Below are positions 1 to 64,000 of a stretch of DNA of 64,000 nt, piece by piece. The position numbers and the translations under genes were made by a program. Each line of letters begins with the position of its first letter. Positions within the stretch are counted from its first letter, which is position 1. The notes below the pieces were generated by a model. The model was given only the letters and a program-made list of their open reading frames with translations. It was not told where the DNA came from and did no database searches. Origin of the DNA: Sediminibacterium sp. KACHI17 (GTDB taxonomy: Bacteria > Bacteroidota > Bacteroidia > Chitinophagales > Chitinophagaceae); NCBI RefSeq assembly GCF_040362915.1, contig NZ_AP029612.1, positions 2,542,001 to 2,606,000 of the forward strand. The letters run 5' to 3'.

Positions 1-337
1 TTGGCAGGAGTTGGCTCTCTATAAAGTATCTACTGATGAAATAGCCGAGAAGGTAAAAGTTGAGCGATTACTGAGAGAGTATGGTGCAAGAGCAGTGGTG
101 ATCAGAAAGGACTATACCATTTTTGAAACCAGTGGTCATCGGGAAGAAACAAATAGGCTGATCGCTGTACTGGAGCCTTATGGACTTATTGAGTTTGTTC
201 GAAGTGCGCGTGTAGCCATCATTAAAGCGAGCAGAGGTTTTCACGAGAAGATCAAAGAGTTTGAAGCAACTGATCCAAGTGATGATCTGATCGAAAATGA
301 GTATCTGGGAAAACACCAGGAAGTATTTAGTATGTAA
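1..337 (+). CDS. ilvN: Acetolactate synthase small subunit, C-terminal part (5' end outside window)
   Basis: Regulatory subunit of acetolactate (acetohydroxyacid) synthase, first step of branched-chain amino acid synthesis. The reading frame is open from the left edge (first full codon at base 2) to TAA at 335-337, giving about 111 residues. The N-terminal ACT domain that binds the feedback inhibitor would lie outside the window. What is visible fits the C-terminal domain of the small subunit, with the stretch YGLIEFVRSARVAI near its middle and an acidic tail. The first internal candidate start is a TTG at 11, but the family is longer, so I treat the gene as truncated by the window. It is followed 34 bp later by ilvC on the same strand, which supports an ilv operon. 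Identity is mostly from fold-typical sequence plus context. Confidence 0.85.
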   Translation, partial: WQELALYKVSTDEIAEKVKVERLLREYGARAVVIRKDYTIFETSGHREETNRLIAVLEPYGLIEFVRSARVAIIKASRGFHEKIKEFEATDPSDDLIENEYLGKHQEVFSM

Positions 338-371
338 TCAACCCAATCTATTAAAATATAAAACAAGCAAC

Positions 372-1445
372 ATGGCAAAGTTAAATTTCGGAGGCGTTGT
401 AGAAAATGTAGTTACCCGAGAAGAATTCCCTTTAGAAAAAGCACAAGAAGTATTAAAAGATGAAGTAGTAGCGGTTATTGGATATGGTGTTCAAGGTCCG
501 GGACAAGCGTTGAACCAAAAAGAAAATGGTATCAATGTGATTGTTGGTCAGCGGAAAAACTCAAAGAGCTGGGATAAAGCTGTTAGAGATGGTTTTGTTC
601 CCGGTGAATCTTTGTTTGAGATCGAAGAGGCATTGCAAAGAGGTACCATCATTTGTTATCTGTTAAGTGATGCTGCACAAATAAAATTATGGCCAACTGT
701 ACAACGATATCTTACACCTGGGAAGGCTTTATATTTTTCTCATGGATTTGGTGTAACGTATAAAGACCAGACTGGCATCGTACCTCCGGCAGATGTAGAT
801 GTGTTTCTTGTAGCACCTAAAGGATCCGGTACTTCATTGCGCAGAATGTTTTTACAGGGAAGAGGACTGAATAGTAGCTATGCGATCTTTCAGGATGCAA
901 CAGGTAAAGCTTTTGATAGGGTGATCGCGTTAGGTATCGCTATTGGTAGCGGTTACTTGTTTGAAACGGATTTCAAAAAAGAAGTATATAGTGACCTAAC
1001 AGGAGAACGCGGAACACTGATGGGAGCTATTCAGGGGATTTTTGCAGCTCAATACCAGGTTTTACGCTCTAAAGGACATTCACCGTCAGAAGCATTCAAT
1101 GAAACAGTAGAAGAGTTAACACAGTCATTAATGCCATTAGTAGCAGAAAATGGTATGGATTGGATGTATGCAAATTGTTCAACTACTGCTCAAAGAGGTG
1201 CATTGGATTGGTGGAAGAAGTTTAGAGATGCTACATTACCCGTATTCACAGAATTATATGAGAGTGTGGCAACCGGAAAAGAAGCCGCTAAATCTATTGA
1301 AAGTAATAGTAAAGCAGATTATAGAGAAAAGCTAGAAGAAGAGTTAAAAGAACTGCGTGAAAGTGAATTATGGCAAGCTGGTAAAACGGTAAGAAGCCTT
1401 CGTCCTGAAAATCAGAAAGTAGAAGAAGCGGTAGCGCTTTCTTAA
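372..1445 (+). CDS. ilvC: Ketol-acid reductoisomerase
   Basis: Converts acetolactate or acetohydroxybutyrate to the dihydroxy acids of valine and isoleucine synthesis, using NAD(P)H and Mg2+. The protein from ATG 372 has 357 residues and starts MAKLNFGGVVENVV, the usual N-terminus of the Bacteroidota form; an upstream in-frame ATG at 297 would overlap ilvN and is rejected. The Rossmann motif GYGVQGPGQALN is at residues 37-48. The metal-binding segment DLTGERGTLMGAIQG and the C-terminal helical segment NETVEELTQSLMPLV are intact, as is the conserved tail AGKTVRSLRPEN. Lies 34 bp after ilvN and 1 bp before ilvA, so co-transcription and probable translational coupling with ilvA are likely. Confidence 0.96.
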   Translation: MAKLNFGGVVENVVTREEFPLEKAQEVLKDEVVAVIGYGVQGPGQALNQKENGINVIVGQRKNSKSWDKAVRDGFVPGESLFEIEEALQRGTIICYLLSDAAQIKLWPTVQRYLTPGKALYFSHGFGVTYKDQTGIVPPADVDVFLVAPKGSGTSLRRMFLQGRGLNSSYAIFQDATGKAFDRVIALGIAIGSGYLFETDFKKEVYSDLTGERGTLMGAIQGIFAAQYQVLRSKGHSPSEAFNETVEELTQSLMPLVAENGMDWMYANCSTTAQRGALDWWKKFRDATLPVFTELYESVATGKEAAKSIESNSKADYREKLEEELKELRESELWQAGKTVRSLRPENQKVEEAVALS

Positions 1446-1446
1446 A

Positions 1447-2703
1447 ATGATAGGTATGAAAACAACCCGCTATTCCATTGATTTTACAGCAGCTGCTGAA
1501 AGGTTGAGAGATGTCGTTGTTAAGACGCCGCTTACCTATAACTACTCTTTATCAAGGAAGTATGACTGTCATGTATATCTGAAAAGAGAAGATCTTCAGA
1601 TAGTTCGATCCTATAAGTTGAGGGGAGCTTATAACATGATGAGTAGTTTAGATCCTGAAAAATTATCAAAGGGTGTCGTTTGTGCAAGCGCGGGAAATCA
1701 TGCACAAGGATTTGCATATAGTTGTAAAAAGCTAGGTATTCGTGGTGTTGTTTTCATGCCAGTAATTACACCGAATCAAAAAATAACCCAAACTAAAATG
1801 TTTGGTGGTGATGCCATTCAAGTGATACTCACTGGAGATACTTTCGATGATTGTGCAATAGCCGCCAAAGCATATACGGCAGCGAATGATATGAGTTTTA
1901 TTCCGCCCTTTGATGATGTAAAGATCATTGAAGGACAATCAACAGTTGCTTTGGAGATACTGGAAGATCAGAGTGATATTGACTATTTGTTTGTGCCGAT
2001 TGGCGGAGGCGGTTTGAGTGCTGGTGTGGGATCCGTTTTTAAAACACTCTCTCCTCGTACAAAAATTGTTGGTGCAGAACCTGAAGGAGCGCCCTCTATG
2101 ATGGCCGCACTAAAAGCCGGAGCGCCGGTTGAACTTGAAGCCATTGAGCGATTTGTGGACGGAGCTGCCGTAAAACGAGTAGGCGATATCACTTTTGATA
2201 TTTGTAAAGATGTGTTAGATGATGTATGTCTGATACCGGAGGGAAAAGTGTGCTCCTTTATTCTTAAGCTATACAATGAAGATGCCATTGTTGCAGAACC
2301 TGCCGGTGCTTTATCAGTAGCTGCACTTGATGACTATGCATCCCAAATAAAAGGGAAAGTAGTGGTATGTGTGGTTAGCGGCAGTAATAATGATATTGAT
2401 CGTATGCAGGAGATCAAGGAAAGGTCATTACAGTATGAAGGATTAAAACATTATTTCCTCATTCGATTTGCACAAAGACCGGGTGCATTAAAACAGTTTG
2501 TGAATGATGTCTTAGGTCCCAATGATGATATCACCCGATTTGAATACATGCAAAAACACAATAAAGAAACAGGACCAGCTTTGGTAGGAATTGAATTGAA
2601 ATCCAAAAAAGACTATCAGTCGTTAGTCGATAATCTTATTGCATATCAAATCAATTATACAGAGTTGAATAAGAACGATAATCTTTTTGGTTATTTGGTT
2701 TAG
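1447..2703 (+). CDS. ilvA: Threonine dehydratase (threonine deaminase), biosynthetic
   Basis: PLP enzyme that deaminates threonine to 2-oxobutanoate, the entry step to isoleucine. 418 residues, with the PLP lysine in SYKLRGAY (Lys57), SAGNHAQG near 81-88 and the phosphate-binding glycine loop PIGGGGLSAG near 184-193. Residues from about 330 form a single ACT-like regulatory domain (KHYFLIRFAQRPGALKQFV), so this is the shorter, one-ACT type and not the two-domain E. coli type. Starts at 1447 or at the second ATG 1456; the first lies 1 bp after the ilvC stop. Placement after ilvN-ilvC and directly before the threonine operon links threonine supply and consumption. Confidence 0.94.
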   Translation: MIGMKTTRYSIDFTAAAERLRDVVVKTPLTYNYSLSRKYDCHVYLKREDLQIVRSYKLRGAYNMMSSLDPEKLSKGVVCASAGNHAQGFAYSCKKLGIRGVVFMPVITPNQKITQTKMFGGDAIQVILTGDTFDDCAIAAKAYTAANDMSFIPPFDDVKIIEGQSTVALEILEDQSDIDYLFVPIGGGGLSAGVGSVFKTLSPRTKIVGAEPEGAPSMMAALKAGAPVELEAIERFVDGAAVKRVGDITFDICKDVLDDVCLIPEGKVCSFILKLYNEDAIVAEPAGALSVAALDDYASQIKGKVVVCVVSGSNNDIDRMQEIKERSLQYEGLKHYFLIRFAQRPGALKQFVNDVLGPNDDITRFEYMQKHNKETGPALVGIELKSKKDYQSLVDNLIAYQINYTELNKNDNLFGYLV

Positions 2704-2727
2704 TGATCCAATAACTCCTTATCTTTA
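2694..2727 (+). promoter_or_regulatory. Candidate Bacteroidota promoter for the threonine leader and thrABC
   Basis: TTTG at 2694-2697 and TATCTTTA at 2720-2727 are separated by 22 bp, close to the Bacteroidota sigma consensus TTTG / TAnnTTTG (one mismatch in the -7 element, spacer slightly long). It starts inside the last codons of ilvA, so the leader peptide and thr genes could be transcribed independently of the ilv genes. Predicted initiation is very near the leader ATG at 2735. Sequence match only. Confidence 0.4.
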
Positions 2728-2734
2728 ATCAGTA

Positions 2735-2827
2735 ATGAATCAAATGCAGTCATATATGATCTCTTCTTTCTTCGCATCAACAGCGAATAAGGCTGCTATT
2801 ATTACCACTACTACTACGACCCTGTAA
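2735..2827 (+). CDS. thrL: Threonine operon leader peptide (30 codons, Ile-Ile-Thr6)
   Basis: Short ORF between ilvA and thrA. It encodes MNQMQSYMISSFFASTANKA followed by A, then I-I, then six consecutive Thr codons (ACC ACT ACT ACT ACG ACC, 2804-2821), Leu, and TAA at 2825-2827. A run of eight regulatory codons for exactly the amino acids controlling the downstream operon is the signature of transcription attenuation, as in the enterobacterial thr leader, which also mixes Thr and Ile codons. The stop is 85 bp before the thrA ATG. Too short for routine gene calling. Function as an attenuator is inference from codon content and position; whether the peptide is translated is unknown. Confidence 0.8.
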   Translation: MNQMQSYMISSFFASTANKAAIITTTTTTL

Positions 2828-2900
2828 GGGGTTAATTACTTTTATATTATCCAAGGATCTAAGGATCGTTTTCAAGGGTTATCCTATTTTAATTGTTTTT
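2825..2900 (+). promoter_or_regulatory. Putative attenuator region between the thr leader and thrA
   Basis: Downstream of the leader stop are short complementary segments: ATCC at 2849-2852, GGAT at 2855-2858, AGGAT at 2862-2866 and ATCCT at 2881-2885. AGGAT (2862-2866) can pair with ATCCT (2881-2885) just before the T-rich ATTTTAATTGTTTTT (2886-2900), a weak terminator-like arrangement. The same GGAT can instead pair with the earlier ATCC, giving mutually exclusive folds. ACCC/GGGT flanking the leader stop (2819-2834) could form another small stem. The stems are short, so this is an inference that needs RNA folding and comparison with relatives. Confidence 0.4.
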
Positions 2901-2912
2901 CAAATCACTATC

Positions 2913-5357
2913 ATGAAAGTGCTCAAATTCGGCGGAACCTCAATGGCGAATGCCGCTCATATTCAAAAAGTAGTATCTATTTTACTCAGCCAGCCTCATT
3001 CAAATACTGTACTGGTCGTGGTTTCAGCCATGAGTGGCGTTACAGATCAATTACTCCATATGTCAGCTAAGGCAGCCAATGCTGATGAGACATACACTAA
3101 CGACGCAGCATCTCTCGCTCTTCAGCATCTCACAGCCGTGAGAGAACTATTGCCATTAGAGCAGCAGAGTGCATTACTCAGTAAGGTTAAACAATACTGC
3201 AATGAATTGGATGAGTTATTAGATGGCGTATATCGACTCAAAGAATTATCGCCTCGAATACAAGACAAAATCGTTTCATTTGGTGAGTTGCTATCATCTA
3301 TCATCTTGTCTGCAAAAATTCAGTCACTTGAGTTGGATCAACATTGGGTCGATTCTAGATCATTGATTATTACAGATGCACAACATGCCAATGCTGCTGT
3401 AGACTTTTCTGCTACCAATGAAAAAGTGCAGGCGTATTTTGAAAAAAATATACATACATATTATATCGCTCCCGGATTCATCGCTTCAAGTATATCCGGA
3501 CACACTACAACATTGGGAAGAGGTGGGTCTGATTATTCTGCAGCTATATATGCAGCAGCTTTAGACGCACATGTATTGGAAATTTGGACCGATGTAAGTG
3601 GTATGATGACAGCAGACCCGAGATTGGTCACAAATGCTAAACCTATTGCACAGATCTCTTATCAGGAAGCTATGGAATTGTCGCATTTTGGTGCTAAGAT
3701 TATTTACCCTCCAACCATACAGCCGGTCATGCATAAAAAAATACCTGTATGGCTAAAGAACACTTTTGCACCTGAAGAGCAAGGTACCCTTATCGAGAAT
3801 TATTCGGCTCCTTCTGAAGACTTTATTCGAGGAATATCCAGTATCAATAGCATCAGTTTATTGAGCTTGGAAGGAAGTGGTATGATCGGTATCCCGGGTT
3901 TTTCAAAAAGATTATTTGAGGCATTGGCAAATGAAAGGATCAATGTGATATTGATCACACAAAGTTCATCAGAGCATTCTATTTGTGTCGCTATCAATGA
4001 ATCAGATACGCTAAAAGCCAAAAGAGCTATCGATACAGCTTTTCATGTTGAAATTATCAGCGGTAAAGTAGAGCCGGTAATTGTTGAGACCAATCTATCG
4101 ATCTTAGCATTGGTGGGTGAGCAAATGAAGAGTCATCCCGGTATCAGCGGAAAAATGTTTGGATCACTGGGACGTAATGGTATCAATGTTCGAGCTATTG
4201 CACAAGGTTCCTCGGAAAAAAATATTTCAGCAGTGATCGCTTCACGTGATGTGAAAAAAGCGATCAATGTCTTGCATGAAACTTTTTTCGAAACAAGCTA
4301 TAAACAACTCAATGTATTTATTGCAGGTGCAGGAAATGTAGGAAGTAAATTATTGGAACAAATCAGAAAGCAACAATCTATCCTCAAAGATCAGCTTCAT
4401 TTACAAATCAGGGTTGTTGGAATAGCTAATAGTAGGAAAGCATTGATAGACGAAAATGGAATCGATCTGGAAACCTGGCAGACTCAATTGCAAAATGCAC
4501 CATCGAGCTCAATTGAAGCGTATGTTTCCTCTATAAAAGAACGAAACCTTCGAAACAGTGTATTTGTTGATGTCACAGCAAGTGAAGTTGTAGCAGGTGT
4601 TTATGAATCACTTTTAATAAAGAGTATATCCATTGTTGCTTGTAATAAGATTGCTTGCTCGTCTTCTTATAGTGCTTACCAGCGATTAAAGGCTTTGGCC
4701 AAGTCCTATAATGCATTATTTCTTTTTGAAACCAATGTTGGAGCCGGTCTTCCGATCATTGGAACTTTAAATGATCTTTTAAGAAGTGGAGATCAAATCC
4801 AAAAAATACAAGCGGTTCTTTCAGGTACACTGAATTATGTATTCAATCATTATGATGCGTCTGTTCCTTTAGCAGAAGTAGTAAGGCGCGCACAAGAGGA
4901 AGGATACACAGAGCCAGATCCTCGTTTAGATCTTGGTGGTACAGATGTAATGCGTAAAATAATGATCCTGGCGAGAGAAATAGGACAATCATTAGAGATG
5001 CAAGACATCATCAATGTTCCTTTTCTTCCTGACAGTTGTTTTGAAGGATCAGTAGCTGATTTTTATGAAGAGTTGGCTAAGCAGGAGGAACATTTTCAAA
5101 AGCTATATCAAGCAGCAACAGTACAAAACAGAAAATTGAAATTCATAGCCACTTATGAAAACGGAGTCGCTAAGGTTGGATTAGAGACCGTAGCTCCTGA
5201 GTCTGATTTTTATCATTTGTATGGCAAGGATAATCTTGTGTTATTTCATACACATCGATACCAACACCAACCCTTAGTAGTAAAAGGCGCGGGTGCAGGG
5301 GCTGAAGTAACGGCATCTGGAGTGTTCGCAGATATTATTCGAGTAGCAAGAATTTAA
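2913..5357 (+). CDS. thrA: Bifunctional aspartate kinase / homoserine dehydrogenase
   Basis: Catalyses the first and third steps from aspartate to threonine. 814 residues, the usual length for the fused enzyme. Aspartokinase domain at about 1-290, with KFGGTSMANA at the N-terminus and TTLGRGGSDYSA near 198-209; two ACT-type regulatory domains at about 310-455, which normally bind threonine; homoserine dehydrogenase from about 465, with the NAD(P) motif GAGNVGSKLLEQ near 471-482 and the substrate segment EPDPRLDLGGTDVMRK near 668. First gene of thrABC, 85 bp after the leader peptide; thrB follows 3 bp after its stop. Likely controlled by feedback inhibition and by the upstream leader. Confidence 0.96.
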   Translation: MKVLKFGGTSMANAAHIQKVVSILLSQPHSNTVLVVVSAMSGVTDQLLHMSAKAANADETYTNDAASLALQHLTAVRELLPLEQQSALLSKVKQYCNELDELLDGVYRLKELSPRIQDKIVSFGELLSSIILSAKIQSLELDQHWVDSRSLIITDAQHANAAVDFSATNEKVQAYFEKNIHTYYIAPGFIASSISGHTTTLGRGGSDYSAAIYAAALDAHVLEIWTDVSGMMTADPRLVTNAKPIAQISYQEAMELSHFGAKIIYPPTIQPVMHKKIPVWLKNTFAPEEQGTLIENYSAPSEDFIRGISSINSISLLSLEGSGMIGIPGFSKRLFEALANERINVILITQSSSEHSICVAINESDTLKAKRAIDTAFHVEIISGKVEPVIVETNLSILALVGEQMKSHPGISGKMFGSLGRNGINVRAIAQGSSEKNISAVIASRDVKKAINVLHETFFETSYKQLNVFIAGAGNVGSKLLEQIRKQQSILKDQLHLQIRVVGIANSRKALIDENGIDLETWQTQLQNAPSSSIEAYVSSIKERNLRNSVFVDVTASEVVAGVYESLLIKSISIVACNKIACSSSYSAYQRLKALAKSYNALFLFETNVGAGLPIIGTLNDLLRSGDQIQKIQAVLSGTLNYVFNHYDASVPLAEVVRRAQEEGYTEPDPRLDLGGTDVMRKIMILAREIGQSLEMQDIINVPFLPDSCFEGSVADFYEELAKQEEHFQKLYQAATVQNRKLKFIATYENGVAKVGLETVAPESDFYHLYGKDNLVLFHTHRYQHQPLVVKGAGAGAEVTASGVFADIIRVARI

Positions 5358-5360
5358 GTT

Positions 5361-6293
5361 ATGAGATTTGAACAATCAATAAAAGTAAAAGCCCCGGCGA
5401 CCGTTGCAAATATGGTTTGTGGATTTGATATACTTGGCTTTGCTGTTGCAGAACCCTATGATGAAATGATTGTGACTTTGAGAGAGCAACCGGGTATTTC
5501 TATTACGCATACTGATGATCATGGGTTACCAACTGATCCGGATAATAATGTTGCAGGGGTTACATTGCAAGCAATGTTATCCGAGCTCACTATACCGGTA
5601 GGTTTTGATGTTACAATTCATAAACATATCAAACCAGGTAGTGGCTTGGGTTCAAGTGCAGCAAGTGCAGCAGGCGTAGCCGTTGCTGCGAATCATTTAT
5701 TGGGTGAGTTATTCGATAAAGAATTGCTGGTTCAATTTGCGATGAATGGTGAGAAATTAGCATCCGGTGTTAAGCATGCTGATAATATTACACCCTGTAT
5801 ATATGGTGGTATCACATTGATCAGGTCTATTTTTCCGCTTGATATCATATCACTACCATCACCTCAATTATTTGTGACGATCGTACATCCTCAGATCGAG
5901 GTTAAAACAGCAGATGCCAGAAGTATCTTAAAGAAGCAAGTGTATTTAAAAGATGCGATCAAGCAGTGGGGTAATATAGCCGGCTTGGTATCAGGAATAC
6001 TTCAAAGTGATTATGCACTTATTTCAAGATCATTAGAAGATGTGATCATTGAACCTGTTAGAAGTATTTTGATTCCCGGATTCGACGAAATCAAAGAAAG
6101 ATCAAAATCTGCAGGGGCATTAGGAGGTGGCATTTCCGGTTCTGGGCCATCGATTTTTATGCTAAGTCAAAGTCTGGAAACTGCTGTATCGGTTGAGCAA
6201 CAGATGCAACAAGTGTTTCAAAAAATGAATTTGCTTCATTACACATATGTTACTACTGTTAGCTCAGGAGGAGTACAGATAGTTTCTGAATAA
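5361..6293 (+). CDS. thrB: Homoserine kinase
   Basis: GHMP-family kinase that phosphorylates homoserine. 310 residues. The N-terminus VKAPATVANMVCGFDILGFA is typical of the family; the ATP-binding loop PGSGLGSSAASAAG is at about 92-105, and the C-terminal motif GALGGGISGSGPSIF near 250-264 is intact. Sits 3 bp after thrA and 9 bp before thrC in the same direction, so it is part of one transcription unit. Nothing unusual in length or motifs. Confidence 0.95.
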   Translation: MRFEQSIKVKAPATVANMVCGFDILGFAVAEPYDEMIVTLREQPGISITHTDDHGLPTDPDNNVAGVTLQAMLSELTIPVGFDVTIHKHIKPGSGLGSSAASAAGVAVAANHLLGELFDKELLVQFAMNGEKLASGVKHADNITPCIYGGITLIRSIFPLDIISLPSPQLFVTIVHPQIEVKTADARSILKKQVYLKDAIKQWGNIAGLVSGILQSDYALISRSLEDVIIEPVRSILIPGFDEIKERSKSAGALGGGISGSGPSIFMLSQSLETAVSVEQQMQQVFQKMNLLHYTYVTTVSSGGVQIVSE

Positions 6294-6302
6294 ATATGGA
6301 AG

Positions 6303-7598
6303 ATGAGATATTATAGTACGAATAGACAATCACCGATCGTAAGCTTTAAAGATGCTACTTTAAAAGGACAGGCACCTGATAAAGGACTTTATTTTCCTGA
6401 ATCGATCCCAAAAATGGATCAGGAATGGTTGAAGCGTCTGTCATCTATCCGAAAAGAAGAATTGGCGTTTCACATTATGTATCCTTATGTGCAGGAGGAT
6501 ATATCAGAAGAGAAGTTGTATGAGATCATTCATGCAACAATTGCTTTTGAATTTCCATTGATTCGATTGGAAGATGATATATACGTGTTAGAATTGTTTC
6601 ATGGACCAACACTGGCATTTAAAGATGTTGGCGCTAGATTTATGAGTCGTTGCCTCGGTCATTTCTCAAATGACAAAGACACAAAAACAACGGTCTTGGT
6701 AGCAACATCCGGTGATACAGGCGGTGCTGTAGCCAATGGATTTTTAAATGTAGAAGGAGTAGAAGTCATTATTCTATATCCGGCTGGGAAAGTCAGCCGT
6801 GTACAGGAATTGCAACTGACCACTTGCGGAAATAATATTACTGCATTACGTGTCAATGGGAGTTTTGATGATTGTCAGCAAATCGTGAAAGAAGCATTCA
6901 TGGATCAAACCTTAAGAGATCGGTTACAACTGACTTCTGCAAATTCCATCAATATCGCCCGATGGCTGCCACAACAGCTTTACTATTTTCTAGCGATGCA
7001 GCAATGGGCTGAAAAGCAAATCGCACCTTCCATTGCAGTTCCAAGTGGCAACTTGGGCAATATTGCTGCAGGATTATTGGCAAAAAAATCAGGCTTGGTA
7101 ACCAATAATTTTATTGCAGCTTGTAATATCAATGATACGATTACCGATTTTTTAAAAACCGGCGTACATACTCCCAAACAAGCAGTGATGACTGTTTCAA
7201 ATGCAATGGATGTCGGAAATCCAAGTAATCTGATTCGAATCTTTGAAATGTATCAGCAAGATCTAGGTCAGCTAATAGAAGACCTTACCAGTTCTGTACA
7301 AACAGATGAAAGCACCCTAAAAACTATCCGATCTGTGTATCAAAAAAATAATTATATACTCGATCCACATGGAGCGGTTGGCTATAATGCATTGAAAGAA
7401 AATCTAAAAAAGGGAGAGAAAGGATTTTTCTTAGCCACTGCTCATCCGGTAAAATTTCCTGAAGTAATGGAAGATGCTATTGGTGCATCTATTCCGGTAC
7501 CGCCATCAATTGAGCTATTGTATACACTATCTCAGAAGGTGATCGACATAGACGCGTCGTACATGCATTTTAAAGAATGGATTTTGTACCGTTCTTAA
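6303..7598 (+). CDS. thrC: Threonine synthase
   Basis: PLP enzyme that converts O-phosphohomoserine to threonine, the last step of the thrABC operon. 431 residues, typical of the E. coli-type enzyme. The N-terminus MRYYSTNRQSPIVSFKDA is characteristic, the PLP lysine lies in FHGPTLAFKDVGARF (Lys107), and TSGDTGGAVANGF and ANSINIARWLPQ are recognisable substrate and cofactor segments. ATG at 6303 follows the thrB stop by 9 bp. It ends 7 bp before the convergent histidine kinase gene; I see no strong terminator in that gap. Confidence 0.96.
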   Translation: MRYYSTNRQSPIVSFKDATLKGQAPDKGLYFPESIPKMDQEWLKRLSSIRKEELAFHIMYPYVQEDISEEKLYEIIHATIAFEFPLIRLEDDIYVLELFHGPTLAFKDVGARFMSRCLGHFSNDKDTKTTVLVATSGDTGGAVANGFLNVEGVEVIILYPAGKVSRVQELQLTTCGNNITALRVNGSFDDCQQIVKEAFMDQTLRDRLQLTSANSINIARWLPQQLYYFLAMQQWAEKQIAPSIAVPSGNLGNIAAGLLAKKSGLVTNNFIAACNINDTITDFLKTGVHTPKQAVMTVSNAMDVGNPSNLIRIFEMYQQDLGQLIEDLTSSVQTDESTLKTIRSVYQKNNYILDPHGAVGYNALKENLKKGEKGFFLATAHPVKFPEVMEDAIGASIPVPPSIELLYTLSQKVIDIDASYMHFKEWILYRS

Positions 7599-7605
7599 TT
7601 GACCC

Positions 7606-9606
7606 TTATGACTCTTTCTTATTAAAGAAGATGGTGAAAACGCTGCCTTTATCTACTTCACTACTAGCAGTGATTGATCCGCCCATTGCTTCTACTTGTG
7701 TTTTGGTAATAAAGAGTCCTACACCCTTTGCTTCAGCATGTTTATGAAATGTTTTGTTAAGGCCAAAGAGTTTATCTGCATGTCTTTTAAGATCTATCCC
7801 GATACCGTTATCACTGAATTTCAGCGTAAGGATTCCATTTTGAAAAAGGGTTTCAGCATGTATTACCGGTGTTCTGATGGGCGATTTATATTTCAAAGAA
7901 TTCGATAACAGATTTTGTAAAATACTTTCCAGGTACAAGCGTGGATATTCTATTGTAGGAGCTTTAGTGAAGTTATAACTCACGACTGCTTCTGTTTCCA
8001 ATATCTTGCCAGCCATGCTTTCTTTTACTTTTTTAAATACCTCTTCGAATAGCAGAACTTCCCTTTTTCTATCTGTATCTTCTTGGATCTTTAATGCATC
8101 AACAAGTTCATTCAGGGTTTCAGAGAGATTATGAATGACTGTTTCAAATTTTTCAAACAGAAGGGCTTTTTCTTCATTCGTTTGACTTTCTTTATATAGC
8201 CATAGTAATGAATTTAAGTTGCTTACCGGCGAACGAAGATTATGTGAAGTGATATGAGCAAAATTCAGTAATTGCTGATTTTTCTTTTGTAGTTGTATTG
8301 ATAATATCTCTTGCTCGGTTTTGGCATTTTTCATTTCAGTAAAATCCGTGGCAACACAACAAATAGCAAATACTTTATTGTCTTCATCGATCAAGGGAAA
8401 TTTATTGGTCAGCATGGTTTTCTGAATCTCACTCGTCTGGATATTCACTTCTCTTGTTAATCCTTTTCCTGATTCGATAATTTGTTTTTCGTCTTGGGTA
8501 AGACTATCGGCTGTTTCTGTTGGAAAGATATCATAGGCGTTCTTTCCGATCATGTATTCAGGCTCTACATCAAAGTCGCCGGCAAATCTTTTATTGACAA
8601 GAATATAATTGCCCGAAATATCTTTCACGAAGATGGCAGCAGAAGTATTGTTAATGATGGCATTTAACAGCTGTTCCTTATTTCTGAGCTCATTTGTTCT
8701 TTGAAGAATTGTAAGTTCAAGATTCTTATTCAGTGCTTCAAGCTTCTCTTCCGCTTGTGTTTTTCCATAATTGATTTTATTGAGTTGTCTCGCAGATATG
8801 CTGATCAATAAAAGCCCTACGAGAATAAATGAAGTAGCAAACATTCCGATTCCAAACTCAACACTCACAAAATTATATCTATGCAAATAGATGCGGATAC
8901 AGCCAAGAATAATAACAGAGATTGTCAGTGTAGGGAATAGCTGACGTGCCATCTGATTTCCGATCTTATTACCTGTAAATAAACCAGTAATACCCAGTTC
9001 ACTGTTAATAAGTGACGCAGCAATGGATAGGGTCAAAAAACCAATAGCCGTATGAATAGCCATTGAGCCTATAGCTGATAGTTTATAAAAGATAGGCACA
9101 CCTAACATATAACCGATCACAGCCAGAAATGAAATCAGTGTGATCGTATGTAATAAATATTGAGCGGTTTTTCTTAAGCCCAGATTTGAGCTTTTTATAA
9201 AGCAGAAGGCAATTCCCAACAATGAAAAGGATAAGGCAGTACCTCTGGCCATTCTGCCCGGATAAGAATCAATTGACGGGTTATATAAAAAATCTTTAAT
9301 GATCATTTCATCAACGCCTAGATTCAGATGTAGTTCGTACTGAATCAGTATCAATATGCCTGATACTGTAATGACGAAACAGAGAATACCGTTTAAAAAT
9401 TTCCATTTCTGAAAGAGGAGCCTGTATAATTCGATGGATGATAATATGAAAAGAATGGAGGTGTTGACCTTCATATTTGCATATTCAGGAATGATGCTTG
9501 TTAAAACCGGTATCTTGAAGAGCCATCCTAATAATACCATAATACCCAACAGAAATATGGAAATGGCAGTGTATTTCATAATGGATATCATTCTTTCCTG
9601 GCTCAT
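7606..9606 (-). CDS. Membrane PAS-domain sensor histidine kinase
   Basis: 666-residue two-component sensor. About the first 285 residues hold many hydrophobic helices (roughly eight) forming a polytopic input module I cannot assign to a named family. A coiled-coil linker (KLEALNKNLELTILQ) leads into a PAS domain at about 310-425 (IINNTSAAIFVKDISGNYIL). The phosphoacceptor is His455 in THE segment TSHNLRSPVSN, the form common in Bacteroidota kinases. The C-terminal ATPase has the N-box LQNLLSNSLKYKSP, the G1 box DNGIGID, the F-box region LFGLNKTFH and the G2 box GVGLFITK. No response regulator is adjacent: thrC converges on it and a YHS gene is divergent. Ligand and partner unknown. Confidence 0.9.
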   Translation of the reverse strand: MSQERMISIMKYTAISIFLLGIMVLLGWLFKIPVLTSIIPEYANMKVNTSILFILSSIELYRLLFQKWKFLNGILCFVITVSGILILIQYELHLNLGVDEMIIKDFLYNPSIDSYPGRMARGTALSFSLLGIAFCFIKSSNLGLRKTAQYLLHTITLISFLAVIGYMLGVPIFYKLSAIGSMAIHTAIGFLTLSIAASLINSELGITGLFTGNKIGNQMARQLFPTLTISVIILGCIRIYLHRYNFVSVEFGIGMFATSFILVGLLLISISARQLNKINYGKTQAEEKLEALNKNLELTILQRTNELRNKEQLLNAIINNTSAAIFVKDISGNYILVNKRFAGDFDVEPEYMIGKNAYDIFPTETADSLTQDEKQIIESGKGLTREVNIQTSEIQKTMLTNKFPLIDEDNKVFAICCVATDFTEMKNAKTEQEILSIQLQKKNQQLLNFAHITSHNLRSPVSNLNSLLWLYKESQTNEEKALLFEKFETVIHNLSETLNELVDALKIQEDTDRKREVLLFEEVFKKVKESMAGKILETEAVVSYNFTKAPTIEYPRLYLESILQNLLSNSLKYKSPIRTPVIHAETLFQNGILTLKFSDNGIGIDLKRHADKLFGLNKTFHKHAEAKGVGLFITKTQVEAMGGSITASSEVDKGSVFTIFFNKKES

Positions 9607-9777
9607 CTGATCGAAAGGAGGGATTTAAATATTGAATTTAAAATTAATTATTTAGATGGTCAAGTACATTATTGAAACATTTAATTAGTATTAAAATCAG
9701 GCTGTTGTGCAAGGAAATAAAGAAGAAAAATTTGATTAAGCGATTGTAAGGCATGCATAAGTATTGCGTCTTCCCTT

Positions 9778-9800
9778 AAGACTGTTAAAAAGCCAGTCTT
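9778..9800 (+). promoter_or_regulatory. Small hairpin directly upstream of the YHS gene start
   Basis: AAGACTG (9778-9784) and CAGTCTT (9794-9800) are perfect 7-bp arms around a 9-nt A-rich loop, ending 6 nt before the ATG at 9807. The position would place the stem in the ribosome-binding region of the transcript. It could modulate translation or be chance; there is no other evidence. The 200-bp divergent spacer (9607-9806) is otherwise AT-rich with no clear consensus promoter. Confidence 0.3.
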
Positions 9801-9806
9801 GAATAT

Positions 9807-10268
9807 ATGAAGTCATTGTATCTGTTTTGGAGCCTTTTGACACTTTCAGTCACTACCCTCGCACAAGATATTGATCTGCGGAAGAAGCATTATAACCTAT
9901 CTGATCAAGTAGCGATTCAGGGATATGACCCAGTGGCGTATTTTGTTCAAAAGAAAGCAGTAAAAGGTAAGAGAGATTTAGCTTATACATATCAAGGTGT
10001 AATTTATCATTTTTCATCAAGAAGCTATTTAGAGATTTTTCAAAAAAATCCTGGTGCTTATGAGCCTCAATATGGTGGATGGTGTGCTTATGCTATGGGT
10101 GCAACAGGAGAGAAAGTACAAATCGATCCTGAAACATTTAAGATCGTTGATCAGAAGCTGTACCTTTTTTATAATCGTTTTTTCAATAATACCCTTAAAG
10201 ATTGGAATAAAGATGAAGCTAGATTAAAGACGAGGGCAGACCAGTCATGGCAAAAATTTATTCGTTAA
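9807..10268 (+). CDS. Exported YHS-domain protein
   Basis: 153 residues with a Sec signal peptide (about 1-19, ending TTLAQ). The mature part has a YHS domain at about 30-85: VAIQGYDPVAYF is the usual opening, and the following YQGVIYHFSSRSYLEIFQ with NPGAYEPQYGGWCAYAM is the rest of the fold. YHS domains are thought to bind metal or act in metal or redox proteins; the exact role of this secreted version is not known. Followed 17 bp later by a DoxX-like membrane protein on the same strand, so the two may be co-expressed. Start ATG 9807 gives a complete signal peptide. Confidence 0.85.
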   Translation: MKSLYLFWSLLTLSVTTLAQDIDLRKKHYNLSDQVAIQGYDPVAYFVQKKAVKGKRDLAYTYQGVIYHFSSRSYLEIFQKNPGAYEPQYGGWCAYAMGATGEKVQIDPETFKIVDQKLYLFYNRFFNNTLKDWNKDEARLKTRADQSWQKFIR

Positions 10269-10285
10269 CCTTATAAACACCATCA

Positions 10286-10699
10286 ATGAAACGCTCGATC
10301 ATTTTTTCATGGATTCTAAGATTACTTGCTGCTATCATCTTATTGCAAACGCTATTTTTCAAGTTTACTGCAGCAGAAGAATCGGTTTTCATTTTTACTG
10401 AAATGGGTATAGAACCTTGGGGAAGAATAGCAACAGGTATTGCTGAGTTGATAACAGCACTATTCATACTCTATCGGCCTACGCTATTCATTGGCGCTAT
10501 TTTCGGAGTGGGTATTATGACAGGTGCTCTTCTTTCGCATATTATCGTATTAGGGATTGAGATCCAGCAGGATGGAGGACAACTGTTCATCTATGCAGCA
10601 GTAGTATGGATCTCCTGTATGATCTTAAGTATTATGCACCGACAGCAGCTGATCACTTTATTGGAGAGAATTACAGGCAAAAACGTGAAAGGTAAATAG
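10286..10699 (+). CDS. DoxX-like small membrane protein
   Basis: 137 residues with four hydrophobic helices (about 8-26, 46-64, 72-92 and 102-122). The pattern WILRLLAAIILLQTLFFKF, then a loop with GIEPWGRIATGIAELITALF, resembles the DoxX/DoxD superfamily of four-helix membrane proteins, of uncertain function (quinone-linked or redox-linked in some members). Lies 17 bp after the secreted YHS gene and in the same direction. Family assignment is from the helix pattern and the GxxE segment; biochemical role not inferable. Confidence 0.7.
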   Translation: MKRSIIFSWILRLLAAIILLQTLFFKFTAAEESVFIFTEMGIEPWGRIATGIAELITALFILYRPTLFIGAIFGVGIMTGALLSHIIVLGIEIQQDGGQLFIYAAVVWISCMILSIMHRQQLITLLERITGKNVKGK

Positions 10700-10850
10700 C
10701 GTAAATTGAATTTAAAACTTAACGGTTGCTGATCGGTGGGTGATCGAGTGTGGTCGGTTTATCAACGGATATGTTTGATCGATAGCAATGGTTTCAAAAA
10801 AGAACATTATTTTCACATATAGTGATAAATAGTATACAGAAAATTTATTT

Positions 10851-11351
10851 ATGCAAATTGCCGCAGCCATCCGAAATATTTTTATGCAACTGCATGAAAC
10901 TTTGGATAAACTCAATCACGAGCAATATACACAACCCAGCAAGGCATTGTTTAATGCTACTATTGGTCAACATGTTCGACATATTGTTGAATTGTTTCAA
11001 TGTTTGGAAAACGGGTACGAGAATGGCATTGTGAATTACGAGCATCGAAAAAGAGATAAAAATATTGAAACCAATAAGCAGCTGGCAATTCAACTCTTGC
11101 ATGAGATCAGTAGCCGACTGATTCGTGAAGACAAGAGTATTCAGCTGGAAATGAATTATGATGATCTTTCTAATGAAACAGTAGTTGTCAACAGTAATTA
11201 TTATCGCGAGGTGGTATATAATTTAGAACATACTGTTCATCATATGGCTTTAATTCGAGTAGGCGTTTCAGAAGTATCTGATCTTATTCTCCCGGATAGC
11301 TTTGGCGTAGCTTCTTCTACTATGAAACACCGCGATACATGTGCACAGTAA
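10851..11351 (+). CDS. DinB-family four-helix protein
   Basis: 166 residues resembling the DinB/YfiT-like putative metalloenzyme superfamily. Potential metal ligands are the histidines in IGQHVRHIVE near 37-46 and in YNLEHTVHHMALIRVG near 123-138. No signal peptide. The start could also be the internal ATG at residue 12. The 3' end overlaps the next gene by 13 bp, so the pair is probably translationally coupled. The preceding 150 bp (10700-10850) hold no recognisable gene. Substrate unknown; members include thiol-dependent hydrolases and transferases. Confidence 0.75.
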   Translation: MQIAAAIRNIFMQLHETLDKLNHEQYTQPSKALFNATIGQHVRHIVELFQCLENGYENGIVNYEHRKRDKNIETNKQLAIQLLHEISSRLIREDKSIQLEMNYDDLSNETVVVNSNYYREVVYNLEHTVHHMALIRVGVSEVSDLILPDSFGVASSTMKHRDTCAQ

Positions 11352-12067
11352 CTTTTATACCTCTTCAAGGTAAAGTATTACTAACCTCTAATAGAGATGA
11401 AAAGGGTGTTAGGAAAAAAGCCGTGGCTCCTGTGATACAAATGGTCGGTCAAACAAAACTATTGTTTCCTCAGGATGCACAAGCTGGTGGAACCTGGATC
11501 GGAGTTGCAGAGACGGGTACTGTCATGGTTTTATTAAACGGAGGCTTTATTAAGCATGAACCTGCGGCAGCTTATCGAAAAAGCAGGGGGCTGATATTCC
11601 TGGATATATTGTCTCAGACAAATACATTAAATGCTTACAGGAAAATCAATTTGCTGGGTATAGAACCTTTTACCCTGATCATTTGGGAGGGCGGTCATTT
11701 ATATGAATGTAGATGGAGCGGAGAAGAAAAATACATTCGTGAAGTAGATCCAACAAAGCCACATATCTGGTCATCAGTTACCTTATATACGCAAGAGATG
11801 ATTCAAAAAAGAGAAGACTGGTTCAATGTATGGTTAAAGCAGTATCCATATCCTGAATCAAAAGATATTTTATCATTTCATCTTTTTGGAGGACATGAAG
11901 ATCCGGAAAATGGTATAAGAATGAATCGAAACAATGAAATGCTCACTGTGAGTGTGACGAATATAATTTGCGATGATCGGTCTGCTACTATGTTTTACAA
12001 GGATATCATTCATCAAGAGCAGCATCAGTTATCTCTTTCTTTTGTACAGCAACAGCCTGTTTCTTAA
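11339..12067 (+). CDS. NRDE/TANGO2-family protein
   Basis: 242 residues. Begins MCTVTFIP with Cys at position 2, as in the N-terminal-nucleophile-like TANGO2/NRDE family, and carries the defining NRDE motif at residues 18-21 (LLTSNRDEKGVRKKA). Further conserved pieces are GGTWIGVAETG near 58-68 and VLLNGG near 72-77. The family is conserved from bacteria to humans but its reaction is not established; heme or lipid handling has been proposed for eukaryotic members. Overlaps the upstream DinB gene by 13 bp and ends 9 bp before the ATP-grasp gene, suggesting one unit of three genes. Confidence 0.88.
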   Translation: MCTVTFIPLQGKVLLTSNRDEKGVRKKAVAPVIQMVGQTKLLFPQDAQAGGTWIGVAETGTVMVLLNGGFIKHEPAAAYRKSRGLIFLDILSQTNTLNAYRKINLLGIEPFTLIIWEGGHLYECRWSGEEKYIREVDPTKPHIWSSVTLYTQEMIQKREDWFNVWLKQYPYPESKDILSFHLFGGHEDPENGIRMNRNNEMLTVSVTNIICDDRSATMFYKDIIHQEQHQLSLSFVQQQPVS

Positions 12068-12076
12068 CTTTCAGGC

Positions 12077-13129
12077 ATGTCTTTCATCAAGAAGCTAAAG
12101 TTCCATCCGTTTTTTATTAAGCTCTTTAACTGGGAGTATTGGTCTTTCAATGTGCTCTATGCACCTTTATATCCTTATTGGTTTTGGCTATGTCTAAAAG
12201 CAAGAGCTTTTTTTTATATCAACGCAGCAAATCCGGGTATACGTAATGGAGGCTTTTTGATGGAGAGTAAAAAAGAGATCTATGATATCCTTCCGGTAGG
12301 CACGTATCCTACAACGTTTTTTTTTCCGGTAGGTACAGATGCGGCAACTGTATTAGCAGCTATTCAGCATAAGCAACTGAACTTCCCATTGATCGGTAAG
12401 CCGGATATTGGTATGAGGGGGATGAGTGTACAAAAGCTGGAAAGCAATGCAGAAGTAATAGCCTATGTTGAGCAAGCTGATTTTGATTTTTTGATTCAAG
12501 CGTATATACCTTTTGAAGAGGAAGTTGGGATATTTTATTATCGTATTCCCGGACAAGAAAAGGGTAAGATCACGGGTATTGTTGGAAAAGAATTTCTTTC
12601 CGTTACTGGTGATGGAGTTTCTACTGTTGATCAATTACTACAACTAGATCCCAGATATATTTTACAATTACCGGTACTTCGCCGGACAATGGCGGAAGAA
12701 CTTTCTATCGTTCTCAAAAAAGAGGAACAAAAAATCCTGGTACCTTATGGGAACCATGCACGGGGAGCTAAGTTTATTGACCTGACTCATTTAGCTGATA
12801 TCTCTCTAAATCAGATGATTGATGAACTCGCCAAGAAGATCGATGGATTTTATTACGGTAGAATGGATATACGATATGAAACGATTGAATTACTTCGGGA
12901 AGGAAAAAATTTCATGATCGTAGAACTCAACGGTTCGGGGAGTGAACCAACTCATATGTACGATCCTAAACATTCTGTATTTTTTGCATGGCGTGAGATC
13001 ACTCGTCACTGGCATATTATGTGTGAGATCAGTATGATCAATCATGCAAAAGGAGTTCCCTATATGACAAGAGCAGAGGGACTGGCTATGTTAAAGCAGA
13101 ATGCAGCAATGGTAAAGAAGATATCCTGA
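12077..13129 (+). CDS. ATP-grasp domain protein (D-Ala-D-Ala ligase-like fold), substrate unknown
   Basis: 350 residues. After an aromatic-rich N-terminus (about 1-60; hydrophobic stretches near 17-50 that may sit at the membrane) comes an ATP-grasp-like core: PLIGKPDIGMRGMSVQKL near 104-121 resembles the nucleotide-binding loop, and MIVELNGSGSEPTHMYDP near 281-298 resembles the metal-binding Glu/Asn end of the grasp. Proteins of this type form carboxylate-amine or thiol bonds, but I cannot name the substrate. Follows the NRDE gene by 9 bp and is probably in the same operon. Confidence 0.7.
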   Translation: MSFIKKLKFHPFFIKLFNWEYWSFNVLYAPLYPYWFWLCLKARAFFYINAANPGIRNGGFLMESKKEIYDILPVGTYPTTFFFPVGTDAATVLAAIQHKQLNFPLIGKPDIGMRGMSVQKLESNAEVIAYVEQADFDFLIQAYIPFEEEVGIFYYRIPGQEKGKITGIVGKEFLSVTGDGVSTVDQLLQLDPRYILQLPVLRRTMAEELSIVLKKEEQKILVPYGNHARGAKFIDLTHLADISLNQMIDELAKKIDGFYYGRMDIRYETIELLREGKNFMIVELNGSGSEPTHMYDPKHSVFFAWREITRHWHIMCEISMINHAKGVPYMTRAEGLAMLKQNAAMVKKIS

Positions 13130-13188
13130 TAAAGGTTTTTCGTTTGTTGAGCAATGGATGTGTTAATTTGCGCATCAAATTTTAATGG

Positions 13189-13851
13189 ATGTTACATACT
13201 GCCAAAGCCTTTCTTTTTGATTTGAATGGAACCATGATTGATGATATGCATTATCACAAACAAGTATGGTTTGATGTTTTGACCAAAGATCTGGGTGCTA
13301 ATTTAACTTGGGATGAAGTAGCACATCAGATGTATGGAAAGAATACAGAATTACTGATTCGCATTTTTGGTCCAGATCGTTTCACTGCTGAAGAAATGGA
13401 TCATATATCTATAGAAAAAGAAAAAAAATACCAGGCACTGTATAGACCTGAATTAAAAGGCATTGCAGGACTAGAAACATTTCTGGAAACGGCCAAGCAG
13501 AAAGGAGTTAAGATGGGTATCGGTTCTGCTGCGATACTATTCAATATTGATTTTGCAATTGATGGTCTCAATATCAGGCACTATTTTGATTCTGTGATCG
13601 GGGCAGAACATGTAAAAGACAGTAAGCCTGATCCCGAAACCTATCTAAAGGGTGCTGGTGAATTGGGGGTAGATCCGGCAGATTGTATTGTTTTTGAAGA
13701 TGCTCCCAAAGGCGTGGAAGCAGCCTATAATGCAGGGATGAAATGTGTCGTATTAACTACGATGCATGAGAAAGAGGAGTTTCATAAGTATACTAATATC
13801 ATTACTTACACTAAAAGTTACACTGATCTACTTCCAATGTTAAATAAGTAG
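13189..13851 (+). CDS. HAD-superfamily hydrolase-like protein, beta-phosphoglucomutase-type
   Basis: 220 residues with subclass I HAD architecture. Motif I is FDLNGTMIDD at 10-19: the nucleophile Asp11 is present, but the usual second Asp, the general acid/base two residues later, is Asn13. The cap domain spans about 20-90, motif II is IGSAA near 108-112, motif III DSKPDPETY near 144-152 and motif IV VFEDAPKGVEAA near 163-174. The Asn substitution may reduce phosphatase or mutase chemistry or shift specificity. A possible promoter (TTTG at 13143 and TAATTTG at 13164) lies just upstream. Confidence 0.85.
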   Translation: MLHTAKAFLFDLNGTMIDDMHYHKQVWFDVLTKDLGANLTWDEVAHQMYGKNTELLIRIFGPDRFTAEEMDHISIEKEKKYQALYRPELKGIAGLETFLETAKQKGVKMGIGSAAILFNIDFAIDGLNIRHYFDSVIGAEHVKDSKPDPETYLKGAGELGVDPADCIVFEDAPKGVEAAYNAGMKCVVLTTMHEKEEFHKYTNIITYTKSYTDLLPMLNK

Positions 13852-13881
13852 TGAAGGATGCGATCCGGTATTGATTGCTTG

Positions 13882-14784
13882 CTAAACAAGACTTACTTCT
13901 TCATATGTGCTCTTGAAATAATCATCAACATATTCACTCGGGGATTTACCTATAACTGATTTGAACACACGATTGAAATTGGTGACGGTATTAAATCCAC
14001 AAGTGTAAGCAATGGTAGAAATACTTACGCCATCACTATCACCCGTGATCAATTTTTTACAGGCTTCATTGATACGAACCTCATTCAGGAAAGAGACAAA
14101 TGTGTGTAAGGTTCTCTTTTTAAAATAACGGCAAAATGCCTGAGGTGTCATATGGGCTTGCTGCGCTACATCTTCAAGCGTGATATTCTTTGCATAGTTG
14201 GCCATGATATAATGGTAGATATGGCTGAGTCGGATACCATCATGCTCGCTGACAGTCGTCAGGTTAGAAATGCTGGAAAGTTCTTTGAGTTTAGGGATAC
14301 TTGTAAATTTTTTCAGGAGATCAATGAATGCAATCATCTGATCGGCTCCGGTGCTTTTGCTGACGATCTGCATTTTGTGTGCAACATCAGAAATATGTTC
14401 TGAAGGAATCACAAATCCATTGTTATGTTTTTGAAGAAAGGTTTGAATATGTTTCATTTCAGCCAACTCAAAAAGGCCGGCCAATTTTCCATGAGGATTA
14501 AAGTGAATAGTAATGGCCTGTACTTTTCTTTTACTTTTAGGAGAGAAATAAGAAGGGTCACTTTTAAAAACATGGGGTTGATTGGCTCCCAGGTAATAAA
14601 TTTCATTTGGACCAAACGGATACATATTATTATCGACCACTAAAGTGCCTTCTCCTTTTTGAATCCAGGTAAGCTGGATCTCATCATGCCTGTGTAAGTG
14701 TTGATAGAAATAAGGTAATACATCATGCTGCACAATGATGTTTTTATCTCCGGGAACAGGAATGGTGAATTGTAGAACTTTCAT
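13882..14784 (-). CDS. AraC-family transcriptional regulator, probable regulator of the hydroxyproline cluster
   Basis: 300 residues. The N-terminal half is cupin-like (HLHRHDEIQLTWIQKGEG near 30-47 and LGANQPHVF near 66-74), the usual effector-sensing module. The C-terminal AraC/XylS DNA-binding domain spans about 190-290, with helix-turn-helix segments LEDVAQQAHMTPQAFCRYFK and ISTIAYTCGFNTVTNFNRVF and the family ending GKSPSEYV. Transcribed away from the dapA-like gene across a 398-bp spacer, the classic layout for a local activator. The effector is not visible; hydroxyproline or a pathway intermediate is an inference from the neighbours. Confidence 0.9.
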   Translation of the reverse strand: MKVLQFTIPVPGDKNIIVQHDVLPYFYQHLHRHDEIQLTWIQKGEGTLVVDNNMYPFGPNEIYYLGANQPHVFKSDPSYFSPKSKRKVQAITIHFNPHGKLAGLFELAEMKHIQTFLQKHNNGFVIPSEHISDVAHKMQIVSKSTGADQMIAFIDLLKKFTSIPKLKELSSISNLTTVSEHDGIRLSHIYHYIMANYAKNITLEDVAQQAHMTPQAFCRYFKKRTLHTFVSFLNEVRINEACKKLITGDSDGVSISTIAYTCGFNTVTNFNRVFKSVIGKSPSEYVDDYFKSTYEEVSLV

Positions 14785-15182
14785 AGCAAAAGCATGTGTC
14801 AGGTAATATCCAATTAATGAATACCAATTTTCACTTAAAATGACTTGATTTAGGTAAAAGACAGGTAAGATACTTGAAATGCTGCATTTTTTTACATAAA
14901 AGTGATAAGGAGAGTGATACCGGTTAAAATCTGTTTAAGAACAGACAAATTATGTGATTGCCATTTTTCTTTTTAAGAGTAAATTTATCAGCATACTGAT
15001 GAATAGCTTACTTGATCATTACTCGATCATGATTTTTATTTCCTTTGATCTATCTATGGATGAATGATCATAGATCAAATAATGTAAAATAAAAAGCAGT
15101 TAAAATCTGTAAATAATTAATTAATCGACGAAAACCGACTCCTTGGATACGCTATTAGCTTTATACTTATAAAATTTTCAGT
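14785..15182. promoter_or_regulatory. Divergent regulatory spacer between the AraC gene and the hydroxyproline genes
   Basis: 398 bp, AT-rich, no gene. Contains an exact 12-bp direct repeat GTTAAAATCTGT at 14923-14934 and 15099-15110, a spacing suited to AraC-type binding on both promoters. A perfect 10-bp inverted repeat, TTTGATCTAT (15044-15053) and ATAGATCAAA (15070-15079), is surrounded by further TGATC/GATCA words (15013, 15024, 15065). The segment ATCATAGATCAA (15067-15078) recurs exactly at 25124-25135 inside another intergenic inverted repeat, so part of this may belong to a dispersed repeat family and not be an operator. No clear TAnnTTTG box; TTTATACTTATA lies near 15160. Confidence 0.5.
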
Positions 15183-16127
15183 ATGGCCAATGTAACATGG
15201 AAGGGTGTTTATCCTGCTCTTCTAACACCATTTAAACAGGATGATGCTGTTGACTTTGAGGTATACCAAAAAAATCTGCAGGCACAGCTTGATGCAGGTG
15301 TTGATGGTATCATTCTTGGCGGCTCACTTGGTGAGGCAAGTTCTCTTTCCAATGAAGAAAAAAGGCATCTGCTGCTCTATTCTAAAGAGCATATCCCACA
15401 AGACTTTCCGGTGATCATCAATATTGCAGAGCAAACCACAAAAGCAGCGATTCAGTTGGCGCAGGATTCTGAGAAAAACGGTGCGGATGGCCTGATGTTA
15501 TTACCTCCTATGCGATACTATGCTGATAGCAAAGAAACACTTGAGTATTTTAAAGCAATCGCTTCTTCTACATCTTTGCCTATCATGATCTATAATAATC
15601 CGGTTGATTATAAAATCCATGTGACACTGGATATGTTTGAAGCGATGTTGCCTTATAAAAACATACAAGCTGTAAAAGAGTCTACACGAGATATTTCCAA
15701 TGTCACCAGAATGATCAATCGTTTTGGTGATCGATTCCATATTCTTTGTGGGGTTGACACCCTTGCAATGGAGAGTCTTTGTATGGGTGCACATGGATGG
15801 GTAGCAGGATTAGTAGATGCTTTCCCGCAAGAGACAGTGGCGATCTACCGTTTGGTGAAAGCAGGTATGATCGATGAAGCATTGAAAATTTATCGTTGGT
15901 TCTTACCATTATTAGAATTGGATATTCATCCCAAACTGGTTCAGTATATCAAACTTGCGGCTACACACACCGGTATTGGATCTACACATGTAAGAGCACC
16001 GAGACTTCCATTAGAGGGAGAGGAATTGAAACGTGTTACAACCATTATAGAAACGGCATTGGCCAATCGTCCGGAATTGCCTGATTATTTGAACCTGAAA
16101 CATAAGAAAGATGCTACAAGGGCGTAA
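15183..16127 (+). CDS. DapA-family lyase/deaminase, likely pyrroline-4-hydroxy-2-carboxylate deaminase
   Basis: 314 residues of the dihydrodipicolinate synthase/N-acetylneuraminate lyase family (TIM barrel). Visible active-site features are GGSLGEASSLS near 46-56, the catalytic tyrosine in MIYNNP (Tyr137) and the Schiff-base lysine in QAVKEST (Lys165). It differs from true DapA in context: next to it are an aldehyde dehydrogenase and a hydroxyproline epimerase, as in bacterial trans-4-hydroxyproline degradation, where the DapA-like enzyme turns the cyclic imine into alpha-ketoglutarate semialdehyde. The role is inferred from neighbours; lysine biosynthesis is the alternative. Overlaps the next gene by 17 bp. 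Confidence 0.82.
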   Translation: MANVTWKGVYPALLTPFKQDDAVDFEVYQKNLQAQLDAGVDGIILGGSLGEASSLSNEEKRHLLLYSKEHIPQDFPVIINIAEQTTKAAIQLAQDSEKNGADGLMLLPPMRYYADSKETLEYFKAIASSTSLPIMIYNNPVDYKIHVTLDMFEAMLPYKNIQAVKESTRDISNVTRMINRFGDRFHILCGVDTLAMESLCMGAHGWVAGLVDAFPQETVAIYRLVKAGMIDEALKIYRWFLPLLELDIHPKLVQYIKLAATHTGIGSTHVRAPRLPLEGEELKRVTTIIETALANRPELPDYLNLKHKKDATRA

Positions 16128-17697
16128 TATCATTGGTTTCGAAGTTTCTGCTAAAGGGGAACAAACATTTCGATCTTTCAGTACACCGTTAGGAGCTTAC
16201 TTACCAGAACATTTCCATATTGCAACAGATGAAGAGATCAAGCTGGCTATAAAAAAAGCAACTATTGCTTTTGTAATTTTCAGTAAAATCTCTTTTATAC
16301 AAAGAGCTGTTTTTCTAGAAACAATCGCTGAAGAAATATTGAATATCGGAGATTTTTTATTGGAGCGTGCCCATCTAGAAACCGGATTGCCTTTACCTAG
16401 ATTAACGGGTGAAAGAGATCGAACGATGAATCAGTTGAAGCTCTTTGCAACATTGCTGAGAGAGGGCTCGTGGGCGGATGCGGTGATTGATACAGCTATG
16501 CCCGATAGAAAACCCCTTCCCCGATCAGATCTGCGAAGAATACTCCAGCCGCTTGGGCCGGTAGCAGTATTTGCTGCAAGTAATTTTCCTTTTGCTTTCT
16601 CTACTGCAGGAGGCGATACGGCCTCTGCATTGGCAGCTGGTTGTCCGGTGATTGTAAAAGCGCATAGCGCTCATGCCGGCACCAATGAACTTATGGCCAA
16701 TGCTATTAAAAAGGCAGCAGAAAGAACGGGCATGCCTGATGGGGTATTCTCTTCACTGAATGGTGAAGGTGCAATATTGGGTCAGCGACTTGCTATGGAG
16801 TCATCTATCAAAGCCATTGGGTTTACGGGTTCATACCGTGCAGGGATGTCATTGTATGCAACCGTTACGCAAAAAAGAAAAGAACCTATTCCGCTATATG
16901 CAGAGATGAGTAGTATCAACCCTGTTGTTGTATTGCCTGAAACATTGTCGCTAAAAACATCAGAAATCGCTACAGTATTGGCCGGATCTGTTACTCTTGG
17001 TGTTGGTCAGTTTTGTACCAATCCGGGTTTGCTATTTCTGATCCGATCAAAAGCGTCGGATGCTTTTATTGAATCATTGGTCGCAGCTTTATCGAATGTA
17101 CCCGCTGCAACGATGTTGAATCAGCAAATTTGTAAGGCATATTATACCGACAGATCCAGGGTTATACAAACCAAGGGAGTGAAAACACTGTTCTGTGGGA
17201 ATGATCAGGGTAATGAATACAAAGGAAGTCCGACATTATTGGCTGTGAATGCAGCTGATTTCATGCTTGAACCTTCATTGCAGGATGAAGTCTTTGGTCC
17301 CTGCACGCTAATAGTAATATGCGATGATACAACACAACTGGAAACAGCATTACAAACTTTACATGGACAATTGACCGGTTCTGTATTCGGAAGTACCGAT
17401 GAATTACTGCGATATTCTTCAGTGATCGATATTTTACAACAGAAAACAGGAAGACTTATTTTTAATAATGTTCCAACCGGTGTAGAGGTATGTCATGCAA
17501 TGGTGCATGGAGGTCCATTCCCGGCTACTACAGATGCACGAACCACTTCTGTTGGAACAGAAGCGATCAGGAGATTTGTAAGACCTGTTTGTTATCAGGA
17601 TTGTCCGCAGGAATTACTGCCTCTGTATTTGCAGAATGAAAATACAGCAGGTATCATGCGGAAAGTCAATGGAATATATACACGTGATGCTATCTGA
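16111..17697 (+). CDS. Aldehyde dehydrogenase, likely alpha-ketoglutarate semialdehyde dehydrogenase
   Basis: 528 residues, the long aldehyde dehydrogenase (NADP+) form used in hydroxyproline and sugar-acid degradation. The catalytic cysteine is Cys302 in GVGQFCTNPG and the general base is Glu265 in YAEMSSINP. The cofactor segment near 150-165 (LGPVAVFAASNFPFAFS) and GFTGS near 236-240 are intact. In the hydroxyproline pathway it would oxidise the semialdehyde to 2-oxoglutarate. Its ATG lies 17 bp inside the upstream deaminase gene, which argues for translational coupling. Assignment to the semialdehyde is from context. Confidence 0.87.
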   Translation: MLQGRNIIGFEVSAKGEQTFRSFSTPLGAYLPEHFHIATDEEIKLAIKKATIAFVIFSKISFIQRAVFLETIAEEILNIGDFLLERAHLETGLPLPRLTGERDRTMNQLKLFATLLREGSWADAVIDTAMPDRKPLPRSDLRRILQPLGPVAVFAASNFPFAFSTAGGDTASALAAGCPVIVKAHSAHAGTNELMANAIKKAAERTGMPDGVFSSLNGEGAILGQRLAMESSIKAIGFTGSYRAGMSLYATVTQKRKEPIPLYAEMSSINPVVVLPETLSLKTSEIATVLAGSVTLGVGQFCTNPGLLFLIRSKASDAFIESLVAALSNVPAATMLNQQICKAYYTDRSRVIQTKGVKTLFCGNDQGNEYKGSPTLLAVNAADFMLEPSLQDEVFGPCTLIVICDDTTQLETALQTLHGQLTGSVFGSTDELLRYSSVIDILQQKTGRLIFNNVPTGVEVCHAMVHGGPFPATTDARTTSVGTEAIRRFVRPVCYQDCPQELLPLYLQNENTAGIMRKVNGIYTRDAI

Positions 17698-17728
17698 TTA
17701 AAATGGATCGACAAATGATCATAATATA

Positions 17729-18730
17729 ATGGCACATAAAAAATTCTTTTGCATTGATGCACATACATGTGGTAACCCTGTTCGTTTGGTAGCAGGCGGT
17801 GGACCGCTGCTGGAAGGTAATTCCATGATGGAAAAGCGATTGCATTTTCTTCGAGAATATGACTGGATCAGAAAGGGATTGATGTTTGAGCCGCGCGGAC
17901 ATGATATGATGAGTGGAAGTATTTTATATCCACCGCATGACCCTCAAAATGATATTGGTGTATTGTTCATCGAAACCAGCGGTTGTTTACCCATGTGTGG
18001 ACACGGAACGATCGGTACCATCACAATAGCCATTGAAGAAGGATTGGTAACTCCAAAAACTCCCGGTCATTTAAGAATTGAGACGCCTGCGGGTCTGGTG
18101 TTGATTGAGTATAAGCAAGAGGGTAAAAAAGTATTGTCTGTAAAGCTTACCAACGTTCCTGCATTTTTATATGCAACTGATTTGGAAGTAGTATGTCCTG
18201 ATCTGGGAAAGATAAAAGTAGATGTTGCTTATGGGGGTAATTTTTATGCTATTGTAGATCCCCAGGAGCATTTTCAGGGTCTTGAACATTATACTGCAGA
18301 TCAATTGATCTCATGGAGCAGGGTTTGCAGAAAATTATTGAATGAACAGTATATATTCATTCATCCTGAAAATGAAAACATCAAAGGACTGAGTCATTTG
18401 CTATGGACCGGTAAGGCGATCGCACCAACATCAACTGCACGTAATGCAGTGTTCTATGGTGATAAAGCAATCGATCGTTCTCCTTGTGGTACCGGAACAT
18501 CAGCACGTATGGCGCAATGGTATGCAAAAGGTAAGTTGAAAAAAGGAGATGCATTTATTCATGAGAGTATCATTGGATCCACTTTTACAGGAAGGATAGA
18601 AGCTGAAACAGCTGTTGCAGGGAAACCGGCTATTGTTCCTAGTATTGAAGGATGGGCAAGAGTTACAGGATATAATACGATCATTATTGATGATGATGAT
18701 CCATATGCGCATGGATTTCAGGTAATATAA
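17729..18730 (+). CDS. 4-hydroxyproline 2-epimerase (proline racemase family)
   Basis: 333 residues of the proline racemase/hydroxyproline epimerase family. Both catalytic cysteines are present: Cys90 in PMCGHGTIG and Cys253 in SPCGTGTSA. This Cys/Cys pair fits an epimerase or racemase and not the trans-3-hydroxyproline dehydratases, which lose one cysteine. Length and the N-terminal DAHTCGNPVRLV fit the hydroxyproline branch. It would convert trans-4-L-hydroxyproline to cis-4-D-hydroxyproline, the first pathway step. Lies 31 bp after the aldehyde dehydrogenase gene. The next enzyme, a D-hydroxyproline dehydrogenase or oxidase, is not in the window. Confidence 0.9.
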   Translation: MAHKKFFCIDAHTCGNPVRLVAGGGPLLEGNSMMEKRLHFLREYDWIRKGLMFEPRGHDMMSGSILYPPHDPQNDIGVLFIETSGCLPMCGHGTIGTITIAIEEGLVTPKTPGHLRIETPAGLVLIEYKQEGKKVLSVKLTNVPAFLYATDLEVVCPDLGKIKVDVAYGGNFYAIVDPQEHFQGLEHYTADQLISWSRVCRKLLNEQYIFIHPENENIKGLSHLLWTGKAIAPTSTARNAVFYGDKAIDRSPCGTGTSARMAQWYAKGKLKKGDAFIHESIIGSTFTGRIEAETAVAGKPAIVPSIEGWARVTGYNTIIIDDDDPYAHGFQVI

Positions 18731-18776
18731 ATATTGAGTCATTCAGAGTTTTGAAACGAACTAGCAAAACAGCTAT

Positions 18777-20555
18777 ATGAAAAAACAACACATCACCCTT
18801 GCACTGCTGATAGCAGTCAGTATGTTCTGTGTATTGCCACAAGGCGCTCATGCACAGGTTTCAAAAGAAAGTTATGTTCCTTGTCAGGAAATGCCGACAC
18901 TGATTCAGCAGTATGCAGCTGATAATCGTACACTGAGCCGGTATTATAGTCCTGCTTCTTCAAGGGGTGGCGGCTTTGGAGGTGGGGCAGATGCCAGTAT
19001 TGGTTCACCTGAGAAAAACAAACGTCTGCAACAGTTGATACAGGAATACCAGAAAAAATTAGCTGCTGTTGATTTTAAAAATCTTTCACAGGAGTGTAAG
19101 GTCGATTATATCTTATTCAGGCGAGACTTGACTGAAAGAATGGAACAGTTGGTAACAGAAGCGAATGAAGTTGCTAAGATCAATAAGTGGGTGCCATTTG
19201 CAGCAAAGGTCTATGCGCTGGAACAACAAAGAAGAAGAGGATATCAACCCAATGCAGAAGAAGTAGCGAAGGATTGGGCTTCTATGATCACTGAAGTGAA
19301 GTCATTACAATCCAAATTGAAAGATGAAAAAGTAATTGAGCCAGAATCAGTATATACTGCCGGAGAAGTGATCAATAATCTTCGTCAAACTTTACAAAGT
19401 GTATTTGATTTCTACAACGGGTATGACCCCATGTTTACTTGGTGGGTACCAACTGTACACAAATCTTTGGATGATGCTTTAACAGCTTATGCAGGCGTAT
19501 GGAAAACAAAAGCCAATAGTGCATTGACGGCAAGTGATAACAGTGGTATTGTAGGAGTACGTGCCGGAAGGGAGAATTTGGTGAAGCAGTTGCAAAGTGA
19601 AATGATTCCTTATACCCCTGAAGAGTTGATTGATATCGCGAATAAAGAATTTGCATGGTGTGATGCTGAAATGTTGAAAGCCTCCAGAGAAATGGGTTTT
19701 GGTGATAATTGGAAAGCGGCATTAGAAAAAGTAAAGACCTTATATGTTCCTCCGGGGAAACAACCTGAAGCTATTTTGAAACTTTACACAGAGTCGATCG
19801 ATTTTCTAAAAAAGAATAACCTTATCACCATTCCGCCATTAGCTGAAGAAACCTGGGGTATGATGATGATGTCTCCGGAAAGACAATTAATAGCCCCTTT
19901 CTTTTTAGGAGGTGCTGATATCATCATCTCTTATCCCACCAATACCATGGCTTATGAAGACAGGATGATGAGTATGCGCGGTAATAATCCGCATTTTTCA
20001 AAAGCAACAGTACATCATGAATTGATTGCCGGACATAACCTGCAACAGTTTGTGAATACCAGAACCAGAACCTATCGCAATTTCGGTACACCCTTCTGGG
20101 GTGAGGGATGGGCATTGTATTGGGAATTGATTTTATGGGATATGCAGTTTGCTAAAACACCGGAAGACAGAATTGGTATGCTCTTCTGGCACATGCATCG
20201 TTGCGCCAGAATTATTTTCTCTTTGAATTATCACATGGGTAAATGGACACCTCAACAGTGTATTGATTTTCTTGTCGACAGGGTAGGTCATGAGAGAGCC
20301 AATGCAGAAGGTGAAGTACGTCGTTCATTTACGGGTCGTTATCCGCCTTTATATCAGCTGGCTTATTTAACAGGCGGCAGACAATTCTACGCGCTTAAAA
20401 AAGAACTGGTGGATAGCGGTAAGATGACATACAAACAATATCACGATGCAGTAATGTCGTTGAACAGTATGCCTGTTGAAATGGTAAGAGCTATTCTCAC
20501 CAAGCAGCCATTGACGGAGAATTTTAAAACCAATTGGAGATTTTATAATGAGTAA
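18777..20555 (+). CDS. Secreted DUF885-family putative zinc peptidase
   Basis: 592 residues with a signal peptide (about 1-27, ending GAHAQ), so exported to the periplasm or beyond. The DUF885 signature HHELIAGHNLQ is present, with His414, Glu415 and His420 as likely metal ligands and catalytic acid, and a downstream GEGWALYWE (about 442-450) supplying a further acidic ligand. Relatives are predicted metallopeptidases. Follows the epimerase by 46 bp and precedes a strong terminator, so it is the last gene of the hydroxyproline unit; release of hydroxyproline from peptides is a plausible but unproven role. The Ser/Gly-rich segment near 60-75 is probably a flexible linker. Confidence 0.85.
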   Translation: MKKQHITLALLIAVSMFCVLPQGAHAQVSKESYVPCQEMPTLIQQYAADNRTLSRYYSPASSRGGGFGGGADASIGSPEKNKRLQQLIQEYQKKLAAVDFKNLSQECKVDYILFRRDLTERMEQLVTEANEVAKINKWVPFAAKVYALEQQRRRGYQPNAEEVAKDWASMITEVKSLQSKLKDEKVIEPESVYTAGEVINNLRQTLQSVFDFYNGYDPMFTWWVPTVHKSLDDALTAYAGVWKTKANSALTASDNSGIVGVRAGRENLVKQLQSEMIPYTPEELIDIANKEFAWCDAEMLKASREMGFGDNWKAALEKVKTLYVPPGKQPEAILKLYTESIDFLKKNNLITIPPLAEETWGMMMMSPERQLIAPFFLGGADIIISYPTNTMAYEDRMMSMRGNNPHFSKATVHHELIAGHNLQQFVNTRTRTYRNFGTPFWGEGWALYWELILWDMQFAKTPEDRIGMLFWHMHRCARIIFSLNYHMGKWTPQQCIDFLVDRVGHERANAEGEVRRSFTGRYPPLYQLAYLTGGRQFYALKKELVDSGKMTYKQYHDAVMSLNSMPVEMVRAILTKQPLTENFKTNWRFYNE

Positions 20556-20623
20556 ATTCTTTTTTCCTCATAGTCTCTAAGGACCTAAGAAATAAGTGTT
20601 TAATTTTTTGATGTATATCGTTT

Positions 20624-20655
20624 AAGGCCTGTATTCGCGAGAATGCAGGCCTTTT
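20624..20655 (+). terminator. Rho-independent terminator after the hydroxyproline/DUF885 operon
   Basis: AAGGCCTGTATTC (20624-20636) pairs with GAATGCAGGCCTT (20641-20653) across the GCGA loop; 12 of 13 positions are Watson-Crick, with one G-U/T-G wobble. It is followed by TTTTTC. Lies 69 bp after the DUF885 stop. The strongest terminator in the window; ends the transcription unit beginning at 15183. Confidence 0.9.
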
Positions 20656-20825
20656 TCTTGAAACTAAATGATGGTTTGTTGGGTATTCTTCTTACTCAGG
20701 AGCGCATTGGCGTAAGTCTTAATGATAATGAAAGGGTATTATAAGACACTACAAAAAGTTAAAAGCTTTTGTATATTTATCAAGCAGCAATGCATACCCT
20801 AGCTATTTACCCTTAAAACAATCGT

Positions 20826-21263
20826 ATGCCCCAAATCAATCCCCACATTAACTTCAATGGTAATGCCGAAGAAGCTTTCAACTTTTACAAATCTGTGTTT
20901 GGAGGAGAGTTCGCAAAAGTGATGCGTTTCAAAGACCTTGCTAGTGACGAATTTCCAGTGGCTGCGCATGAAGCCAATAAGATCATGCACATTGCCTTAC
21001 CCATCGGTAACAATGTGTTGATGGCAAATGATGTTCCTGAAATACTAGGGCGTACCAATGAAAACGAGAACCGCAGTAAGATTGCCATCAGTGCATCCAG
21101 TAAGGAAGAAGCCGATCATCTATTTAATGGCCTTTCAGCAGGAGGACAAATCGAAATGCCTATTTCGGAGAGTCCCTGGGGTTCATATTTCGGTATGTTC
21201 AGAGATAAATATGGTATTGAGTGGATGATTGATTATGATGCCAATTACAAAGGGAAGATATAA
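20826..21263 (+). CDS. VOC/PhnB-like (glyoxalase fold) protein
   Basis: 145 residues. The opening INPHINFNGNAEEAFNFYKSVFGGEFAKVMRF is the usual start of PhnB/3-demethylubiquinone-methyltransferase-like VOC proteins, and the C-terminal WGSYFGMFRDKYGIEWMIDYD is equally typical. These proteins have paired beta-alpha-beta-beta-beta modules; no metal triad is certain and function is unknown. Monocistronic: a terminator lies upstream and ispG follows after 130 bp. TATATTTA at 20772-20779 is a weak candidate -7 element. Confidence 0.88.
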   Translation: MPQINPHINFNGNAEEAFNFYKSVFGGEFAKVMRFKDLASDEFPVAAHEANKIMHIALPIGNNVLMANDVPEILGRTNENENRSKIAISASSKEEADHLFNGLSAGGQIEMPISESPWGSYFGMFRDKYGIEWMIDYDANYKGKI

Positions 21264-21368
21264 GTTGTGAGCTTAATGTCAGGACGAAGAGATATTGAGA
21301 AATTCGAAAAAGGGTGAACAAGTCCCAAACCCTATCCGTTTTAAACACCAAGTCAGGTGATTTCACGT

Positions 21369-21376
21369 TAAATTTG
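21369..21376 (+). promoter_or_regulatory. TAAATTTG -7 promoter element for ispG
   Basis: Exact match to the Bacteroidota -7 consensus TAnnTTTG, 17 bp before the ispG ATG at 21394. No clear TTTG element is seen at the expected distance upstream, so only half of the promoter is recognisable. Confidence 0.5.
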
Positions 21377-21393
21377 TACCTCATATCTCATTT

Positions 21394-23406
21394 ATGCAAG
21401 CATACTGCCATTCCCTTACACAGTATAAAAGATTGAAGACCAGAGAAGTGCGTATTGGTGATCTTTTACTGGGTAATTTCCATCCGATACGCCTACAAAC
21501 CATGACCACCACTGATACAATGGATACCATGGCTACAGTGGAGCAAAGCATCCGTTGTATTGAAGCGGGGGCAGAATTGGTACGTATTACGGCTCCCAGT
21601 AAAAAAGAAGCGGAGAATTTACTGAATATCAAAAATGAACTCCGCAAAAGAGGATATCATACACCATTGGTTGCCGATATTCATTTTACACCCAATGCTG
21701 CAGAAATTGCTGCACGAATCGTGGAGAAAGTGCGTGTGAATCCGGGTAACTATGTCGATAAAAAGAAGTTCGAACTCATTGAATATACGGATGCGGATTA
21801 TGCAGAAGAGATCGAACGTATCCAGGAAAAATTTACACCACTCGTACGTATCTGTAAAGAACATGGTACAGCTATGCGTATCGGTACCAATCATGGTTCT
21901 CTCAGTGATCGCATCATGAGTCGCTATGGCGATACACCCATGGGTATGGTAGAAAGTGCAATGGAGTTTTTGCGTATTGCCCGCTATGAAAGTTTTCACA
22001 ACATTGTATTGAGCATGAAAGCCAGTAACCCACAAGTAATGGTACAGGCTTATCGTTTGTTGATCCAACAAATGGATGCTGAATTTGGTGAATGTTATCC
22101 GCTTCATTTGGGCGTAACAGAAGCGGGAGATGGTGAAGATGGTCGTGTGAAAAGTGCTGCAGGTATCGGCACCTTACTGGAAGATGGTATTGGTGATACC
22201 GTTCGTGTGAGTTTGACAGAAGATCCTGAATTTGAAATTCCGGTTTGTCGTGATCTGGTGAAACGTTATACCGCATCTACAAGACAAACACAACATATTC
22301 CTGCCATTGAAAAGATCACTTATGATCCCTTCAATTATCAGCGCAGAGAAAGTTTTGAAGTAAGTAATATCGGCGGAAAACAAGTACCGGTGGTCATCGC
22401 AGACCTTAGTAAGCTGGATACACTCACACCTGAAAAGCTCAGTGCTGTGGGTTATACATATGATGCAGCTACAGACAAGTGGAATATCAGTGACATGGCT
22501 GCTGATTATATTTTTACGGGAGACCAGGTTCCAAACTTTGCATTACCCGGTACATTGAAAGTGATCGTTGATAGTGCTACCTGGAAAAATGCAACTGATC
22601 ATGACAAATATTTTCCCATTGATGATGTGAGAAATTATCTCAATGGAACTACTAAAAGTGATAAGCTGAATTTTGTGATGCTGGATTGTTACAATGACGG
22701 CACACTGGCAAGTCAAGAGGAATTGCAACAACTGGCTGCAGATAAAACCGTAGTGCTTTGTTTGAGCAGTACCAATGATCATGCTATGCCTTCTGTGCGT
22801 AGAGCGTTTGTGGAGTTGATGCAGCAGCAAGTGAAAAATCCGATGATACTGATCGTTGATAGCAATTGGCAAACAACCGATGAACACCTCATTCATTATG
22901 CAACAGAAGCGGGTGCATTATTGCTCGACGGTTTTGGTGATGGAGTTTGTTTTGGTATGTCTGTGAACAGTTACCTGAAACAATCGGAAGCAGGTAATGC
23001 TGATACCAGTGGCAGAAATTATATCACCAATACATCAGTAGAACAGTTCATCAACAGTACGGCCTTCAGTATTCTGCAAGCCACCCGAACACGTATTTCC
23101 AAGACAGAATATATTTCTTGTCCAAGTTGCGGAAGAACATTGTTTGATCTGCAAGAGACCACAGCAAAGATCCGCTCTGTAACAAATCATTTAAAAGGTG
23201 TGAAGATCGCTATCATGGGATGTATTGTAAACGGTCCGGGTGAAATGGCCGATGCCGATTTCGGATATGTTGGAAGTGGTGTAGGTAAGATCACTTTGTA
23301 CAAGGGAAAAGAAGTAGTGAAGCGAAATGTAGACAGTGAAGTAGCGGTGGATGAGCTGATCAATTTATTAAAAGAAAATGATGCGTGGGTTGAGCCTGCG
23401 TCATAA
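21394..23406 (+). CDS. ispG: 4-hydroxy-3-methylbut-2-en-1-yl diphosphate synthase (flavodoxin), long form
   Basis: Iron-sulfur enzyme of the MEP isoprenoid pathway. 670 residues, against about 370 in E. coli: the N-terminal TIM barrel (about 20-290) and the C-terminal [4Fe-4S] domain are separated by a large inserted domain (about 290-560), as in plants and Bacteroidota. Cluster ligands are Cys576 and Cys579 in CPSCGRTLFDL and Cys610 in GCIVNGPGE, with Glu617 next to the cluster. ATG 21394 follows a TAAATTTG promoter element. The next gene, nadB, also belongs to Fe-S-dependent NAD synthesis; the spacer between them holds an 18-bp perfect inverted repeat. Confidence 0.95.
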   Translation: MQAYCHSLTQYKRLKTREVRIGDLLLGNFHPIRLQTMTTTDTMDTMATVEQSIRCIEAGAELVRITAPSKKEAENLLNIKNELRKRGYHTPLVADIHFTPNAAEIAARIVEKVRVNPGNYVDKKKFELIEYTDADYAEEIERIQEKFTPLVRICKEHGTAMRIGTNHGSLSDRIMSRYGDTPMGMVESAMEFLRIARYESFHNIVLSMKASNPQVMVQAYRLLIQQMDAEFGECYPLHLGVTEAGDGEDGRVKSAAGIGTLLEDGIGDTVRVSLTEDPEFEIPVCRDLVKRYTASTRQTQHIPAIEKITYDPFNYQRRESFEVSNIGGKQVPVVIADLSKLDTLTPEKLSAVGYTYDAATDKWNISDMAADYIFTGDQVPNFALPGTLKVIVDSATWKNATDHDKYFPIDDVRNYLNGTTKSDKLNFVMLDCYNDGTLASQEELQQLAADKTVVLCLSSTNDHAMPSVRRAFVELMQQQVKNPMILIVDSNWQTTDEHLIHYATEAGALLLDGFGDGVCFGMSVNSYLKQSEAGNADTSGRNYITNTSVEQFINSTAFSILQATRTRISKTEYISCPSCGRTLFDLQETTAKIRSVTNHLKGVKIAIMGCIVNGPGEMADADFGYVGSGVGKITLYKGKEVVKRNVDSEVAVDELINLLKENDAWVEPAS

Positions 23407-23408
23407 AA

Positions 23409-23461
23409 CATGATTATTTAAATAGCACGGACTCAAGCCCATAGCTATTTAAATAATCATG
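23409..23461. repeat. Perfect 18-bp inverted repeat between ispG and nadB
   Basis: CATGATTATTTAAATAGC at 23409-23426 is exactly complementary to 23444-23461, with a 17-nt loop. It starts 3 nt after the ispG stop and ends 14 nt before the nadB ATG, so it fills most of the spacer. There is no T-run after it on either strand and the stem is AT-rich, so a standard terminator is unlikely. Could be a regulatory stem, a protein-binding site or a member of the intergenic inverted-repeat set described in the findings. Confidence 0.85.
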
Positions 23462-23475
23462 GAAGGGGATATTTT

Positions 23476-25071
23476 ATGCAAACAGACTTTCTCGTTATCG
23501 GTTCAGGTATTGCAGGGCTTACGTATGCATTGAAGACGGCGCGTCATTTTCCGGATAAAAAAGTGACGGTCATCACCAAAACACAAGCCGATGAAACCAA
23601 TACCAAATATGCCCAAGGAGGCATTGCCGGTGTATGGGATGAAAATCGCGATAGTTACGAAAAACATATTGAAGACACATTGATCGCTGGAGATGGCTTG
23701 TGTAATGAATCTATAGTTGAGATCGTGGTGAAAGAAGGTCCGGAAAGAATTCGTGAGATCATTTCTTATGGTGCAGAATTTGATAAAGATGAAAAGGGTG
23801 ATTACAGTTTAGGTAAAGAAGGCGGACATAGTGAGAACAGGATCTTGCATCACAAAGATGTGACCGGACAAGAAATGGAGCGTGCATTACTGGATGAGAT
23901 GGCACGTGTAACCAATATTGAATTGATCAACCATTGTTTTGTTGTTGATATTCTTACACAACATCATCTTGGTTTCCTGGTAACCAAATCAACCACCGAT
24001 ATTACTTGTTATGGTGTGTATGTACTCAATTTGAATACAAATCGTATTGAGAAGATATTATCCAAGATCACACTATTGGCAACGGGTGGTTGTGGACAAG
24101 CCTATAGAACCACTACCAATCCGAAGATCGCAACCGGAGACGGTATTGCGATGGTATACCGAGCGAAGGGAAGAATTGAAAATATGGAATTCATTCAGTT
24201 TCATCCCACTGCATTATATGAACCCGGAACATCGCCTTCTTTTCTGATCACAGAAGCAGTACGTGGGGATGGCGGTATTTTGCGTAACAAACATGGAGAG
24301 GCATTCATGGAGCGCTATGATGCCCGCAAAGATCTGGCACCACGTGATATCGTTGCCCGTGCGATCGATAATGAGATGAAACGCACCGGTACTGAATATG
24401 TGTATCTGGATTGCCGACATATGGACAAAGAAAAGTTCATCCATCATTTTCCAAATATTTATGAGAAGTGCCGAAGTATGGGAATTGATGTGATGCAACA
24501 TATGATTCCGGTTGCGCCGGCAGCTCATTATAGTTGTGGTGGAATCAAAACAGATGAATTCGGACGCACTTCCATTCGAAACCTGTATGCTTGTGGAGAG
24601 TGTGCCAGCACAGGGTTGCATGGCGCTAATCGATTGGCGAGTAATAGCTTATTAGAAGCCATGGTATTCGGCCATCGCTGTTATCTGGACAGTATCCAAG
24701 CAGTAGCAAAGATCGATCTTCAACACAGTATCCCTGATTGGAAAACAACCGGTACCACAGAACCTCGTGAAATGATTTTGATCACGCAAAGCTTGAAAGA
24801 ATTGCAGCAGATCATGAGTGATTATGTCGGTATCGTAAGAACCGATGTTCGTCTGGAGCGAGCGATGAAACGTTTGGATCTTTTGTATGCAGAAACAGAA
24901 GAGCTGTATCGTTCCACCAAAGTTTCTCCACAGTTATGTGAGTTGAGAAATCTCATCACAGTAGGATATCTCATCGTTAAAGGAGCACAGTTCAGAAAAG
25001 AAAGCAGAGGATTGCATTATAATACCGATCATCAGGAGAAAAGTGCTTTGTTGCAAAATATTATATTGTGA
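23476..25071 (+). CDS. nadB: L-aspartate oxidase
   Basis: Flavoenzyme that oxidises aspartate to iminoaspartate for NAD synthesis. 531 residues. FAD-binding motif GSGIAGLTYALKTA at 8-21, the TKYAQGGIAGVWD segment near 43-55, HHKDVTGQEMERALL near 128-142, and GLHGANRLASNSLLEA near 377-392 are all typical of NadB and separate it from succinate dehydrogenase flavoproteins. nadA and nadC are not adjacent. ATG 23476 is preceded by GGAAGGGG, one of the few purine-rich ribosome-binding sequences in this window. Its stop codon overlaps the left arm of a long inverted repeat. Confidence 0.95.
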   Translation: MQTDFLVIGSGIAGLTYALKTARHFPDKKVTVITKTQADETNTKYAQGGIAGVWDENRDSYEKHIEDTLIAGDGLCNESIVEIVVKEGPERIREIISYGAEFDKDEKGDYSLGKEGGHSENRILHHKDVTGQEMERALLDEMARVTNIELINHCFVVDILTQHHLGFLVTKSTTDITCYGVYVLNLNTNRIEKILSKITLLATGGCGQAYRTTTNPKIATGDGIAMVYRAKGRIENMEFIQFHPTALYEPGTSPSFLITEAVRGDGGILRNKHGEAFMERYDARKDLAPRDIVARAIDNEMKRTGTEYVYLDCRHMDKEKFIHHFPNIYEKCRSMGIDVMQHMIPVAPAAHYSCGGIKTDEFGRTSIRNLYACGECASTGLHGANRLASNSLLEAMVFGHRCYLDSIQAVAKIDLQHSIPDWKTTGTTEPREMILITQSLKELQQIMSDYVGIVRTDVRLERAMKRLDLLYAETEELYRSTKVSPQLCELRNLITVGYLIVKGAQFRKESRGLHYNTDHQEKSALLQNIIL

Positions 25072-25163
25072 TCTTTGATTTTTTGATCTGTGATTTGATG
25101 GTTTGGAAATCAAAAGTCAACACATCATAGATCAAGAAATCACAGATCAAAAAATCAAAGATC
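25070..25163. repeat. Long perfect inverted repeat (27-bp arms) filling the nadB-acyltransferase spacer
   Basis: Left arm 25070-25096 begins GATCTTTGATTTTTTGATCT and continues GTGATTT; right arm 25137-25163 is its exact reverse complement; loop 25097-25136 (40 nt). The left arm begins inside the nadB TGA stop (25069-25071) and the right arm ends one base before the ATG at 25165. The entire intergenic sequence is therefore the element. Arms contain internal word repeats (TGATTT, TGATCT). In mRNA the right arm would sequester the region upstream of the acyltransferase start. No T-run follows. Confidence 0.92.
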
Positions 25164-25164
25164 C

Positions 25165-26046
25165 ATGTACACTATCGTATCAGGTTTGTTCTACTTACTC
25201 TCTCGATTGCCCTGGTGGTTATTGTACCTGATCGGTGATGGTATTTATGTATTGCTTTACTATGTATTTGGATATCGGAAGAAAGTAGTAGCAGCGAATC
25301 TGCAGATCGCATTTCCAGAGAAAACAGATGCTGAGCGAAAAGCAATCGAGAAAAAATTCTATCACAATTTTGTAGATACTTTTATTGAAACCATTAAGCT
25401 GTTTTCTGTTTCAGAAAAAGAATTCCGAAAGCGCTTTAGCTGTAATATTGAAGTACTCAATGATTTATACGCAGGTGAACAAAACGTTCAAATTATAAGT
25501 GGTCATTATTTCAATTGGGAGTATGCGAATCTTGGGGTTTCCTTGGATAGCAAGTTTCCTTTTGTAGCCGTTTACATGCCGTTGAGTAATAAAGTATTTG
25601 ATCGGCTGATCTACAAATTCAGGAGTCGCTTTGGCACTTTATTAGTACCTGCGAGTGAGTTCAAACAAAATTTTCATCAATATGCCCGAAATCGATATGC
25701 ATTAGCATTGGTAGCAGATCAGAATCCGGGTAACCCTGCAAAAGCTTATTGGACAAACTTCTTCTCAAAGCCGGCTCCTTTTGCGCGAGGTCCAGAGAAA
25801 GGAGCCAAGATGAATAATACGGCCATAGTGTATGCGCATTTCTATAAGGTGAAACGTGGCTACTATCGATTGGATTTTGAATTGATCACTACAAACCCAC
25901 ATAAGTTCGCAGAAGGTGAGCTCACTAAGCTATTGGTGAAAAAGGTGGAAGATTCTGTTCGTAAGACCCCGGATAATTATTTATGGAGTCACAGAAGATG
26001 GAAACACAGCAATCAGGCTGAGAAGTATAAGCACCTGATGGTTTAA
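25165..26046 (+). CDS. Lysophospholipid/lipid A-type acyltransferase (LpxL/HtrB family)
   Basis: 293 residues. N-terminal membrane anchor (about 5-35, rich in Leu, Tyr and Trp) followed by the acyltransferase fold. The catalytic HX4E motif is GHYFNWEY with His114 and Glu119; the segment LALVADQNPGNPAKAYWTNFF near 175-195 and ARGPEKGAKM near 203-212 match the conserved DQ and G-rich regions of LpxL-type enzymes. Probably adds an acyl chain to lipid A or a related lipid at the inner membrane. Its start codon abuts the long inverted repeat, so translation may be affected by that stem. Confidence 0.9.
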   Translation: MYTIVSGLFYLLSRLPWWLLYLIGDGIYVLLYYVFGYRKKVVAANLQIAFPEKTDAERKAIEKKFYHNFVDTFIETIKLFSVSEKEFRKRFSCNIEVLNDLYAGEQNVQIISGHYFNWEYANLGVSLDSKFPFVAVYMPLSNKVFDRLIYKFRSRFGTLLVPASEFKQNFHQYARNRYALALVADQNPGNPAKAYWTNFFSKPAPFARGPEKGAKMNNTAIVYAHFYKVKRGYYRLDFELITTNPHKFAEGELTKLLVKKVEDSVRKTPDNYLWSHRRWKHSNQAEKYKHLMV

Positions 26047-26047
26047 T

Positions 26048-26091
26048 ATATCAGATGGCAGATTTGATTTAAAAAATCTGCCATCTGATAT
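26048..26091. terminator. 18-bp inverted repeat between convergent genes, probable bidirectional terminator
   Basis: ATATCAGATGGCAGATTT (26048-26065) and its exact complement at 26074-26091, separated by an 8-nt A-rich loop. It begins 1 nt after the acyltransferase stop and ends 6 nt before the end of the opposing MBL-rhodanese gene. Position between converging genes suits a bidirectional terminator, but neither side has a clear T-run; its word-repeat arms resemble the other long inverted repeats in the window. Confidence 0.7.
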
Positions 26092-26097
26092 CTGCGA

Positions 26098-27513
26098 TCA
26101 ATTCAACACTGCTGTTGTTTTCTCGATACTGAATTTGTCTTTTAATTCTTTGATCTGTCCCCAACCACCAAGCACATTTCTAAGATTATGAATGCCTTGT
26201 TTCTTCATCAGTGATGCTGCGATCACACTTCTGTAACCGCCGGCACAATGCACATAAATATTATGGTTGTCTTCTAGGTGTGCCATACTACCCGGATCTG
26301 TGAGCTCATCTAGCGGAATATTGAGGGCTTCTTTGATGTGTCCGTCAGCGTATTCAGGCACTTTTCGCACATCCACGATCACCAATTGCGGATCGAATGG
26401 CATGTCCATCGCCAATTCATCCGCTTCTACATCAATGATCATATCAGTAACTTCTCCACTGTTTTTCCAATGTTCGAATCCGCCTGCCAAATGGCCACCA
26501 AAGTTTTCAAAACCTACTCTTGCTAAACGAACAATACTTTCTTTTTCTTTACCCGGCTCAGTTACCAATAAGATCTCTTTATCAAACGGCAATAAACTTC
26601 CAGCCCATTCTGCAAAACGTCCTTCTAGACCAATAAAAATGGACCCGGGTACAAATCCTTCCGTGAAAACGGATGCTTTGCGTGTATCTAGTACAACAAT
26701 ATTATCGTCTTTGAGTTTCAGTTTGAAAGCAGGAATATCCAACGCTTGCATTCCTTTTTCCAATACTGCGTTCAGACTCTCATATCCTTCTTTATTGATT
26801 TTCGCATTGATCGGAAAATATTGAGGAGGAGCTGCAAGTCCGTCGGTCACTGCTTTGATAAAATCTTCTTTGCTTTGTTGTTGCAGTGCATAGTTCGAAG
26901 CTTTTTGTTCACCGATGGTACTGAAAGTCTCGGGACCAAGATTTTTTCCGCAGCTGCTACCTGCACCATGTGCGGGATATACGATCACATCATCAGACAG
27001 TGGCATGATCTTGCTTTGTAAACTTTCATACATCATGCCAGCAAGATCTTCCATTGTGATCTCTTTTCCTTTTTGTGCGAGATCAGGTCTGCCTACATCC
27101 CCTACAAACAACGTATCTCCTGTGAAAATAGCGTGGTCTTTTCCTGTTGCGTCTTTTAGTAAATAACAACTGCTTTCGAGTGTGTGTCCGGGAGTATGTA
27201 ATACTTGCAGACTTAAGTCGCCGATATTAAATATCTCACCATCTTTTGCTACATGTACGGGAAAATTAGTGGCAGTTCCCGGACCGTATACGATCGTAGC
27301 ATCGGTGGCAGCGGCTAAGTCAAGATGTCCGCTAACAAAATCAGCATGAAAATGTGTTTCAAAAATATAACGGATGCTACTGTTTCTTTCTTTCGCAAGT
27401 TGTAAATACTCATCAATATCTCTGAGCGGATCAATCACTGCTGCAATGCCGTTACTTTCAATGTAATAAGCTGCTTCACTCAAACAGCCGGTATATAGTT
27501 GTTTTACAAACAT
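26098..27513 (-). CDS. MBL-fold hydrolase with two rhodanese domains (persulfide dioxygenase-like)
   Basis: 471 residues from the ATG at 27513; a start 30 bp further upstream is possible but MFVKQLYTGCLSEAAYYI is the normal N-terminus. Metallo-beta-lactamase domain (about 1-245) with THFHADFVSGH (His54, His56, Asp58, His63), HTPGHT, TGDTLFVGDVGR and YPAHGAGSSC. Two rhodanese domains follow. The first (about 265-350) has no cysteine in its active loop (LVTEPGKEKES) and is probably inactive; the second has VHCAGGYRS with a catalytic cysteine. Such proteins oxidise glutathione-type persulfides and move sulfane sulfur. An ArsR-family gene lies directly upstream. Confidence 0.9.
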   Translation of the reverse strand: MFVKQLYTGCLSEAAYYIESNGIAAVIDPLRDIDEYLQLAKERNSSIRYIFETHFHADFVSGHLDLAAATDATIVYGPGTATNFPVHVAKDGEIFNIGDLSLQVLHTPGHTLESSCYLLKDATGKDHAIFTGDTLFVGDVGRPDLAQKGKEITMEDLAGMMYESLQSKIMPLSDDVIVYPAHGAGSSCGKNLGPETFSTIGEQKASNYALQQQSKEDFIKAVTDGLAAPPQYFPINAKINKEGYESLNAVLEKGMQALDIPAFKLKLKDDNIVVLDTRKASVFTEGFVPGSIFIGLEGRFAEWAGSLLPFDKEILLVTEPGKEKESIVRLARVGFENFGGHLAGGFEHWKNSGEVTDMIIDVEADELAMDMPFDPQLVIVDVRKVPEYADGHIKEALNIPLDELTDPGSMAHLEDNHNIYVHCAGGYRSVIAASLMKKQGIHNLRNVLGGWGQIKELKDKFSIEKTTAVLN

Positions 27514-27599
27514 ATTCCTGAGTTTAAGGCAAAGATAGTTCAATGATCAAGCCAGAGAAGCAGATCTCATTGAAAAAGGGCAATATGTCAGCTAAAATA

Positions 27600-27935
27600 T
27601 CAGCCTACGAGCGATTCCACAAAACCAACGACCTCTGTCAGGCGTGCGTAGTTTACGGAATAGAAGATGAATTTACCATCACGTGTAGTGCTAACAATAC
27701 CTGCTCTGCGGAGAATTGCGAGGTGTTGTGAGGCTACAGATTGCTCCAGTCGAAGTTTTACATAAATTTCTGTAACCGTCATTTTTTGATGATCGTCAAG
27801 TAATTTGATGATTTGCTGTCGGAGTTTGTGATTGATAGACCTGAGTATCAAAGCAGCTTTCTTAGTGTGAAGAAAATCTACCTTGATCGGTGATTTGCCA
27901 TTGTTTAGAACAACGGATTGTAATGATTGACTCAT
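27600..27935 (-). CDS. ArsR-family winged-helix repressor, cysteine-free
   Basis: 111 residues. Helix-turn-helix core LEQSVASQHLAILRRAGIVS near 68-87 followed by the wing TTRDGKFIFYSVN. It contains no cysteine at all, so it cannot use the cysteine-based metal or persulfide sensing of SmtB/ArsR or BigR/SqrR relatives; another ligand or mode is implied. It lies 86 bp upstream of, and on the same strand as, the MBL-rhodanese gene, and probably controls it and itself. Two palindromes sit upstream (27981-28028). Confidence 0.88.
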   Translation of the reverse strand: MSQSLQSVVLNNGKSPIKVDFLHTKKAALILRSINHKLRQQIIKLLDDHQKMTVTEIYVKLRLEQSVASQHLAILRRAGIVSTTRDGKFIFYSVNYARLTEVVGFVESLVG

Positions 27936-27980
27936 GACAATTAAGTTGATGGGGGGTTAACAAACTAAAATTGTGTCAAT

Positions 27981-28028
27981 AAAGATACGAAAATCTTTGT
28001 CGATTTATTGTATAAAATTTATATACAA
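27981..28028 (-). promoter_or_regulatory. Two palindromes upstream of the ArsR-type gene, candidate operators
   Basis: AAAGAT/ATCTTT (27981-27998; 6-bp arms, 6-nt loop) and TTGTATA/TATACAA (28008-28014 and 28022-28028, perfect 7-bp arms, 7-nt spacer). They lie 46-93 bp upstream of the ArsR start codon. ArsR-family repressors bind such hyphenated AT-rich palindromes over their own promoters. The same DNA is the 3' spacer after tsaB. Binding is inference. Confidence 0.5.
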
Positions 28029-28040
28029 CCCGCAGCCACT

Positions 28041-28727
28041 TTAGTTTTTCGTTTTTCCCGAAGTATCAAAAAAGGCTTTTAAATAAATGGGTTCACTGTA
28101 AGCGAGATCCGCAAAGGATTGATCTGCAAAGGGTTTCAAGGCTAGCCGAGCTAAATGGCCAGCATTGTGATGCCCGTTTTTGAACCGCATATGGGCGTGG
28201 CTTAAAATTCCCTTTAATTTTTCAGCACCGCTTCCAAAGAACAAAACAGACTGCTTTTCGAGAAGTTCAGAAAAGGAATGTTGATCGAGTATCATCGGCT
28301 GTGGTTCCATGATTGTTTGTAGCGATTGATCATACACTGCGGTAAATACTTCCATTCTCCTGGCATCGATCATCGGACAAATTAAAAATGCTTCTGCTGT
28401 ACTTTCGTTCTCTAAGGCCGCTACTGCCATTACTTCCAGGGTATTGACGATGATCAGTGGTTTATTCAATGTGAAACAAATTCCCTTGGCACTCGCCAAA
28501 CCTACACGCAATCCGGTATAACTGCCTGGTCCACCGGTAACAGCTACGGCATCTATCTGTGTTAACTGGATACCTGTTCGTTGGACCAGTGTTTGAATAG
28601 CAGGTTGTAAAAAAGAAGCATGATTTTTTTGATCGGTACTGATCAGCATATCCAATACATGATCATCTTCACTCAAGCAAACACTGGCCTGTTCAGTGGC
28701 GGTATCAATGTTGAGGAAATAACTCAT
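28041..28727 (-). CDS. tsaB: tRNA threonylcarbamoyladenosine biosynthesis protein TsaB
   Basis: ASKHA-fold partner of TsaD in the synthesis of t6A in tRNAs reading ANN codons. 228 residues. MSYFLNIDTATEQASVCL is the usual N-terminal strand pair, KNHASFLQPAIQTL follows, and GGPGSYTGLRVGLASAKG near 66-83 is the family hallmark. The first four bases of its coding sequence (28724-28727) overlap the end of the upstream 3-hydroxyacyl-CoA dehydrogenase-like gene, so the two are coupled. No tsaD nearby. Confidence 0.94.
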   Translation of the reverse strand: MSYFLNIDTATEQASVCLSEDDHVLDMLISTDQKNHASFLQPAIQTLVQRTGIQLTQIDAVAVTGGPGSYTGLRVGLASAKGICFTLNKPLIIVNTLEVMAVAALENESTAEAFLICPMIDARRMEVFTAVYDQSLQTIMEPQPMILDQHSFSELLEKQSVLFFGSGAEKLKGILSHAHMRFKNGHHNAGHLARLALKPFADQSFADLAYSEPIYLKAFFDTSGKTKN

Positions 28728-29347
28728 TGTGCATTTGTTTTGGATAATGCTTCTGCTGTTAAAGCGGGAGCCGGTGTATACCTGTCATCTTCTTTTGCCA
28801 GTACCTGTAATAAATGAAGAATAGGCTGTATTCCAATGATATCGGACCATTCGAACGGTCCATAGGGATAATTGGTACCTAATTTCATGGCCGTGTCAAT
28901 ATCCTGTTTTGTACTTACTTCATCACCCAATGCAAAGTATGCTTCGTTGATGATCATCGCAATAACTCTTGCAGCGATCATTCCGGGAACATCAGGTACG
29001 ATTTGATAATTCCATCCAAGTGATGAAAGTATTTGTTCAAATGAACTATTGCCTTTTGCAGGAACTACTTCCAGAACCGGACGTTCCAAAAAACTATTCC
29101 ATGCATTGATACGGATATAATTATCAGGTAAGGAATCAGTAGTAGACAATACTGCATTGACAAAAACGGGAGCTGTGGTGATCTCGGGAAAGGCAGCACC
29201 TTCTGTTTCAAAGCATAGATCAAACCAGGCATCGGCATGAGCGGGTAAGATATCTACTCCTTTACGGTAAATGGTGACCGTATCCGGGATGGATTTGGAG
29301 AGAAAAACAGCAGCTTGTTGCGGACTCGCATTCAACACTATTTGCAT
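28724..29347 (-). CDS. 3-hydroxyacyl-CoA dehydrogenase C-terminal domain protein (short, stand-alone)
   Basis: 207 residues. Residues about 118-185 match the helical C-terminal dimerisation/substrate domain of 3-hydroxyacyl-CoA dehydrogenase (PGMIAARVIAMIINEAYFAL and GTNYPYGPFEWSDIIG). The N-terminal part is too short and lacks the GxGxxG NAD-binding motif, so it is probably not an active dehydrogenase alone. Could be a structural or CoA-binding relic kept for another role. Its end overlaps tsaB by 4 bp. A perfect -7 element lies only 4 bp upstream of the start codon. Confidence 0.75.
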   Translation of the reverse strand: MQIVLNASPQQAAVFLSKSIPDTVTIYRKGVDILPAHADAWFDLCFETEGAAFPEITTAPVFVNAVLSTTDSLPDNYIRINAWNSFLERPVLEVVPAKGNSSFEQILSSLGWNYQIVPDVPGMIAARVIAMIINEAYFALGDEVSTKQDIDTAMKLGTNYPYGPFEWSDIIGIQPILHLLQVLAKEDDRYTPAPALTAEALSKTNAQ

Positions 29348-29351
29348 CCTG

Positions 29352-29359
29352 CAAATTTA
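29352..29359 (-). promoter_or_regulatory. TAAATTTG -7 element, very close to the start codon
   Basis: Plus-strand CAAATTTA reads TAAATTTG on the minus strand, an exact TAnnTTTG match, 4 bp before the start codon (29345-29347) of the 3-hydroxyacyl-CoA dehydrogenase-like gene. Transcription would begin at or just after that ATG, implying a leaderless message or a later start. Confidence 0.45.
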
Positions 29360-29412
29360 GGTTGGCAGGTTGATAGAAATACAGCAATTTGCCAATCACT
29401 AAAGAAGTTATT

Positions 29413-29799
29413 ATGTCTAAACAAATCATTAAAACCGATAAGGCACCAGCGCCCATCGGTCCTTACAGTCAGGCGGTGAAAGCCAATGGTATGGTGTTTT
29501 TGAGTGGTCAGGTTGCTTTTGATCCTGTATCAGGAGAGCTGCGTACTGGGGATCTGCAGACAGAAACCCATCAGGTCATGAAAAATCTGGCAGCGGTGAT
29601 GGAAGAAGCACATATCACTTTTGAACATGTAGTGAAGACCAGTATTTTTTTGAGTGATATGGCACATTTTGCGCAGGTGAATGAAGTGTATGGATCTTAC
29701 TTCAATGGAGATTACCCGGCACGTGAAACAGTAGCGGTAAAGCAATTACCGCGTGGCGTGAATGTAGAGATCAGTATGATCGCTGTTGTAGATCTATAA
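29413..29799 (+). CDS. RidA-family enamine/imine deaminase
   Basis: 128 residues from ATG 29413 (an earlier in-frame codon at 29389 gives an atypical N-terminus). RidA proteins hydrolyse reactive 2-aminoacrylate-type enamines produced by PLP enzymes such as threonine dehydratase. Typical segments: APAPIGPYSQAVKANG near 9-24, FLSGQVAFDP, the conserved arginine in YPARETVAV, and the end GVNVEISMIAVVDL. Convergent with, and overlapping by 6 bp, the aldose epimerase-like gene. Confidence 0.93.
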   Translation: MSKQIIKTDKAPAPIGPYSQAVKANGMVFLSGQVAFDPVSGELRTGDLQTETHQVMKNLAAVMEEAHITFEHVVKTSIFLSDMAHFAQVNEVYGSYFNGDYPARETVAVKQLPRGVNVEISMIAVVDL

Positions 29800-30735
29800 T
29801 GCCTCCACCTGATAACTTGTACTAAAAGAAACAGGTTTATTGGGTAACAGGTACAGCAGTCCCAATCCGTTATTAAATGCATTTGGTGCAGCGCTGAGGT
29901 TTTCAATCGCTACACTTTTCCGATGCGATGGTGTATAAATTTGCAGGTAAGGATAGTTCATCAATGGTTTGATCACTATTCTTACCTGTTTATTTTTTAA
30001 AGCACAATAGCCTTGCTCTGTAGTTGGTAGTATGAATGAATTATCCAGAAAAACAGATCGTAAAGAATGACCTTTTAAAAAACGGTCATCCGATTCTTCT
30101 TTCCCCGTAGGTATCAATGCCTCATCAAAGACCAATCTTCTGCTACTATTGAATTTCAGCTCACACTCATCTACAGGAGTACCTACTGTAAAATACGGAT
30201 GCCAGCCATCACTAAAAGGAATCGCTTTTGCACTATGGTTCAGCGCTGTGGTCGTAACCGTTAAACTGTTACCGGATGTCAGCTCCCATCTGACCAGCAG
30301 TGTATAATTAAAAGGATACCCTTTAAAATGACCTTTATATTGATGTTCCAGTTCCACACTGGCAGTTGCTTCATCTGCAGCCGTATTTTTTAGCGTGTAT
30401 ACTGCATCATATAAAAATCCATGCAATGCATGATCACCCAGATAAAAACTATCCAAAGTATAAGTATGATCATCAAAATGATAGCAGCCATTTTGCAGTC
30501 TGCAGGCAAAGGGGCTCATCTTCGCACTTTTAAAAGCATCTGTGATGTGCGTGATCGCATCTTCGGGGTCATTGAATCCATCCACTACATTTAAAGGGCC
30601 ATTTGCAGTTTGTACTCGGAAAGCGTTCAATAAGCCGCCGAATGCAAAAATTTCAGCCTCAGTACCTGTGGTGGTATCGGATAAATGAATGGTCAGTTGA
30701 CTTCCTTCTCCTGATGTAAGAATCGAAAATGGCAT
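29794..30735 (-). CDS. Aldose 1-epimerase family protein
   Basis: 313 residues of the galactose mutarotase/YeaD-like superfamily (beta-sandwich). Probable active-site histidines in DHALHGFLYD (near 101-110) and SDGWHPYFTVG (near 175-185); a conserved acidic residue in SVAIENLSAAPN near 274-285. The exact sugar or sugar-phosphate is not predictable. Stand-alone; its 3' end overlaps ridA by 6 bp and its start faces the icmF promoter region. Confidence 0.85.
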   Translation of the reverse strand: MPFSILTSGEGSQLTIHLSDTTTGTEAEIFAFGGLLNAFRVQTANGPLNVVDGFNDPEDAITHITDAFKSAKMSPFACRLQNGCYHFDDHTYTLDSFYLGDHALHGFLYDAVYTLKNTAADEATASVELEHQYKGHFKGYPFNYTLLVRWELTSGNSLTVTTTALNHSAKAIPFSDGWHPYFTVGTPVDECELKFNSSRRLVFDEALIPTGKEESDDRFLKGHSLRSVFLDNSFILPTTEQGYCALKNKQVRIVIKPLMNYPYLQIYTPSHRKSVAIENLSAAPNAFNNGLGLLYLLPNKPVSFSTSYQVEAL

Positions 30736-30774
30736 ATTGATATTTATGTAAACTTACCCCTCAAAAAACTAACG

Positions 30775-30809
30775 ATTGTTAACCATTCGGCATAAAACTG
30801 CTAAATTTG
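30775..30809 (+). promoter_or_regulatory. Promoter of icmF
   Basis: TAAATTTG at 30802-30809 matches TAnnTTTG exactly and lies 22 bp before the ATG at 30832; ATTG at 30775-30778 is a partial -33 element with a spacer of 23 bp. Confidence 0.5.
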
Positions 30810-30831
30810 CACCTCAGTGAAAAGTAAGGAT

Positions 30832-33800
30832 ATGTCGTACCAACCCCAGCACAAAATCAGAATTGTTACTGCTGCCAGTTTATTTGACGGACATGATGCT
30901 GCCATTAACATCATGCGTCGGATTTTACAGTCAAAAGGAGCAGAGATCATTCATCTTGGACATAACAGAAGTGTGGCTGAGATCGTGGAGTGTGCTATTG
31001 AAGAAGATGCCCAAGGCATTGCCATTACCAGCTATCAGGGCGGACATGTGGAGTTTTTTAAATACATGCGTGATCTGTTGGATCAAAATGGCTGTGGCCA
31101 TATCAAAATATTCGGCGGTGGTGGTGGAACCATTCTCCCCGAAGAGATCCGTGAACTACACAATTATGGTATCACCAGAATTTATAGTCCGGATGACGGA
31201 AGAAAAATGGGATTAGAGGGTATGATCGAAGACGTGATCCGTCAATGTGATTTTAACTTGAATGGAACAGGTGTCTATCAAAAACCGATGACACTTGGTG
31301 AGGTGAAAGATATCAGAACCATTGCACGAAAGATTACCAACGCAGAAAATGGAGTTCAAGCTGATCAAGAGAAAGCCAATGCAGTAGCACCTGTATTAGG
31401 TATTACCGGTACGGGTGGTGCAGGTAAGAGTTCAGTGACCGATGAGATCGTAAGAAGATACCTGCAGTTGTTTGAAGACAAAACGATCGCCGTTATCTCT
31501 GTAGATCCTTCTAAGAAAAAAACAGGAGGTGCTTTATTGGGAGACCGGATTCGTATGAATGCCATATCACATCCCAGAGCTTACATGCGTAGTTTAGCAA
31601 CGCGTGATGATAATACAGCTTTGAGTGCGCACGTCCAGGATGCGATCGATATCTGTAAAAATGCAGGATTTGATTTTATCATTCTGGAATCAGCAGGTGT
31701 AGGACAAAGCGATGCATCGATCCTGGATTTCTGTGATGTGAGTTTGTATGTTATGACGCCGGAATATGGTGCAGCTTCTCAATTAGAGAAGATCAATATG
31801 TTGGATTATGCTGATGTGGTTTGTATCAATAAGTTTGATAAAGCAGGCGCATTGGATGCATTACATGATGTACGTAAACAATACAAGCGTAATCATAACT
31901 TATGGACGGCGAAGGATGAAGACCTGCCTGTTGTGGGAACCATCGCAGCACAATTCAATGACGCAGGTGTAAATGAGCTGTTTGAAAAGCTGATGCTGAC
32001 CATCGAGCAAAAAACAAAAGTATCGTTTGGGAATTTCTCCAAAGAAGGACATACAAAAGAGACCACAACCAAATCTCAGATCATTCCGCCAAAACGTGTT
32101 CGTTACCTGGCAGAGATCGCAGAAAATAATCGCGGATATGATCAGTGGGTAAATGAACAAGTAACGATCGCAAGTAAGCTGTATCAGATCAATGGAGCGA
32201 TGGAGTCTGTGAGTGGAGAAGTAGCTGCAGGATTATTGGAAGTAAAAAAATCTTTTGAGAAAAAATTACATACTGAGTGTCAGCAATTGATTGAACAATG
32301 GCCGGCATTGGTTCAGCAGTATGCAGCTGATTTCTTTGAATATAAAGTAAGGGATAAGATCATTCGTCAGCCACTCACTACCACTTCATTAAGCAATACC
32401 AGAATACCTAAAGTAGTATTACCTAAATACAAAGACTGGGGTGATATCTTACGCTGGCAATTACAGGAAAATGTACCGGGTACATTTCCATATACGGCTG
32501 GTGTATTTGAATTAAAAAGACAAGGAGAAGATCCTACCAGAATGTTTGCAGGTGAAGGTGGTCCGGAAAGAACAAATAAACGTTTCCATTACGTATCACT
32601 TGGACAGCCGGCCATTCGTTTGTCTACAGCATTTGACAGTGTGACACTATATGGAGAAGATCCTGCTGTACGTCCGGATATTTATGGTAAGATCGGTAAT
32701 AGTGGTGTGAGTATTGCAACAGTAGATGATGCTAAAAAACTTTACAGTGGTTTTGATCTCTGTGACCCAAAGACATCTGTAAGTATGACGATCAATGGTC
32801 CTGCACCGATCTTATTGGCATTTTTCATGAATGCAGCGATCGATCAGTTATGTGAAAAGTACATTGATGCGAATGGTATGTGGGCACAGGTAGATAAAGC
32901 CTTTGCTGAAAAATACAAGCAAGTAACCAAGCCTGTTTATTATAACCCATCTTCACCGGAAAGATTGCCGGAAGGAAATAACGGATTAGGTCTTCGTCTT
33001 TTAGGATTGAGTGGTGATGAAGTATTGCCGGCAGAGGTATACGCAAAAATCAAAGCCGAAGCATTATCACAAGTGAGAGGAACGGTGCAGGCAGATATTT
33101 TAAAAGAAGACCAGGCACAAAACACTTGTATCTTCTCTACAGAGTTTGCTTTGAAATTAATGGGAGATGTGCAAGCATATTTCATTGATCAGAAAGTGAG
33201 AAATTTTTATAGTGTAAGTATTAGTGGTTATCATATTGCGGAAGCAGGCGCTAATCCGATTACACAGCTGGCTTTCACATTGGCGAATGGCTTTACTTAT
33301 GTAGAGTACTACTTGAGTCGGGGAATGCATATCGATGATTTCGCCCCGAACTTATCTTTCTTCTTTAGCAATGGGATGGATCCTGAATACAGTGTGATCG
33401 GTCGTGTAGCAAGACGTATTTGGGCCAAAGCGATGAAGAATAAATACAAGGGTAATGATCGCTCACAAAAACTAAAGTATCATATCCAAACAAGTGGAAG
33501 AAGTCTGCATGCACAGGAGATCGACTTCAACGATATCAGAACCACATTGCAGGCATTGTATGCGATCTATGACAACTGTAATAGCCTTCATACCAATGCT
33601 TATGATGAAGCCATCACTACCCCTACAGAAGAGAGTGTGAGAAGGGCCATGGCCATTCAGTTGATCATTAACCGAGAATTGGGCAGTGCAAAAACAGAGA
33701 ACTTCACACAAGGAAGTTTTGCCATCGAAGAGCTGACCGATCTGGTGGAAGAAGCGGTATTGATTGAGTTTGAGCGCATCAGTGAACGTGGTGGTGTATT

Positions 33801-34176
33801 GGGAGCGATGGAAAGAATGTATCAGCGTAATAAGATACAGGAAGAAAGTTTGCATTATGAAACACTGAAACATACCGGTGAGTTACCATTGATCGGTGTC
33901 AATACCTTCTTGAATAAAAAAGGAAGCCCGACCGTATTACCCGGAGAAGTGATCCGTTCTACAACAGAAGAAAAAGAACAACAGATCCAAAACCTCCATG
34001 CTTTCTGGAAAAGAAATGAAGGAAAATCAGCAGCAGCATTGGCACAACTGAAACAAACAGCGATTCAGAATGGTAATCTGTTTGAGGCTTTGATGGAAAC
34101 AGTGAAATATTGTTCATTGGGTCAGATCACACATGCATTGTATGAAGTGGGTGGACAATACAGAAGGAATATGTAA
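30832..34176 (+). CDS. icmF: Fused isobutyryl-CoA mutase (IcmF)
   Basis: Coenzyme B12-dependent acyl-CoA mutase that interconverts isobutyryl-CoA and n-butyryl-CoA. 1114 residues from ATG 30832 ([12 protein letters not shown]; an upstream ATG at 30817 adds five residues). Order: cobalamin-binding domain (1-140) with the cobalt ligand His21 in [11 protein letters not shown], a MeaB-like GTPase chaperone domain (about 180-410) with P-loop [10 protein letters not shown] near 193-202, then the large mutase TIM barrel to the end. This B12-GTPase-mutase order defines IcmF and differs from methylmalonyl-CoA mutase. Monocistronic by layout, with its own promoter. Confidence 0.94.
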
Positions 34177-34219
34177 TACATGCATACATTTCTGTAAAAT
34201 CTGCTATAAATTTACTGGT

Positions 34220-34810
34220 ATGAAGTATTCTTTAGTCCTCTTGCTTTGCTGTTTATTTGGTATGCATATTAGTGCATCAGCACAAGTTCCTGCCAGAAGG
34301 TATGATAGTTCTATGAAGATCGGTAAGGCGGGTTATAAGGTAACCTGTAACAATCGTAATCCGGAAAAGAATACCATCAATATTTCACCCATAGGATTCA
34401 GTAATGAAGTGCGTGATTTTAGTTTTGAGATCAAAGGTCGTATTCTCAGAGCTGAGGTAGATGATGTGAACAGAGATAATTACCCTGATCTTTTATTGTA
34501 TATCTATTATGGGGATACACTGAATAAAGGAAATATTATTTGTATTAGTTCAGAAGCCAATAACAATGTTGTTCCTATTGGGTTTCCCGATATCGTTGAT
34601 GATCCTAAATTAAGGGAAGGATATCGTGGGTTTGATGAATTCAGGGTCATGGAAGGAGTCGTTACCCGAAGATTCCCGCTTTTTACACCAGATAGTCTTG
34701 GTGCACAGCCAACTGGAAAAATGCGACAAGTGATGTATCGTGTTGTACCTGCTGAAAAAAGCGGATTCAAATTTCAAGTATCTCGTACTTACGATTATGT
34801 GAAACAGTAG
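34220..34810 (+). CDS. Secreted protein of unknown function
   Basis: 196 residues from ATG 34220, chosen because it gives a full signal peptide (about 1-23, ending SASAQ); a longer frame reaches back into icmF and is rejected. The mature protein has IKGRILRAEVDDVNRDNYPDLLLYIYY near 82-108, which resembles acidic calcium-binding FG-GAP/EF-like loops (DVNRDNYPD), and LREGYRGFDEFRVMEG in the second half. I do not recognise the family. Starts 43 bp after icmF and ends 7 bp before the convergent porZ gene. TAAATTTA at 34207-34214 is a possible -7 box. Confidence 0.75.
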   Translation: MKYSLVLLLCCLFGMHISASAQVPARRYDSSMKIGKAGYKVTCNNRNPEKNTINISPIGFSNEVRDFSFEIKGRILRAEVDDVNRDNYPDLLLYIYYGDTLNKGNIICISSEANNNVVPIGFPDIVDDPKLREGYRGFDEFRVMEGVVTRRFPLFTPDSLGAQPTGKMRQVMYRVVPAEKSGFKFQVSRTYDYVKQ

Positions 34811-34817
34811 TATTTAT

Positions 34818-37145
34818 TTATCTGTTTGAAGTGATCACAATCTTAGTAGCAATGCGTTCTTGACCAGAATCATCTCTGATCAATACTAAATACACGCCAC
34901 TAGCCACTTTAGCTCCGAGATAATTTCTTCCATCCCAAATTGCTTGTCCACCTAAGGATCTTGTTTGATAGACAAGTCTCCCATTCAGTTCTGTGATCTT
35001 TACCAATGCTTTATCTACCAAACCTCTTATGGCAATGGTACCATTGAAAGAGGGTGGAACAGGATTGGGGAATACCAATACCTTGCTTTGAGTTTCAACA
35101 GGAGTAGTGGCAGTACTTCTAAAGCTGCATAAACCTTCAAAAGTAGCGATGAACAATTCGCCGTTGACAGGATCGATGCTTAATTTTCGAACATCATTAC
35201 TTAAGAGGGGACTATTTTCTGCTGTAAATCGATATATCACTTTCTCTCCATTCGAAGAGAGCAGCCATAAACCATTTCGAGTGCCTACCCATTTTCTGTT
35301 AGCGCCATCAACTGCCATACATTGTACAACTTCATCACGAAACAATAATCCGGCAAAGCGATCTTGTTGTACGATGGGTTGAATGGCTTCACATCCTGCA
35401 GGAGTAAATGCTGATTCAGGACAACGAATGATACCGATTCCTCTATCTGTTCCCACCCATATTGATCCATCTCTGTCTTTTACAATACTGTATACATTAG
35501 AAGAAGGCAGATTACCATTTCCGGCACCTTGTCTGTAATATTTCCATCGGTCATCGGCAATATTATCAATGTCATTACCCGGGTTGAAACAAAATAGTCC
35601 ATTGCCCTTCGGACTCATGGCCCATATCTGGTCAAGATCGTCAGTGATCAATTGTGATAGTGCATTTTCTGTATGCGTAAATGGAATGGAGAATGATTTC
35701 CAACTATTGTCTCTCTTGCGAACACTCAAGTTTTGTGCGGCACCATAATTGGCTACCCAAAGTTGTTGTTTACTGTCAAAGGCCAATCCACTCACGCGAA
35801 TACTTCCCGGATCGCCGATGGCAGCTCTTAAACTACTATTGTTTTGTTTGAAAATACTGAACTGATCATTTGCAAAACGAACCAGTCCCCCTCCATAACT
35901 TCCTGCCCAAACAGCTTCATCTCGGGGATCGATAGTGATCGTAATAAAATCCAATACTGAATCCAGTACGGGAGTGTTGAAGAAACTTTTTGAACTCCAT
36001 GTATTTTCTTTCAGCAGATAAAAACCATCTCTGTTGAATAAATAATTCCAGGCGTCATTAACACTACCTGCAGCAGCAACAGTGATGTTTCCGTTGGAAG
36101 CCAATTCACCGGTAGCAACACCGGGAGGTCCGTTAGGGATGAATCTATCGGTTGCGTTACCTGTCCTGGATAAACCACCAAAACGATCTGCCACCCAGAT
36201 CTGCCCATTATCAACTATTGCAGATAATGGAAATGAAATGATACCACCAGCACTGATCGTTCTTGCGATCGTTCCGTTGGTGTTCATGATCAATACCCGC
36301 GCACTTCCGGAAGCCGTTCGTTGACAAACGGTGAATTGATTACCTGCAGGTGTGATAGATACAATGGGCCAATTGACATCGTGGTATAATAGCTGCCAGT
36401 TCGTACCATTTTGAATGAATAGGGAATCTCCTTTTTGAACAATGATATTATTATTTGCTACGATCACGTTTTTGATACTACCTGAAGGAAGTTGATGGTT
36501 GCCGCTAACTAGAATCCAGTTCCTGTAGTTAGCAGGATTATTGATGTTTGCACTCGTTGTTTTTAATCCATCTTCTGTAGCTGCATAAAATAGATTGTTG
36601 TGGATCGTAAATGCATTCACTTTAACCTGAGTGCCATTGTTGCCAATGATCCAGGTATCCTTGATTTCTCTGCGTGTAAGATCGGCGACGATGATGCCGA
36701 GTCCACTAGACAAATATGCCAGTCCATCTTGACAAAAAATTTGTTGGATAGATTTATCACCGGCAATGGTGCTACTGGCAATATCACGGATGTTGTATAC
36801 AATACTTCCCTTGAGCAGATCGATATTGCTATTATTATAGGCGATGATCAATTGGCTAGTCGTAGCATCCCATCCGATACAACGAACACCAATATCATTA
36901 AGCCCGGTTACTTTGGAATAGCGAGAGGGTTCATTTTTATCATCAATGGAAAATAAGGCCTTGGTGGCTGCACAATACAGTCGATCCCCTTTTATTACCT
37001 GAATGGTTTGCTGATAGTTCAGGTGTTCACGCCATTGTCCAATGGGAGGAACTTGCGCAGTAACGGTATCACAAATGAAGAGATAATTCATCAACCCAAT
37101 AACTAAGGGTAGTACTCTTTTATAAGTAAACAAGTGATCCTTCAT
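34818..37145 (-). CDS. porZ: PorZ-like T9SS component: beta-propeller protein with type A sorting domain
   Basis: 775 residues from the ATG at 37145 (a second ATG 6 bp upstream at 37151 is almost inside the likely promoter). Signal peptide to about residue 31, then two regions of two-component-regulator-type propeller repeats (PIGQWREHLNYQQTIQVIKG near the start; IWVGTDRGIGII and KWVGTRNGLWLLSSNG near 560-620) and a C-terminal type A T9SS domain (about 700-775: VFPNPVPPSFNG, LNGRLVYQ, ASGVYLVLI). This arrangement is that of PorZ, an outer-surface part of the T9SS attachment complex that processes cargo and supplies A-LPS in Porphyromonas. Other attachment-complex genes are not adjacent. Confidence 0.85.
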   Translation of the reverse strand: MKDHLFTYKRVLPLVIGLMNYLFICDTVTAQVPPIGQWREHLNYQQTIQVIKGDRLYCAATKALFSIDDKNEPSRYSKVTGLNDIGVRCIGWDATTSQLIIAYNNSNIDLLKGSIVYNIRDIASSTIAGDKSIQQIFCQDGLAYLSSGLGIIVADLTRREIKDTWIIGNNGTQVKVNAFTIHNNLFYAATEDGLKTTSANINNPANYRNWILVSGNHQLPSGSIKNVIVANNNIIVQKGDSLFIQNGTNWQLLYHDVNWPIVSITPAGNQFTVCQRTASGSARVLIMNTNGTIARTISAGGIISFPLSAIVDNGQIWVADRFGGLSRTGNATDRFIPNGPPGVATGELASNGNITVAAAGSVNDAWNYLFNRDGFYLLKENTWSSKSFFNTPVLDSVLDFITITIDPRDEAVWAGSYGGGLVRFANDQFSIFKQNNSSLRAAIGDPGSIRVSGLAFDSKQQLWVANYGAAQNLSVRKRDNSWKSFSIPFTHTENALSQLITDDLDQIWAMSPKGNGLFCFNPGNDIDNIADDRWKYYRQGAGNGNLPSSNVYSIVKDRDGSIWVGTDRGIGIIRCPESAFTPAGCEAIQPIVQQDRFAGLLFRDEVVQCMAVDGANRKWVGTRNGLWLLSSNGEKVIYRFTAENSPLLSNDVRKLSIDPVNGELFIATFEGLCSFRSTATTPVETQSKVLVFPNPVPPSFNGTIAIRGLVDKALVKITELNGRLVYQTRSLGGQAIWDGRNYLGAKVASGVYLVLIRDDSGQERIATKIVITSNR

Positions 37146-37274
37146 CTTCATAAGTAAAGTTACAGGATAAAAATATAGGTATTTCTACCACGAAGTTCTA
37201 TCATAAAAATCAGGTGTTTTTACGGATTTTATGGATGAGAAAGCAGTCTATTTTGGCGGTCTAAATGATACAAT

Positions 37275-37508
37275 ATGTCGACTAGAATTGCTATTGAGCA
37301 AATACGGAAGATCAATCAGCTGATCATTAAAAAGAATACAGGTAAACCGGCTGAAATGGCTGTTAAACTTGATTGTTCGCTTACTACCTTATTCACTTAT
37401 CTCGCGATGATGCGAACGATGGGAGCACCTATTCAGTATAATAAATTTAAGCAGACTTATTACTATGAGGAGGAGGGAAACTTTGTGATCGGGTTCGTTC
37501 CGAAATAA
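37275..37508 (+). CDS. Small winged-helix/HTH protein, candidate regulator of the bacteriocin-like cluster
   Basis: 77 residues. IEQIRKINQLIIKKNTGKPA then EMAVKLDCSLTTLFTYLAMM reads as a DeoR/HTH_11-like helix-turn-helix followed by a wing strand pair (QTYYYEEEGNFVIGFVPK). No enzymatic or membrane features. It is the first gene of a same-strand run leading into two double-glycine peptides and an exporter; the 143-bp gap to the first peptide carries a 16-bp palindrome. A role as local regulator is inferred from size, fold and position. TATTTTGG near 37250 is a possible -7 box. Confidence 0.8.
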   Translation: MSTRIAIEQIRKINQLIIKKNTGKPAEMAVKLDCSLTTLFTYLAMMRTMGAPIQYNKFKQTYYYEEEGNFVIGFVPK

Positions 37509-37562
37509 AGTTTTTTTCATACTCCGCATGTCTCGTATGAAGTGTGATTAGTTTAGCATCAG

Positions 37563-37578
37563 ATTCATGGCCATGAAT
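37563..37578. promoter_or_regulatory. 16-bp perfect palindrome upstream of the precursor peptides, candidate operator
   Basis: ATTCATGGCCATGAAT (37563-37578) is a perfect palindrome, 74 bp before the first peptide ATG. A second, looser inverted repeat TTCATAC/GTATGAA (37517-37523, 37535-37541) shares the TTCAT/ATGAA ends. Both lie between the HTH gene and the peptides, a suitable place for autoregulation of the cluster. The looser repeat could alternatively belong to the 3' end of the HTH transcript. Confidence 0.5.
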
Positions 37579-37651
37579 GGGAGTATTGTCGGTAAGCCTT
37601 GTATCTCGCGCAGGTACAGAAGACGCGATATTAAAAACTAAAACCATTGTT

Positions 37652-37843
37652 ATGAACAATCAAATTGTAGGACTGAAGCCCTTGTCAGAGCAAGAGCTCA
37701 TCAGTATTGAAGGTGGTGCTATTCCGTCTTGGTTGAAAAATTTCGGATGGGGTAGTCTAGTAATGGATGCCATAAAACACTGGGATGAGATCAAGCGAGA
37801 GTTCCGTAATGGATGGCATTTTCCTGAAAAACATAGTCATTAA
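37652..37843 (+). CDS. Double-glycine leader peptide, bacteriocin-like precursor 1
   Basis: 63 residues from ATG 37652 (an earlier in-frame ATG at 37577 would add 25 unrelated residues). Leader MNNQIVGLKPLSEQELISIE ends in Gly-Gly at 21-22; the LSEQEL-x-x-I-x-GG pattern is the C39-peptidase recognition type. The predicted mature peptide is 41 residues, cysteine-free and Trp-rich (four Trp), starting AIPSWLKNFGWGSLV, then a charged amphipathic stretch and a His-rich tail (EKHSH). Linked to a second precursor 18 bp downstream and to a C39 ABC exporter. Antimicrobial or signalling function is inference. Confidence 0.82.
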   Translation: MNNQIVGLKPLSEQELISIEGGAIPSWLKNFGWGSLVMDAIKHWDEIKREFRNGWHFPEKHSH

Positions 37844-37861
37844 CCTTTAAATCTAAAAACT

Positions 37862-38059
37862 ATGAAAAAGAAAAATCAAGCTTTAGAACATTCTTTTGAA
37901 TGTACTCCGCTTTCATTTAATGAGCTCACATCTATAGATGGCGGCAGTATTTATGGTGATTTGGCTTATTTATTTGGAGCAACATTAAGATGTTTTCGTG
38001 AGTTTACTAAAGGTGCTGTACAATACCAAGCATCTTTACCTCCAAGTCTTAAAAAATAA
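37862..38059 (+). CDS. Double-glycine leader peptide, bacteriocin-like precursor 2
   Basis: 65 residues. Leader of 28 residues with LSFNELTSIDGG at its end, the same spacing of hydrophobic and acidic residues as precursor 1. Predicted mature peptide of 37 residues starts SIYGDLAYLFGATLRCF, with a single cysteine in the core (Cys44 of the precursor), a basic-aromatic centre and a Pro-rich basic C-terminus. The two cores are unrelated in sequence, as in two-component peptide bacteriocins. A hairpin terminator follows 12 bp after the stop. Confidence 0.82.
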   Translation: MKKKNQALEHSFECTPLSFNELTSIDGGSIYGDLAYLFGATLRCFREFTKGAVQYQASLPPSLKK

Positions 38060-38071
38060 AGAACAGATCAA

Positions 38072-38096
38072 TGGTCTCGCTTTAGCGAGGCCATTT
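38072..38096 (+). terminator. Hairpin terminator after the precursor peptides
   Basis: TGGTCTCGC (38072-38080) pairs with GCGAGGCCA (38085-38093; one G-U) across TTTA, followed by TTTT-A. It sits between the peptide genes and the membrane/export genes, so it may act as a partial terminator that makes peptide mRNA more abundant than exporter mRNA. Confidence 0.75.
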
Positions 38097-38123
38097 TATA
38101 CTCTGCAACTAACAACCTGTATT

Positions 38124-38591
38124 ATGTCTATAATTGATAGAAAACTAAGTTGGGTAAATAAAATATCCATTCGTAAACTTATTTTGATAGCGTATTGCAT
38201 TAATCTTTCTACCGCTATTTTATTTGGTTATGTGCTATTTCCAGATGAGAATGCAAATCCTGATAATTTATCAATAGGTTTTTTCTTTATTGCTGGGGTA
38301 CTTGTGGGACCATTTCTTGAAACATGGTTGGTACAATACACCATAATGGAATATGGTTATAAGTGGACAAAAAAGTATTGGCCTGGCTTTGTACTGAGTA
38401 TTGTAGTTTTTTCTGCTTTACATCATTATTCAGTACCCTACATGCTCAAAACTCTTATTTCAGGAACAGTTTATACTTCTGTTTATTTTGTTTGTATGAT
38501 AAGAAAGTGGAATGGATTTTTATATACTTCATGTGTACATATGCTGTATAATTTTACAGTGCTGATCGTTAATTATTTTATTGATGCATAA
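38124..38591 (+). CDS. CPBP-like multi-pass membrane protein, candidate immunity protein
   Basis: 155 residues from ATG 38124 (an upstream in-frame start overlaps the second peptide and the terminator and is rejected). Several hydrophobic helices. GPFLETWLVQYTI near 58-70, FSALHHY near 95-101 and HMLYNFTVL near 139-147 correspond in order to the three motifs of the CPBP (Abi/CAAX-protease-like) family, but the first has Glu-Thr instead of Glu-Glu and no following Arg. Family members often give immunity to, or process, bacteriocins. Its last codons overlap the HlyD start by 8 bp. Confidence 0.75.
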   Translation: MSIIDRKLSWVNKISIRKLILIAYCINLSTAILFGYVLFPDENANPDNLSIGFFFIAGVLVGPFLETWLVQYTIMEYGYKWTKKYWPGFVLSIVVFSALHHYSVPYMLKTLISGTVYTSVYFVCMIRKWNGFLYTSCVHMLYNFTVLIVNYFIDA

Positions 38592-39762
38592 ACAATATGA
38601 TCAGTTGTTGGATATCAATCACAACATTCAATTTTACCTTTCAGGATTTTCTCCTTATACTAAACTCTTCTATTGGTCATTTATAGGCATCTTTCTGTGT
38701 AGCATTGGAATACTTCCATTTTGTTATGTAAACGTAATCACTAGAACTGAAGGAATCATTCGACCTTTTGAAGAACGTACCGTTGTTCGGAGCCTGGTCA
38801 GTGGAACTATTCAGTTCGTCTATTGCAAAGATGGGGGCAGGGTGAAGAAAGGCGATACTTTATTGATATTAGAACAACCTAATTATCAAGGACAAAAAAA
38901 GTATCTCACACAAAAGATTCTTCAATGTAAAGCAAGGATCAATGATTTGAAATTACTGACTCAGCATGAACCATGGAGTGATTCTAGTATCCTTCAGAAT
39001 CTGAAAACATCATTGTATCAATCGCAATACCTGCATTTCAAAGATCAGCTGCAGGAAAAAAACTTAATCAATAAAAAGCTGCAAAAAGACATGCGTTTAT
39101 ATGATCCTCTGGTTCGAGAAAAAATAATAGCGGCTAATGAGTTGGCTGATATCGGTTATCAGTTATTACAATCGTCTGCAGGATTTCAATCATATATCAG
39201 TCAACAGATCAGTCGTTGGGAGTCTGAGTTGCTAGAAGAACAAAAACAGTTGACTGATGCGGAAACTGAAAAGCGCAATCTGCTTATAACTACACAATCT
39301 TTTGTGATCAAGTCGCCAATCAGTGGAACGATACTCATACAAGATCCTTTATATGTTGGTAGTTCTATACAAGCTTCTTCCGAATTGTTATCAATTTCTC
39401 CAGAACACGATCTAATTGTTGAGTGCTGGATGCCACCAGCAGCATTGGTTACCCTATACCAGGATCAAAATGTAACCTATACCATTCCTGAGATTCGCAA
39501 TCAGATGTCAAGTGTTTTACAAGGAAAAGTGATCTCAATCGCAAAAGATTATACGCTGATCAATAACAGACCTATGTTCAAGGTTAGATGCAGTTTGAAC
39601 CAAAAGCAAGTTGAGTTAAAAAATGGATTTTCTTACTTGCTTGGCAAGGGTTTACTACTCGAAACAAGATTTTTACTTGCTAGGAAGAGTTGTTGGGAAC
39701 TACTTTACCAACAGTTGTATGATTGGTTCAATCCTGCTACACTTACTAAATCAACTGTATGA
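38584..39762 (+). CDS. HlyD-family membrane fusion (adaptor) protein of the peptide exporter
   Basis: 392 residues from ATG 38584 (the TTG at 38581 is less likely). Short cytoplasmic N-terminus, one membrane helix (about 28-50), then a periplasmic part with a biotinyl/lipoyl-like half (VSGTIQFVYCKDGGRVKKGDTLLIL near 72-95), a coiled coil (about 105-230), the second lipoyl half (SPISGTILIQDPLYVG near 247-262) and a beta domain. This is the adaptor of a type I-like bacteriocin export complex. Overlaps both neighbours (8 bp upstream, 4 bp ATGA downstream), so the three genes are tightly coupled. Confidence 0.9.
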   Translation: MHKQYDQLLDINHNIQFYLSGFSPYTKLFYWSFIGIFLCSIGILPFCYVNVITRTEGIIRPFEERTVVRSLVSGTIQFVYCKDGGRVKKGDTLLILEQPNYQGQKKYLTQKILQCKARINDLKLLTQHEPWSDSSILQNLKTSLYQSQYLHFKDQLQEKNLINKKLQKDMRLYDPLVREKIIAANELADIGYQLLQSSAGFQSYISQQISRWESELLEEQKQLTDAETEKRNLLITTQSFVIKSPISGTILIQDPLYVGSSIQASSELLSISPEHDLIVECWMPPAALVTLYQDQNVTYTIPEIRNQMSSVLQGKVISIAKDYTLINNRPMFKVRCSLNQKQVELKNGFSYLLGKGLLLETRFLLARKSCWELLYQQLYDWFNPATLTKSTV

Positions 39763-41906
39763 GTGTAAAAATGGTCTGTGTAAAACAGCGAGATGTTACA
39801 GATTGTGGAGCAGCCTGTTTAGTATCTATAGCAGCTAGTTATGGAACTAATTTTTCTGTGAGTAAGGTCAGACAAACAGCAGGTACAGATAAGTGCGGTA
39901 CCAGTATGTTAGGAATGGTAGAAGCAGCCACTAAAATGGGATTTAATGCCAAAGCTGTTCGAGCAGGCATAGAAGTTATCAGACAAATTCCACTGCCATC
40001 TATTGCACATGTGTTATTGGAAAATGGATTGCAGCATTTTGTCGTACTGTATAGTATCAAAAGAGAGCAATTGGTATACATGGACCCAGCGACGGGAACA
40101 CTGGTCAAAAGCAGGCATAGTGATTTCAGTAAAATATGGACAGGGGTATTGTTATTACTGGAACCATCCGGGTCGATCTTAATCGCTCATAAAACGAAAT
40201 CGACAAAGAAAAGGATCTATGATCTACTTACTGCCAATGGATCATTATTATTACAAGGTTTTATTGGAGCATTGGTATATACACTTTTAGGACTTTCACT
40301 GAGTATCTATATCCAAAAATTGGTAGATACCATTTTGGTGGATGGAGATTTGGGTCTCTTAAACTTGGTGAGTATCATGATGATATTTCTATTGTGTATT
40401 CAACAGTATACAGGAACGTTTAAGACCTTATTGGGGTTGCAGGTAGGACAACGAATGGATGCAACACTCATCAGCCATTATCTAAGACATTTATTAAAAC
40501 TTCCGCAATTCTTTTTTGATACAATGCGCAAGGGAGAAGTGTTGAGTCGCATCAATGATGCTGTCATGATCCGAAACTTTGTAAGTGATACTGTGATGCA
40601 AATTGTAGTGAACTTATTAATATTGATTTGCTCTTTTCTGGTTATGTTTTTGTATAGCATCAAACTAGCACTGATGATGCTCTTGTTACTGCCAATCTAT
40701 GGTATTTTATACTATTTAAGTAATAAAATCAATCGTTATTGGCAACGAAAACTGATGGAGAAGGGAGCGACGATGGAGACGGAGCTAGTTGGTACTTTGC
40801 AGGCATCTACAACCATCAAGCGTTTCGGACTTGAAGAAGTGATGATAGAAAAAAATGAATCTGGCCTGATCGCTTTATTACGTACAGTGTATGATACAGG
40901 CATCAGGAATATTGCTCTTTCTTCTGTTGCAGAATTTGTAACCAGATTTTTTACACTATTGATATTGTGGATCGGATCGATACTTGTCATCGAAAAGGCA
41001 CTTACCCCGGGTACATTACTTTCTTTTTATAGCATCATCGGATATTTCACCGGTCCGGTATTGGTATTGATTGGTACTACAAAAAGTTTTCAGGAAGCGA
41101 TGATCGCAGCAGATCGGTTATTTGAGATCATGGAATTGGAACCGGAAGAAGCTTCACAAGTAGGCCGTCTACCACAGTCTTTTAACGAAGGGGATATTGT
41201 ATTTGATCAGGTAGGCTTCAGGTATGGAAGCAGGCAAACGGTATTCAACGAGTTATCGTTTCAGATAACAGTAGGATCTTGTATTGGCATAGCCGGTGAA
41301 AGTGGATCAGGTAAATCCACACTATTACATCTTTTACTGCGCTTATATCCAATTCAGAAAGGTCATATATATATTGGTGGGGTTGATATTAATGACATAA
41401 GTCTTCCTGTATTACGCGAGAAGATCGCTGTTGTGCCACAAGACACTGATATACTTTCCGGAACCGTCTTGGAAAATATCTGTCTCAATAAAAATATAGT
41501 TATCGATGACGTGATACAACTTTGTCAACAAGTAGGACTGGATGATTTCATTCGCAGTTTACCGGAAGGATATCATACGGTTTTACAGGAGCAGGGGTCA
41601 GACCTATCCGGTGGACAAAAACAAAAGATAGGAATTGTGAGGGCGTTATACCGACGTCCATCGGTCTTATTACTGGATGAAGCAACGGCATCGTTGGATA
41701 CGATCAGTGAATCAGCAGTGCAGGAATGTTTACAATATTATCGCCGAAGAGGCGTAACGATCATGATTGTAGCACACCGATTAACCACACTTCAATTCTG
41801 TGATGAAATTTTAGTTTTACAAGACGGAAAACTAATTGAGAGAGGTTCACATGATGAGTTGATACAGCAACTCGGTCTATATGCAACCATGTGGGATCAG
41901 CGGTAA
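39759..41906 (+). CDS. Bacteriocin-type ABC exporter with C39 leader peptidase
   Basis: 715 residues, combining leader cleavage and export. The N-terminal C39 peptidase domain (1-135) has QRDVTDCGAACL with catalytic Cys16 and Gln10, His93 in LQHFVVLY and Asp109 in YMDPATG, so the protease is predicted active on Gly-Gly leaders. Six-helix transmembrane domain about 160-440. ATPase about 480-715 with Walker A GESGSGKST, signature LSGGQKQKIGIVRAL and Walker B SVLLLDEATASLD. Starts on ATGA overlap with the HlyD gene. The two upstream precursors are the obvious substrates. Ends 3 bp before the convergent response regulator. Confidence 0.95.
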   Translation: MSVKMVCVKQRDVTDCGAACLVSIAASYGTNFSVSKVRQTAGTDKCGTSMLGMVEAATKMGFNAKAVRAGIEVIRQIPLPSIAHVLLENGLQHFVVLYSIKREQLVYMDPATGTLVKSRHSDFSKIWTGVLLLLEPSGSILIAHKTKSTKKRIYDLLTANGSLLLQGFIGALVYTLLGLSLSIYIQKLVDTILVDGDLGLLNLVSIMMIFLLCIQQYTGTFKTLLGLQVGQRMDATLISHYLRHLLKLPQFFFDTMRKGEVLSRINDAVMIRNFVSDTVMQIVVNLLILICSFLVMFLYSIKLALMMLLLLPIYGILYYLSNKINRYWQRKLMEKGATMETELVGTLQASTTIKRFGLEEVMIEKNESGLIALLRTVYDTGIRNIALSSVAEFVTRFFTLLILWIGSILVIEKALTPGTLLSFYSIIGYFTGPVLVLIGTTKSFQEAMIAADRLFEIMELEPEEASQVGRLPQSFNEGDIVFDQVGFRYGSRQTVFNELSFQITVGSCIGIAGESGSGKSTLLHLLLRLYPIQKGHIYIGGVDINDISLPVLREKIAVVPQDTDILSGTVLENICLNKNIVIDDVIQLCQQVGLDDFIRSLPEGYHTVLQEQGSDLSGGQKQKIGIVRALYRRPSVLLLDEATASLDTISESAVQECLQYYRRRGVTIMIVAHRLTTLQFCDEILVLQDGKLIERGSHDELIQQLGLYATMWDQR

Positions 41907-41909
41907 AAT

Positions 41910-42560
41910 TTATACACTTACGATACCATGCTTAATCGCAAAGATGGCTAACCCGACCCTGGTTTTAATATCCAGTTTCTTGAAGAGGTTATCGCGATAG
42001 GTATCCACGGTACGTGGGCTGATATGCATTTCTTCAGCGATTTCTTTATAGGTCTTATCTGAGCAGATCCATTGTAAGAAAATGGTTTCATTCTCGGTAA
42101 GACTACTAAGCGGAGAGCCATCGCCTAGGAATGAATCTTCATTACTGATATAGTGCATGAGTTTATCACTCACCAGTTCATTGATGAAATAACCTGTATC
42201 ACGAATATTTTCGAGTGCTTGTTTGAAAACTTTGGGTTTACTGTCTTTGAGTAAGTAACCACGTGCACCATTTTTTAACATGCGAATAATAGCAATATCA
42301 TTTTCCAGCATGCTTAAAACAAGTACCCTGGTTTCAGGCATGTTTGCTTTGATCCATTCAGCAGTTTCAAAGCCGTCCATCAAAGGCATATTGATGTCTA
42401 ACAAGACAATGGCCGGTGGCTTATTGGTTTTCAAAGCCTCCATAAACTCTTTTCCGTTCCCGGCTTCCATAATTACTTTGAAGCCTTCAAATGAATTGAT
42501 CATTGAAGCGAGACCGCTACGAAGTAATTCATGATCGTCCACAAGTGCTACAAAGGTCAT
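41910..42560 (-). CDS. NarL/LuxR-family response regulator
   Basis: 216 residues from ATG 42560; an upstream in-frame start overlaps the kinase gene. Receiver domain with phosphoacceptor Asp55 (IVLLDINMPLMDG) and switch residues in LVLSML near 77-82. C-terminal LuxR/GerE helix-turn-helix (LTENETIFLQWICSDKTYKE and IAEEMHISPRTVDTYRDNLF). Lies 7 bp downstream of its probable kinase and is convergent with the peptide exporter gene (3-bp gap). A link with bacteriocin expression is possible but only positional. Confidence 0.93.
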   Translation of the reverse strand: MTFVALVDDHELLRSGLASMINSFEGFKVIMEAGNGKEFMEALKTNKPPAIVLLDINMPLMDGFETAEWIKANMPETRVLVLSMLENDIAIIRMLKNGARGYLLKDSKPKVFKQALENIRDTGYFINELVSDKLMHYISNEDSFLGDGSPLSSLTENETIFLQWICSDKTYKEIAEEMHISPRTVDTYRDNLFKKLDIKTRVGLAIFAIKHGIVSV

Positions 42561-42567
42561 ACAAAAG

Positions 42568-43347
42568 TTATTTCGATTTTGCCTGCAATATAATGGCTGT
42601 TCCGTTTCCCGGCTCACTTTTTATATCAACAGTGGCGTTAATCATTTTTGCTCTGTTAAATATGTTCTGTAAACCGATACCCGGCCCGGCAGTTTTAAAT
42701 TTTTCCATGTCAAATCCAATCCCATTATCCCTAATGATCAATTGCACTTCATTTTCGTTGCCTTCAATATCTACTGCAATTTGATCCGCTTTCGCATGTT
42801 TCATGATATTGTTGATAATTTCCTGCACCATCCTAAACATGATCAGGTCCGTATTTTTATCAATACCTGTGAAATTTTCAGCTACTTTAAGATCTGTTTT
42901 ATATCGACCACTCTTATGCAAGTTATTTAATAACTGCCTGATTGATTCAACGATTCCGATATCCTGTATTCTATTGGTTTGTAAACTATGGCTTAGGTCT
43001 CTCAAATCTTTGATCGCTTTTCCCAGCAGCTCATCAGTATGTTCCATTTTCTCATGATCAGCGATATTACTAAAGGTACTTAAGTTTAATCTTACGAGGC
43101 TTAATACCTGACCAATGTTATCGTGTATTTCTCTACTGATATGAGTAAATGTTTGTTCTTGTATCTCCAGTTGAGATTTAAGAATTGTTTGCTCAAATCT
43201 ATTTTTCATCTCATCTCTTTCTTGCTGAAATTTTCGTTGTCTTCTTAAGAAGATAAAGACAATCAGTAACAAGAAAAATCCGATTAAAACCAGAAATACT
43301 GATGCTATAACGATGGTGATAAGGATATCTTCTTGTTCTTTCGGCAT
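42568..43347 (-). CDS. HisKA_3-type sensor histidine kinase with one membrane helix
   Basis: 259 residues: a single N-terminal membrane helix (about 9-34), a short linker, the HisKA_3 dimerisation segment with His75 in ISREIHDNIGQVLSLVRL, and an ATPase domain (NIMKHAKAD N-box, RDNGIGFD G1, GPGIGLQNI G2). There is no periplasmic sensor domain, so input must come through the membrane helix or a partner. Its first 43 bp overlap the upstream 7-TM gene, which is the obvious candidate partner. Confidence 0.92.
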   Translation of the reverse strand: MPKEQEDILITIVIASVFLVLIGFFLLLIVFIFLRRQRKFQQERDEMKNRFEQTILKSQLEIQEQTFTHISREIHDNIGQVLSLVRLNLSTFSNIADHEKMEHTDELLGKAIKDLRDLSHSLQTNRIQDIGIVESIRQLLNNLHKSGRYKTDLKVAENFTGIDKNTDLIMFRMVQEIINNIMKHAKADQIAVDIEGNENEVQLIIRDNGIGFDMEKFKTAGPGIGLQNIFNRAKMINATVDIKSEPGNGTAIILQAKSK

Positions 43348-43997
43348 AGAATAAATGCTATGATAAATGAGCCGTATAATACTACGTTCAGACTGTTATT
43401 AATAAAAGAATATATAGCAGTTCCTTGCTTTCCTAATGCTGCGCTTGTAAGATATTCAAAAAGTGCATTAATAATAACAGAACCCAAATAAAAGATTAAA
43501 AGACCAATAGTGACCCAGAAAAAAGGATGCTGCGATAACTTAATATTAATAGAGTCTGGCAAAATGGATTCATACAAAAAAAAGCAACTATACACTACCA
43601 TAAAGAATGATCCCAATAAAAAAGTATAGCTATGGAACTTTTGTGTGCCTTGGATAAAACTAATATTTAGAATTACTAGCGTTATATATATTGGAATTAC
43701 CATTGTGATGATTCTTCGAAGTGTTTTATTCTTTAAATAAATTAAGAAAATCAATGAATAAAAGACAAATTCACAAGTGGTAAAAATATTGAAAAGCATA
43801 TAACGGACAGATCTGTCGATATTAGGGCTTGTTAGCAAATATTTAGCTATACATTCTACAACAACTGTCGTTAAAAGAAAAGGGATGAAATAAATAAATC
43901 CCTTATGGTTCTTTAAATACTTAAGGCAAATGAGTCCGGTTAAAAGACTTGCTATTTCAAGGAATAAGTGTAGATAAAGACGAAAAAATTCGAGCAT
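43305..43997 (-). CDS. Seven-helix membrane protein, possible input partner of the kinase
   Basis: 230 residues with seven strongly hydrophobic helices (about 8-28, 34-54, 64-88, 95-115, 123-145, 157-180 and 192-215) and a short basic C-terminus (CRKNKKISLSPSL). No known domain recognised. Its 3' end overlaps the histidine kinase by 43 bp, a strong sign of coupled synthesis. As the kinase has no sensor domain, this protein could provide sensing; that is inference. A rho-independent hairpin lies upstream, at the end of the next gene. Confidence 0.8.
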   Translation of the reverse strand: MLEFFRLYLHLFLEIASLLTGLICLKYLKNHKGFIYFIPFLLTTVVVECIAKYLLTSPNIDRSVRYMLFNIFTTCEFVFYSLIFLIYLKNKTLRRIITMVIPIYITLVILNISFIQGTQKFHSYTFLLGSFFMVVYSCFFLYESILPDSINIKLSQHPFFWVTIGLLIFYLGSVIINALFEYLTSAALGKQGTAIYSFINNSLNVVLYGSFIIAFILCRKNKKISLSPSL

Positions 43998-44013
43998 GTA
44001 CCTAAATTAAGGA

Positions 44014-44044
44014 ATAAACCCCTTCCACATTGGAAGGGGTTTAT
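44014..44044. terminator. Strong hairpin terminator (14-bp perfect stem)
   Basis: ATAAACCCCTTCCA (44014-44027), CAT loop, then the exact complement at 44031-44044. Followed by CTAATTTTTT on the plus strand and TCCTTAATTTAG on the minus strand. Located after the minus-strand lipoprotein gene (ends 44087) and before the 7-TM gene, so it ends the lipoprotein transcript. Confidence 0.85.
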
Positions 44045-44086
44045 CTAATTTTTTAAATCAAACTATTTATTAATAGTTAATATCTA

Positions 44087-44533
44087 TTAAGGGACTAATC
44101 CACCATGGTTTAAGAATCTTTCAGCAGCATCATCAAAGTTACCTCTTACATTACCATTATTAGTTTTCTTGTCACCTGAGAAGAAAACGGTCATACGACC
44201 ATTCTCATACATACCAAAGTTGACATAGATTTTAGAAGAACCACTTCTTCTCAATACACTCAGGTAGTTTTGAATATCTTTTATATCGAAAGAAACTGCG
44301 AGTGATTTATTTACTCCAGAATTAGCATATCTAGCAGCCATTTTTGCAGCCTCGTCACGATCAATGATACCTGGGATATCAGAAGCATTCACTTCGATAG
44401 CTGTAATTGTTTCAGAAGTATTTCTGTTATTAACTTCATTGGTAACACCATCCTGTTCTTTCTGGCAGGCTACCAGAAGGATGGTAACTACTGACAGTAG
44501 TAAAACTGTGCCTAAGATTTGAAACTTTTTCAT
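44087..44533 (-). CDS. Small lipoprotein of unknown function
   Basis: 148 residues. Lipoprotein signal with lipobox LLVAC (Cys23). The mature part is polar, with DRDEAAKMAARYANSG and IKDIQNYLSVLRRSGSSKIYVNFGMYENG; the ending FDDAAERFLNHGGLVP is Gly/Pro-rich. I do not recognise a family. Isolated between a terminator and a 236-bp AT-rich spacer (44534-44769) in which I see no gene and no clear promoter box. It lies near the two-component genes but is separated from them by the terminator. Confidence 0.75.
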   Translation of the reverse strand: MKKFQILGTVLLLSVVTILLVACQKEQDGVTNEVNNRNTSETITAIEVNASDIPGIIDRDEAAKMAARYANSGVNKSLAVSFDIKDIQNYLSVLRRSGSSKIYVNFGMYENGRMTVFFSGDKKTNNGNVRGNFDDAAERFLNHGGLVP

Positions 44534-44769
44534 CTAATCTGTTTTTTAATAGGTTTTGACCAAGGTTTAACTTAATAGGTGTTACAAGTTGTTAGATGAG
44601 ACTTATCCAAATTTTATTCCCATCAAGTACAAAGTTCTGCTTTTTTTCTTATGTAGACACTATTTATTCACGGAATCTGCTTAGGTGTTTTCACTGAATT
44701 TAAGTTCGGTGTTTTAAACGAATATTTTTAAATATTATTCGTAAAATAATTGATAAACAATTTTTTGAA

Positions 44770-45960
44770 TCAATAATTTCGAATACTCGTGTTGATATTT
44801 CTTCTATTAAGAATATAGATAATCAATAATATAAAGAATGAAATCCCCATCGTAATAGGAGAAATGAAGTATGAAATAAATGCGGATTGTTGTTGTAAAA
44901 ACAGCGCAAATCCATATTGCACAAGCGATATGATCAGCAATGAACATAATACGATCCATATGTTCGATGGAAAAAATTGTCGTATCAAAAAGGAGCGTAA
45001 TTGCGAAGGCGAAGCGCCCAAAGTGAGCAACAATTTTATTTCCTCTTTACATGAGCTGATGGTCAGCTGTATGAACAATGTAAAGATCAACATCGCAAAT
45101 AAAAACATCAGTAGTCCTGTTACACCGGTAATATTAACGACCATTTCCACGATCTGTCTGTACTTACTGAATCTTGTTTTATCCTGGTCTGTTGTTAATT
45201 GCTTTTGCTTCAAGTAACTGATCAATTCAGGATGTCCAGGATCTTTGGTTCTGATAATGATTCTTGATGGAGCACTGCCAATATTTTTTCCATACAATTG
45301 ATTTGCATGGTTCATAAATGATTGAGGGATCAACAACGATGAAACTCTATCACTGAACCCTACTACCTTACCTTTAAATACCCGTGTTGTTCCATCAGCG
45401 CCATACACATTTATATTGAAGAATATCATTTTTACCACTTCTCTGGTTAACTGTGGCAGACCTTGTGAGAAAGAGAATTGAAAGTTATAAATATCCAGAA
45501 ACATACCTGGTACGATGATCGGGACATACCCACTGTTTTCATTCCAATTCCATTCTTTGGGGTTAATATCTAAAAAAGCATCGGGCACACTTTCAAAAGC
45601 GATATCTGTATAGAACGGAAAAACATCACTGCTACTTTGAATGGAAGCCTTGAATCTACTGGTTTGCAAAACCCCTATGGCTTCGGTAAAAGGTTGCGCT
45701 TTGATATCATTAATCTCTTCTTCTGAGAGTACTGCTTTTCCAATATTTTGATCAGTTAGTATTTTATTGACAACCAAAAAATTCGCTACACTATCTCTGT
45801 TCTGTTTTCCCTGTAGCAGTTCATTGTAATTGACCTGTATCTGCACTGCTGCTAAGATCAATAACAATGCAACAGACAAGCCAATGATGGACATTGCATA
45901 CCTGGTTCTGCCGGTAGCAGTTCTGATCAGTTTTTTTAGAAGAATATTCAGATCATTCAT
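44770..45960 (-). CDS. FtsX-like ABC transporter permease
   Basis: 396 residues: one N-terminal membrane helix (about 22-42), a large extracytoplasmic domain (about 45-270) and three C-terminal helices (about 278-300, 325-350 and 360-385). The region ISSCKEEIKLLLTLGASPSQLRSFLIRQF is the cytoplasmic loop of FtsX/MacB-type permeases. Starts 10 bp after the ATPase gene and forms a two-gene ABC unit with it. Substrate unknown; lipoprotein, peptide or cell-division-type functions are all possible. Confidence 0.85.
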   Translation of the reverse strand: MNDLNILLKKLIRTATGRTRYAMSIIGLSVALLLILAAVQIQVNYNELLQGKQNRDSVANFLVVNKILTDQNIGKAVLSEEEINDIKAQPFTEAIGVLQTSRFKASIQSSSDVFPFYTDIAFESVPDAFLDINPKEWNWNENSGYVPIIVPGMFLDIYNFQFSFSQGLPQLTREVVKMIFFNINVYGADGTTRVFKGKVVGFSDRVSSLLIPQSFMNHANQLYGKNIGSAPSRIIIRTKDPGHPELISYLKQKQLTTDQDKTRFSKYRQIVEMVVNITGVTGLLMFLFAMLIFTLFIQLTISSCKEEIKLLLTLGASPSQLRSFLIRQFFPSNIWIVLCSLLIISLVQYGFALFLQQQSAFISYFISPITMGISFFILLIIYILNRRNINTSIRNY

Positions 45961-45970
45961 AAAGGACTTC

Positions 45971-46618
45971 TTATAAATTCAATATTTGATCATACGGAAA
46001 ATGATGATCATCATCGAGATCGGTAATGATAAAACCTGCATTTCTGTCTTTGCATTCTTTCATGATCAGTGCAGCAGCTTTTGCAGTATTGGTCTGATCT
46101 AAATGACTAAATGGCTCATCCATCACCAACATCGAAAAAGGATGAATCAATGCTCTGATGATCGCAACTCTTTGTTGTTCTCCATAACTACAAATGCTTG
46201 CCTTCTGTTGAAGAATATGTTGCACACCTAATTCCTCAGCCATACTAAATATCTTTTCCCGATCACAGTAAGGTTTCTGTAAAACTCTTTTCAGTTCAAT
46301 GTTTTCAAATGAAGTAAGGTTGGGAAATAAACGCAGGTCCTGAAAAACGATACTGATCTTTTCCTGTCTGTATCTTGATAGCTGCTCTGCTGGCAATTGC
46401 TGTAAGCTCACTCCATCCCATTCTATTTTTCCGGAATAGTCTTCGCGTAGTTTGTACAATGAATGGATCAATGTTGTTTTGCCTGTACCGCTCGGTGCTT
46501 TGATTTTGGTCCATTGCCCTGCTGTAAAACTAACCGTACGATTCCAAATATCAGAACCTTGCAACTGCACCTTATCTTTTAAGGGCAGTGGCACAACGTT
46601 ATGTAGTGATAGGATCAT
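45971..46618 (-). CDS. ABC transporter ATPase, partner of the FtsX-like permease
   Basis: 215 residues, about the size of LolD/FtsE-type ATPases. Walker A is APSGTGKTT at 41-49, the Q-loop FQDLRLFP follows, Walker B is MLVMDEP and the D-loop SHLD is present. The signature motif reads CSYGEQQRVAIIRAL, with Tyr in place of the second Gly of LSGGQ/LSGGE, an unusual variation. The H-loop region ends in an Asp-rich tail (TDLDDDHHFPYD). Separated from the upstream DUF4836 gene by a terminator. Confidence 0.9.
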   Translation of the reverse strand: MILSLHNVVPLPLKDKVQLQGSDIWNRTVSFTAGQWTKIKAPSGTGKTTLIHSLYKLREDYSGKIEWDGVSLQQLPAEQLSRYRQEKISIVFQDLRLFPNLTSFENIELKRVLQKPYCDREKIFSMAEELGVQHILQQKASICSYGEQQRVAIIRALIHPFSMLVMDEPFSHLDQTNTAKAAALIMKECKDRNAGFIITDLDDDHHFPYDQILNL

Positions 46619-46647
46619 TGCTCTAAGTTATCATTCAATAGGGTCAA

Positions 46648-46679
46648 ATAAAAAGTCCTGCTGTAACAGGACTTTTTAT
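46648..46679 (-). terminator. Hairpin terminator after the DUF4836 gene
   Basis: ATAAAAAGTCCTG (46648-46660) and its exact complement at 46667-46679 with a 6-nt loop CTGTAA. On the minus strand the stem is followed by the T-rich side of its own arm. It lies 18 bp past the stop of the minus-strand DUF4836 gene and before the ABC ATPase gene. Confidence 0.8.
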
Positions 46680-46696
46680 CGACTTAAAATATTCAA

Positions 46697-48430
46697 TTAG
46701 TTAGTACGTATGATGGCGGGAAATCCTCCAGGAAACATTTTTTCTTCCATTTCCTTTTGTCTGCGCGCTGCCACCCGCATGTCTACTGCGATATCTGTGA
46801 TCAGACTGGTGAGTGTAACCAGACTATTTTGTTTTTCATTCTGCATGCGAACTTCAAATACTCCTTTGATGCTCTTTCCATCAAAATTATCTGAAGTACC
46901 GATGATGTCTTTGAATGTTTCTTTTGCAGTCTTCATGGACTGGTTATAATCTCCGCCATTATTATAGAATCCACCAATGGTATTGGCGATATCAAAATAG
47001 ATCACAGTTGATTTTCCTTTGAATCGATTGAGTGTTTCGGTATTGATAACAGCTTTGTTATTACCAGACATGTACTGCGTATAAGTGAGTGAATCACTTG
47101 CGATCACGAAATTTTTATCATCAGCTACCATGAAGATGCCAAATGCTTTCATCAGATCACCACTTTTATAATTATTACCTTCTTTATTAAAGTACCCGAG
47201 TTCTGTTGCTTTATCCATCAGTTTTGTAAAGCTTGCTTTATCTCCAACCGGAGCATTCAGGATCATTTTGCCCATTGGTTTTTTAACCGTCATCTCTTTC
47301 TCATCATTTCTTTCCTGAGGCTCAGGCTGTGAAGAACCAAGATCTGATACAATCACAGCGATTTCTCCTTTTAAAGATTTATACAGATCCTGTACGGAGA
47401 ACCCTGTTTTTTCCATCATGCCATTTACCAATCCTTCTACTTCCAGTTGTTTTAAAAATCCACCAAAGATCTCAGGATTAAAAGAAGCCAGTACAATACC
47501 ATTGATCTTATCTGAAGGATATCTTTCAATCATGGATAAGTTTACAGTGGGGCCTGCATATTCTTTGAGGATATTACTTACCAATGGATTGGTATAGGTG
47601 GTAGATTTAGCTATGATTTTTCCATCTTCAAAACTGAGTGTAGAAGCTGAATAGTTGTCTTTTAATAATTCTTCTACTTTAGGTAATGAAACCGGTAACA
47701 TACTTAAGGCCGATAAAGAACTGTTGGATGAAGTAAATGCATAACCATCTGCTTTCTCTTTAAACATTCCGGTGAATTCTTTCACGCCCGCCATTGAAGC
47801 ATCTTTCGCCTGAGTATAGTAGACCTTTACCTGCTCTTTCATTTCTGCTTCTACATTCTTTTTTTCGGGGATCTTAAATTGCATTGTAACAGTATCATAA
47901 GTAGGCTGCTGAGAGAAATTGTAGATCGTAACGATTACATTTTTTTCGCTCCAGGAAATAATGGTATTGTCTTCTGCTACCAAATATGAATAATCTTTTT
48001 CCTTTACTACTGTCTTCTTGTTGAGATCGTCTTGCTTCTTGAGCCATGCTTCAAACTTGGTTGCATCGGTCAAACCAGCCATCAGATTCATGACTGTGGT
48101 GCCGCCTTCTGGAGTTGAAGGATTTCCTTTCTGTGATAGGAAGAAGAAGAACTGACTTTGCCAGTTCATTCCGGCATTCGTTCTGAACTCGTTGATCTTT
48201 TCTTTGTCTTTTGTATCGATTGAATCATTTTTAAACACACGGCTTAGCAATGTATCAACACTGATACCCCCTTTGGTAAGCTTATCCTGCATAGCACCCG
48301 GATCTAAAACGATCACGGCACTGGATGATTTAGGAATAAAGCGAGCCTCTTTCGGGCCACCGCCTGAGCAGGATGTGAATATAACCGCAATTACAATTAC
48401 GGCTAAAATGGATTGCAGAGCAGACTTCAT
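46697..48430 (-). CDS. DUF4836-family lipoprotein
   Basis: 577 residues. Lipoprotein signal with VIFTSCSGGG (Cys21). The pattern AVIVLDPGAMQDKLTKGGISVDTLL near the N-terminus and EIFGGFLKQLEVEGLVNGMM near the middle fit the DUF4836 family of Bacteroidota surface lipoproteins, function unknown. Contains repeated beta-rich stretches and a lysine/glutamate-rich C-terminus. Paired GTATAC palindromes (48433-48438 and 48452-48457) lie just upstream of the ATG and may be a regulatory site. Terminated by a hairpin downstream. Confidence 0.85.
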   Translation of the reverse strand: MKSALQSILAVIVIAVIFTSCSGGGPKEARFIPKSSSAVIVLDPGAMQDKLTKGGISVDTLLSRVFKNDSIDTKDKEKINEFRTNAGMNWQSQFFFFLSQKGNPSTPEGGTTVMNLMAGLTDATKFEAWLKKQDDLNKKTVVKEKDYSYLVAEDNTIISWSEKNVIVTIYNFSQQPTYDTVTMQFKIPEKKNVEAEMKEQVKVYYTQAKDASMAGVKEFTGMFKEKADGYAFTSSNSSLSALSMLPVSLPKVEELLKDNYSASTLSFEDGKIIAKSTTYTNPLVSNILKEYAGPTVNLSMIERYPSDKINGIVLASFNPEIFGGFLKQLEVEGLVNGMMEKTGFSVQDLYKSLKGEIAVIVSDLGSSQPEPQERNDEKEMTVKKPMGKMILNAPVGDKASFTKLMDKATELGYFNKEGNNYKSGDLMKAFGIFMVADDKNFVIASDSLTYTQYMSGNNKAVINTETLNRFKGKSTVIYFDIANTIGGFYNNGGDYNQSMKTAKETFKDIIGTSDNFDGKSIKGVFEVRMQNEKQNSLVTLTSLITDIAVDMRVAARRQKEMEEKMFPGGFPAIIRTN

Positions 48431-48498
48431 ATGTATACATTAATGATTATAGTATACGAAGTTAAAGCCTACGGGGTAAAATTCGAGGAAATCTGGTT

Positions 48499-51399
48499 TT
48501 ACTTCACAATAGCTCCATAAATGGCTTCCTGTATGTTTGGACGCACATTTAAACGGCCCAACTTATTGCCATTTCGGGTTGGATTTACCCGATTTGAAAG
48601 AAAAATGTAAACCAGTTGCTGTGCGGGATCGACCCAGACACAAGTGCCAGTGAAGCCCGTATGACCAAAAGTTGCAGGTGAAACACTCAGGGATGGATAA
48701 GGCTCTTTTCTGGTGGCATTGTCTTTTTCAGGTTTATCAAAACCCAATCCTCGGCGACTTACCTCACTATTGTAAGCTGTGAATTTATCAATGGTAGTTT
48801 TATTCAGTAATCGTACGCCATTCAGCTCACCTCCGTTAAGTAATAACTGGTAGAGTTTTGCAAGATCATATGCATTACTAAATAAACCGGCATGTCCTGC
48901 AACACCTCCAAACATAGCCGCGCCTTCATCATGTACATCGCCATGAATGTGTTGTCTGCGAAAATGGGTTTCTACTTCTGTGGGTACCAGATTGCTCAAA
49001 GGCATCGACTCGCGAGGTTTATACATGGTTGTAGTCATGCCCAGTGGTTCATAAAAAGTTTTACGGACATAATGATCCAAACTCATTCCACTTACAGCTT
49101 CAATGATCTTACCTAAAAAAATGAAATCATTATCGCTATACACATACTTACCTTGCTCTGATAACTTGCTGGATAAAATTCTGCTGAACATCGTATCATT
49201 CCAGTCATTACGCAGGTATACATTTTCAGCAACCCGATATGCGTATTGAGGTGTTTGTGTTTGCGTAAAATATTGTGGGAACGGAATTCCGGTTGCGGTA
49301 TCGATCACTTCGCGATAAAAGGGGATAAAAGGATTCAATCCTGCCTGATGCAGTAAAATGTCCACAAGCTTTAGTGGCGCTTTATCTGTGCCCTTTGTCC
49401 AGTTGAGGTAATCACCCAATGTTTTATTCAGATCGATTTTTCCTTCTTCATACAATTTCATGATTCCCATTGTCGTGGCGGAGATCTTAGTAACAGATGC
49501 CAGGTCAAAAACCATATCATTGGTCATACGTGTGGTACGATCAGTATTTGTATGACCAAATGCCTGGTGATAAATCACTTTGCCATTTTTTGCTGCCAGT
49601 ACTACCATTCCTGGAGCGGCACCACTGTCGATTGCAGCTTGGGCAATGACTTCGATCTGTTTTAAAGATTCACTACGTATGCCAACGGATTCGGGTTTAG
49701 CAACGGGTAGACTATTATCATACACAATGCCATCGCCAAAACGAAATCCTTCACAAACAGTAACCGGTAATTTTCCTTTGGCGTTTATTTTTCCTACAAG
49801 TAGATCAGCAGCTGCCAGTTGCGTGATCTCGTCATCTTCATAACATACGACCAGATTGCTGCTGTTACAGATATATTGAACTGCATAGGGATTACCAAAT
49901 GCAAATGTGATCGTTTTATTGCCTTGTAGCTTGTTCAATAGTTCCAGGCTGTTTTTACTCAGACCAAACTGATTGGCAGGTCTGCGATTATAATTGTGAA
50001 ATCCTACGACAACCGCATCATAATTGTTAAGCTGCTCAAGGATACTGTTGATTTTAGTGATTGTGTCTTTATTCTCGAAAAAGAAAAGATCAGCTTTAAG
50101 ATCCTGCTGTACTCTTGTTGCAAAAGCATTTGCTTTGCTGATACCAATACCAACAAAAGCCACTTTATTACTGCGCAGTGGTAAAAGGTTCTCATTATTC
50201 TTGCGAAGCAAGGTCAAAGCATTGGCAGCAAGCGCTTTTTTGATCTCATTGGTTTTTGCATTCAGGTCTTCTGCTAAGTTCTCAGTATTGATCACTTGTT
50301 TTTTGTTTAGACCTAGATGGTATTTTGCCAATAATACTTTTTTGACGCGTGCATTCAGATCTTCCCAAGTAAGCTTCCCTTCTTTGATGGCTTTTCTAAC
50401 CTTTTTAATACTACCCGGCACATCACCTGGTAAACATAGCATGTCATTGCCTGCGATGAGTGACATCACTGAGGCGTCTCCTTTCGGGAAAAATTTAGCA
50501 ACACCCTGCATTTCCAAAGCATCTGTAAATGAAATACCTTGATAGCCAAGTTCATTGCGTAACAGGTCTGTTACATTTTTCGGCGATAAAGAAGTTGGAA
50601 GATTTGCAGTGGTATCAATCGACGGAATAGCCAAATGTGCAATCATCATACTGCCTACACCTGCTTTGATCAGCTCACGAAAAGGATATAACTCCAGCTG
50701 ATCCAGTTGTGCGCGTGATTTATTGATAACAGGCAGATCATAATGTGAGTCCACACTTACGTCACCATGACCGGGAAAATGTTTGGCACATGCCATCACA
50801 CCTACATCCTGCATACCCTTCATGTATTGTACGCCAAAGAGTGCAACCTTGTATTTATCTTCTCCAAAACTTCTGTCGTTAATGACAGGGTTCATGGGAT
50901 TGTTGTTGATATCAATATCCGGTGCATAGTTCACATGAATTCCTAATCTTTTACATTGTTCACCTACAGCCAATCCAAACTGGTAGATCAGCTTTGCATC
51001 CGGAACAGCACCCATCATTAATTGGCGAGGAAAGTTGATCACACTATCTAAGCGCATACCCAATCCCCATTCACCATCAATTGCGATCATCAATGGCGTT
51101 TTAGCGATCTTTTGATAGAAGTTGGTGAGATTGGCCTGTCTTACAGGTCCACCCTGAAAAAAACAAAGTCCACCAACATTGTATTTTTTAATAAGTTCTG
51201 TGACCTCTTGCACGTGTTCTTCCCCTAGATTACTGTGCGCACGTATGATCATGAGTTGTGCGATGCGCTGGTCTTTCGATAATTTGCGGAATTGTTTTCT
51301 AACCCATTTATCAGCTTCAGGCGTATGCTCATAAAATTGCTGCGCAGTGATGCTTGTGAAAATCAATGCAGAAAAGAAAAAGAAGAAAATTTTTTTCAT
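48499..51399 (-). CDS. GH3 N-acetylglucosaminidase-type hydrolase fused to a serine beta-lactamase-like domain
   Basis: 966 residues with signal peptide (1-20). The N-terminal GH3 barrel (about 30-370) has KHFPGHGDVSVDSHYDLP near 206-223, the NagZ-type His/Asp element, and the nucleophile region SFTDALEMQG near 287-296. A GH3 C-terminal-like domain follows (about 400-560). The C-terminal serine beta-lactamase/esterase domain (about 590-966) has the SxxK tetrad in LASVTKIS near 635, YSDND near 755 and HTGFTGT near 915. This fusion is seen in Bacteroidota and suggests extracytoplasmic cell-wall or chitin-oligomer hydrolysis plus an amidase or transpeptidase-like activity. No adjacent transporter. 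Confidence 0.9.
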   Translation of the reverse strand: MKKIFFFFFSALIFTSITAQQFYEHTPEADKWVRKQFRKLSKDQRIAQLMIIRAHSNLGEEHVQEVTELIKKYNVGGLCFFQGGPVRQANLTNFYQKIAKTPLMIAIDGEWGLGMRLDSVINFPRQLMMGAVPDAKLIYQFGLAVGEQCKRLGIHVNYAPDIDINNNPMNPVINDRSFGEDKYKVALFGVQYMKGMQDVGVMACAKHFPGHGDVSVDSHYDLPVINKSRAQLDQLELYPFRELIKAGVGSMMIAHLAIPSIDTTANLPTSLSPKNVTDLLRNELGYQGISFTDALEMQGVAKFFPKGDASVMSLIAGNDMLCLPGDVPGSIKKVRKAIKEGKLTWEDLNARVKKVLLAKYHLGLNKKQVINTENLAEDLNAKTNEIKKALAANALTLLRKNNENLLPLRSNKVAFVGIGISKANAFATRVQQDLKADLFFFENKDTITKINSILEQLNNYDAVVVGFHNYNRRPANQFGLSKNSLELLNKLQGNKTITFAFGNPYAVQYICNSSNLVVCYEDDEITQLAAADLLVGKINAKGKLPVTVCEGFRFGDGIVYDNSLPVAKPESVGIRSESLKQIEVIAQAAIDSGAAPGMVVLAAKNGKVIYHQAFGHTNTDRTTRMTNDMVFDLASVTKISATTMGIMKLYEEGKIDLNKTLGDYLNWTKGTDKAPLKLVDILLHQAGLNPFIPFYREVIDTATGIPFPQYFTQTQTPQYAYRVAENVYLRNDWNDTMFSRILSSKLSEQGKYVYSDNDFIFLGKIIEAVSGMSLDHYVRKTFYEPLGMTTTMYKPRESMPLSNLVPTEVETHFRRQHIHGDVHDEGAAMFGGVAGHAGLFSNAYDLAKLYQLLLNGGELNGVRLLNKTTIDKFTAYNSEVSRRGLGFDKPEKDNATRKEPYPSLSVSPATFGHTGFTGTCVWVDPAQQLVYIFLSNRVNPTRNGNKLGRLNVRPNIQEAIYGAIVK

Positions 51400-51486
51400 A
51401 TGGAAGAGGTTCTGGGCACAAGTTAAGGAATCTACTGAATTTGCGTTTTTTTGCGGGTTTTAAAAATAGACTAAATAAAACTGCAT

Positions 51487-51514
51487 AAAAAACCCGCAGT
51501 GATTGGCTGCGGGT
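51487..51514 (-). terminator. Terminator after the DUF5606 gene
   Basis: On the minus strand ACCCGCAG (51514-51507) and CTGCGGGT (51499-51492) form an 8-bp GC-rich stem with a 7-nt loop, followed by TTTTTT (51492-51487). It lies 20 bp past the DUF5606 stop and ends that unit before the GH3 gene. Confidence 0.85.
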
Positions 51515-51534
51515 CAATAAGAAGTGAGGATGGA

Positions 51535-51945
51535 TTATCCTTCATTTTCTTCGGTTTCTTCTTCAGAGAGTTTCAGCTCTACTGCATTGGCTTTCAGTAT
51601 ATTGAACCACTTTACCATTTTCTTCATATCACTAGCATAGACACGATCAAAATCCATGTCTGCATATACTTTTTCGAAGTAGGCTTTTACTGCTTTTGCA
51701 TCATTCTCAGCAGGAACTTTTTCTTTGCTTTTGTCCATCGCCTGAAATACTTCTACCAGGTTTACATTCTCACGCACAGTATATACTTCAATGCTCTCCA
51801 GGTGAGAGAAATTATGAACACGGCTGCTCACGAACTTGGTAGTTTTATCTTCCAGTGAACGTACGATAGCACCATCGGTCTTACTGCCAACCATTTCAAA
51901 CAATCCGGGAAGTCCGGTGATCGATATCAATTTACTATACACCAT
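51535..51945 (-). CDS. DUF5606-family protein
   Basis: 137 residues from ATG 51945 (MVYSKLISITGLPGLFEMVG, the usual N-terminus; an earlier start at 51984 adds 13 unlikely residues). DUF5606 is a small cytoplasmic family common in Bacteroidota: an N-terminal SH3/KOW-like beta domain (SKTDGAIVRSLEDKTTKFVS) and a helical acidic C-terminus (EETEENEG). Function unknown. Own terminator downstream. Upstream TTACTTTG near 51970 on the minus strand is an imperfect -7 element. Confidence 0.88.
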   Translation of the reverse strand: MVYSKLISITGLPGLFEMVGSKTDGAIVRSLEDKTTKFVSSRVHNFSHLESIEVYTVRENVNLVEVFQAMDKSKEKVPAENDAKAVKAYFEKVYADMDFDRVYASDMKKMVKWFNILKANAVELKLSEEETEENEG

Positions 51946-52167
51946 ATACAAAATGTTAGGGCTGCAAAGTAAGGGAAAAAGCATCAGAGTTTGCAGCTCT
52001 ATAAAACTAACTTCTTATGGCTATTCCGACGAAAAAATTCATCTACGGTCTAAAGATTTCACAGCCAAAGGTTGTAATGATCGATAGGTGGTCATAACTT
52101 GTGATGAACGAAGCCTTGAATCAGAAGATTTATTTGTCTCTAGTGATCACCCCTCAAAACAATCCAT

Positions 52168-52554
52168 ATGGAACATGCCATCAGTTGGTTTGAAATTCCT
52201 GTTAAGGACATCAACCGAGCACAACAGTTTTATGAAACGATCTTTCATTTCAAAATGATTCCACTGGATCTTCCCAATATCAAGATGCGGATGTTTCCAG
52301 TAGATAATAGTGTTGCAGTTGGAGGAGCACTTTGTGACAGTGGTGGTTTTCATCAGGTTTCCGCTACAGATGGTCCGTTGGTATACCTGAATGGGAATCC
52401 TGATGTTCAGATCATTTTGGATAGAATTGAAGCGGCAGGTGGAAAGATCACCGTTCCTAAAACGGAAATTTCTCCTGAATATGGCTTCATGGCTGTATTC
52501 ATTGATTCTGAAGGAAACAGAGTTGCTTTACACAGCATTCCTCAAAGACCCTAA
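52168..52554 (+). CDS. VOC-family (glyoxalase fold) protein
   Basis: 128 residues. ISWFEIPVKDINRAQQFYET opens the first beta-alpha-beta module and FMAVFIDSEGNRVALHSIP closes the second. The family includes glyoxalase I, dioxygenases and resistance proteins; the substrate here is unknown. Followed 24 bp later by an exported DinB-like protein on the same strand. The 222-bp gap upstream (51946-52167) shows no gene. Confidence 0.88.
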   Translation: MEHAISWFEIPVKDINRAQQFYETIFHFKMIPLDLPNIKMRMFPVDNSVAVGGALCDSGGFHQVSATDGPLVYLNGNPDVQIILDRIEAAGGKITVPKTEISPEYGFMAVFIDSEGNRVALHSIPQRP

Positions 52555-52578
52555 TTCTTATTACATAAAACCAAACAC

Positions 52579-53121
52579 ATGAAAAAATGTATCATGATCA
52601 GTTTTCTACTGACCCTGTTTTGTACAACGGTTAGTATTGCACAAACTGTAGCACCTGATTCTTTGAAAGCACAATTGATCAAAGACTGGGAAAGAGCTAA
52701 AATATATACTGCTGAATATCTTGCTGCGATGCCTGCAGATAAATACACTGCCAAACCAGTAGAAGGTATCAGAAGTTTTGCAGAACAAATGCTGCATTTG
52801 GCACAAGGCAGTATTGGGTTGTCGGCGAATGGTACTGGTAAAGCGAGAATATTCCCGGGTTATAACATGGAAAAATCAGCGACGGCTCAAACCAAAGACT
52901 CAGTGAGTTATTACGTGAATGCGAGTTATGATTTTGCCATCGATGGTATCAAAGCGATGGATGCCAATAAACTTGGGGAATTGGTAAAGCGCGGTAATCT
53001 CAATGAGTCAAGATTAAGTTGGATCATGAAAGGCTTTGAACATCAGTCGCATCATCGTGGACAATGTACTATTTACATTCGTTTACAAGGCGTGACACCT
53101 CCGAATGAAAGATTGTTTTAG
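52579..53121 (+). CDS. Exported DinB-like four-helix protein
   Basis: 180 residues with a signal peptide (about 1-21, ending TVSIAQ), unusual for the mostly cytoplasmic DinB superfamily but frequent in Bacteroidota. The mature part has a helix bundle with potential metal ligands in SFAEQMLHLAQGS near 66-78 and GFEHQSHHRGQCTIYIRLQG near 154-173 (the HxxHHRGQ pattern). Probably periplasmic; thiol-S-transferase-like or hydrolytic activity is known for some family members. Followed by a small membrane protein after 12 bp. Confidence 0.82.
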   Translation: MKKCIMISFLLTLFCTTVSIAQTVAPDSLKAQLIKDWERAKIYTAEYLAAMPADKYTAKPVEGIRSFAEQMLHLAQGSIGLSANGTGKARIFPGYNMEKSATAQTKDSVSYYVNASYDFAIDGIKAMDANKLGELVKRGNLNESRLSWIMKGFEHQSHHRGQCTIYIRLQGVTPPNERLF

Positions 53122-53133
53122 TATTTTGAGCAT

Positions 53134-53349
53134 ATGAATAAAAAATGGATGATTCGTATTGCTTTCACAGTTGTGATTGCTTTGGTCATTTTAATTTTTT
53201 TCCTGATCGCAAGATCAGATGGAGGCGATTGGGTGTATGCAATTATAATGACACTTATTATGGGAGAGGCCTACTTATTACTCCCTAAAAAATGGTTTGA
53301 AAGATTTAAACGAAAGGAGAAAAACCCATTGATGGATTCAAAGGAGTAA
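53134..53349 (+). CDS. Small two-helix membrane protein of unknown function
   Basis: 71 residues, two hydrophobic segments (about 8-25 and 33-50) with a short DGGDW loop and a basic, charged C-terminal tail (KKWFERFKRKEKN). No family recognised. In line with the DinB gene 12 bp upstream, and followed by a hairpin that would terminate this unit. Confidence 0.6.
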   Translation: MNKKWMIRIAFTVVIALVILIFFLIARSDGGDWVYAIIMTLIMGEAYLLLPKKWFERFKRKEKNPLMDSKE

Positions 53350-53389
53350 ATTAAGCCACAGATGCATTGATTGTCATCTGTGGCTTAAT
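53350..53389. terminator. 15-bp inverted repeat between convergent genes, bidirectional terminator
   Basis: ATTAAGCCACAGATG (53350-53364) and its exact complement at 53375-53389 with a 10-nt loop. It starts directly after the stop of the small membrane protein and ends 3 nt before the end of the opposing amidohydrolase gene. No long T-run; stem stability and position suggest bidirectional termination. Confidence 0.75.
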
Positions 53390-53392
53390 CAT

Positions 53393-54514
53393 CTAATCAG
53401 GAAATAAAGTTTTATCAATATTCGGGATCAATCGCAGTGCATTTTTGTAATACACTTTCTTCAATACATCATCACTTAATCCTATTCCATACATTCTCCA
53501 AAAAGCGTGATACTTTTTGTGGTAAGGGAAATATTCATCCGTTGTTTCTAATACACGGAAGTACGTAGCATACTCTTCGGGTACCCAACTGTCTTTGCCA
53601 AACATGATTCGGTCCTGGTACTTTTCAAAAAATGCTTTGGCCATTCTGGGTTGTCTGCCCAGTTCTGCTATCACAGCGCCAAATTCAACATACATATTGG
53701 GCATGGCATCAAGCAGGCTGCCTAATTTGGCCAGGTTATTTGGATACCATCCAAAATGTGCGGCTATAAAATTGGTTTTTGGATGACGCTTGATGATATT
53801 ATGTTGTTGTTGTATCAGGTCTGCCCATGGAGCAGGATCTGTATCACTTCTTTTACGATCAGGTCTGGTAGCGAGTTCCAGCCAGCGTTCGTTCTTATCA
53901 TCCAAAGCCTGCCAGAATGGTTCAGGGTCTGCACTATGGATGAGTACCGGTATTTTCAGTTCACCACATTTTGCCCAGATCGGATCCAATCTGGGATCAT
54001 CGATGCGTAATAATTTGCCGGTATTGTCTTTGAAAGAGAACCCCAAATTCTTATATACTTTTAAACCATTCGCGCCAGCTTTTACATCATTCTCTAATTC
54101 TTTAACCGCTTTTTCAGTCCACCCCGGTTCTCCTACACCGATGAATGAAACATTGGTAAAATGAATGATCCTGTTGGGAGTTGCTCTCTTGGCATTGGCA
54201 ATGGCATCAGCCAAATACTGAGGATCCTGCAAACCGAATTGTCCATTCACAGATTTGAATCCTCTGCCACTTAAGTTTACCATCACACGCATATTCAACT
54301 CATCCATTTGTTTCAATAATACTTTTACATCTTGTGAAGGCATATTGAATTGATGATTATGAACATCAATAAAAGGAAATTTAGCGCTGGTGAGCTTATG
54401 TTCGGGAACGACGAGTGTACTATTCGGCTCATACTTTTCAAAATCCATTTTGACATTCTGGGCCATTGAAAAAAAAGTACAGCAAATTGCTGCGATCGTA
54501 AAAATCGACTTCAT
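53393..54514 (-). CDS. Exported amidohydrolase-family (Amidohydro-rel, TIM-barrel) protein
   Basis: 373 residues with a signal peptide (about 1-19, ending SMAQN). The first metal motif is FIDVHNHQF (His52, His54); further likely ligands are in VLIHSADPEPFW near 183-194, FIAAHFGWYP near 245-254 and the final Asp in MFGKDSWVP near 313-321. Members of this class hydrolyse or decarboxylate cyclic and aromatic substrates; the substrate here is unknown. Stand-alone, with an AT-rich upstream region (54515-54597). Confidence 0.85.
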   Translation of the reverse strand: MKSIFTIAAICCTFFSMAQNVKMDFEKYEPNSTLVVPEHKLTSAKFPFIDVHNHQFNMPSQDVKVLLKQMDELNMRVMVNLSGRGFKSVNGQFGLQDPQYLADAIANAKRATPNRIIHFTNVSFIGVGEPGWTEKAVKELENDVKAGANGLKVYKNLGFSFKDNTGKLLRIDDPRLDPIWAKCGELKIPVLIHSADPEPFWQALDDKNERWLELATRPDRKRSDTDPAPWADLIQQQHNIIKRHPKTNFIAAHFGWYPNNLAKLGSLLDAMPNMYVEFGAVIAELGRQPRMAKAFFEKYQDRIMFGKDSWVPEEYATYFRVLETTDEYFPYHKKYHAFWRMYGIGLSDDVLKKVYYKNALRLIPNIDKTLFPD

Positions 54515-54597
54515 GTGTATATGATTTGAGAACGGAAACTATTGTGATGATCCGATACGCAACGACCATTCTTATATCTTAACGTTTCTTTGTGCTA

Positions 54598-55251
54598 TTA
54601 CGAAGTCTGGCCGATCTCATTTAAAACATTATCCAGTCTGCTTTTCAGCGTTTCGTAATCAGTATATCCTCTTGCCAGCAAATGAAATTTTGATTCGCTG
54701 ATCTGTATCAGCACACATGGATAACCGGTCACTTGTAACTGCTTCACCAATGAGAATTCATAATAAGCCTGTTCCTTATAAGTATCGCTTTTGAGTTTCT
54801 CATAAAAGGTCTCAGGATTGATACTGTATTTTTCCAGTAAATGTCTGTATGCTTCATCATCAGTAAGGTCGCGACCTTCAAAGTGTAAAGCATATTGTAG
54901 ATCCGATGCAAATGCGACCTGCTGGTCAGGATAAAATTCTTTGAAAATACAAAGTGCGATCGCTGGTTTTTCGGAATGTGGAAACCAATCACTAAGGTCA
55001 GGATTGTTGATATGCCATAGATAATCAGGTCCGAATGTGATTCCGGTATATTCTTCTACCGTCTTGTATGCTTTCTGAATGTAACCGGCTGTAACGGCAA
55101 TGGAAACAGGCTCTTCCGGTAAGATCATGCCACTAGATAATACCTCAATTGGTAGTTGAGGATAGTTTTCCTGAATTTGTTTCATTACCGGACTAAAGCC
55201 ATAACACCAGCCGCAATAAGCATCGTAGCAGTAGAAGAGAGTAGGAGTCAT
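54598..55251 (-). CDS. DsbA-family thioredoxin-fold protein
   Basis: 217 residues from the ATG at 55251 (a second ATG 6 bp upstream at 55257 gives two extra residues). The active site is CGWC (Cys13-Cys16) in YDAYCGWCYGF, followed by a helical insertion and the cis-proline region TGYPCVLIQ near 177-185. No signal peptide, so it is likely cytoplasmic and closer to the FrnE/2-hydroxychromene-carboxylate isomerase-like DsbA group than to periplasmic DsbA. Divergent from the aminotransferase gene across a 116-bp spacer carrying a long inverted repeat. Confidence 0.85.
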   Translation of the reverse strand: MTPTLFYCYDAYCGWCYGFSPVMKQIQENYPQLPIEVLSSGMILPEEPVSIAVTAGYIQKAYKTVEEYTGITFGPDYLWHINNPDLSDWFPHSEKPAIALCIFKEFYPDQQVAFASDLQYALHFEGRDLTDDEAYRHLLEKYSINPETFYEKLKSDTYKEQAYYEFSLVKQLQVTGYPCVLIQISESKFHLLARGYTDYETLKSRLDNVLNEIGQTS

Positions 55252-55261
55252 ATGCAAATAT

Positions 55262-55335
55262 AGTTGACAGTTGATAGTTGACAGTTGGCGAAAATCTTTT
55301 TTCTTCCTTTAACTGTCAATCATCAACTGTCAACT
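55262..55335. repeat. 25-bp near-perfect inverted repeat with internal direct repeats
   Basis: Left arm 55262-55286 and right arm 55311-55335 are complementary except for two adjacent positions; the loop is 24 nt. The left arm is built from AGTTGACAGTTG repeated at 55262-55273 and 55276-55287 (14-nt period). The element lies between the divergent dsbA-like and aminotransferase genes and ends 8 bp before the aminotransferase promoter box. Resembles the other long intergenic inverted repeats in architecture. Confidence 0.88.
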
Positions 55336-55342
55336 TCTTCCT

Positions 55343-55350
55343 TATTTTTG
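55343..55350 (+). promoter_or_regulatory. TATTTTTG -7 promoter element for the aminotransferase gene
   Basis: Exact match to TAnnTTTG, 17 bp before the ATG at 55368, the same distance as in the ispG promoter. It lies just downstream of the inverted repeat; no good -33 element is visible. Confidence 0.5.
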
Positions 55351-55367
55351 CATCAAACTTTGCAACT

Positions 55368-56585
55368 ATGCCTGGATTTGAACTATTTGGTACCGAAGAA
55401 AGAAAAGAAGTGAATGATGTGCTGGAAACAGGCATCCTGATGCGTTATGGATTTGATGGTCCACGTAAAGGGATATGGAAAGCCCAGGAGTTGGAAAAAG
55501 CGATCACTGAAGTGTTTGGGTGTAAATATGCACATCTGACTTCAAGTGGAACAGCAGCACTCACTACTGCGATGGCAGCATTAAATATCGGTGCGGGTGA
55601 TGAAGTGATCATGCCCTCTTTCACTTTTGTAGCCAGTTTTGAAGCCGTATTAAGTGTAGGTGCTGTGCCGGTATTAGTAAATGTGGATGAAACATTAACA
55701 CTTTCACCTGCTGCCGTAAAAGCGGCGATCACTCCCAAAACAAAATGTGTGATGCCGGTACATATGTGTGGTAGCATGGCAGATCTGGATGCTTTGAAAA
55801 CGATTTGTACGGAACATAACCTGATATTATTAGAAGATGCTTGTCAGAGTATCGGCGGAACTTATAAAGGAAAAGCGTTGGGTACGATTGGTCATGCAGG
55901 TACTTTCTCTTTTGATTTTGTAAAGACCATTACTTGTGGTGAAGGTGGTGTGGTAATGACCAATAGTGAAGATGTGTGGACCAAATGTGATGGCTATACA
56001 GATCATGGTCATGATCATAAAGGAGTAGATCGTGGTGCAGATTTGCATCCGTTCATTGGATATAATTTTCGGATCAGTGAATTACATGCTGCGGTTGGAT
56101 TGGCACAGATCAGAAAGCTGGATACATTCCTGAGCTTGCAGCGCAAAAATAACAAGGCTTTACGTGCATATCTAGAAACCATACCTGAAGTGAGTTTTAG
56201 AAAAGTGCCAGATGAAGCGGGTGACAGCTGCAGTTTTCTCAGCTGGTTTTTGCCTAGTGAAGAATTGACCAAAGCGGTGATCGCAGAAATGAAAGAGCAG
56301 GGTATACTGGCGGGTAATTTTTATTGGTATGCCAATAATTGGCATTACATCAGCAAATGGGATCATCTTAAAAATGCTACCACTTTAAATAGATTAAGTG
56401 ATGTACAACAGCAAGCATTGTTAAAATTGAAAGACACTTCATTTGCTGCGAGTGATGCGGTGATGAGCAGATGTATTTCAACTGCCATTAGTTTGTTGTG
56501 GACAGAAGAACAGATTAAAGAGAAGGGTGAGAAAATGGTAGCAGCTATCAAAAAAGTATTAACAAGCGCCACAGTTCATGCCTGA
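55368..56585 (+). CDS. DegT/DnrJ/EryC1-family aminotransferase, KdnA-like
   Basis: 405 residues from ATG 55368 (an upstream in-frame start at 55278 runs through the inverted repeat and is rejected). PLP-dependent sugar aminotransferase; the PLP lysine is Lys186 in FDFVKTITCGEGG. The opening MPGFELFGTEERKEV and the segment YTDHGHDHKGVDRGADLHPF closely resemble KdnA, which makes 8-amino-3,8-dideoxy-octulosonate (8-amino-Kdo). I recall this similarity from memory and no kdnB dehydrogenase is visible nearby, so the specific function is uncertain. Overlaps the next gene by 8 bp. Confidence 0.82.
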   Translation: MPGFELFGTEERKEVNDVLETGILMRYGFDGPRKGIWKAQELEKAITEVFGCKYAHLTSSGTAALTTAMAALNIGAGDEVIMPSFTFVASFEAVLSVGAVPVLVNVDETLTLSPAAVKAAITPKTKCVMPVHMCGSMADLDALKTICTEHNLILLEDACQSIGGTYKGKALGTIGHAGTFSFDFVKTITCGEGGVVMTNSEDVWTKCDGYTDHGHDHKGVDRGADLHPFIGYNFRISELHAAVGLAQIRKLDTFLSLQRKNNKALRAYLETIPEVSFRKVPDEAGDSCSFLSWFLPSEELTKAVIAEMKEQGILAGNFYWYANNWHYISKWDHLKNATTLNRLSDVQQQALLKLKDTSFAASDAVMSRCISTAISLLWTEEQIKEKGEKMVAAIKKVLTSATVHA

Positions 56586-57087
56586 GCCTAAATCATATAC
56601 TGCTTATTATAAACCTGTGCCCTTGGGCTTTTGGTTTTATTTCTGGATCATCATAGTTCCAATCGCTGCAGGATTAAATGTTTTCAGAATGGTATTTCCA
56701 TTTGAAGGCGACGAGGATTTTTTTAGCCGATGGGTATTTACTTCTGCTCAACTGATAATTTTATACGGATTTTTAGAAAGATTGTATCAGCAGTATAAAA
56801 ACAGTAAGATCAACAATTGTTTTATAAAAGTTGATGATGAGGGAATCAGCTGGCGTTTACCAAAACCGGCAATGGGTGCCAAAGAAAGAGAAATCATTGT
56901 TTGGAGTGATATCAAAAAAATCGTGGTCGATGAAAAAAAGGTTACGGTAAAATATATGTCTACTTATTTTTCTGATACCATTCCTTTTGAAACCATTATC
57001 GAAGAGGATAAGGCCTTATTGATCGAAGCCTTGAATGATCAGATTCAATTCAGATCTATTCCTTACGAGAACCGGATGGCCGCTTGA
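56578..57087 (+). CDS. Membrane protein with C-terminal PH-like domain, unknown function
   Basis: 169 residues: two N-terminal hydrophobic helices (about 14-36 and 50-68) and a cytoplasmic beta-rich C-terminal part, with GISWRLPKPAMG, EIIVWSDIKKIVVDEKKVTV and a final helix EEDKALLIEALNDQ. This resembles small bacterial membrane proteins with a PH-like or YcxB-like domain. The start overlaps the aminotransferase by 8 bp, so it may be co-translated. Its 3' end overlaps the next, convergent gene by 32 bp. Confidence 0.65.
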   Translation: MPEPKSYTAYYKPVPLGFWFYFWIIIVPIAAGLNVFRMVFPFEGDEDFFSRWVFTSAQLIILYGFLERLYQQYKNSKINNCFIKVDDEGISWRLPKPAMGAKEREIIVWSDIKKIVVDEKKVTVKYMSTYFSDTIPFETIIEEDKALLIEALNDQIQFRSIPYENRMAA

Positions 57088-57382
57088 ATGAAGCAGGTAT
57101 AAAAGCAGCCTGTTTTCCTTCCAGTTGATTTACATGGTCCAAACTCCCCAATCGAAAACGAAGTGGTACTTTAGTGATCTTTTCGATCTGTAATTCTTTT
57201 TTGCAGAAAAAAGATAAATTCTTGCTGTAATAGTCTTCCGGTAATAAACGAAAACCTGAACCTCGTAAACTATCTGTAGAAAATATTTTTGAAGGAGCAG
57301 ACGTGAGCGATAACTGCGCTTTTGTAGAAACTGCAGTTATTAGGAATAAATTCACAAACAAACAAATCCGTTTAGCTAACAT
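57056..57382 (-). CDS. Small exported conserved protein of Bacteroidota, unknown function
   Basis: 108 residues from ATG 57382, giving a signal peptide of about 22 residues (ends STKAQ). The body has NLSFFCKKELQIEKITKVPL then RFRLGSLDHVNQLEGK, a pattern I have met in small exported proteins of this phylum. The start at 57382 is supported by TAAATTTA (57400-57407) as a -7-like element 18 bp upstream; a longer frame starts at 57424. Convergent with the previous gene (32-bp overlap). Confidence 0.72.
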   Translation of the reverse strand: MLAKRICLFVNLFLITAVSTKAQLSLTSAPSKIFSTDSLRGSGFRLLPEDYYSKNLSFFCKKELQIEKITKVPLRFRLGSLDHVNQLEGKQAAFIPASFKRPSGSRKE

Positions 57383-57493
57383 CTTGCTTTGATTGTATGT
57401 AAATTTACAGCGTTTTAGCATCATAAGATGTTAAACAAAAACAAGCATCAGAAAATTCTGAATGGCATTGTTCATTTGTATTTTGAGGAAGAT

Positions 57494-58984
57494 ATGTCGT
57501 TAAGTCAGTCGTTACAACAGAAACTATTACAGAAGTTATCTCCACAACAGATTCAGTTGATGAAGCTGTTGCAGATACCTACTGCCAATCTGGAAGAACG
57601 GATCAAAGAGGAATTGGAAGAGAACCCTGCATTAGAAATGGATGAAGAAGGACATACGGATGATTTTGGGGACGATATGAAAGATGAGTTTGAAAACTCT
57701 CCTGAAGATGATCTTGATCCTGACGGAAGTTCTGATGAGTACGATAATGTAGATATCAGTGAATATGTGGTAGATGATGACGGTGAAATAGCGGACTATA
57801 AAATGAAGGATGATAACTATCCAGAAATGGATGATCAAAAAGTGATCCCAATTCGGGTAGAGACCAGTTTTCATGAATTGGTTTTGAACCAACTCGGAAT
57901 GCTGGAATTGGATGAAAGAAATTATAAGATCGCAGAACAGATTGTCGGTAGTTTGGATGATGATGGTTACTTGCGTCGTGAGTTGACATCTATCGCAGAT
58001 GATCTTGCTTTTCGTCAGGGATTGAGTGTAGAAGAAAAAGAAATTGAAGAGATCATTCATCAGATCCAACAGTTCGATCCACCGGGAGTTTGTGCCAGAG
58101 ATCTGAAAGAATGTTTATTGTTACAGCTGAAAAGAAAATTAAGTGAAGGTATCTCAGTTGAACTTGCAGTACAGGTACTTTCCAAATATTTTGATGAGTT
58201 TACAAAAAAGCATTACGAAAAAATACAGCGTGGTTTGAATCTGACTGATGATCAAATTCGTGATGTGATCAATCAGATCATCAAACTGAATCCTAAACCG
58301 GGTGGAAATATTGGCGAGATCAATAAGGCTGAGAGTTATATCGTTCCTGATTTCTTTATCCTCAATAATAATGGAAAGCTGGAGTTGACACTTAATGCAA
58401 AAAATGCTCCGGATCTTCGTATCAGTGAGGGTTATAGAGATATGCTCAAGGAATATGACAAGGGGAGTAAGAAAGACAAACGTCAGAAAGAAGCGGTATT
58501 GTTCATCAAACAGAAGATCGATTCCGCAAAATGGTTCATTGATATGATCAAACAACGTCAGGATACTTTAATCGGGACGATGAGTGCTATCATGAAACAT
58601 CAACAAGAGTTTTTCCTGACGGGGGATGAAACCACCATGCGACCAATGATACTAAAAGACATTGCAGAGCTTACGGGATTAGATATTTCTACGGTGAGTC
58701 GTGTTGCCAATAGTAAATTTGTACAAACGGAATTCGGAACGTATCGACTGAAATTTTTCTTTAGTGAATCACTCAGTACAGACAGCGGTGAAGAAGTGAG
58801 TACCAGAGAAGTGAAGAAAATATTAAGCGACATTATAGAAGCCGAAGACAAGCGTAAACCACTCAGTGATGAAGTGTTAACAGAAATGCTTCAGGAAAAA
58901 GGATACAATATTGCGCGCAGAACAGTAGCTAAATACAGAGAGCAACTGAATATACCTGTGGCGAGATTGCGCAAAGAGTTGTAG
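57494..58984 (+). CDS. rpoN: RNA polymerase sigma-54 factor
   Basis: 496 residues from ATG 57494 (MSLSQSLQQKLLQKLSPQQI; an upstream start at 57428 adds 22 atypical residues). Region I Gln/Leu-rich helix at 1-45 contacts enhancer-binding proteins; region II is very acidic (about 55-115); the core-binding domain follows (about 120-300), then the helix-turn-helix (LKDIAELTGLDISTVSRVAN near 384-403) and the RpoN box ARRTVAKYRE at 474-483, the diagnostic -24 binding element. A small hairpin TTCCCT/AGGGAA (59029-59046) follows the gene. No activator gene in the window. Confidence 0.95.
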   Translation: MSLSQSLQQKLLQKLSPQQIQLMKLLQIPTANLEERIKEELEENPALEMDEEGHTDDFGDDMKDEFENSPEDDLDPDGSSDEYDNVDISEYVVDDDGEIADYKMKDDNYPEMDDQKVIPIRVETSFHELVLNQLGMLELDERNYKIAEQIVGSLDDDGYLRRELTSIADDLAFRQGLSVEEKEIEEIIHQIQQFDPPGVCARDLKECLLLQLKRKLSEGISVELAVQVLSKYFDEFTKKHYEKIQRGLNLTDDQIRDVINQIIKLNPKPGGNIGEINKAESYIVPDFFILNNNGKLELTLNAKNAPDLRISEGYRDMLKEYDKGSKKDKRQKEAVLFIKQKIDSAKWFIDMIKQRQDTLIGTMSAIMKHQQEFFLTGDETTMRPMILKDIAELTGLDISTVSRVANSKFVQTEFGTYRLKFFFSESLSTDSGEEVSTREVKKILSDIIEAEDKRKPLSDEVLTEMLQEKGYNIARRTVAKYREQLNIPVARLRKEL

Positions 58985-59123
58985 TGATATCCCTACTTTT
59001 TTACAGAATCTTCAGAAATGCTTGATTTTTCCCTATTTCAAGGGAATAATCTTATTGATTTTTAGTGCTTTTGTCTATCTTTATTTCATCTGCAAGGGCA
59101 GTTAAAATTCAATATCCAACCAA

Positions 59124-61451
59124 GTGAAAAAGCGAAATCTATTATTTGCTTTATTCATGGCTTTGTGTATAGCCATGTCTCCCTTACATCTGCATGCATC
59201 TTCTGTTGCAGACACTACCCGGTTTATTATTCAATCTGACACGACCATTTGTAAAGGAGTATCTGTACAACTCGAACTTAGGGATCCGCTACCCAAAGAC
59301 ACGGTATTACCTGGTGTATGGAAACAACTTATTACCGGTAATCAGATCAATCCATCTTCTTTTAATATCAAACCGTTTGGATATGATAAGGTAAACCAGT
59401 ATCTCTATTCCATCATCAATAAAACCGTTACACGTTACGATCTTAACAAAAATGAAGTAACCATTATTCCAGCCACGAACTGGCCGGGTGATTATTCTGA
59501 GTTTGTATATGATTTTACCAATAACCGTTTATTATGCTGGAGAAGTGGGCGAGATAATATTTATGCATTACCTGCAAATGGCGGCAGTTGGACACAAATC
59601 GGAGCCGGTGTAACAGATAATGAGTGTTATGGAGCTTCTGCATATTGGAATCCGATGCTGAATCAGCCGGGCATTTATGGTGGGTATGGTTCTGCACAGG
59701 TGAAGAGTTGGATTTTCGAACACAATGGTACAGCATGGCAGATGAAAAAAAATAATCCTGCAATTGATGTAGCACCACCTAAAGGTGGAAATATTGTTGC
59801 CGGAAATAAAGATGGTTCTAAGCTTTATCTTTTTTCCGGACAAGGTAATTATAGTGGTAGTGAATTGACGGGAACTTGTACACTTGGAAGTCCATGGGCA
59901 ACTGCTACAGGAATTTTCTGCTGGCTCAAAGATTTGTGGGAGTTGGATCTCACCACCTATCAATTCAAAAACATACTGCCTGTGAATGATCCTTCTATTC
60001 AATATGAAGGGGCATTGGCTTATGATTATGATAAATCAAGATTTTTCCTTTTTGGAGGATTTCAGCCAACAGGAGATTATATCCGCAATCAGTTTCTGAA
60101 TAATACCAATAAAACCTTTCGCTTTCGTCCATCAAAAGATGCCGGCTTTACAGAGTTTCAGGCAGAAGGTTCTGTACAGCCTCCGGCAATGGCCAGAACC
60201 ACATTACCCAATTATGCCTATTATGATGAAATAGGTAAACGTGTTATCTGGGCTCGGTTCGATGGTATCTGGGCGTATTATCCAGACTCTTCTACAGCGC
60301 CTATCCCCGATACCAGTTATAGCTGGTCCAATGGCGCTACTACAAAAAATATCAAGGTAGAACCATTGCAGACGACCAGGTATACGGTTACAAGAACCAT
60401 CGGTACAAACATTTCAAAAGACAGTATTCTCATCACAGTCAAAAACCTGACTACATCTTTGAGCGATACTGTAAAAGTTTGTGCTGACAGTACTTTGGTG
60501 GATGCAGGTAGCGGGTTCACTACTTATCTATGGAATGATGGTTCTTCAACACAAAGCATCTGGGCAAAACAAAGTGGCAGATATGTGGTTACCGCATCTG
60601 ATGGTACTTGTTCTATAAAAGATACAACTGAAGTTTTGCTGGGATCTTTGATCAATGATTTTATCATCAGACTTGAAAAAGATTCTGTTTGTAATGGAGA
60701 GTCTGATTCTTTGTTTATCGTATCTCCGCAAAATGGGGTTACGTATAAGTGGTATGTTACCGGTAATCCTTCGCCCGTAAATACTGGTGAACACCTTAAA
60801 TTAAATTCAGTGGTGACAGATACCACTTTTATGGTGCGTGCAACAGGTAATCCGGATATATGTCCTGCAAAATCCGCTAATGCAACAGTAGTGGTCAGAA
60901 AAAAGATCTCAGCACCGATCGTTCAATCAGATAACATTACTGGAAGCTCTGTTCGATTTAGGTGGAATAGTGTTGAAAATGCAATTGGCTACAAACAAAG
61001 TGTGGATAGTGGTATTGTGTACAATGATCCTTCTTCAGGTTTTCAGGGACTACAGCATACGATCAGCGGATTACAGCCCAATCAAACCGTTAAGATATGG
61101 GTAAAAGCCATAGGTAGAAATACATGTGAGAACAGTGATAGTGTGAAAGCAGTTGCCACATCACTTAATCCTTTTGGTGATGGTATTTATGTGCCAAATG
61201 CATTTACTCCGAATGGAGATGGCGTAAATGATCTCTTGCTGGTGTTTGGGAATACGATTGAAACGATGAGGTTGGTTATTTATAATCAGTGGGGGCAAGA
61301 ACTTTTCATTAGTACCGACAGACAGAAGGGGTGGGATGGAACCTATAAAGGCAATCAATCACCAGCAGGAAGGTATTCTTATGCTTTAGAAGTAAAAACA
61401 CAAAGTGGTAATAAAATAACAAAAGCAGGTTCTTTTAACCTGGTCAGATAA
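59124..61451 (+). CDS. T9SS type B cargo: kelch-like/adhesin protein with gliding-motility C-terminal domain
   Basis: 775 residues starting with GTG at 59124; signal peptide about 1-25 (ends LHASSVADT). Residues about 70-400 contain kelch-like repeats with LYLFSGQGNYSG and FFLFGGFQPTGD; a second part has Ig-like segments (SDTVKVCADSTLVDAGSGFT) and a fibronectin III-like domain near 590-680. The C-terminus (about 690-775) is the type B sorting domain: VPNAFTPNGDGVNDLLLVFG, LVIYNQWGQELF, GWDGTYKGNQSPAGRYSY. Such proteins are exported by the type IX system and anchored through PorP/SprF partners, and the next gene encodes one. Confidence 0.9.
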   Translation: MKKRNLLFALFMALCIAMSPLHLHASSVADTTRFIIQSDTTICKGVSVQLELRDPLPKDTVLPGVWKQLITGNQINPSSFNIKPFGYDKVNQYLYSIINKTVTRYDLNKNEVTIIPATNWPGDYSEFVYDFTNNRLLCWRSGRDNIYALPANGGSWTQIGAGVTDNECYGASAYWNPMLNQPGIYGGYGSAQVKSWIFEHNGTAWQMKKNNPAIDVAPPKGGNIVAGNKDGSKLYLFSGQGNYSGSELTGTCTLGSPWATATGIFCWLKDLWELDLTTYQFKNILPVNDPSIQYEGALAYDYDKSRFFLFGGFQPTGDYIRNQFLNNTNKTFRFRPSKDAGFTEFQAEGSVQPPAMARTTLPNYAYYDEIGKRVIWARFDGIWAYYPDSSTAPIPDTSYSWSNGATTKNIKVEPLQTTRYTVTRTIGTNISKDSILITVKNLTTSLSDTVKVCADSTLVDAGSGFTTYLWNDGSSTQSIWAKQSGRYVVTASDGTCSIKDTTEVLLGSLINDFIIRLEKDSVCNGESDSLFIVSPQNGVTYKWYVTGNPSPVNTGEHLKLNSVVTDTTFMVRATGNPDICPAKSANATVVVRKKISAPIVQSDNITGSSVRFRWNSVENAIGYKQSVDSGIVYNDPSSGFQGLQHTISGLQPNQTVKIWVKAIGRNTCENSDSVKAVATSLNPFGDGIYVPNAFTPNGDGVNDLLLVFGNTIETMRLVIYNQWGQELFISTDRQKGWDGTYKGNQSPAGRYSYALEVKTQSGNKITKAGSFNLVR

Positions 61452-61480
61452 AATTTTACACCCGTAAAACAGATGAATGC

Positions 61481-62470
61481 ATGCGTAGATTTTTACTCAT
61501 AGTGAATCTGGTGATGGTATTATTCATCAACAGATCAGCAGCGCAGATCGATGCACATTTTACACAGTATTATGCGCATCCATTATGGCTGAATCCGGCG
61601 CTTACAGGAGTGAACGATGGTTTCTATAGGGTAACGGCCAATTATCGTTATCAGTGGCCTACTATTTCATCTCCATTCATTACCAAAGGTGTTTCCGGTG
61701 ATATGAGTATATCAGATGCTTTTTCAGTTGGAATGACAGTGCTGAGTCAAACTACAGGTGATGGAGGATACTACTATAACAATGGGTATGTATCGGTTTC
61801 CTACAAAGCAAGACTAACAGAATATAAGATCATCAGTGGTGGATTTCAGATAGGGATGTTGAATAGAGGAATTGATCCTGGTAAGTTTCAGTATGGTAAT
61901 CAGTACAATCCATTGATAGGATATGACCCCACGATACCATCAAACGAACAGTTCATAAGAACCAATGCAACTGCTTTGGATGGAAGCTTGGGTCTTGTAT
62001 ATTTTGATGCAGAGCCCGATAAAGCGACCAATGCATTTTTTGGAGTGAGTGCATATCATCCTACTCAACCCCGTAATCAATTTCTCGCCAACGGTAATAA
62101 CAATAAGATTCCGATGCGATATGCGCTTCATGGCGGATTGAGAATGCGGATGAGTGATCGGGTAGATCTTACTCCTCATGCAGTTTTGCTGAAACAAGGA
62201 GATGCCAGTGAAATCACAGGTGGGATATCTATGAATATGCAACTCCAAGATGGAGCTGATTTGCTTTTAGGAACTACCTATCGCTTGAATGATGCAGTTG
62301 CACCCAATATTGGTATTCATCTTAATGGACTAACAATAGGGTTCAGTTATGATATCAATATGTCAAAAATGAAAAGTGCTTCCTCTGGTAACGGAGGATA
62401 TGAATTATCTATCAGTTTTATTGGTAGAAGAAAAATTACAGATTCAAAGTTTGTATGCCCAAGATTGTAA
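61481..62470 (+). CDS. PorP/SprF-family T9SS outer membrane protein
   Basis: 329 residues with a signal peptide (about 1-21, ending SAAQID). The opening DAHFTQYYAHPLWLNPALTG and the beta-strand pattern to the C-terminal FIGRRKITDSKFVCPRL are characteristic of the PorP/SprF family (beta-barrel proteins needed for secretion and anchoring of type B CTD cargo). It follows the cargo gene by 29 bp and its coding sequence overlaps the next gene start (ATG 62455) by 16 bp, so this is a coupled triplet. Confidence 0.9.
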   Translation: MRRFLLIVNLVMVLFINRSAAQIDAHFTQYYAHPLWLNPALTGVNDGFYRVTANYRYQWPTISSPFITKGVSGDMSISDAFSVGMTVLSQTTGDGGYYYNNGYVSVSYKARLTEYKIISGGFQIGMLNRGIDPGKFQYGNQYNPLIGYDPTIPSNEQFIRTNATALDGSLGLVYFDAEPDKATNAFFGVSAYHPTQPRNQFLANGNNNKIPMRYALHGGLRMRMSDRVDLTPHAVLLKQGDASEITGGISMNMQLQDGADLLLGTTYRLNDAVAPNIGIHLNGLTIGFSYDINMSKMKSASSGNGGYELSISFIGRRKITDSKFVCPRL

Positions 62471-64000
62471 GCCCCAGATATTATTTACTTTTTGCTATTA
62501 TCGTATTGCTGTCACTCGTGCAGCGTAACCAGGCATTGTATGCACAGCGTGCAAAAAAAGTTTTGAAAACAGCTGATGCAGCATTTAAAGAGAAAGATTA
62601 TTATCAGGCTTCTAAGTTGTATACAGTTGTTTTGTATGATAGCCCGCTGGTAAAATCAACACCGGGTCTTGTATATCCTCATCAGGTTGTGCGTAGAAGA
62701 GGAAAACTAAAACCAGCAGAAATTGTAAGGGCTACCTATCAGTTGGGGGAATCTTATCGTTTACATAATAATAATGGGGCAGCCTTATTAGCATATAAAA
62801 ATTATCTGAATTTCAGGGATAACAAATTCCCGTTGGCTCAACTGTGGTATGCTCATACACTCTTAGCAAACAATGATCCGATTCAGGCACAGATTGCTTA
62901 CAATGCTTTTTTAAGTGGATATCCAAAAGAGGATGAGTATGCAAGTATGGCCCGCTTGGGAATTGCATCTTGTTTGTATACCATTCAAGAGTTAAAAGAA
63001 TACCCACGAGCAACAGTCACAAAAAATATTGTTACCGGTTCTTCTGATGGATCCAATTTCGCACTTGAAAAAGTAAACGACAGTATAGTTTGGTTTACCA
63101 GTTCACGACATGAGATGATCAAAAAGCAAAAAAGTTACCCTGTACGTCTTTACACAGGAAATGAATATAGTGGGGGTGTGAAAAAAATGCAATCGGGGGC
63201 AGATGATCAGTTAAATATGGGAGCTTCTTCTTTATCTGCAGATGGATTAACTCTCTATTTCACCGGCTGGCTAAAAAATAAAAGCAGCACAACAGAAGAG
63301 TATCAGATTTATTATGTAGAACGCAGCTCGGTATCGTCGCAGTGGGGGAAACCAATATTGTTGCCGGCTCCAGTCAATGTTAAAGGATATAGTTCAAAAC
63401 AACCTTTTATTACTACAGATGGACAATATCTTTTCTTTTCATCCAATCAGCCCGGCACTAAGGGTAGCTTTGATATATGGTTGGTAAAAATGGATGGTAA
63501 AACACCGCAAGGTGATGTTATCAATGCTGGTGTGCATGTGAATACAACCAGAGAAGAAGTATCGCCCTATTTTGATGCGGGGGACAGTAGCTTATACTTT
63601 AGTTCAGATGGTGCGATCGGTATGGGTGGAATGGATATTTATAAAGTACAAGGCACTCCTTTTCAAAATAACTGGTCAAAAATTACTAATCTGGGGTATC
63701 CGATCAATTCCGGGAAGAATGATCTGTACTACAAAAAATATAAAGATTCTGATACAGTATATTTTAGTTCAGACAGAGAGTCTTCCTGTTGTCTTGAAAT
63801 ATTTAATGCTTTACTACTACCTTATATTCCTAAAAAAGATACAGCGTCACCCGTTATAGTTAAACAACAACAAGCTAAACAGGATACAGCGCAGATCGAA
63901 CCGGTATTCATTCAAAAAGATACGAGCCGGATCAGTAGACCAGCGCCGGATTCTATTGAAGCCATTTCAGTGAAGAGAATGTATGTGAATTACAATTTTG
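62455..64000 (+). CDS. TPR/PD40-repeat protein, PorE/OmpA-type periplasmic partner (3' end outside window)
   Basis: Open from ATG 62455 to the right edge, at least 515 residues. Starts MPKIVSPRYYLLFAIIVLLS (signal peptide). Residues about 28-170 look like TPR helices (ADAAFKEKDYYQASKLYTVV; YQLGESYRLHNNNGAALLAY). From about 185 come PD40/WD40-like strands (LSADGLTLYFTGW, ITTDGQYLFFSSNQPGTKGS and YFDAGDSSLYFSSDGAIGMG). An OmpA-like peptidoglycan-binding domain is expected after the edge, as in PorE-type partners of PorP, but is not visible. Overlaps porP/sprF by 16 bp, indicating coupled expression. Confidence 0.8.
   Translation, partial: MPKIVSPRYYLLFAIIVLLSLVQRNQALYAQRAKKVLKTADAAFKEKDYYQASKLYTVVLYDSPLVKSTPGLVYPHQVVRRRGKLKPAEIVRATYQLGESYRLHNNNGAALLAYKNYLNFRDNKFPLAQLWYAHTLLANNDPIQAQIAYNAFLSGYPKEDEYASMARLGIASCLYTIQELKEYPRATVTKNIVTGSSDGSNFALEKVNDSIVWFTSSRHEMIKKQKSYPVRLYTGNEYSGGVKKMQSGADDQLNMGASSLSADGLTLYFTGWLKNKSSTTEEYQIYYVERSSVSSQWGKPILLPAPVNVKGYSSKQPFITTDGQYLFFSSNQPGTKGSFDIWLVKMDGKTPQGDVINAGVHVNTTREEVSPYFDAGDSSLYFSSDGAIGMGGMDIYKVQGTPFQNNWSKITNLGYPINSGKNDLYYKKYKDSDTVYFSSDRESSCCLEIFNALLLPYIPKKDTASPVIVKQQQAKQDTAQIEPVFIQKDTSRISRPAPDSIEAISVKRMYVNYNF

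What the first reader, a model, noticed from the sequence alone, without database searches (positions are those of the whole stretch)
37275..41906. Compact two-peptide bacteriocin-like system with a dedicated HTH protein
Seen: a 77-residue HTH protein, two unrelated short peptides each ending its leader in an acidic-residue/hydrophobic pattern plus Gly-Gly, a CPBP-like membrane protein, an HlyD adaptor and a C39-peptidase ABC exporter with an intact Cys16/His93/Asp109 triad. Known: C39 exporters cleave Gly-Gly leaders. Inference: the peptides are exported together as a two-component toxin or signal, with the CPBP-like protein as immunity. The mature sequences (41 and 37 residues) do not resemble any bacteriocin I know, and the pair could be a new type in this phylum.
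Basis: partly seen in the sequence, partly recalled or inferred. Interest (0 to 1): 0.75.

Follow-up and report, generated by a model that had tools for sequence, protein, structure and literature searches.

The report
Two-peptide bacteriocin-like cassette, RNA leader
A Bacteroidota bacterium carries a small gene set that probably makes, exports and protects itself against a two-part antibacterial peptide, and the stretch just before the first peptide gene looks like a conserved folded RNA element with no match in the RNA family library searched.

Summary
In detail: HTH gene, two GG-leader precursors (cores 41 and 37 aa), CPBP protein, HlyD adaptor and C39 ABC exporter with C16/H93/D109 lie as described. 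The cores are conserved with the exporter: in 16 of 147 genus genomes peptide 1 sits directly 5' of peptide 2, and in 15 of the 16 CPBP, HlyD and C39 follow; the 16th contig ends inside peptide 2. Peptide-1 cores and the one unsaturated peptide-2 comparison of the window group show purifying selection. Between two contigs with identical flanks the block from peptide-1 core to CPBP is replaced as one unit, as expected for toxin plus immunity. One genome lost peptide 1, and its peptide-2 core has drifted. The HTH protein is not dedicated. Beyond the finding: 37561-37635 is a candidate structured RNA; a commoner pseudoknot RNA precedes, among 32 non-seed hits read, 7 GG-peptide and 21 Sec/lipoprotein-like genes, with strong covariation and no Rfam match. 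Best reading: a two-peptide bacteriocin-like system; activity untested.

The parts
37275..37508 (+). 77-aa HTH protein (HTH_11-like, sub-threshold); companion at the porZ site, not a constant part of the cassette
37561..37635 (+). candidate structured RNA leader: Pa 37564-37568/37573-37577, Pb 37579-37581/37597-37599, Pc 37600-37605/37613-37618, Pd 37587-37591/37626-37630 (Pb and Pd interleaved), ending 16 nt before the pep1 start codon
37652..37843 (+). peptide 1 precursor: GG leader 37652-37717 (22 aa), core 37718-37840 (41 aa)
37862..38059 (+). peptide 2 precursor: GG leader 37862-37945 (28 aa), core 37946-38056 (37 aa), C-terminal YQxSLPPxLKK-like motif
38124..38591 (+). CPBP/Rce1-like membrane protein, proposed immunity
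   Evidence: PF02517 above cut-off; co-replaced with the cores in one genome pair
38581..39762 (+). HlyD-family adaptor (TTG 38581 per ORF tool; ATG at 38584)
39759..41906 (+). peptidase C39 ABC exporter, triad C16/H93/D109

Best explanation
A two-peptide bacteriocin-like cassette. Both precursors are recognised by their double-glycine leaders, cut after Gly-Gly by the C39 domain of the adjacent ABC exporter and sent out through HlyD and an outer-membrane channel encoded elsewhere. The two mature, probably helical peptides act together on close relatives; the CPBP membrane protein protects the producer. Shown by sequence: gene order, leaders, exporter domains and triad, conservation of the pair with the exporter, purifying selection, joint replacement of cores and CPBP in one genome pair. 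Inferred: cleavage, export, joint killing, immunity, the outer channel. The leader RNA may tune translation of peptide 1 (inferred from position and covariation only).
For: Peptide 1 directly 5' of peptide 2 in 16 of 147 genus genomes; CPBP, HlyD and C39 follow in 15 of the 16, the 16th being cut by its contig end. dN/dS 0.11-0.22 in three peptide-1 core comparisons and 0.14 in one peptide-2 core comparison, G111-G107; the two peptide-2 comparisons with the window are saturated. G132 versus G097: every 60-base bin 100% identical from -1800 through the first 60 bases of pep1, 43-70% from +60 to +1080 (pep1 core, pep2, CPBP, start of HlyD), then 100% in every bin to the last one at +4140; the control pair G097-G094 keeps 99% and 96% in the cores. 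G010: pep1 internal deletion (137 bases net); pep2 leader has 1 of 28 and core 13 of 37 codons nonsynonymous against G088 (dN/dS 0.11 and 0.56). Exporter orthologues elsewhere in the genus lie beside other GG peptides. CAAX-type proteins are named among the immunity genes of pneumococcal blp loci (PMC4860687, passages).
Against: No activity, cleavage or immunity data. Strict GxxxG is absent from both window peptides. Peptide 1 scores below the class IIb models (15.4 against 21.5; 15.2 against 37) and peptide 2 matches none. Net charge of the window cores is only +1 and +3. G010 keeps a lone peptide 2. Cores and CPBP do not always move together: G097 and G094 share 96-99% of the cores but only 71% of CPBP, less than HlyD at 91%. 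The swap rests on one pair of draft genomes, and such identity between two species representatives suggests misbinning or very recent transfer of the 14-kb G097 contig. The first CPBP motif is incomplete by eye (single E, no EExxxR; motif recalled).
Confidence: 0.7

Rival explanations
1. The two peptides are exported signals (pheromones) read by relatives; the cassette is a cell-cell communication unit.
For: Leaders resemble ComC/BlpC-type leaders and records name some homologues so. A response regulator and histidine kinase lie next door in the window. In G011 an ORF that reads like a sensor kinase lies about 1.2 kb downstream of the exporter (L031 12433-13875; by eye, not scanned).
Against: The window's regulator gene sits directly beside porZ in 9 of 15 other genus genomes checked, without a cassette. 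Regulator (98-99%) and kinase (95%) are far more conserved in G111 and G107 than the peptides, so they do not look like a matched receptor. The 10 readable pep1+pep2 cassettes away from porZ show no match to this regulator or kinase in the fetched flanks. Cores were swapped together with a CPBP membrane protein.
Confidence: 0.14
2. Two independent one-peptide bacteriocins that share exporter and immunity; order and adjacency are operon convenience.
For: G010 keeps peptide 2 without peptide 1; peptide-1-like genes occur with no peptide-2 match in G089 and G102; in G027 a single GG peptide was seen beside the exporter orthologue.
Against: 16 genomes keep both in fixed order; both cores are replaced together in G132/G097; the lone peptide 2 of G010 has a drifted core.
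Confidence: 0.12
3. Degenerate or inactive remnant, or chance GG motifs.
For: Only 16 of 147 genus genomes carry the pair.
Against: Purifying selection, 231 peptide-2 and 99 peptide-1 homologues at E <= 0.01, exporter triad and ATPase motifs intact.
Confidence: 0.04

Closest known systems
Class IIb two-peptide bacteriocins of Gram-positive bacteria (pneumococcal blp; lactococcin G and plantaricins recalled)
   Same: Two adjacent GG-leader peptides without modification genes in the cassette, C39 exporter plus accessory protein, membrane protein as likely immunity; blp loci also show leader recombination and CAAX-type immunity genes (PMC4860687, passages)
   Different: Peptide 1 below NCBIfam class IIb cut-offs, peptide 2 without a match; no strict GxxxG in the window peptides; HlyD adaptor of the Gram-negative kind; no dedicated signal-receptor genes shown
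Bacteroidetocins (Bacteroidota class IIa-like peptides)
   Same: Bacteroidota, GG leader, exporter with double-glycine peptidase domain, similar core length (PMC6671954, passages)
   Different: Bacteroidetocins have 15-16 aa leaders, at least two Cys, and most a thiol oxidoreductase gene; here leaders are 22 and 28 aa, the cores have 0 and 1 Cys, and none of the six cassette proteins scanned matches an oxidoreductase
Gram-negative GG-leader bacteriocins (Moraxella McbA-C; microcin V; HlyD/C39 make-up recalled)
   Same: Secreted bacteriocin with cognate immunity in a Gram-negative (PMC2761928, start of abstract in search listing)
   Different: Two partner peptides and a CPBP protein here; no sequence comparison was made
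Class II bacteriocin precursors mined across phyla by IIBacFinder
   Same: Candidates reported also in Bacteroidota (PMC12648078, passages of a commentary)
   Different: I could not check whether this pair is among those candidates
Rfam cis-regulatory RNA families
   Same: 5' leader position, pseudoknot
   Different: At gathering score only one tRNA in 17 distinct loci; permissive searches of three short stretches (window 37000-38200, L103, L109) gave only matches far below the curated scores

Membership tests
Class IIb two-peptide bacteriocin | two different GG-leader peptides encoded side by side | tested here: met
   16 of 147 genus genomes
Class IIb two-peptide bacteriocin | match to curated class IIb models | tested here: not met
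   peptide 1: TIGR03949 15.4 of 21.5 bits, NF038034 15.2 of 37; peptide 2: none
Class IIb two-peptide bacteriocin | GxxxG or GxxxG-like motif in both peptides (recalled criterion) | tested here: not met
   Window peptide 1 has neither; window peptide 2 has AYLFG and SLPPS; strict GxxxG in 7 of 10 pep1 and 1 of 9 pep2 sequences examined, window included
Class IIb two-peptide bacteriocin | C39 exporter with accessory protein | tested here: met
Class IIb two-peptide bacteriocin | one linked immunity protein | tested here: inconclusive
   CPBP-like gene linked in 15 of 15 readable cassettes, co-replaced in one pair, but 71% against 96-99% for the cores in another; protection untested
Class IIb two-peptide bacteriocin | complementary killing by the pair | not testable with these tools
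   needs peptides and indicator strains
Bacteroidetocin | 15-16 aa GG leader | tested here: not met
   leaders 22 and 28 aa; definition from PMC6671954
Bacteroidetocin | at least two cysteines in the mature peptide | tested here: not met
   0 and 1 Cys in the window cores (sequences)
Bacteroidetocin | linked thiol oxidoreductase (most members) | tested here: not met
   none among the six cassette proteins scanned
Peptidase C39 exporter (PCAT) | C39 domain with Cys/His/Asp plus ABC membrane and ATPase domains | tested here: met
CPBP/Rce1-like family | PF02517 above gathering score | tested here: met
   27.9 against 22.4 bits

The most novel reading that the evidence does not exclude
GG-peptide mRNAs of Chitinophagaceae carry a previously uncatalogued class of pseudoknotted leader RNA (window type and the commoner P3-P4-P5 type), placed mostly 14-23 nt before the start codon, which controls translation of a regulon of exported small peptides and lipoproteins, so that bacteriocin-like peptides and envelope proteins answer to one RNA-sensed cue.
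Probability: 0.45. Interest if true: 0.78.

Novelty: new variant of a known kind. Interest (0 to 1): 0.6.

Why it matters
It gives a defined, testable two-peptide candidate in a Gram-negative phylum, with natural variants that suggest which parts belong together (cores with CPBP) and a natural loss of one partner. If the leader RNA is real and regulatory, it would tie secreted bacteriocin-like peptides and envelope proteins in Chitinophagaceae to a new RNA switch, open to direct reporter tests.

Tried and rejected
A GG-leader pattern that was one residue too short missed the known peptides and was corrected. The long in-frame ORF of peptide 1 from 37577 was rejected as the start. 'HTH marks GG-peptide loci' was tested over the order: strict GG pattern in 7 of 30 HTH loci against 6 of 23 longer control loci, and HlyD/C39 similarity in 4 of 28 against 0 of 15 and 0 of 18; not established. 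That the window RNA belongs to the P3-P4-P5 family was tested with model R3, filters off: best window score 6 bits, inside the HTH gene; the likeness is of placement and topology only. The Pb+Pd pseudoknot alone on the unfitted six-row alignment is weak: 1 pair changed on both sides, 28 of 500 shuffles reach the covariation score; hairpin Pc carries most of the signal. RNAalifold on a MAFFT alignment of 14 mixed leaders gave no structure. AlphaFold2 of peptide 1 is low confidence (mean pLDDT 61); peptide 2 gives one long helix, residues 30-58 (mean pLDDT 75); no fold search was run. PDB profile searches with the peptides gave no credible relative. Paper searches: with all terms for Bacteroidetes, riboswitch and double-glycine, or structured RNA, Bacteroidetes, pseudoknot and bacteriocin, 0 papers; Sediminibacterium with bacteriocin, 34 papers, 10 listed, none read; two general RNA-discovery papers listed and not read. 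On re-checking this report I lowered two odds: best explanation 0.72 to 0.70 (the G097-G094 CPBP result and the G011 kinase-like ORF had been left out) and the novel case 0.50 to 0.45 (7 of the 14 GG targets are model seeds).
Full report
WHAT IS THERE. Reading the + strand from 37275: HTH gene, peptide 1, peptide 2, CPBP protein, HlyD, C39 exporter, ending at 41906. Pfam: Peptidase_C39, ABC membrane, ABC_tran; HlyD_3; Rce1-like above its cut-off; HTH_11 below its cut-off; nothing for the peptides. NCBIfam gives only sub-threshold class IIb and bacteriocin-leader hits for peptide 1 and none for peptide 2. Exporter residues Q10, C16, H93, D109 and the ATPase motifs are in place. The window lies in G000 (3.14 Mb, one contig). 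A named near relative with the same locus is Sediminibacterium sp. Gen4 (exporter 79% identical); its contig length equals that of G111:C52, so L049 and L096 are probably one genome and were not counted twice.

CONSERVATION OF THE PAIR. Profiles of 4 peptide-2 and 3 peptide-1 sequences were run on 147 genus genomes. At E <= 0.01 peptide 2 matched in 20 of 147 and peptide 1 in 23 of 147. In 16 the two lie side by side, peptide 1 first: G000, G111, G107, G011, G094, G097, G093, G132, G082, G083, G119, G106, G060, G114, G134, G088. G033 has a weak, diverged pair with no orthologous exporter in the fetched stretch. The other hits are single, weak or partial. In 15 of the 16 CPBP, HlyD and C39 genes follow; G082 ends inside peptide 2, and G083 is cut within C39. 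G122 has a diverged version. Exporter orthologues in G027, G031, G102, G120 and a second locus of G088 lie beside other GG peptides. Wider: 231 peptide-2 homologues (120 listed) and 99 peptide-1 homologues at E <= 0.01, the latter including Pedobacter and Flavobacterium sequences. Some records already say 'ComC/BlpC family leader-containing pheromone/bacteriocin' or 'bacteriocin class II family protein'.

SELECTION AND NATURAL EXPERIMENTS. Peptide-1 core dN/dS is 0.19, 0.22 and 0.11 in three comparisons, peptide-2 core 0.14 in G111-G107; the two peptide-2 comparisons with the window are saturated. G132 and G097 show a block exchange: 60-base bins identical upstream and through the first 60 bases of pep1, 43-70% from there through pep2 and CPBP into the start of HlyD, then 100% again. 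This is what exchange of a toxin with its immunity gene would look like. Caveats: one pair of draft genomes; G097's stretch is a 14-kb contig whose identity to another species representative may mean misbinning; and in G097-G094 the cores are 96-99% alike while CPBP is 71% and HlyD 91%, so CPBP can also diverge on its own. In G010 an internal deletion (137 bases net) removes nearly all of peptide 1, and the peptide-2 core has 13 of 37 codons nonsynonymous against G088, its leader 1 of 28.

THE SITE AND THE HTH GENE. Of 15 genus genomes checked at porZ, 9 have the response-regulator gene within about 140 bases of porZ, 2 have about 1 kb or more between them, 1 (G084) has the HTH gene there without cassette, and 3 show no regulator gene in the flank. 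So HTH plus cassette looks like an insertion here, seen in the window, G111, G107, G088, G106 and, without peptide 1, G010. The 10 other readable cassettes lie away from porZ and show no HTH in the fetched flanks. The regulator and kinase next door belong to the site rather than to the cassette. In G011 a different, kinase-like ORF lies about 1.2 kb downstream of the exporter (not scanned).

THE LEADER RNA. Stretches before peptide 1 proved conserved. Two sets were separated. (a) Window type, 6 loci: 19 proposed pairs, 96.4% of cells paired, 5 pairs changed on both sides, slid controls at most 47.7%. A model from these six matched 7 of 147 genomes: the six and one weak new place in G087 (E 0.0015), which ends 16 nt before the start codon of an unrelated GG peptide, the window's own spacing. 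With it 93.9% of cells are paired and 11 pairs changed on both sides, but that alignment is fitted to the model and the structure came from these sequences; Pb+Pd alone is weak on the unfitted alignment. (b) P3-P4-P5 type: 7 seed loci, all chosen because they precede GG peptides. The model matched 36 of 147 genus genomes, not the window's own; a rebuilt model matched 6 of 298 genomes of the order, 4 of them outside the genus. On 30 distinct rows the 14 pairs give 87.7% paired and 33 cells changed on both sides (0 of 500 shuffles reach this; slid controls at most 13). P5, which was not in the model, gives 72.8% paired and 21 such cells against at most 9 when slid; its outermost pair fails in 20 of 29 rows. 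Related rows inflate such counts. The two searches list 56 distinct places; I read the downstream gene at 39. A rule put 15 of 39 before GG peptides (L141, with GTG for GG, is doubtful, so 14), 21 before Sec/lipoprotein-like proteins and 3 unresolved; in 35 of 39 the start codon lies 14-23 nt downstream. Without the 7 seeds: 7 GG, 21 Sec/lipoprotein-like, 1 doubtful and 3 unresolved of 32. Several of the 32 are near-copies of each other. The loose Sec rule also passed 68 of 196 longer ORFs from exporter loci. At gathering score Rfam gave one tRNA in 17 distinct loci.

MECHANISM. Translate, cut at GG by C39, export, act jointly, protect by CPBP. Steps after gene content are inferred. The RNA probably acts at translation start; the cue is unknown.

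VERDICT. Works like a two-peptide class II bacteriocin system, but is not filed as class IIb because model match and motif tests were not met. New variant of a known kind, with a candidate new leader RNA as the most novel lead.

Noticed in passing
L115-L145 and L182-L189: Pseudoknot leader RNA (P3-P4-P5) before small lipoproteins and secreted proteins as well as GG peptides; possible regulon.
   Followed up: partly
L113/L116, L127, L143, L115, L035, L036, L106, L109: A further upstream hairpin (GGACGNTGGTNG..ACGA..) precedes the pseudoknot or its variant in these loci.
   Followed up: no
L031, L099-L103 before peptide 1: A third leader variant (CCCGAGTTCACGGTAGCGGGACTTCTGCGTGACGCTGAA) scores only 15-17 bits with R3 and ends in a similar P4/P5 part.
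   Followed up: partly
window 37549-37556: TAGTTTAG, conserved in G111 and G107, resembles a Bacteroidota -7 promoter element (recalled) just 5' of the RNA element, so the transcript may begin with the RNA.
   Followed up: no
L095 8734-9229 (G011): A distant HTH relative lies next to another GG-leader peptide gene.
   Followed up: partly
L194 (G095) and L197 (G027): About 1 kb or more of other DNA lies between the regulator gene and porZ, so this site may take in varied inserts.
   Followed up: no
L152 (G087): Two further GG-leader precursors in tandem, with cores unlike those of the window, behind a weak window-type RNA match.
   Followed up: partly
L031 12433-13875 (G011): ORF that reads like a sensor histidine kinase about 1.2 kb downstream of the cassette's exporter.
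   Followed up: no
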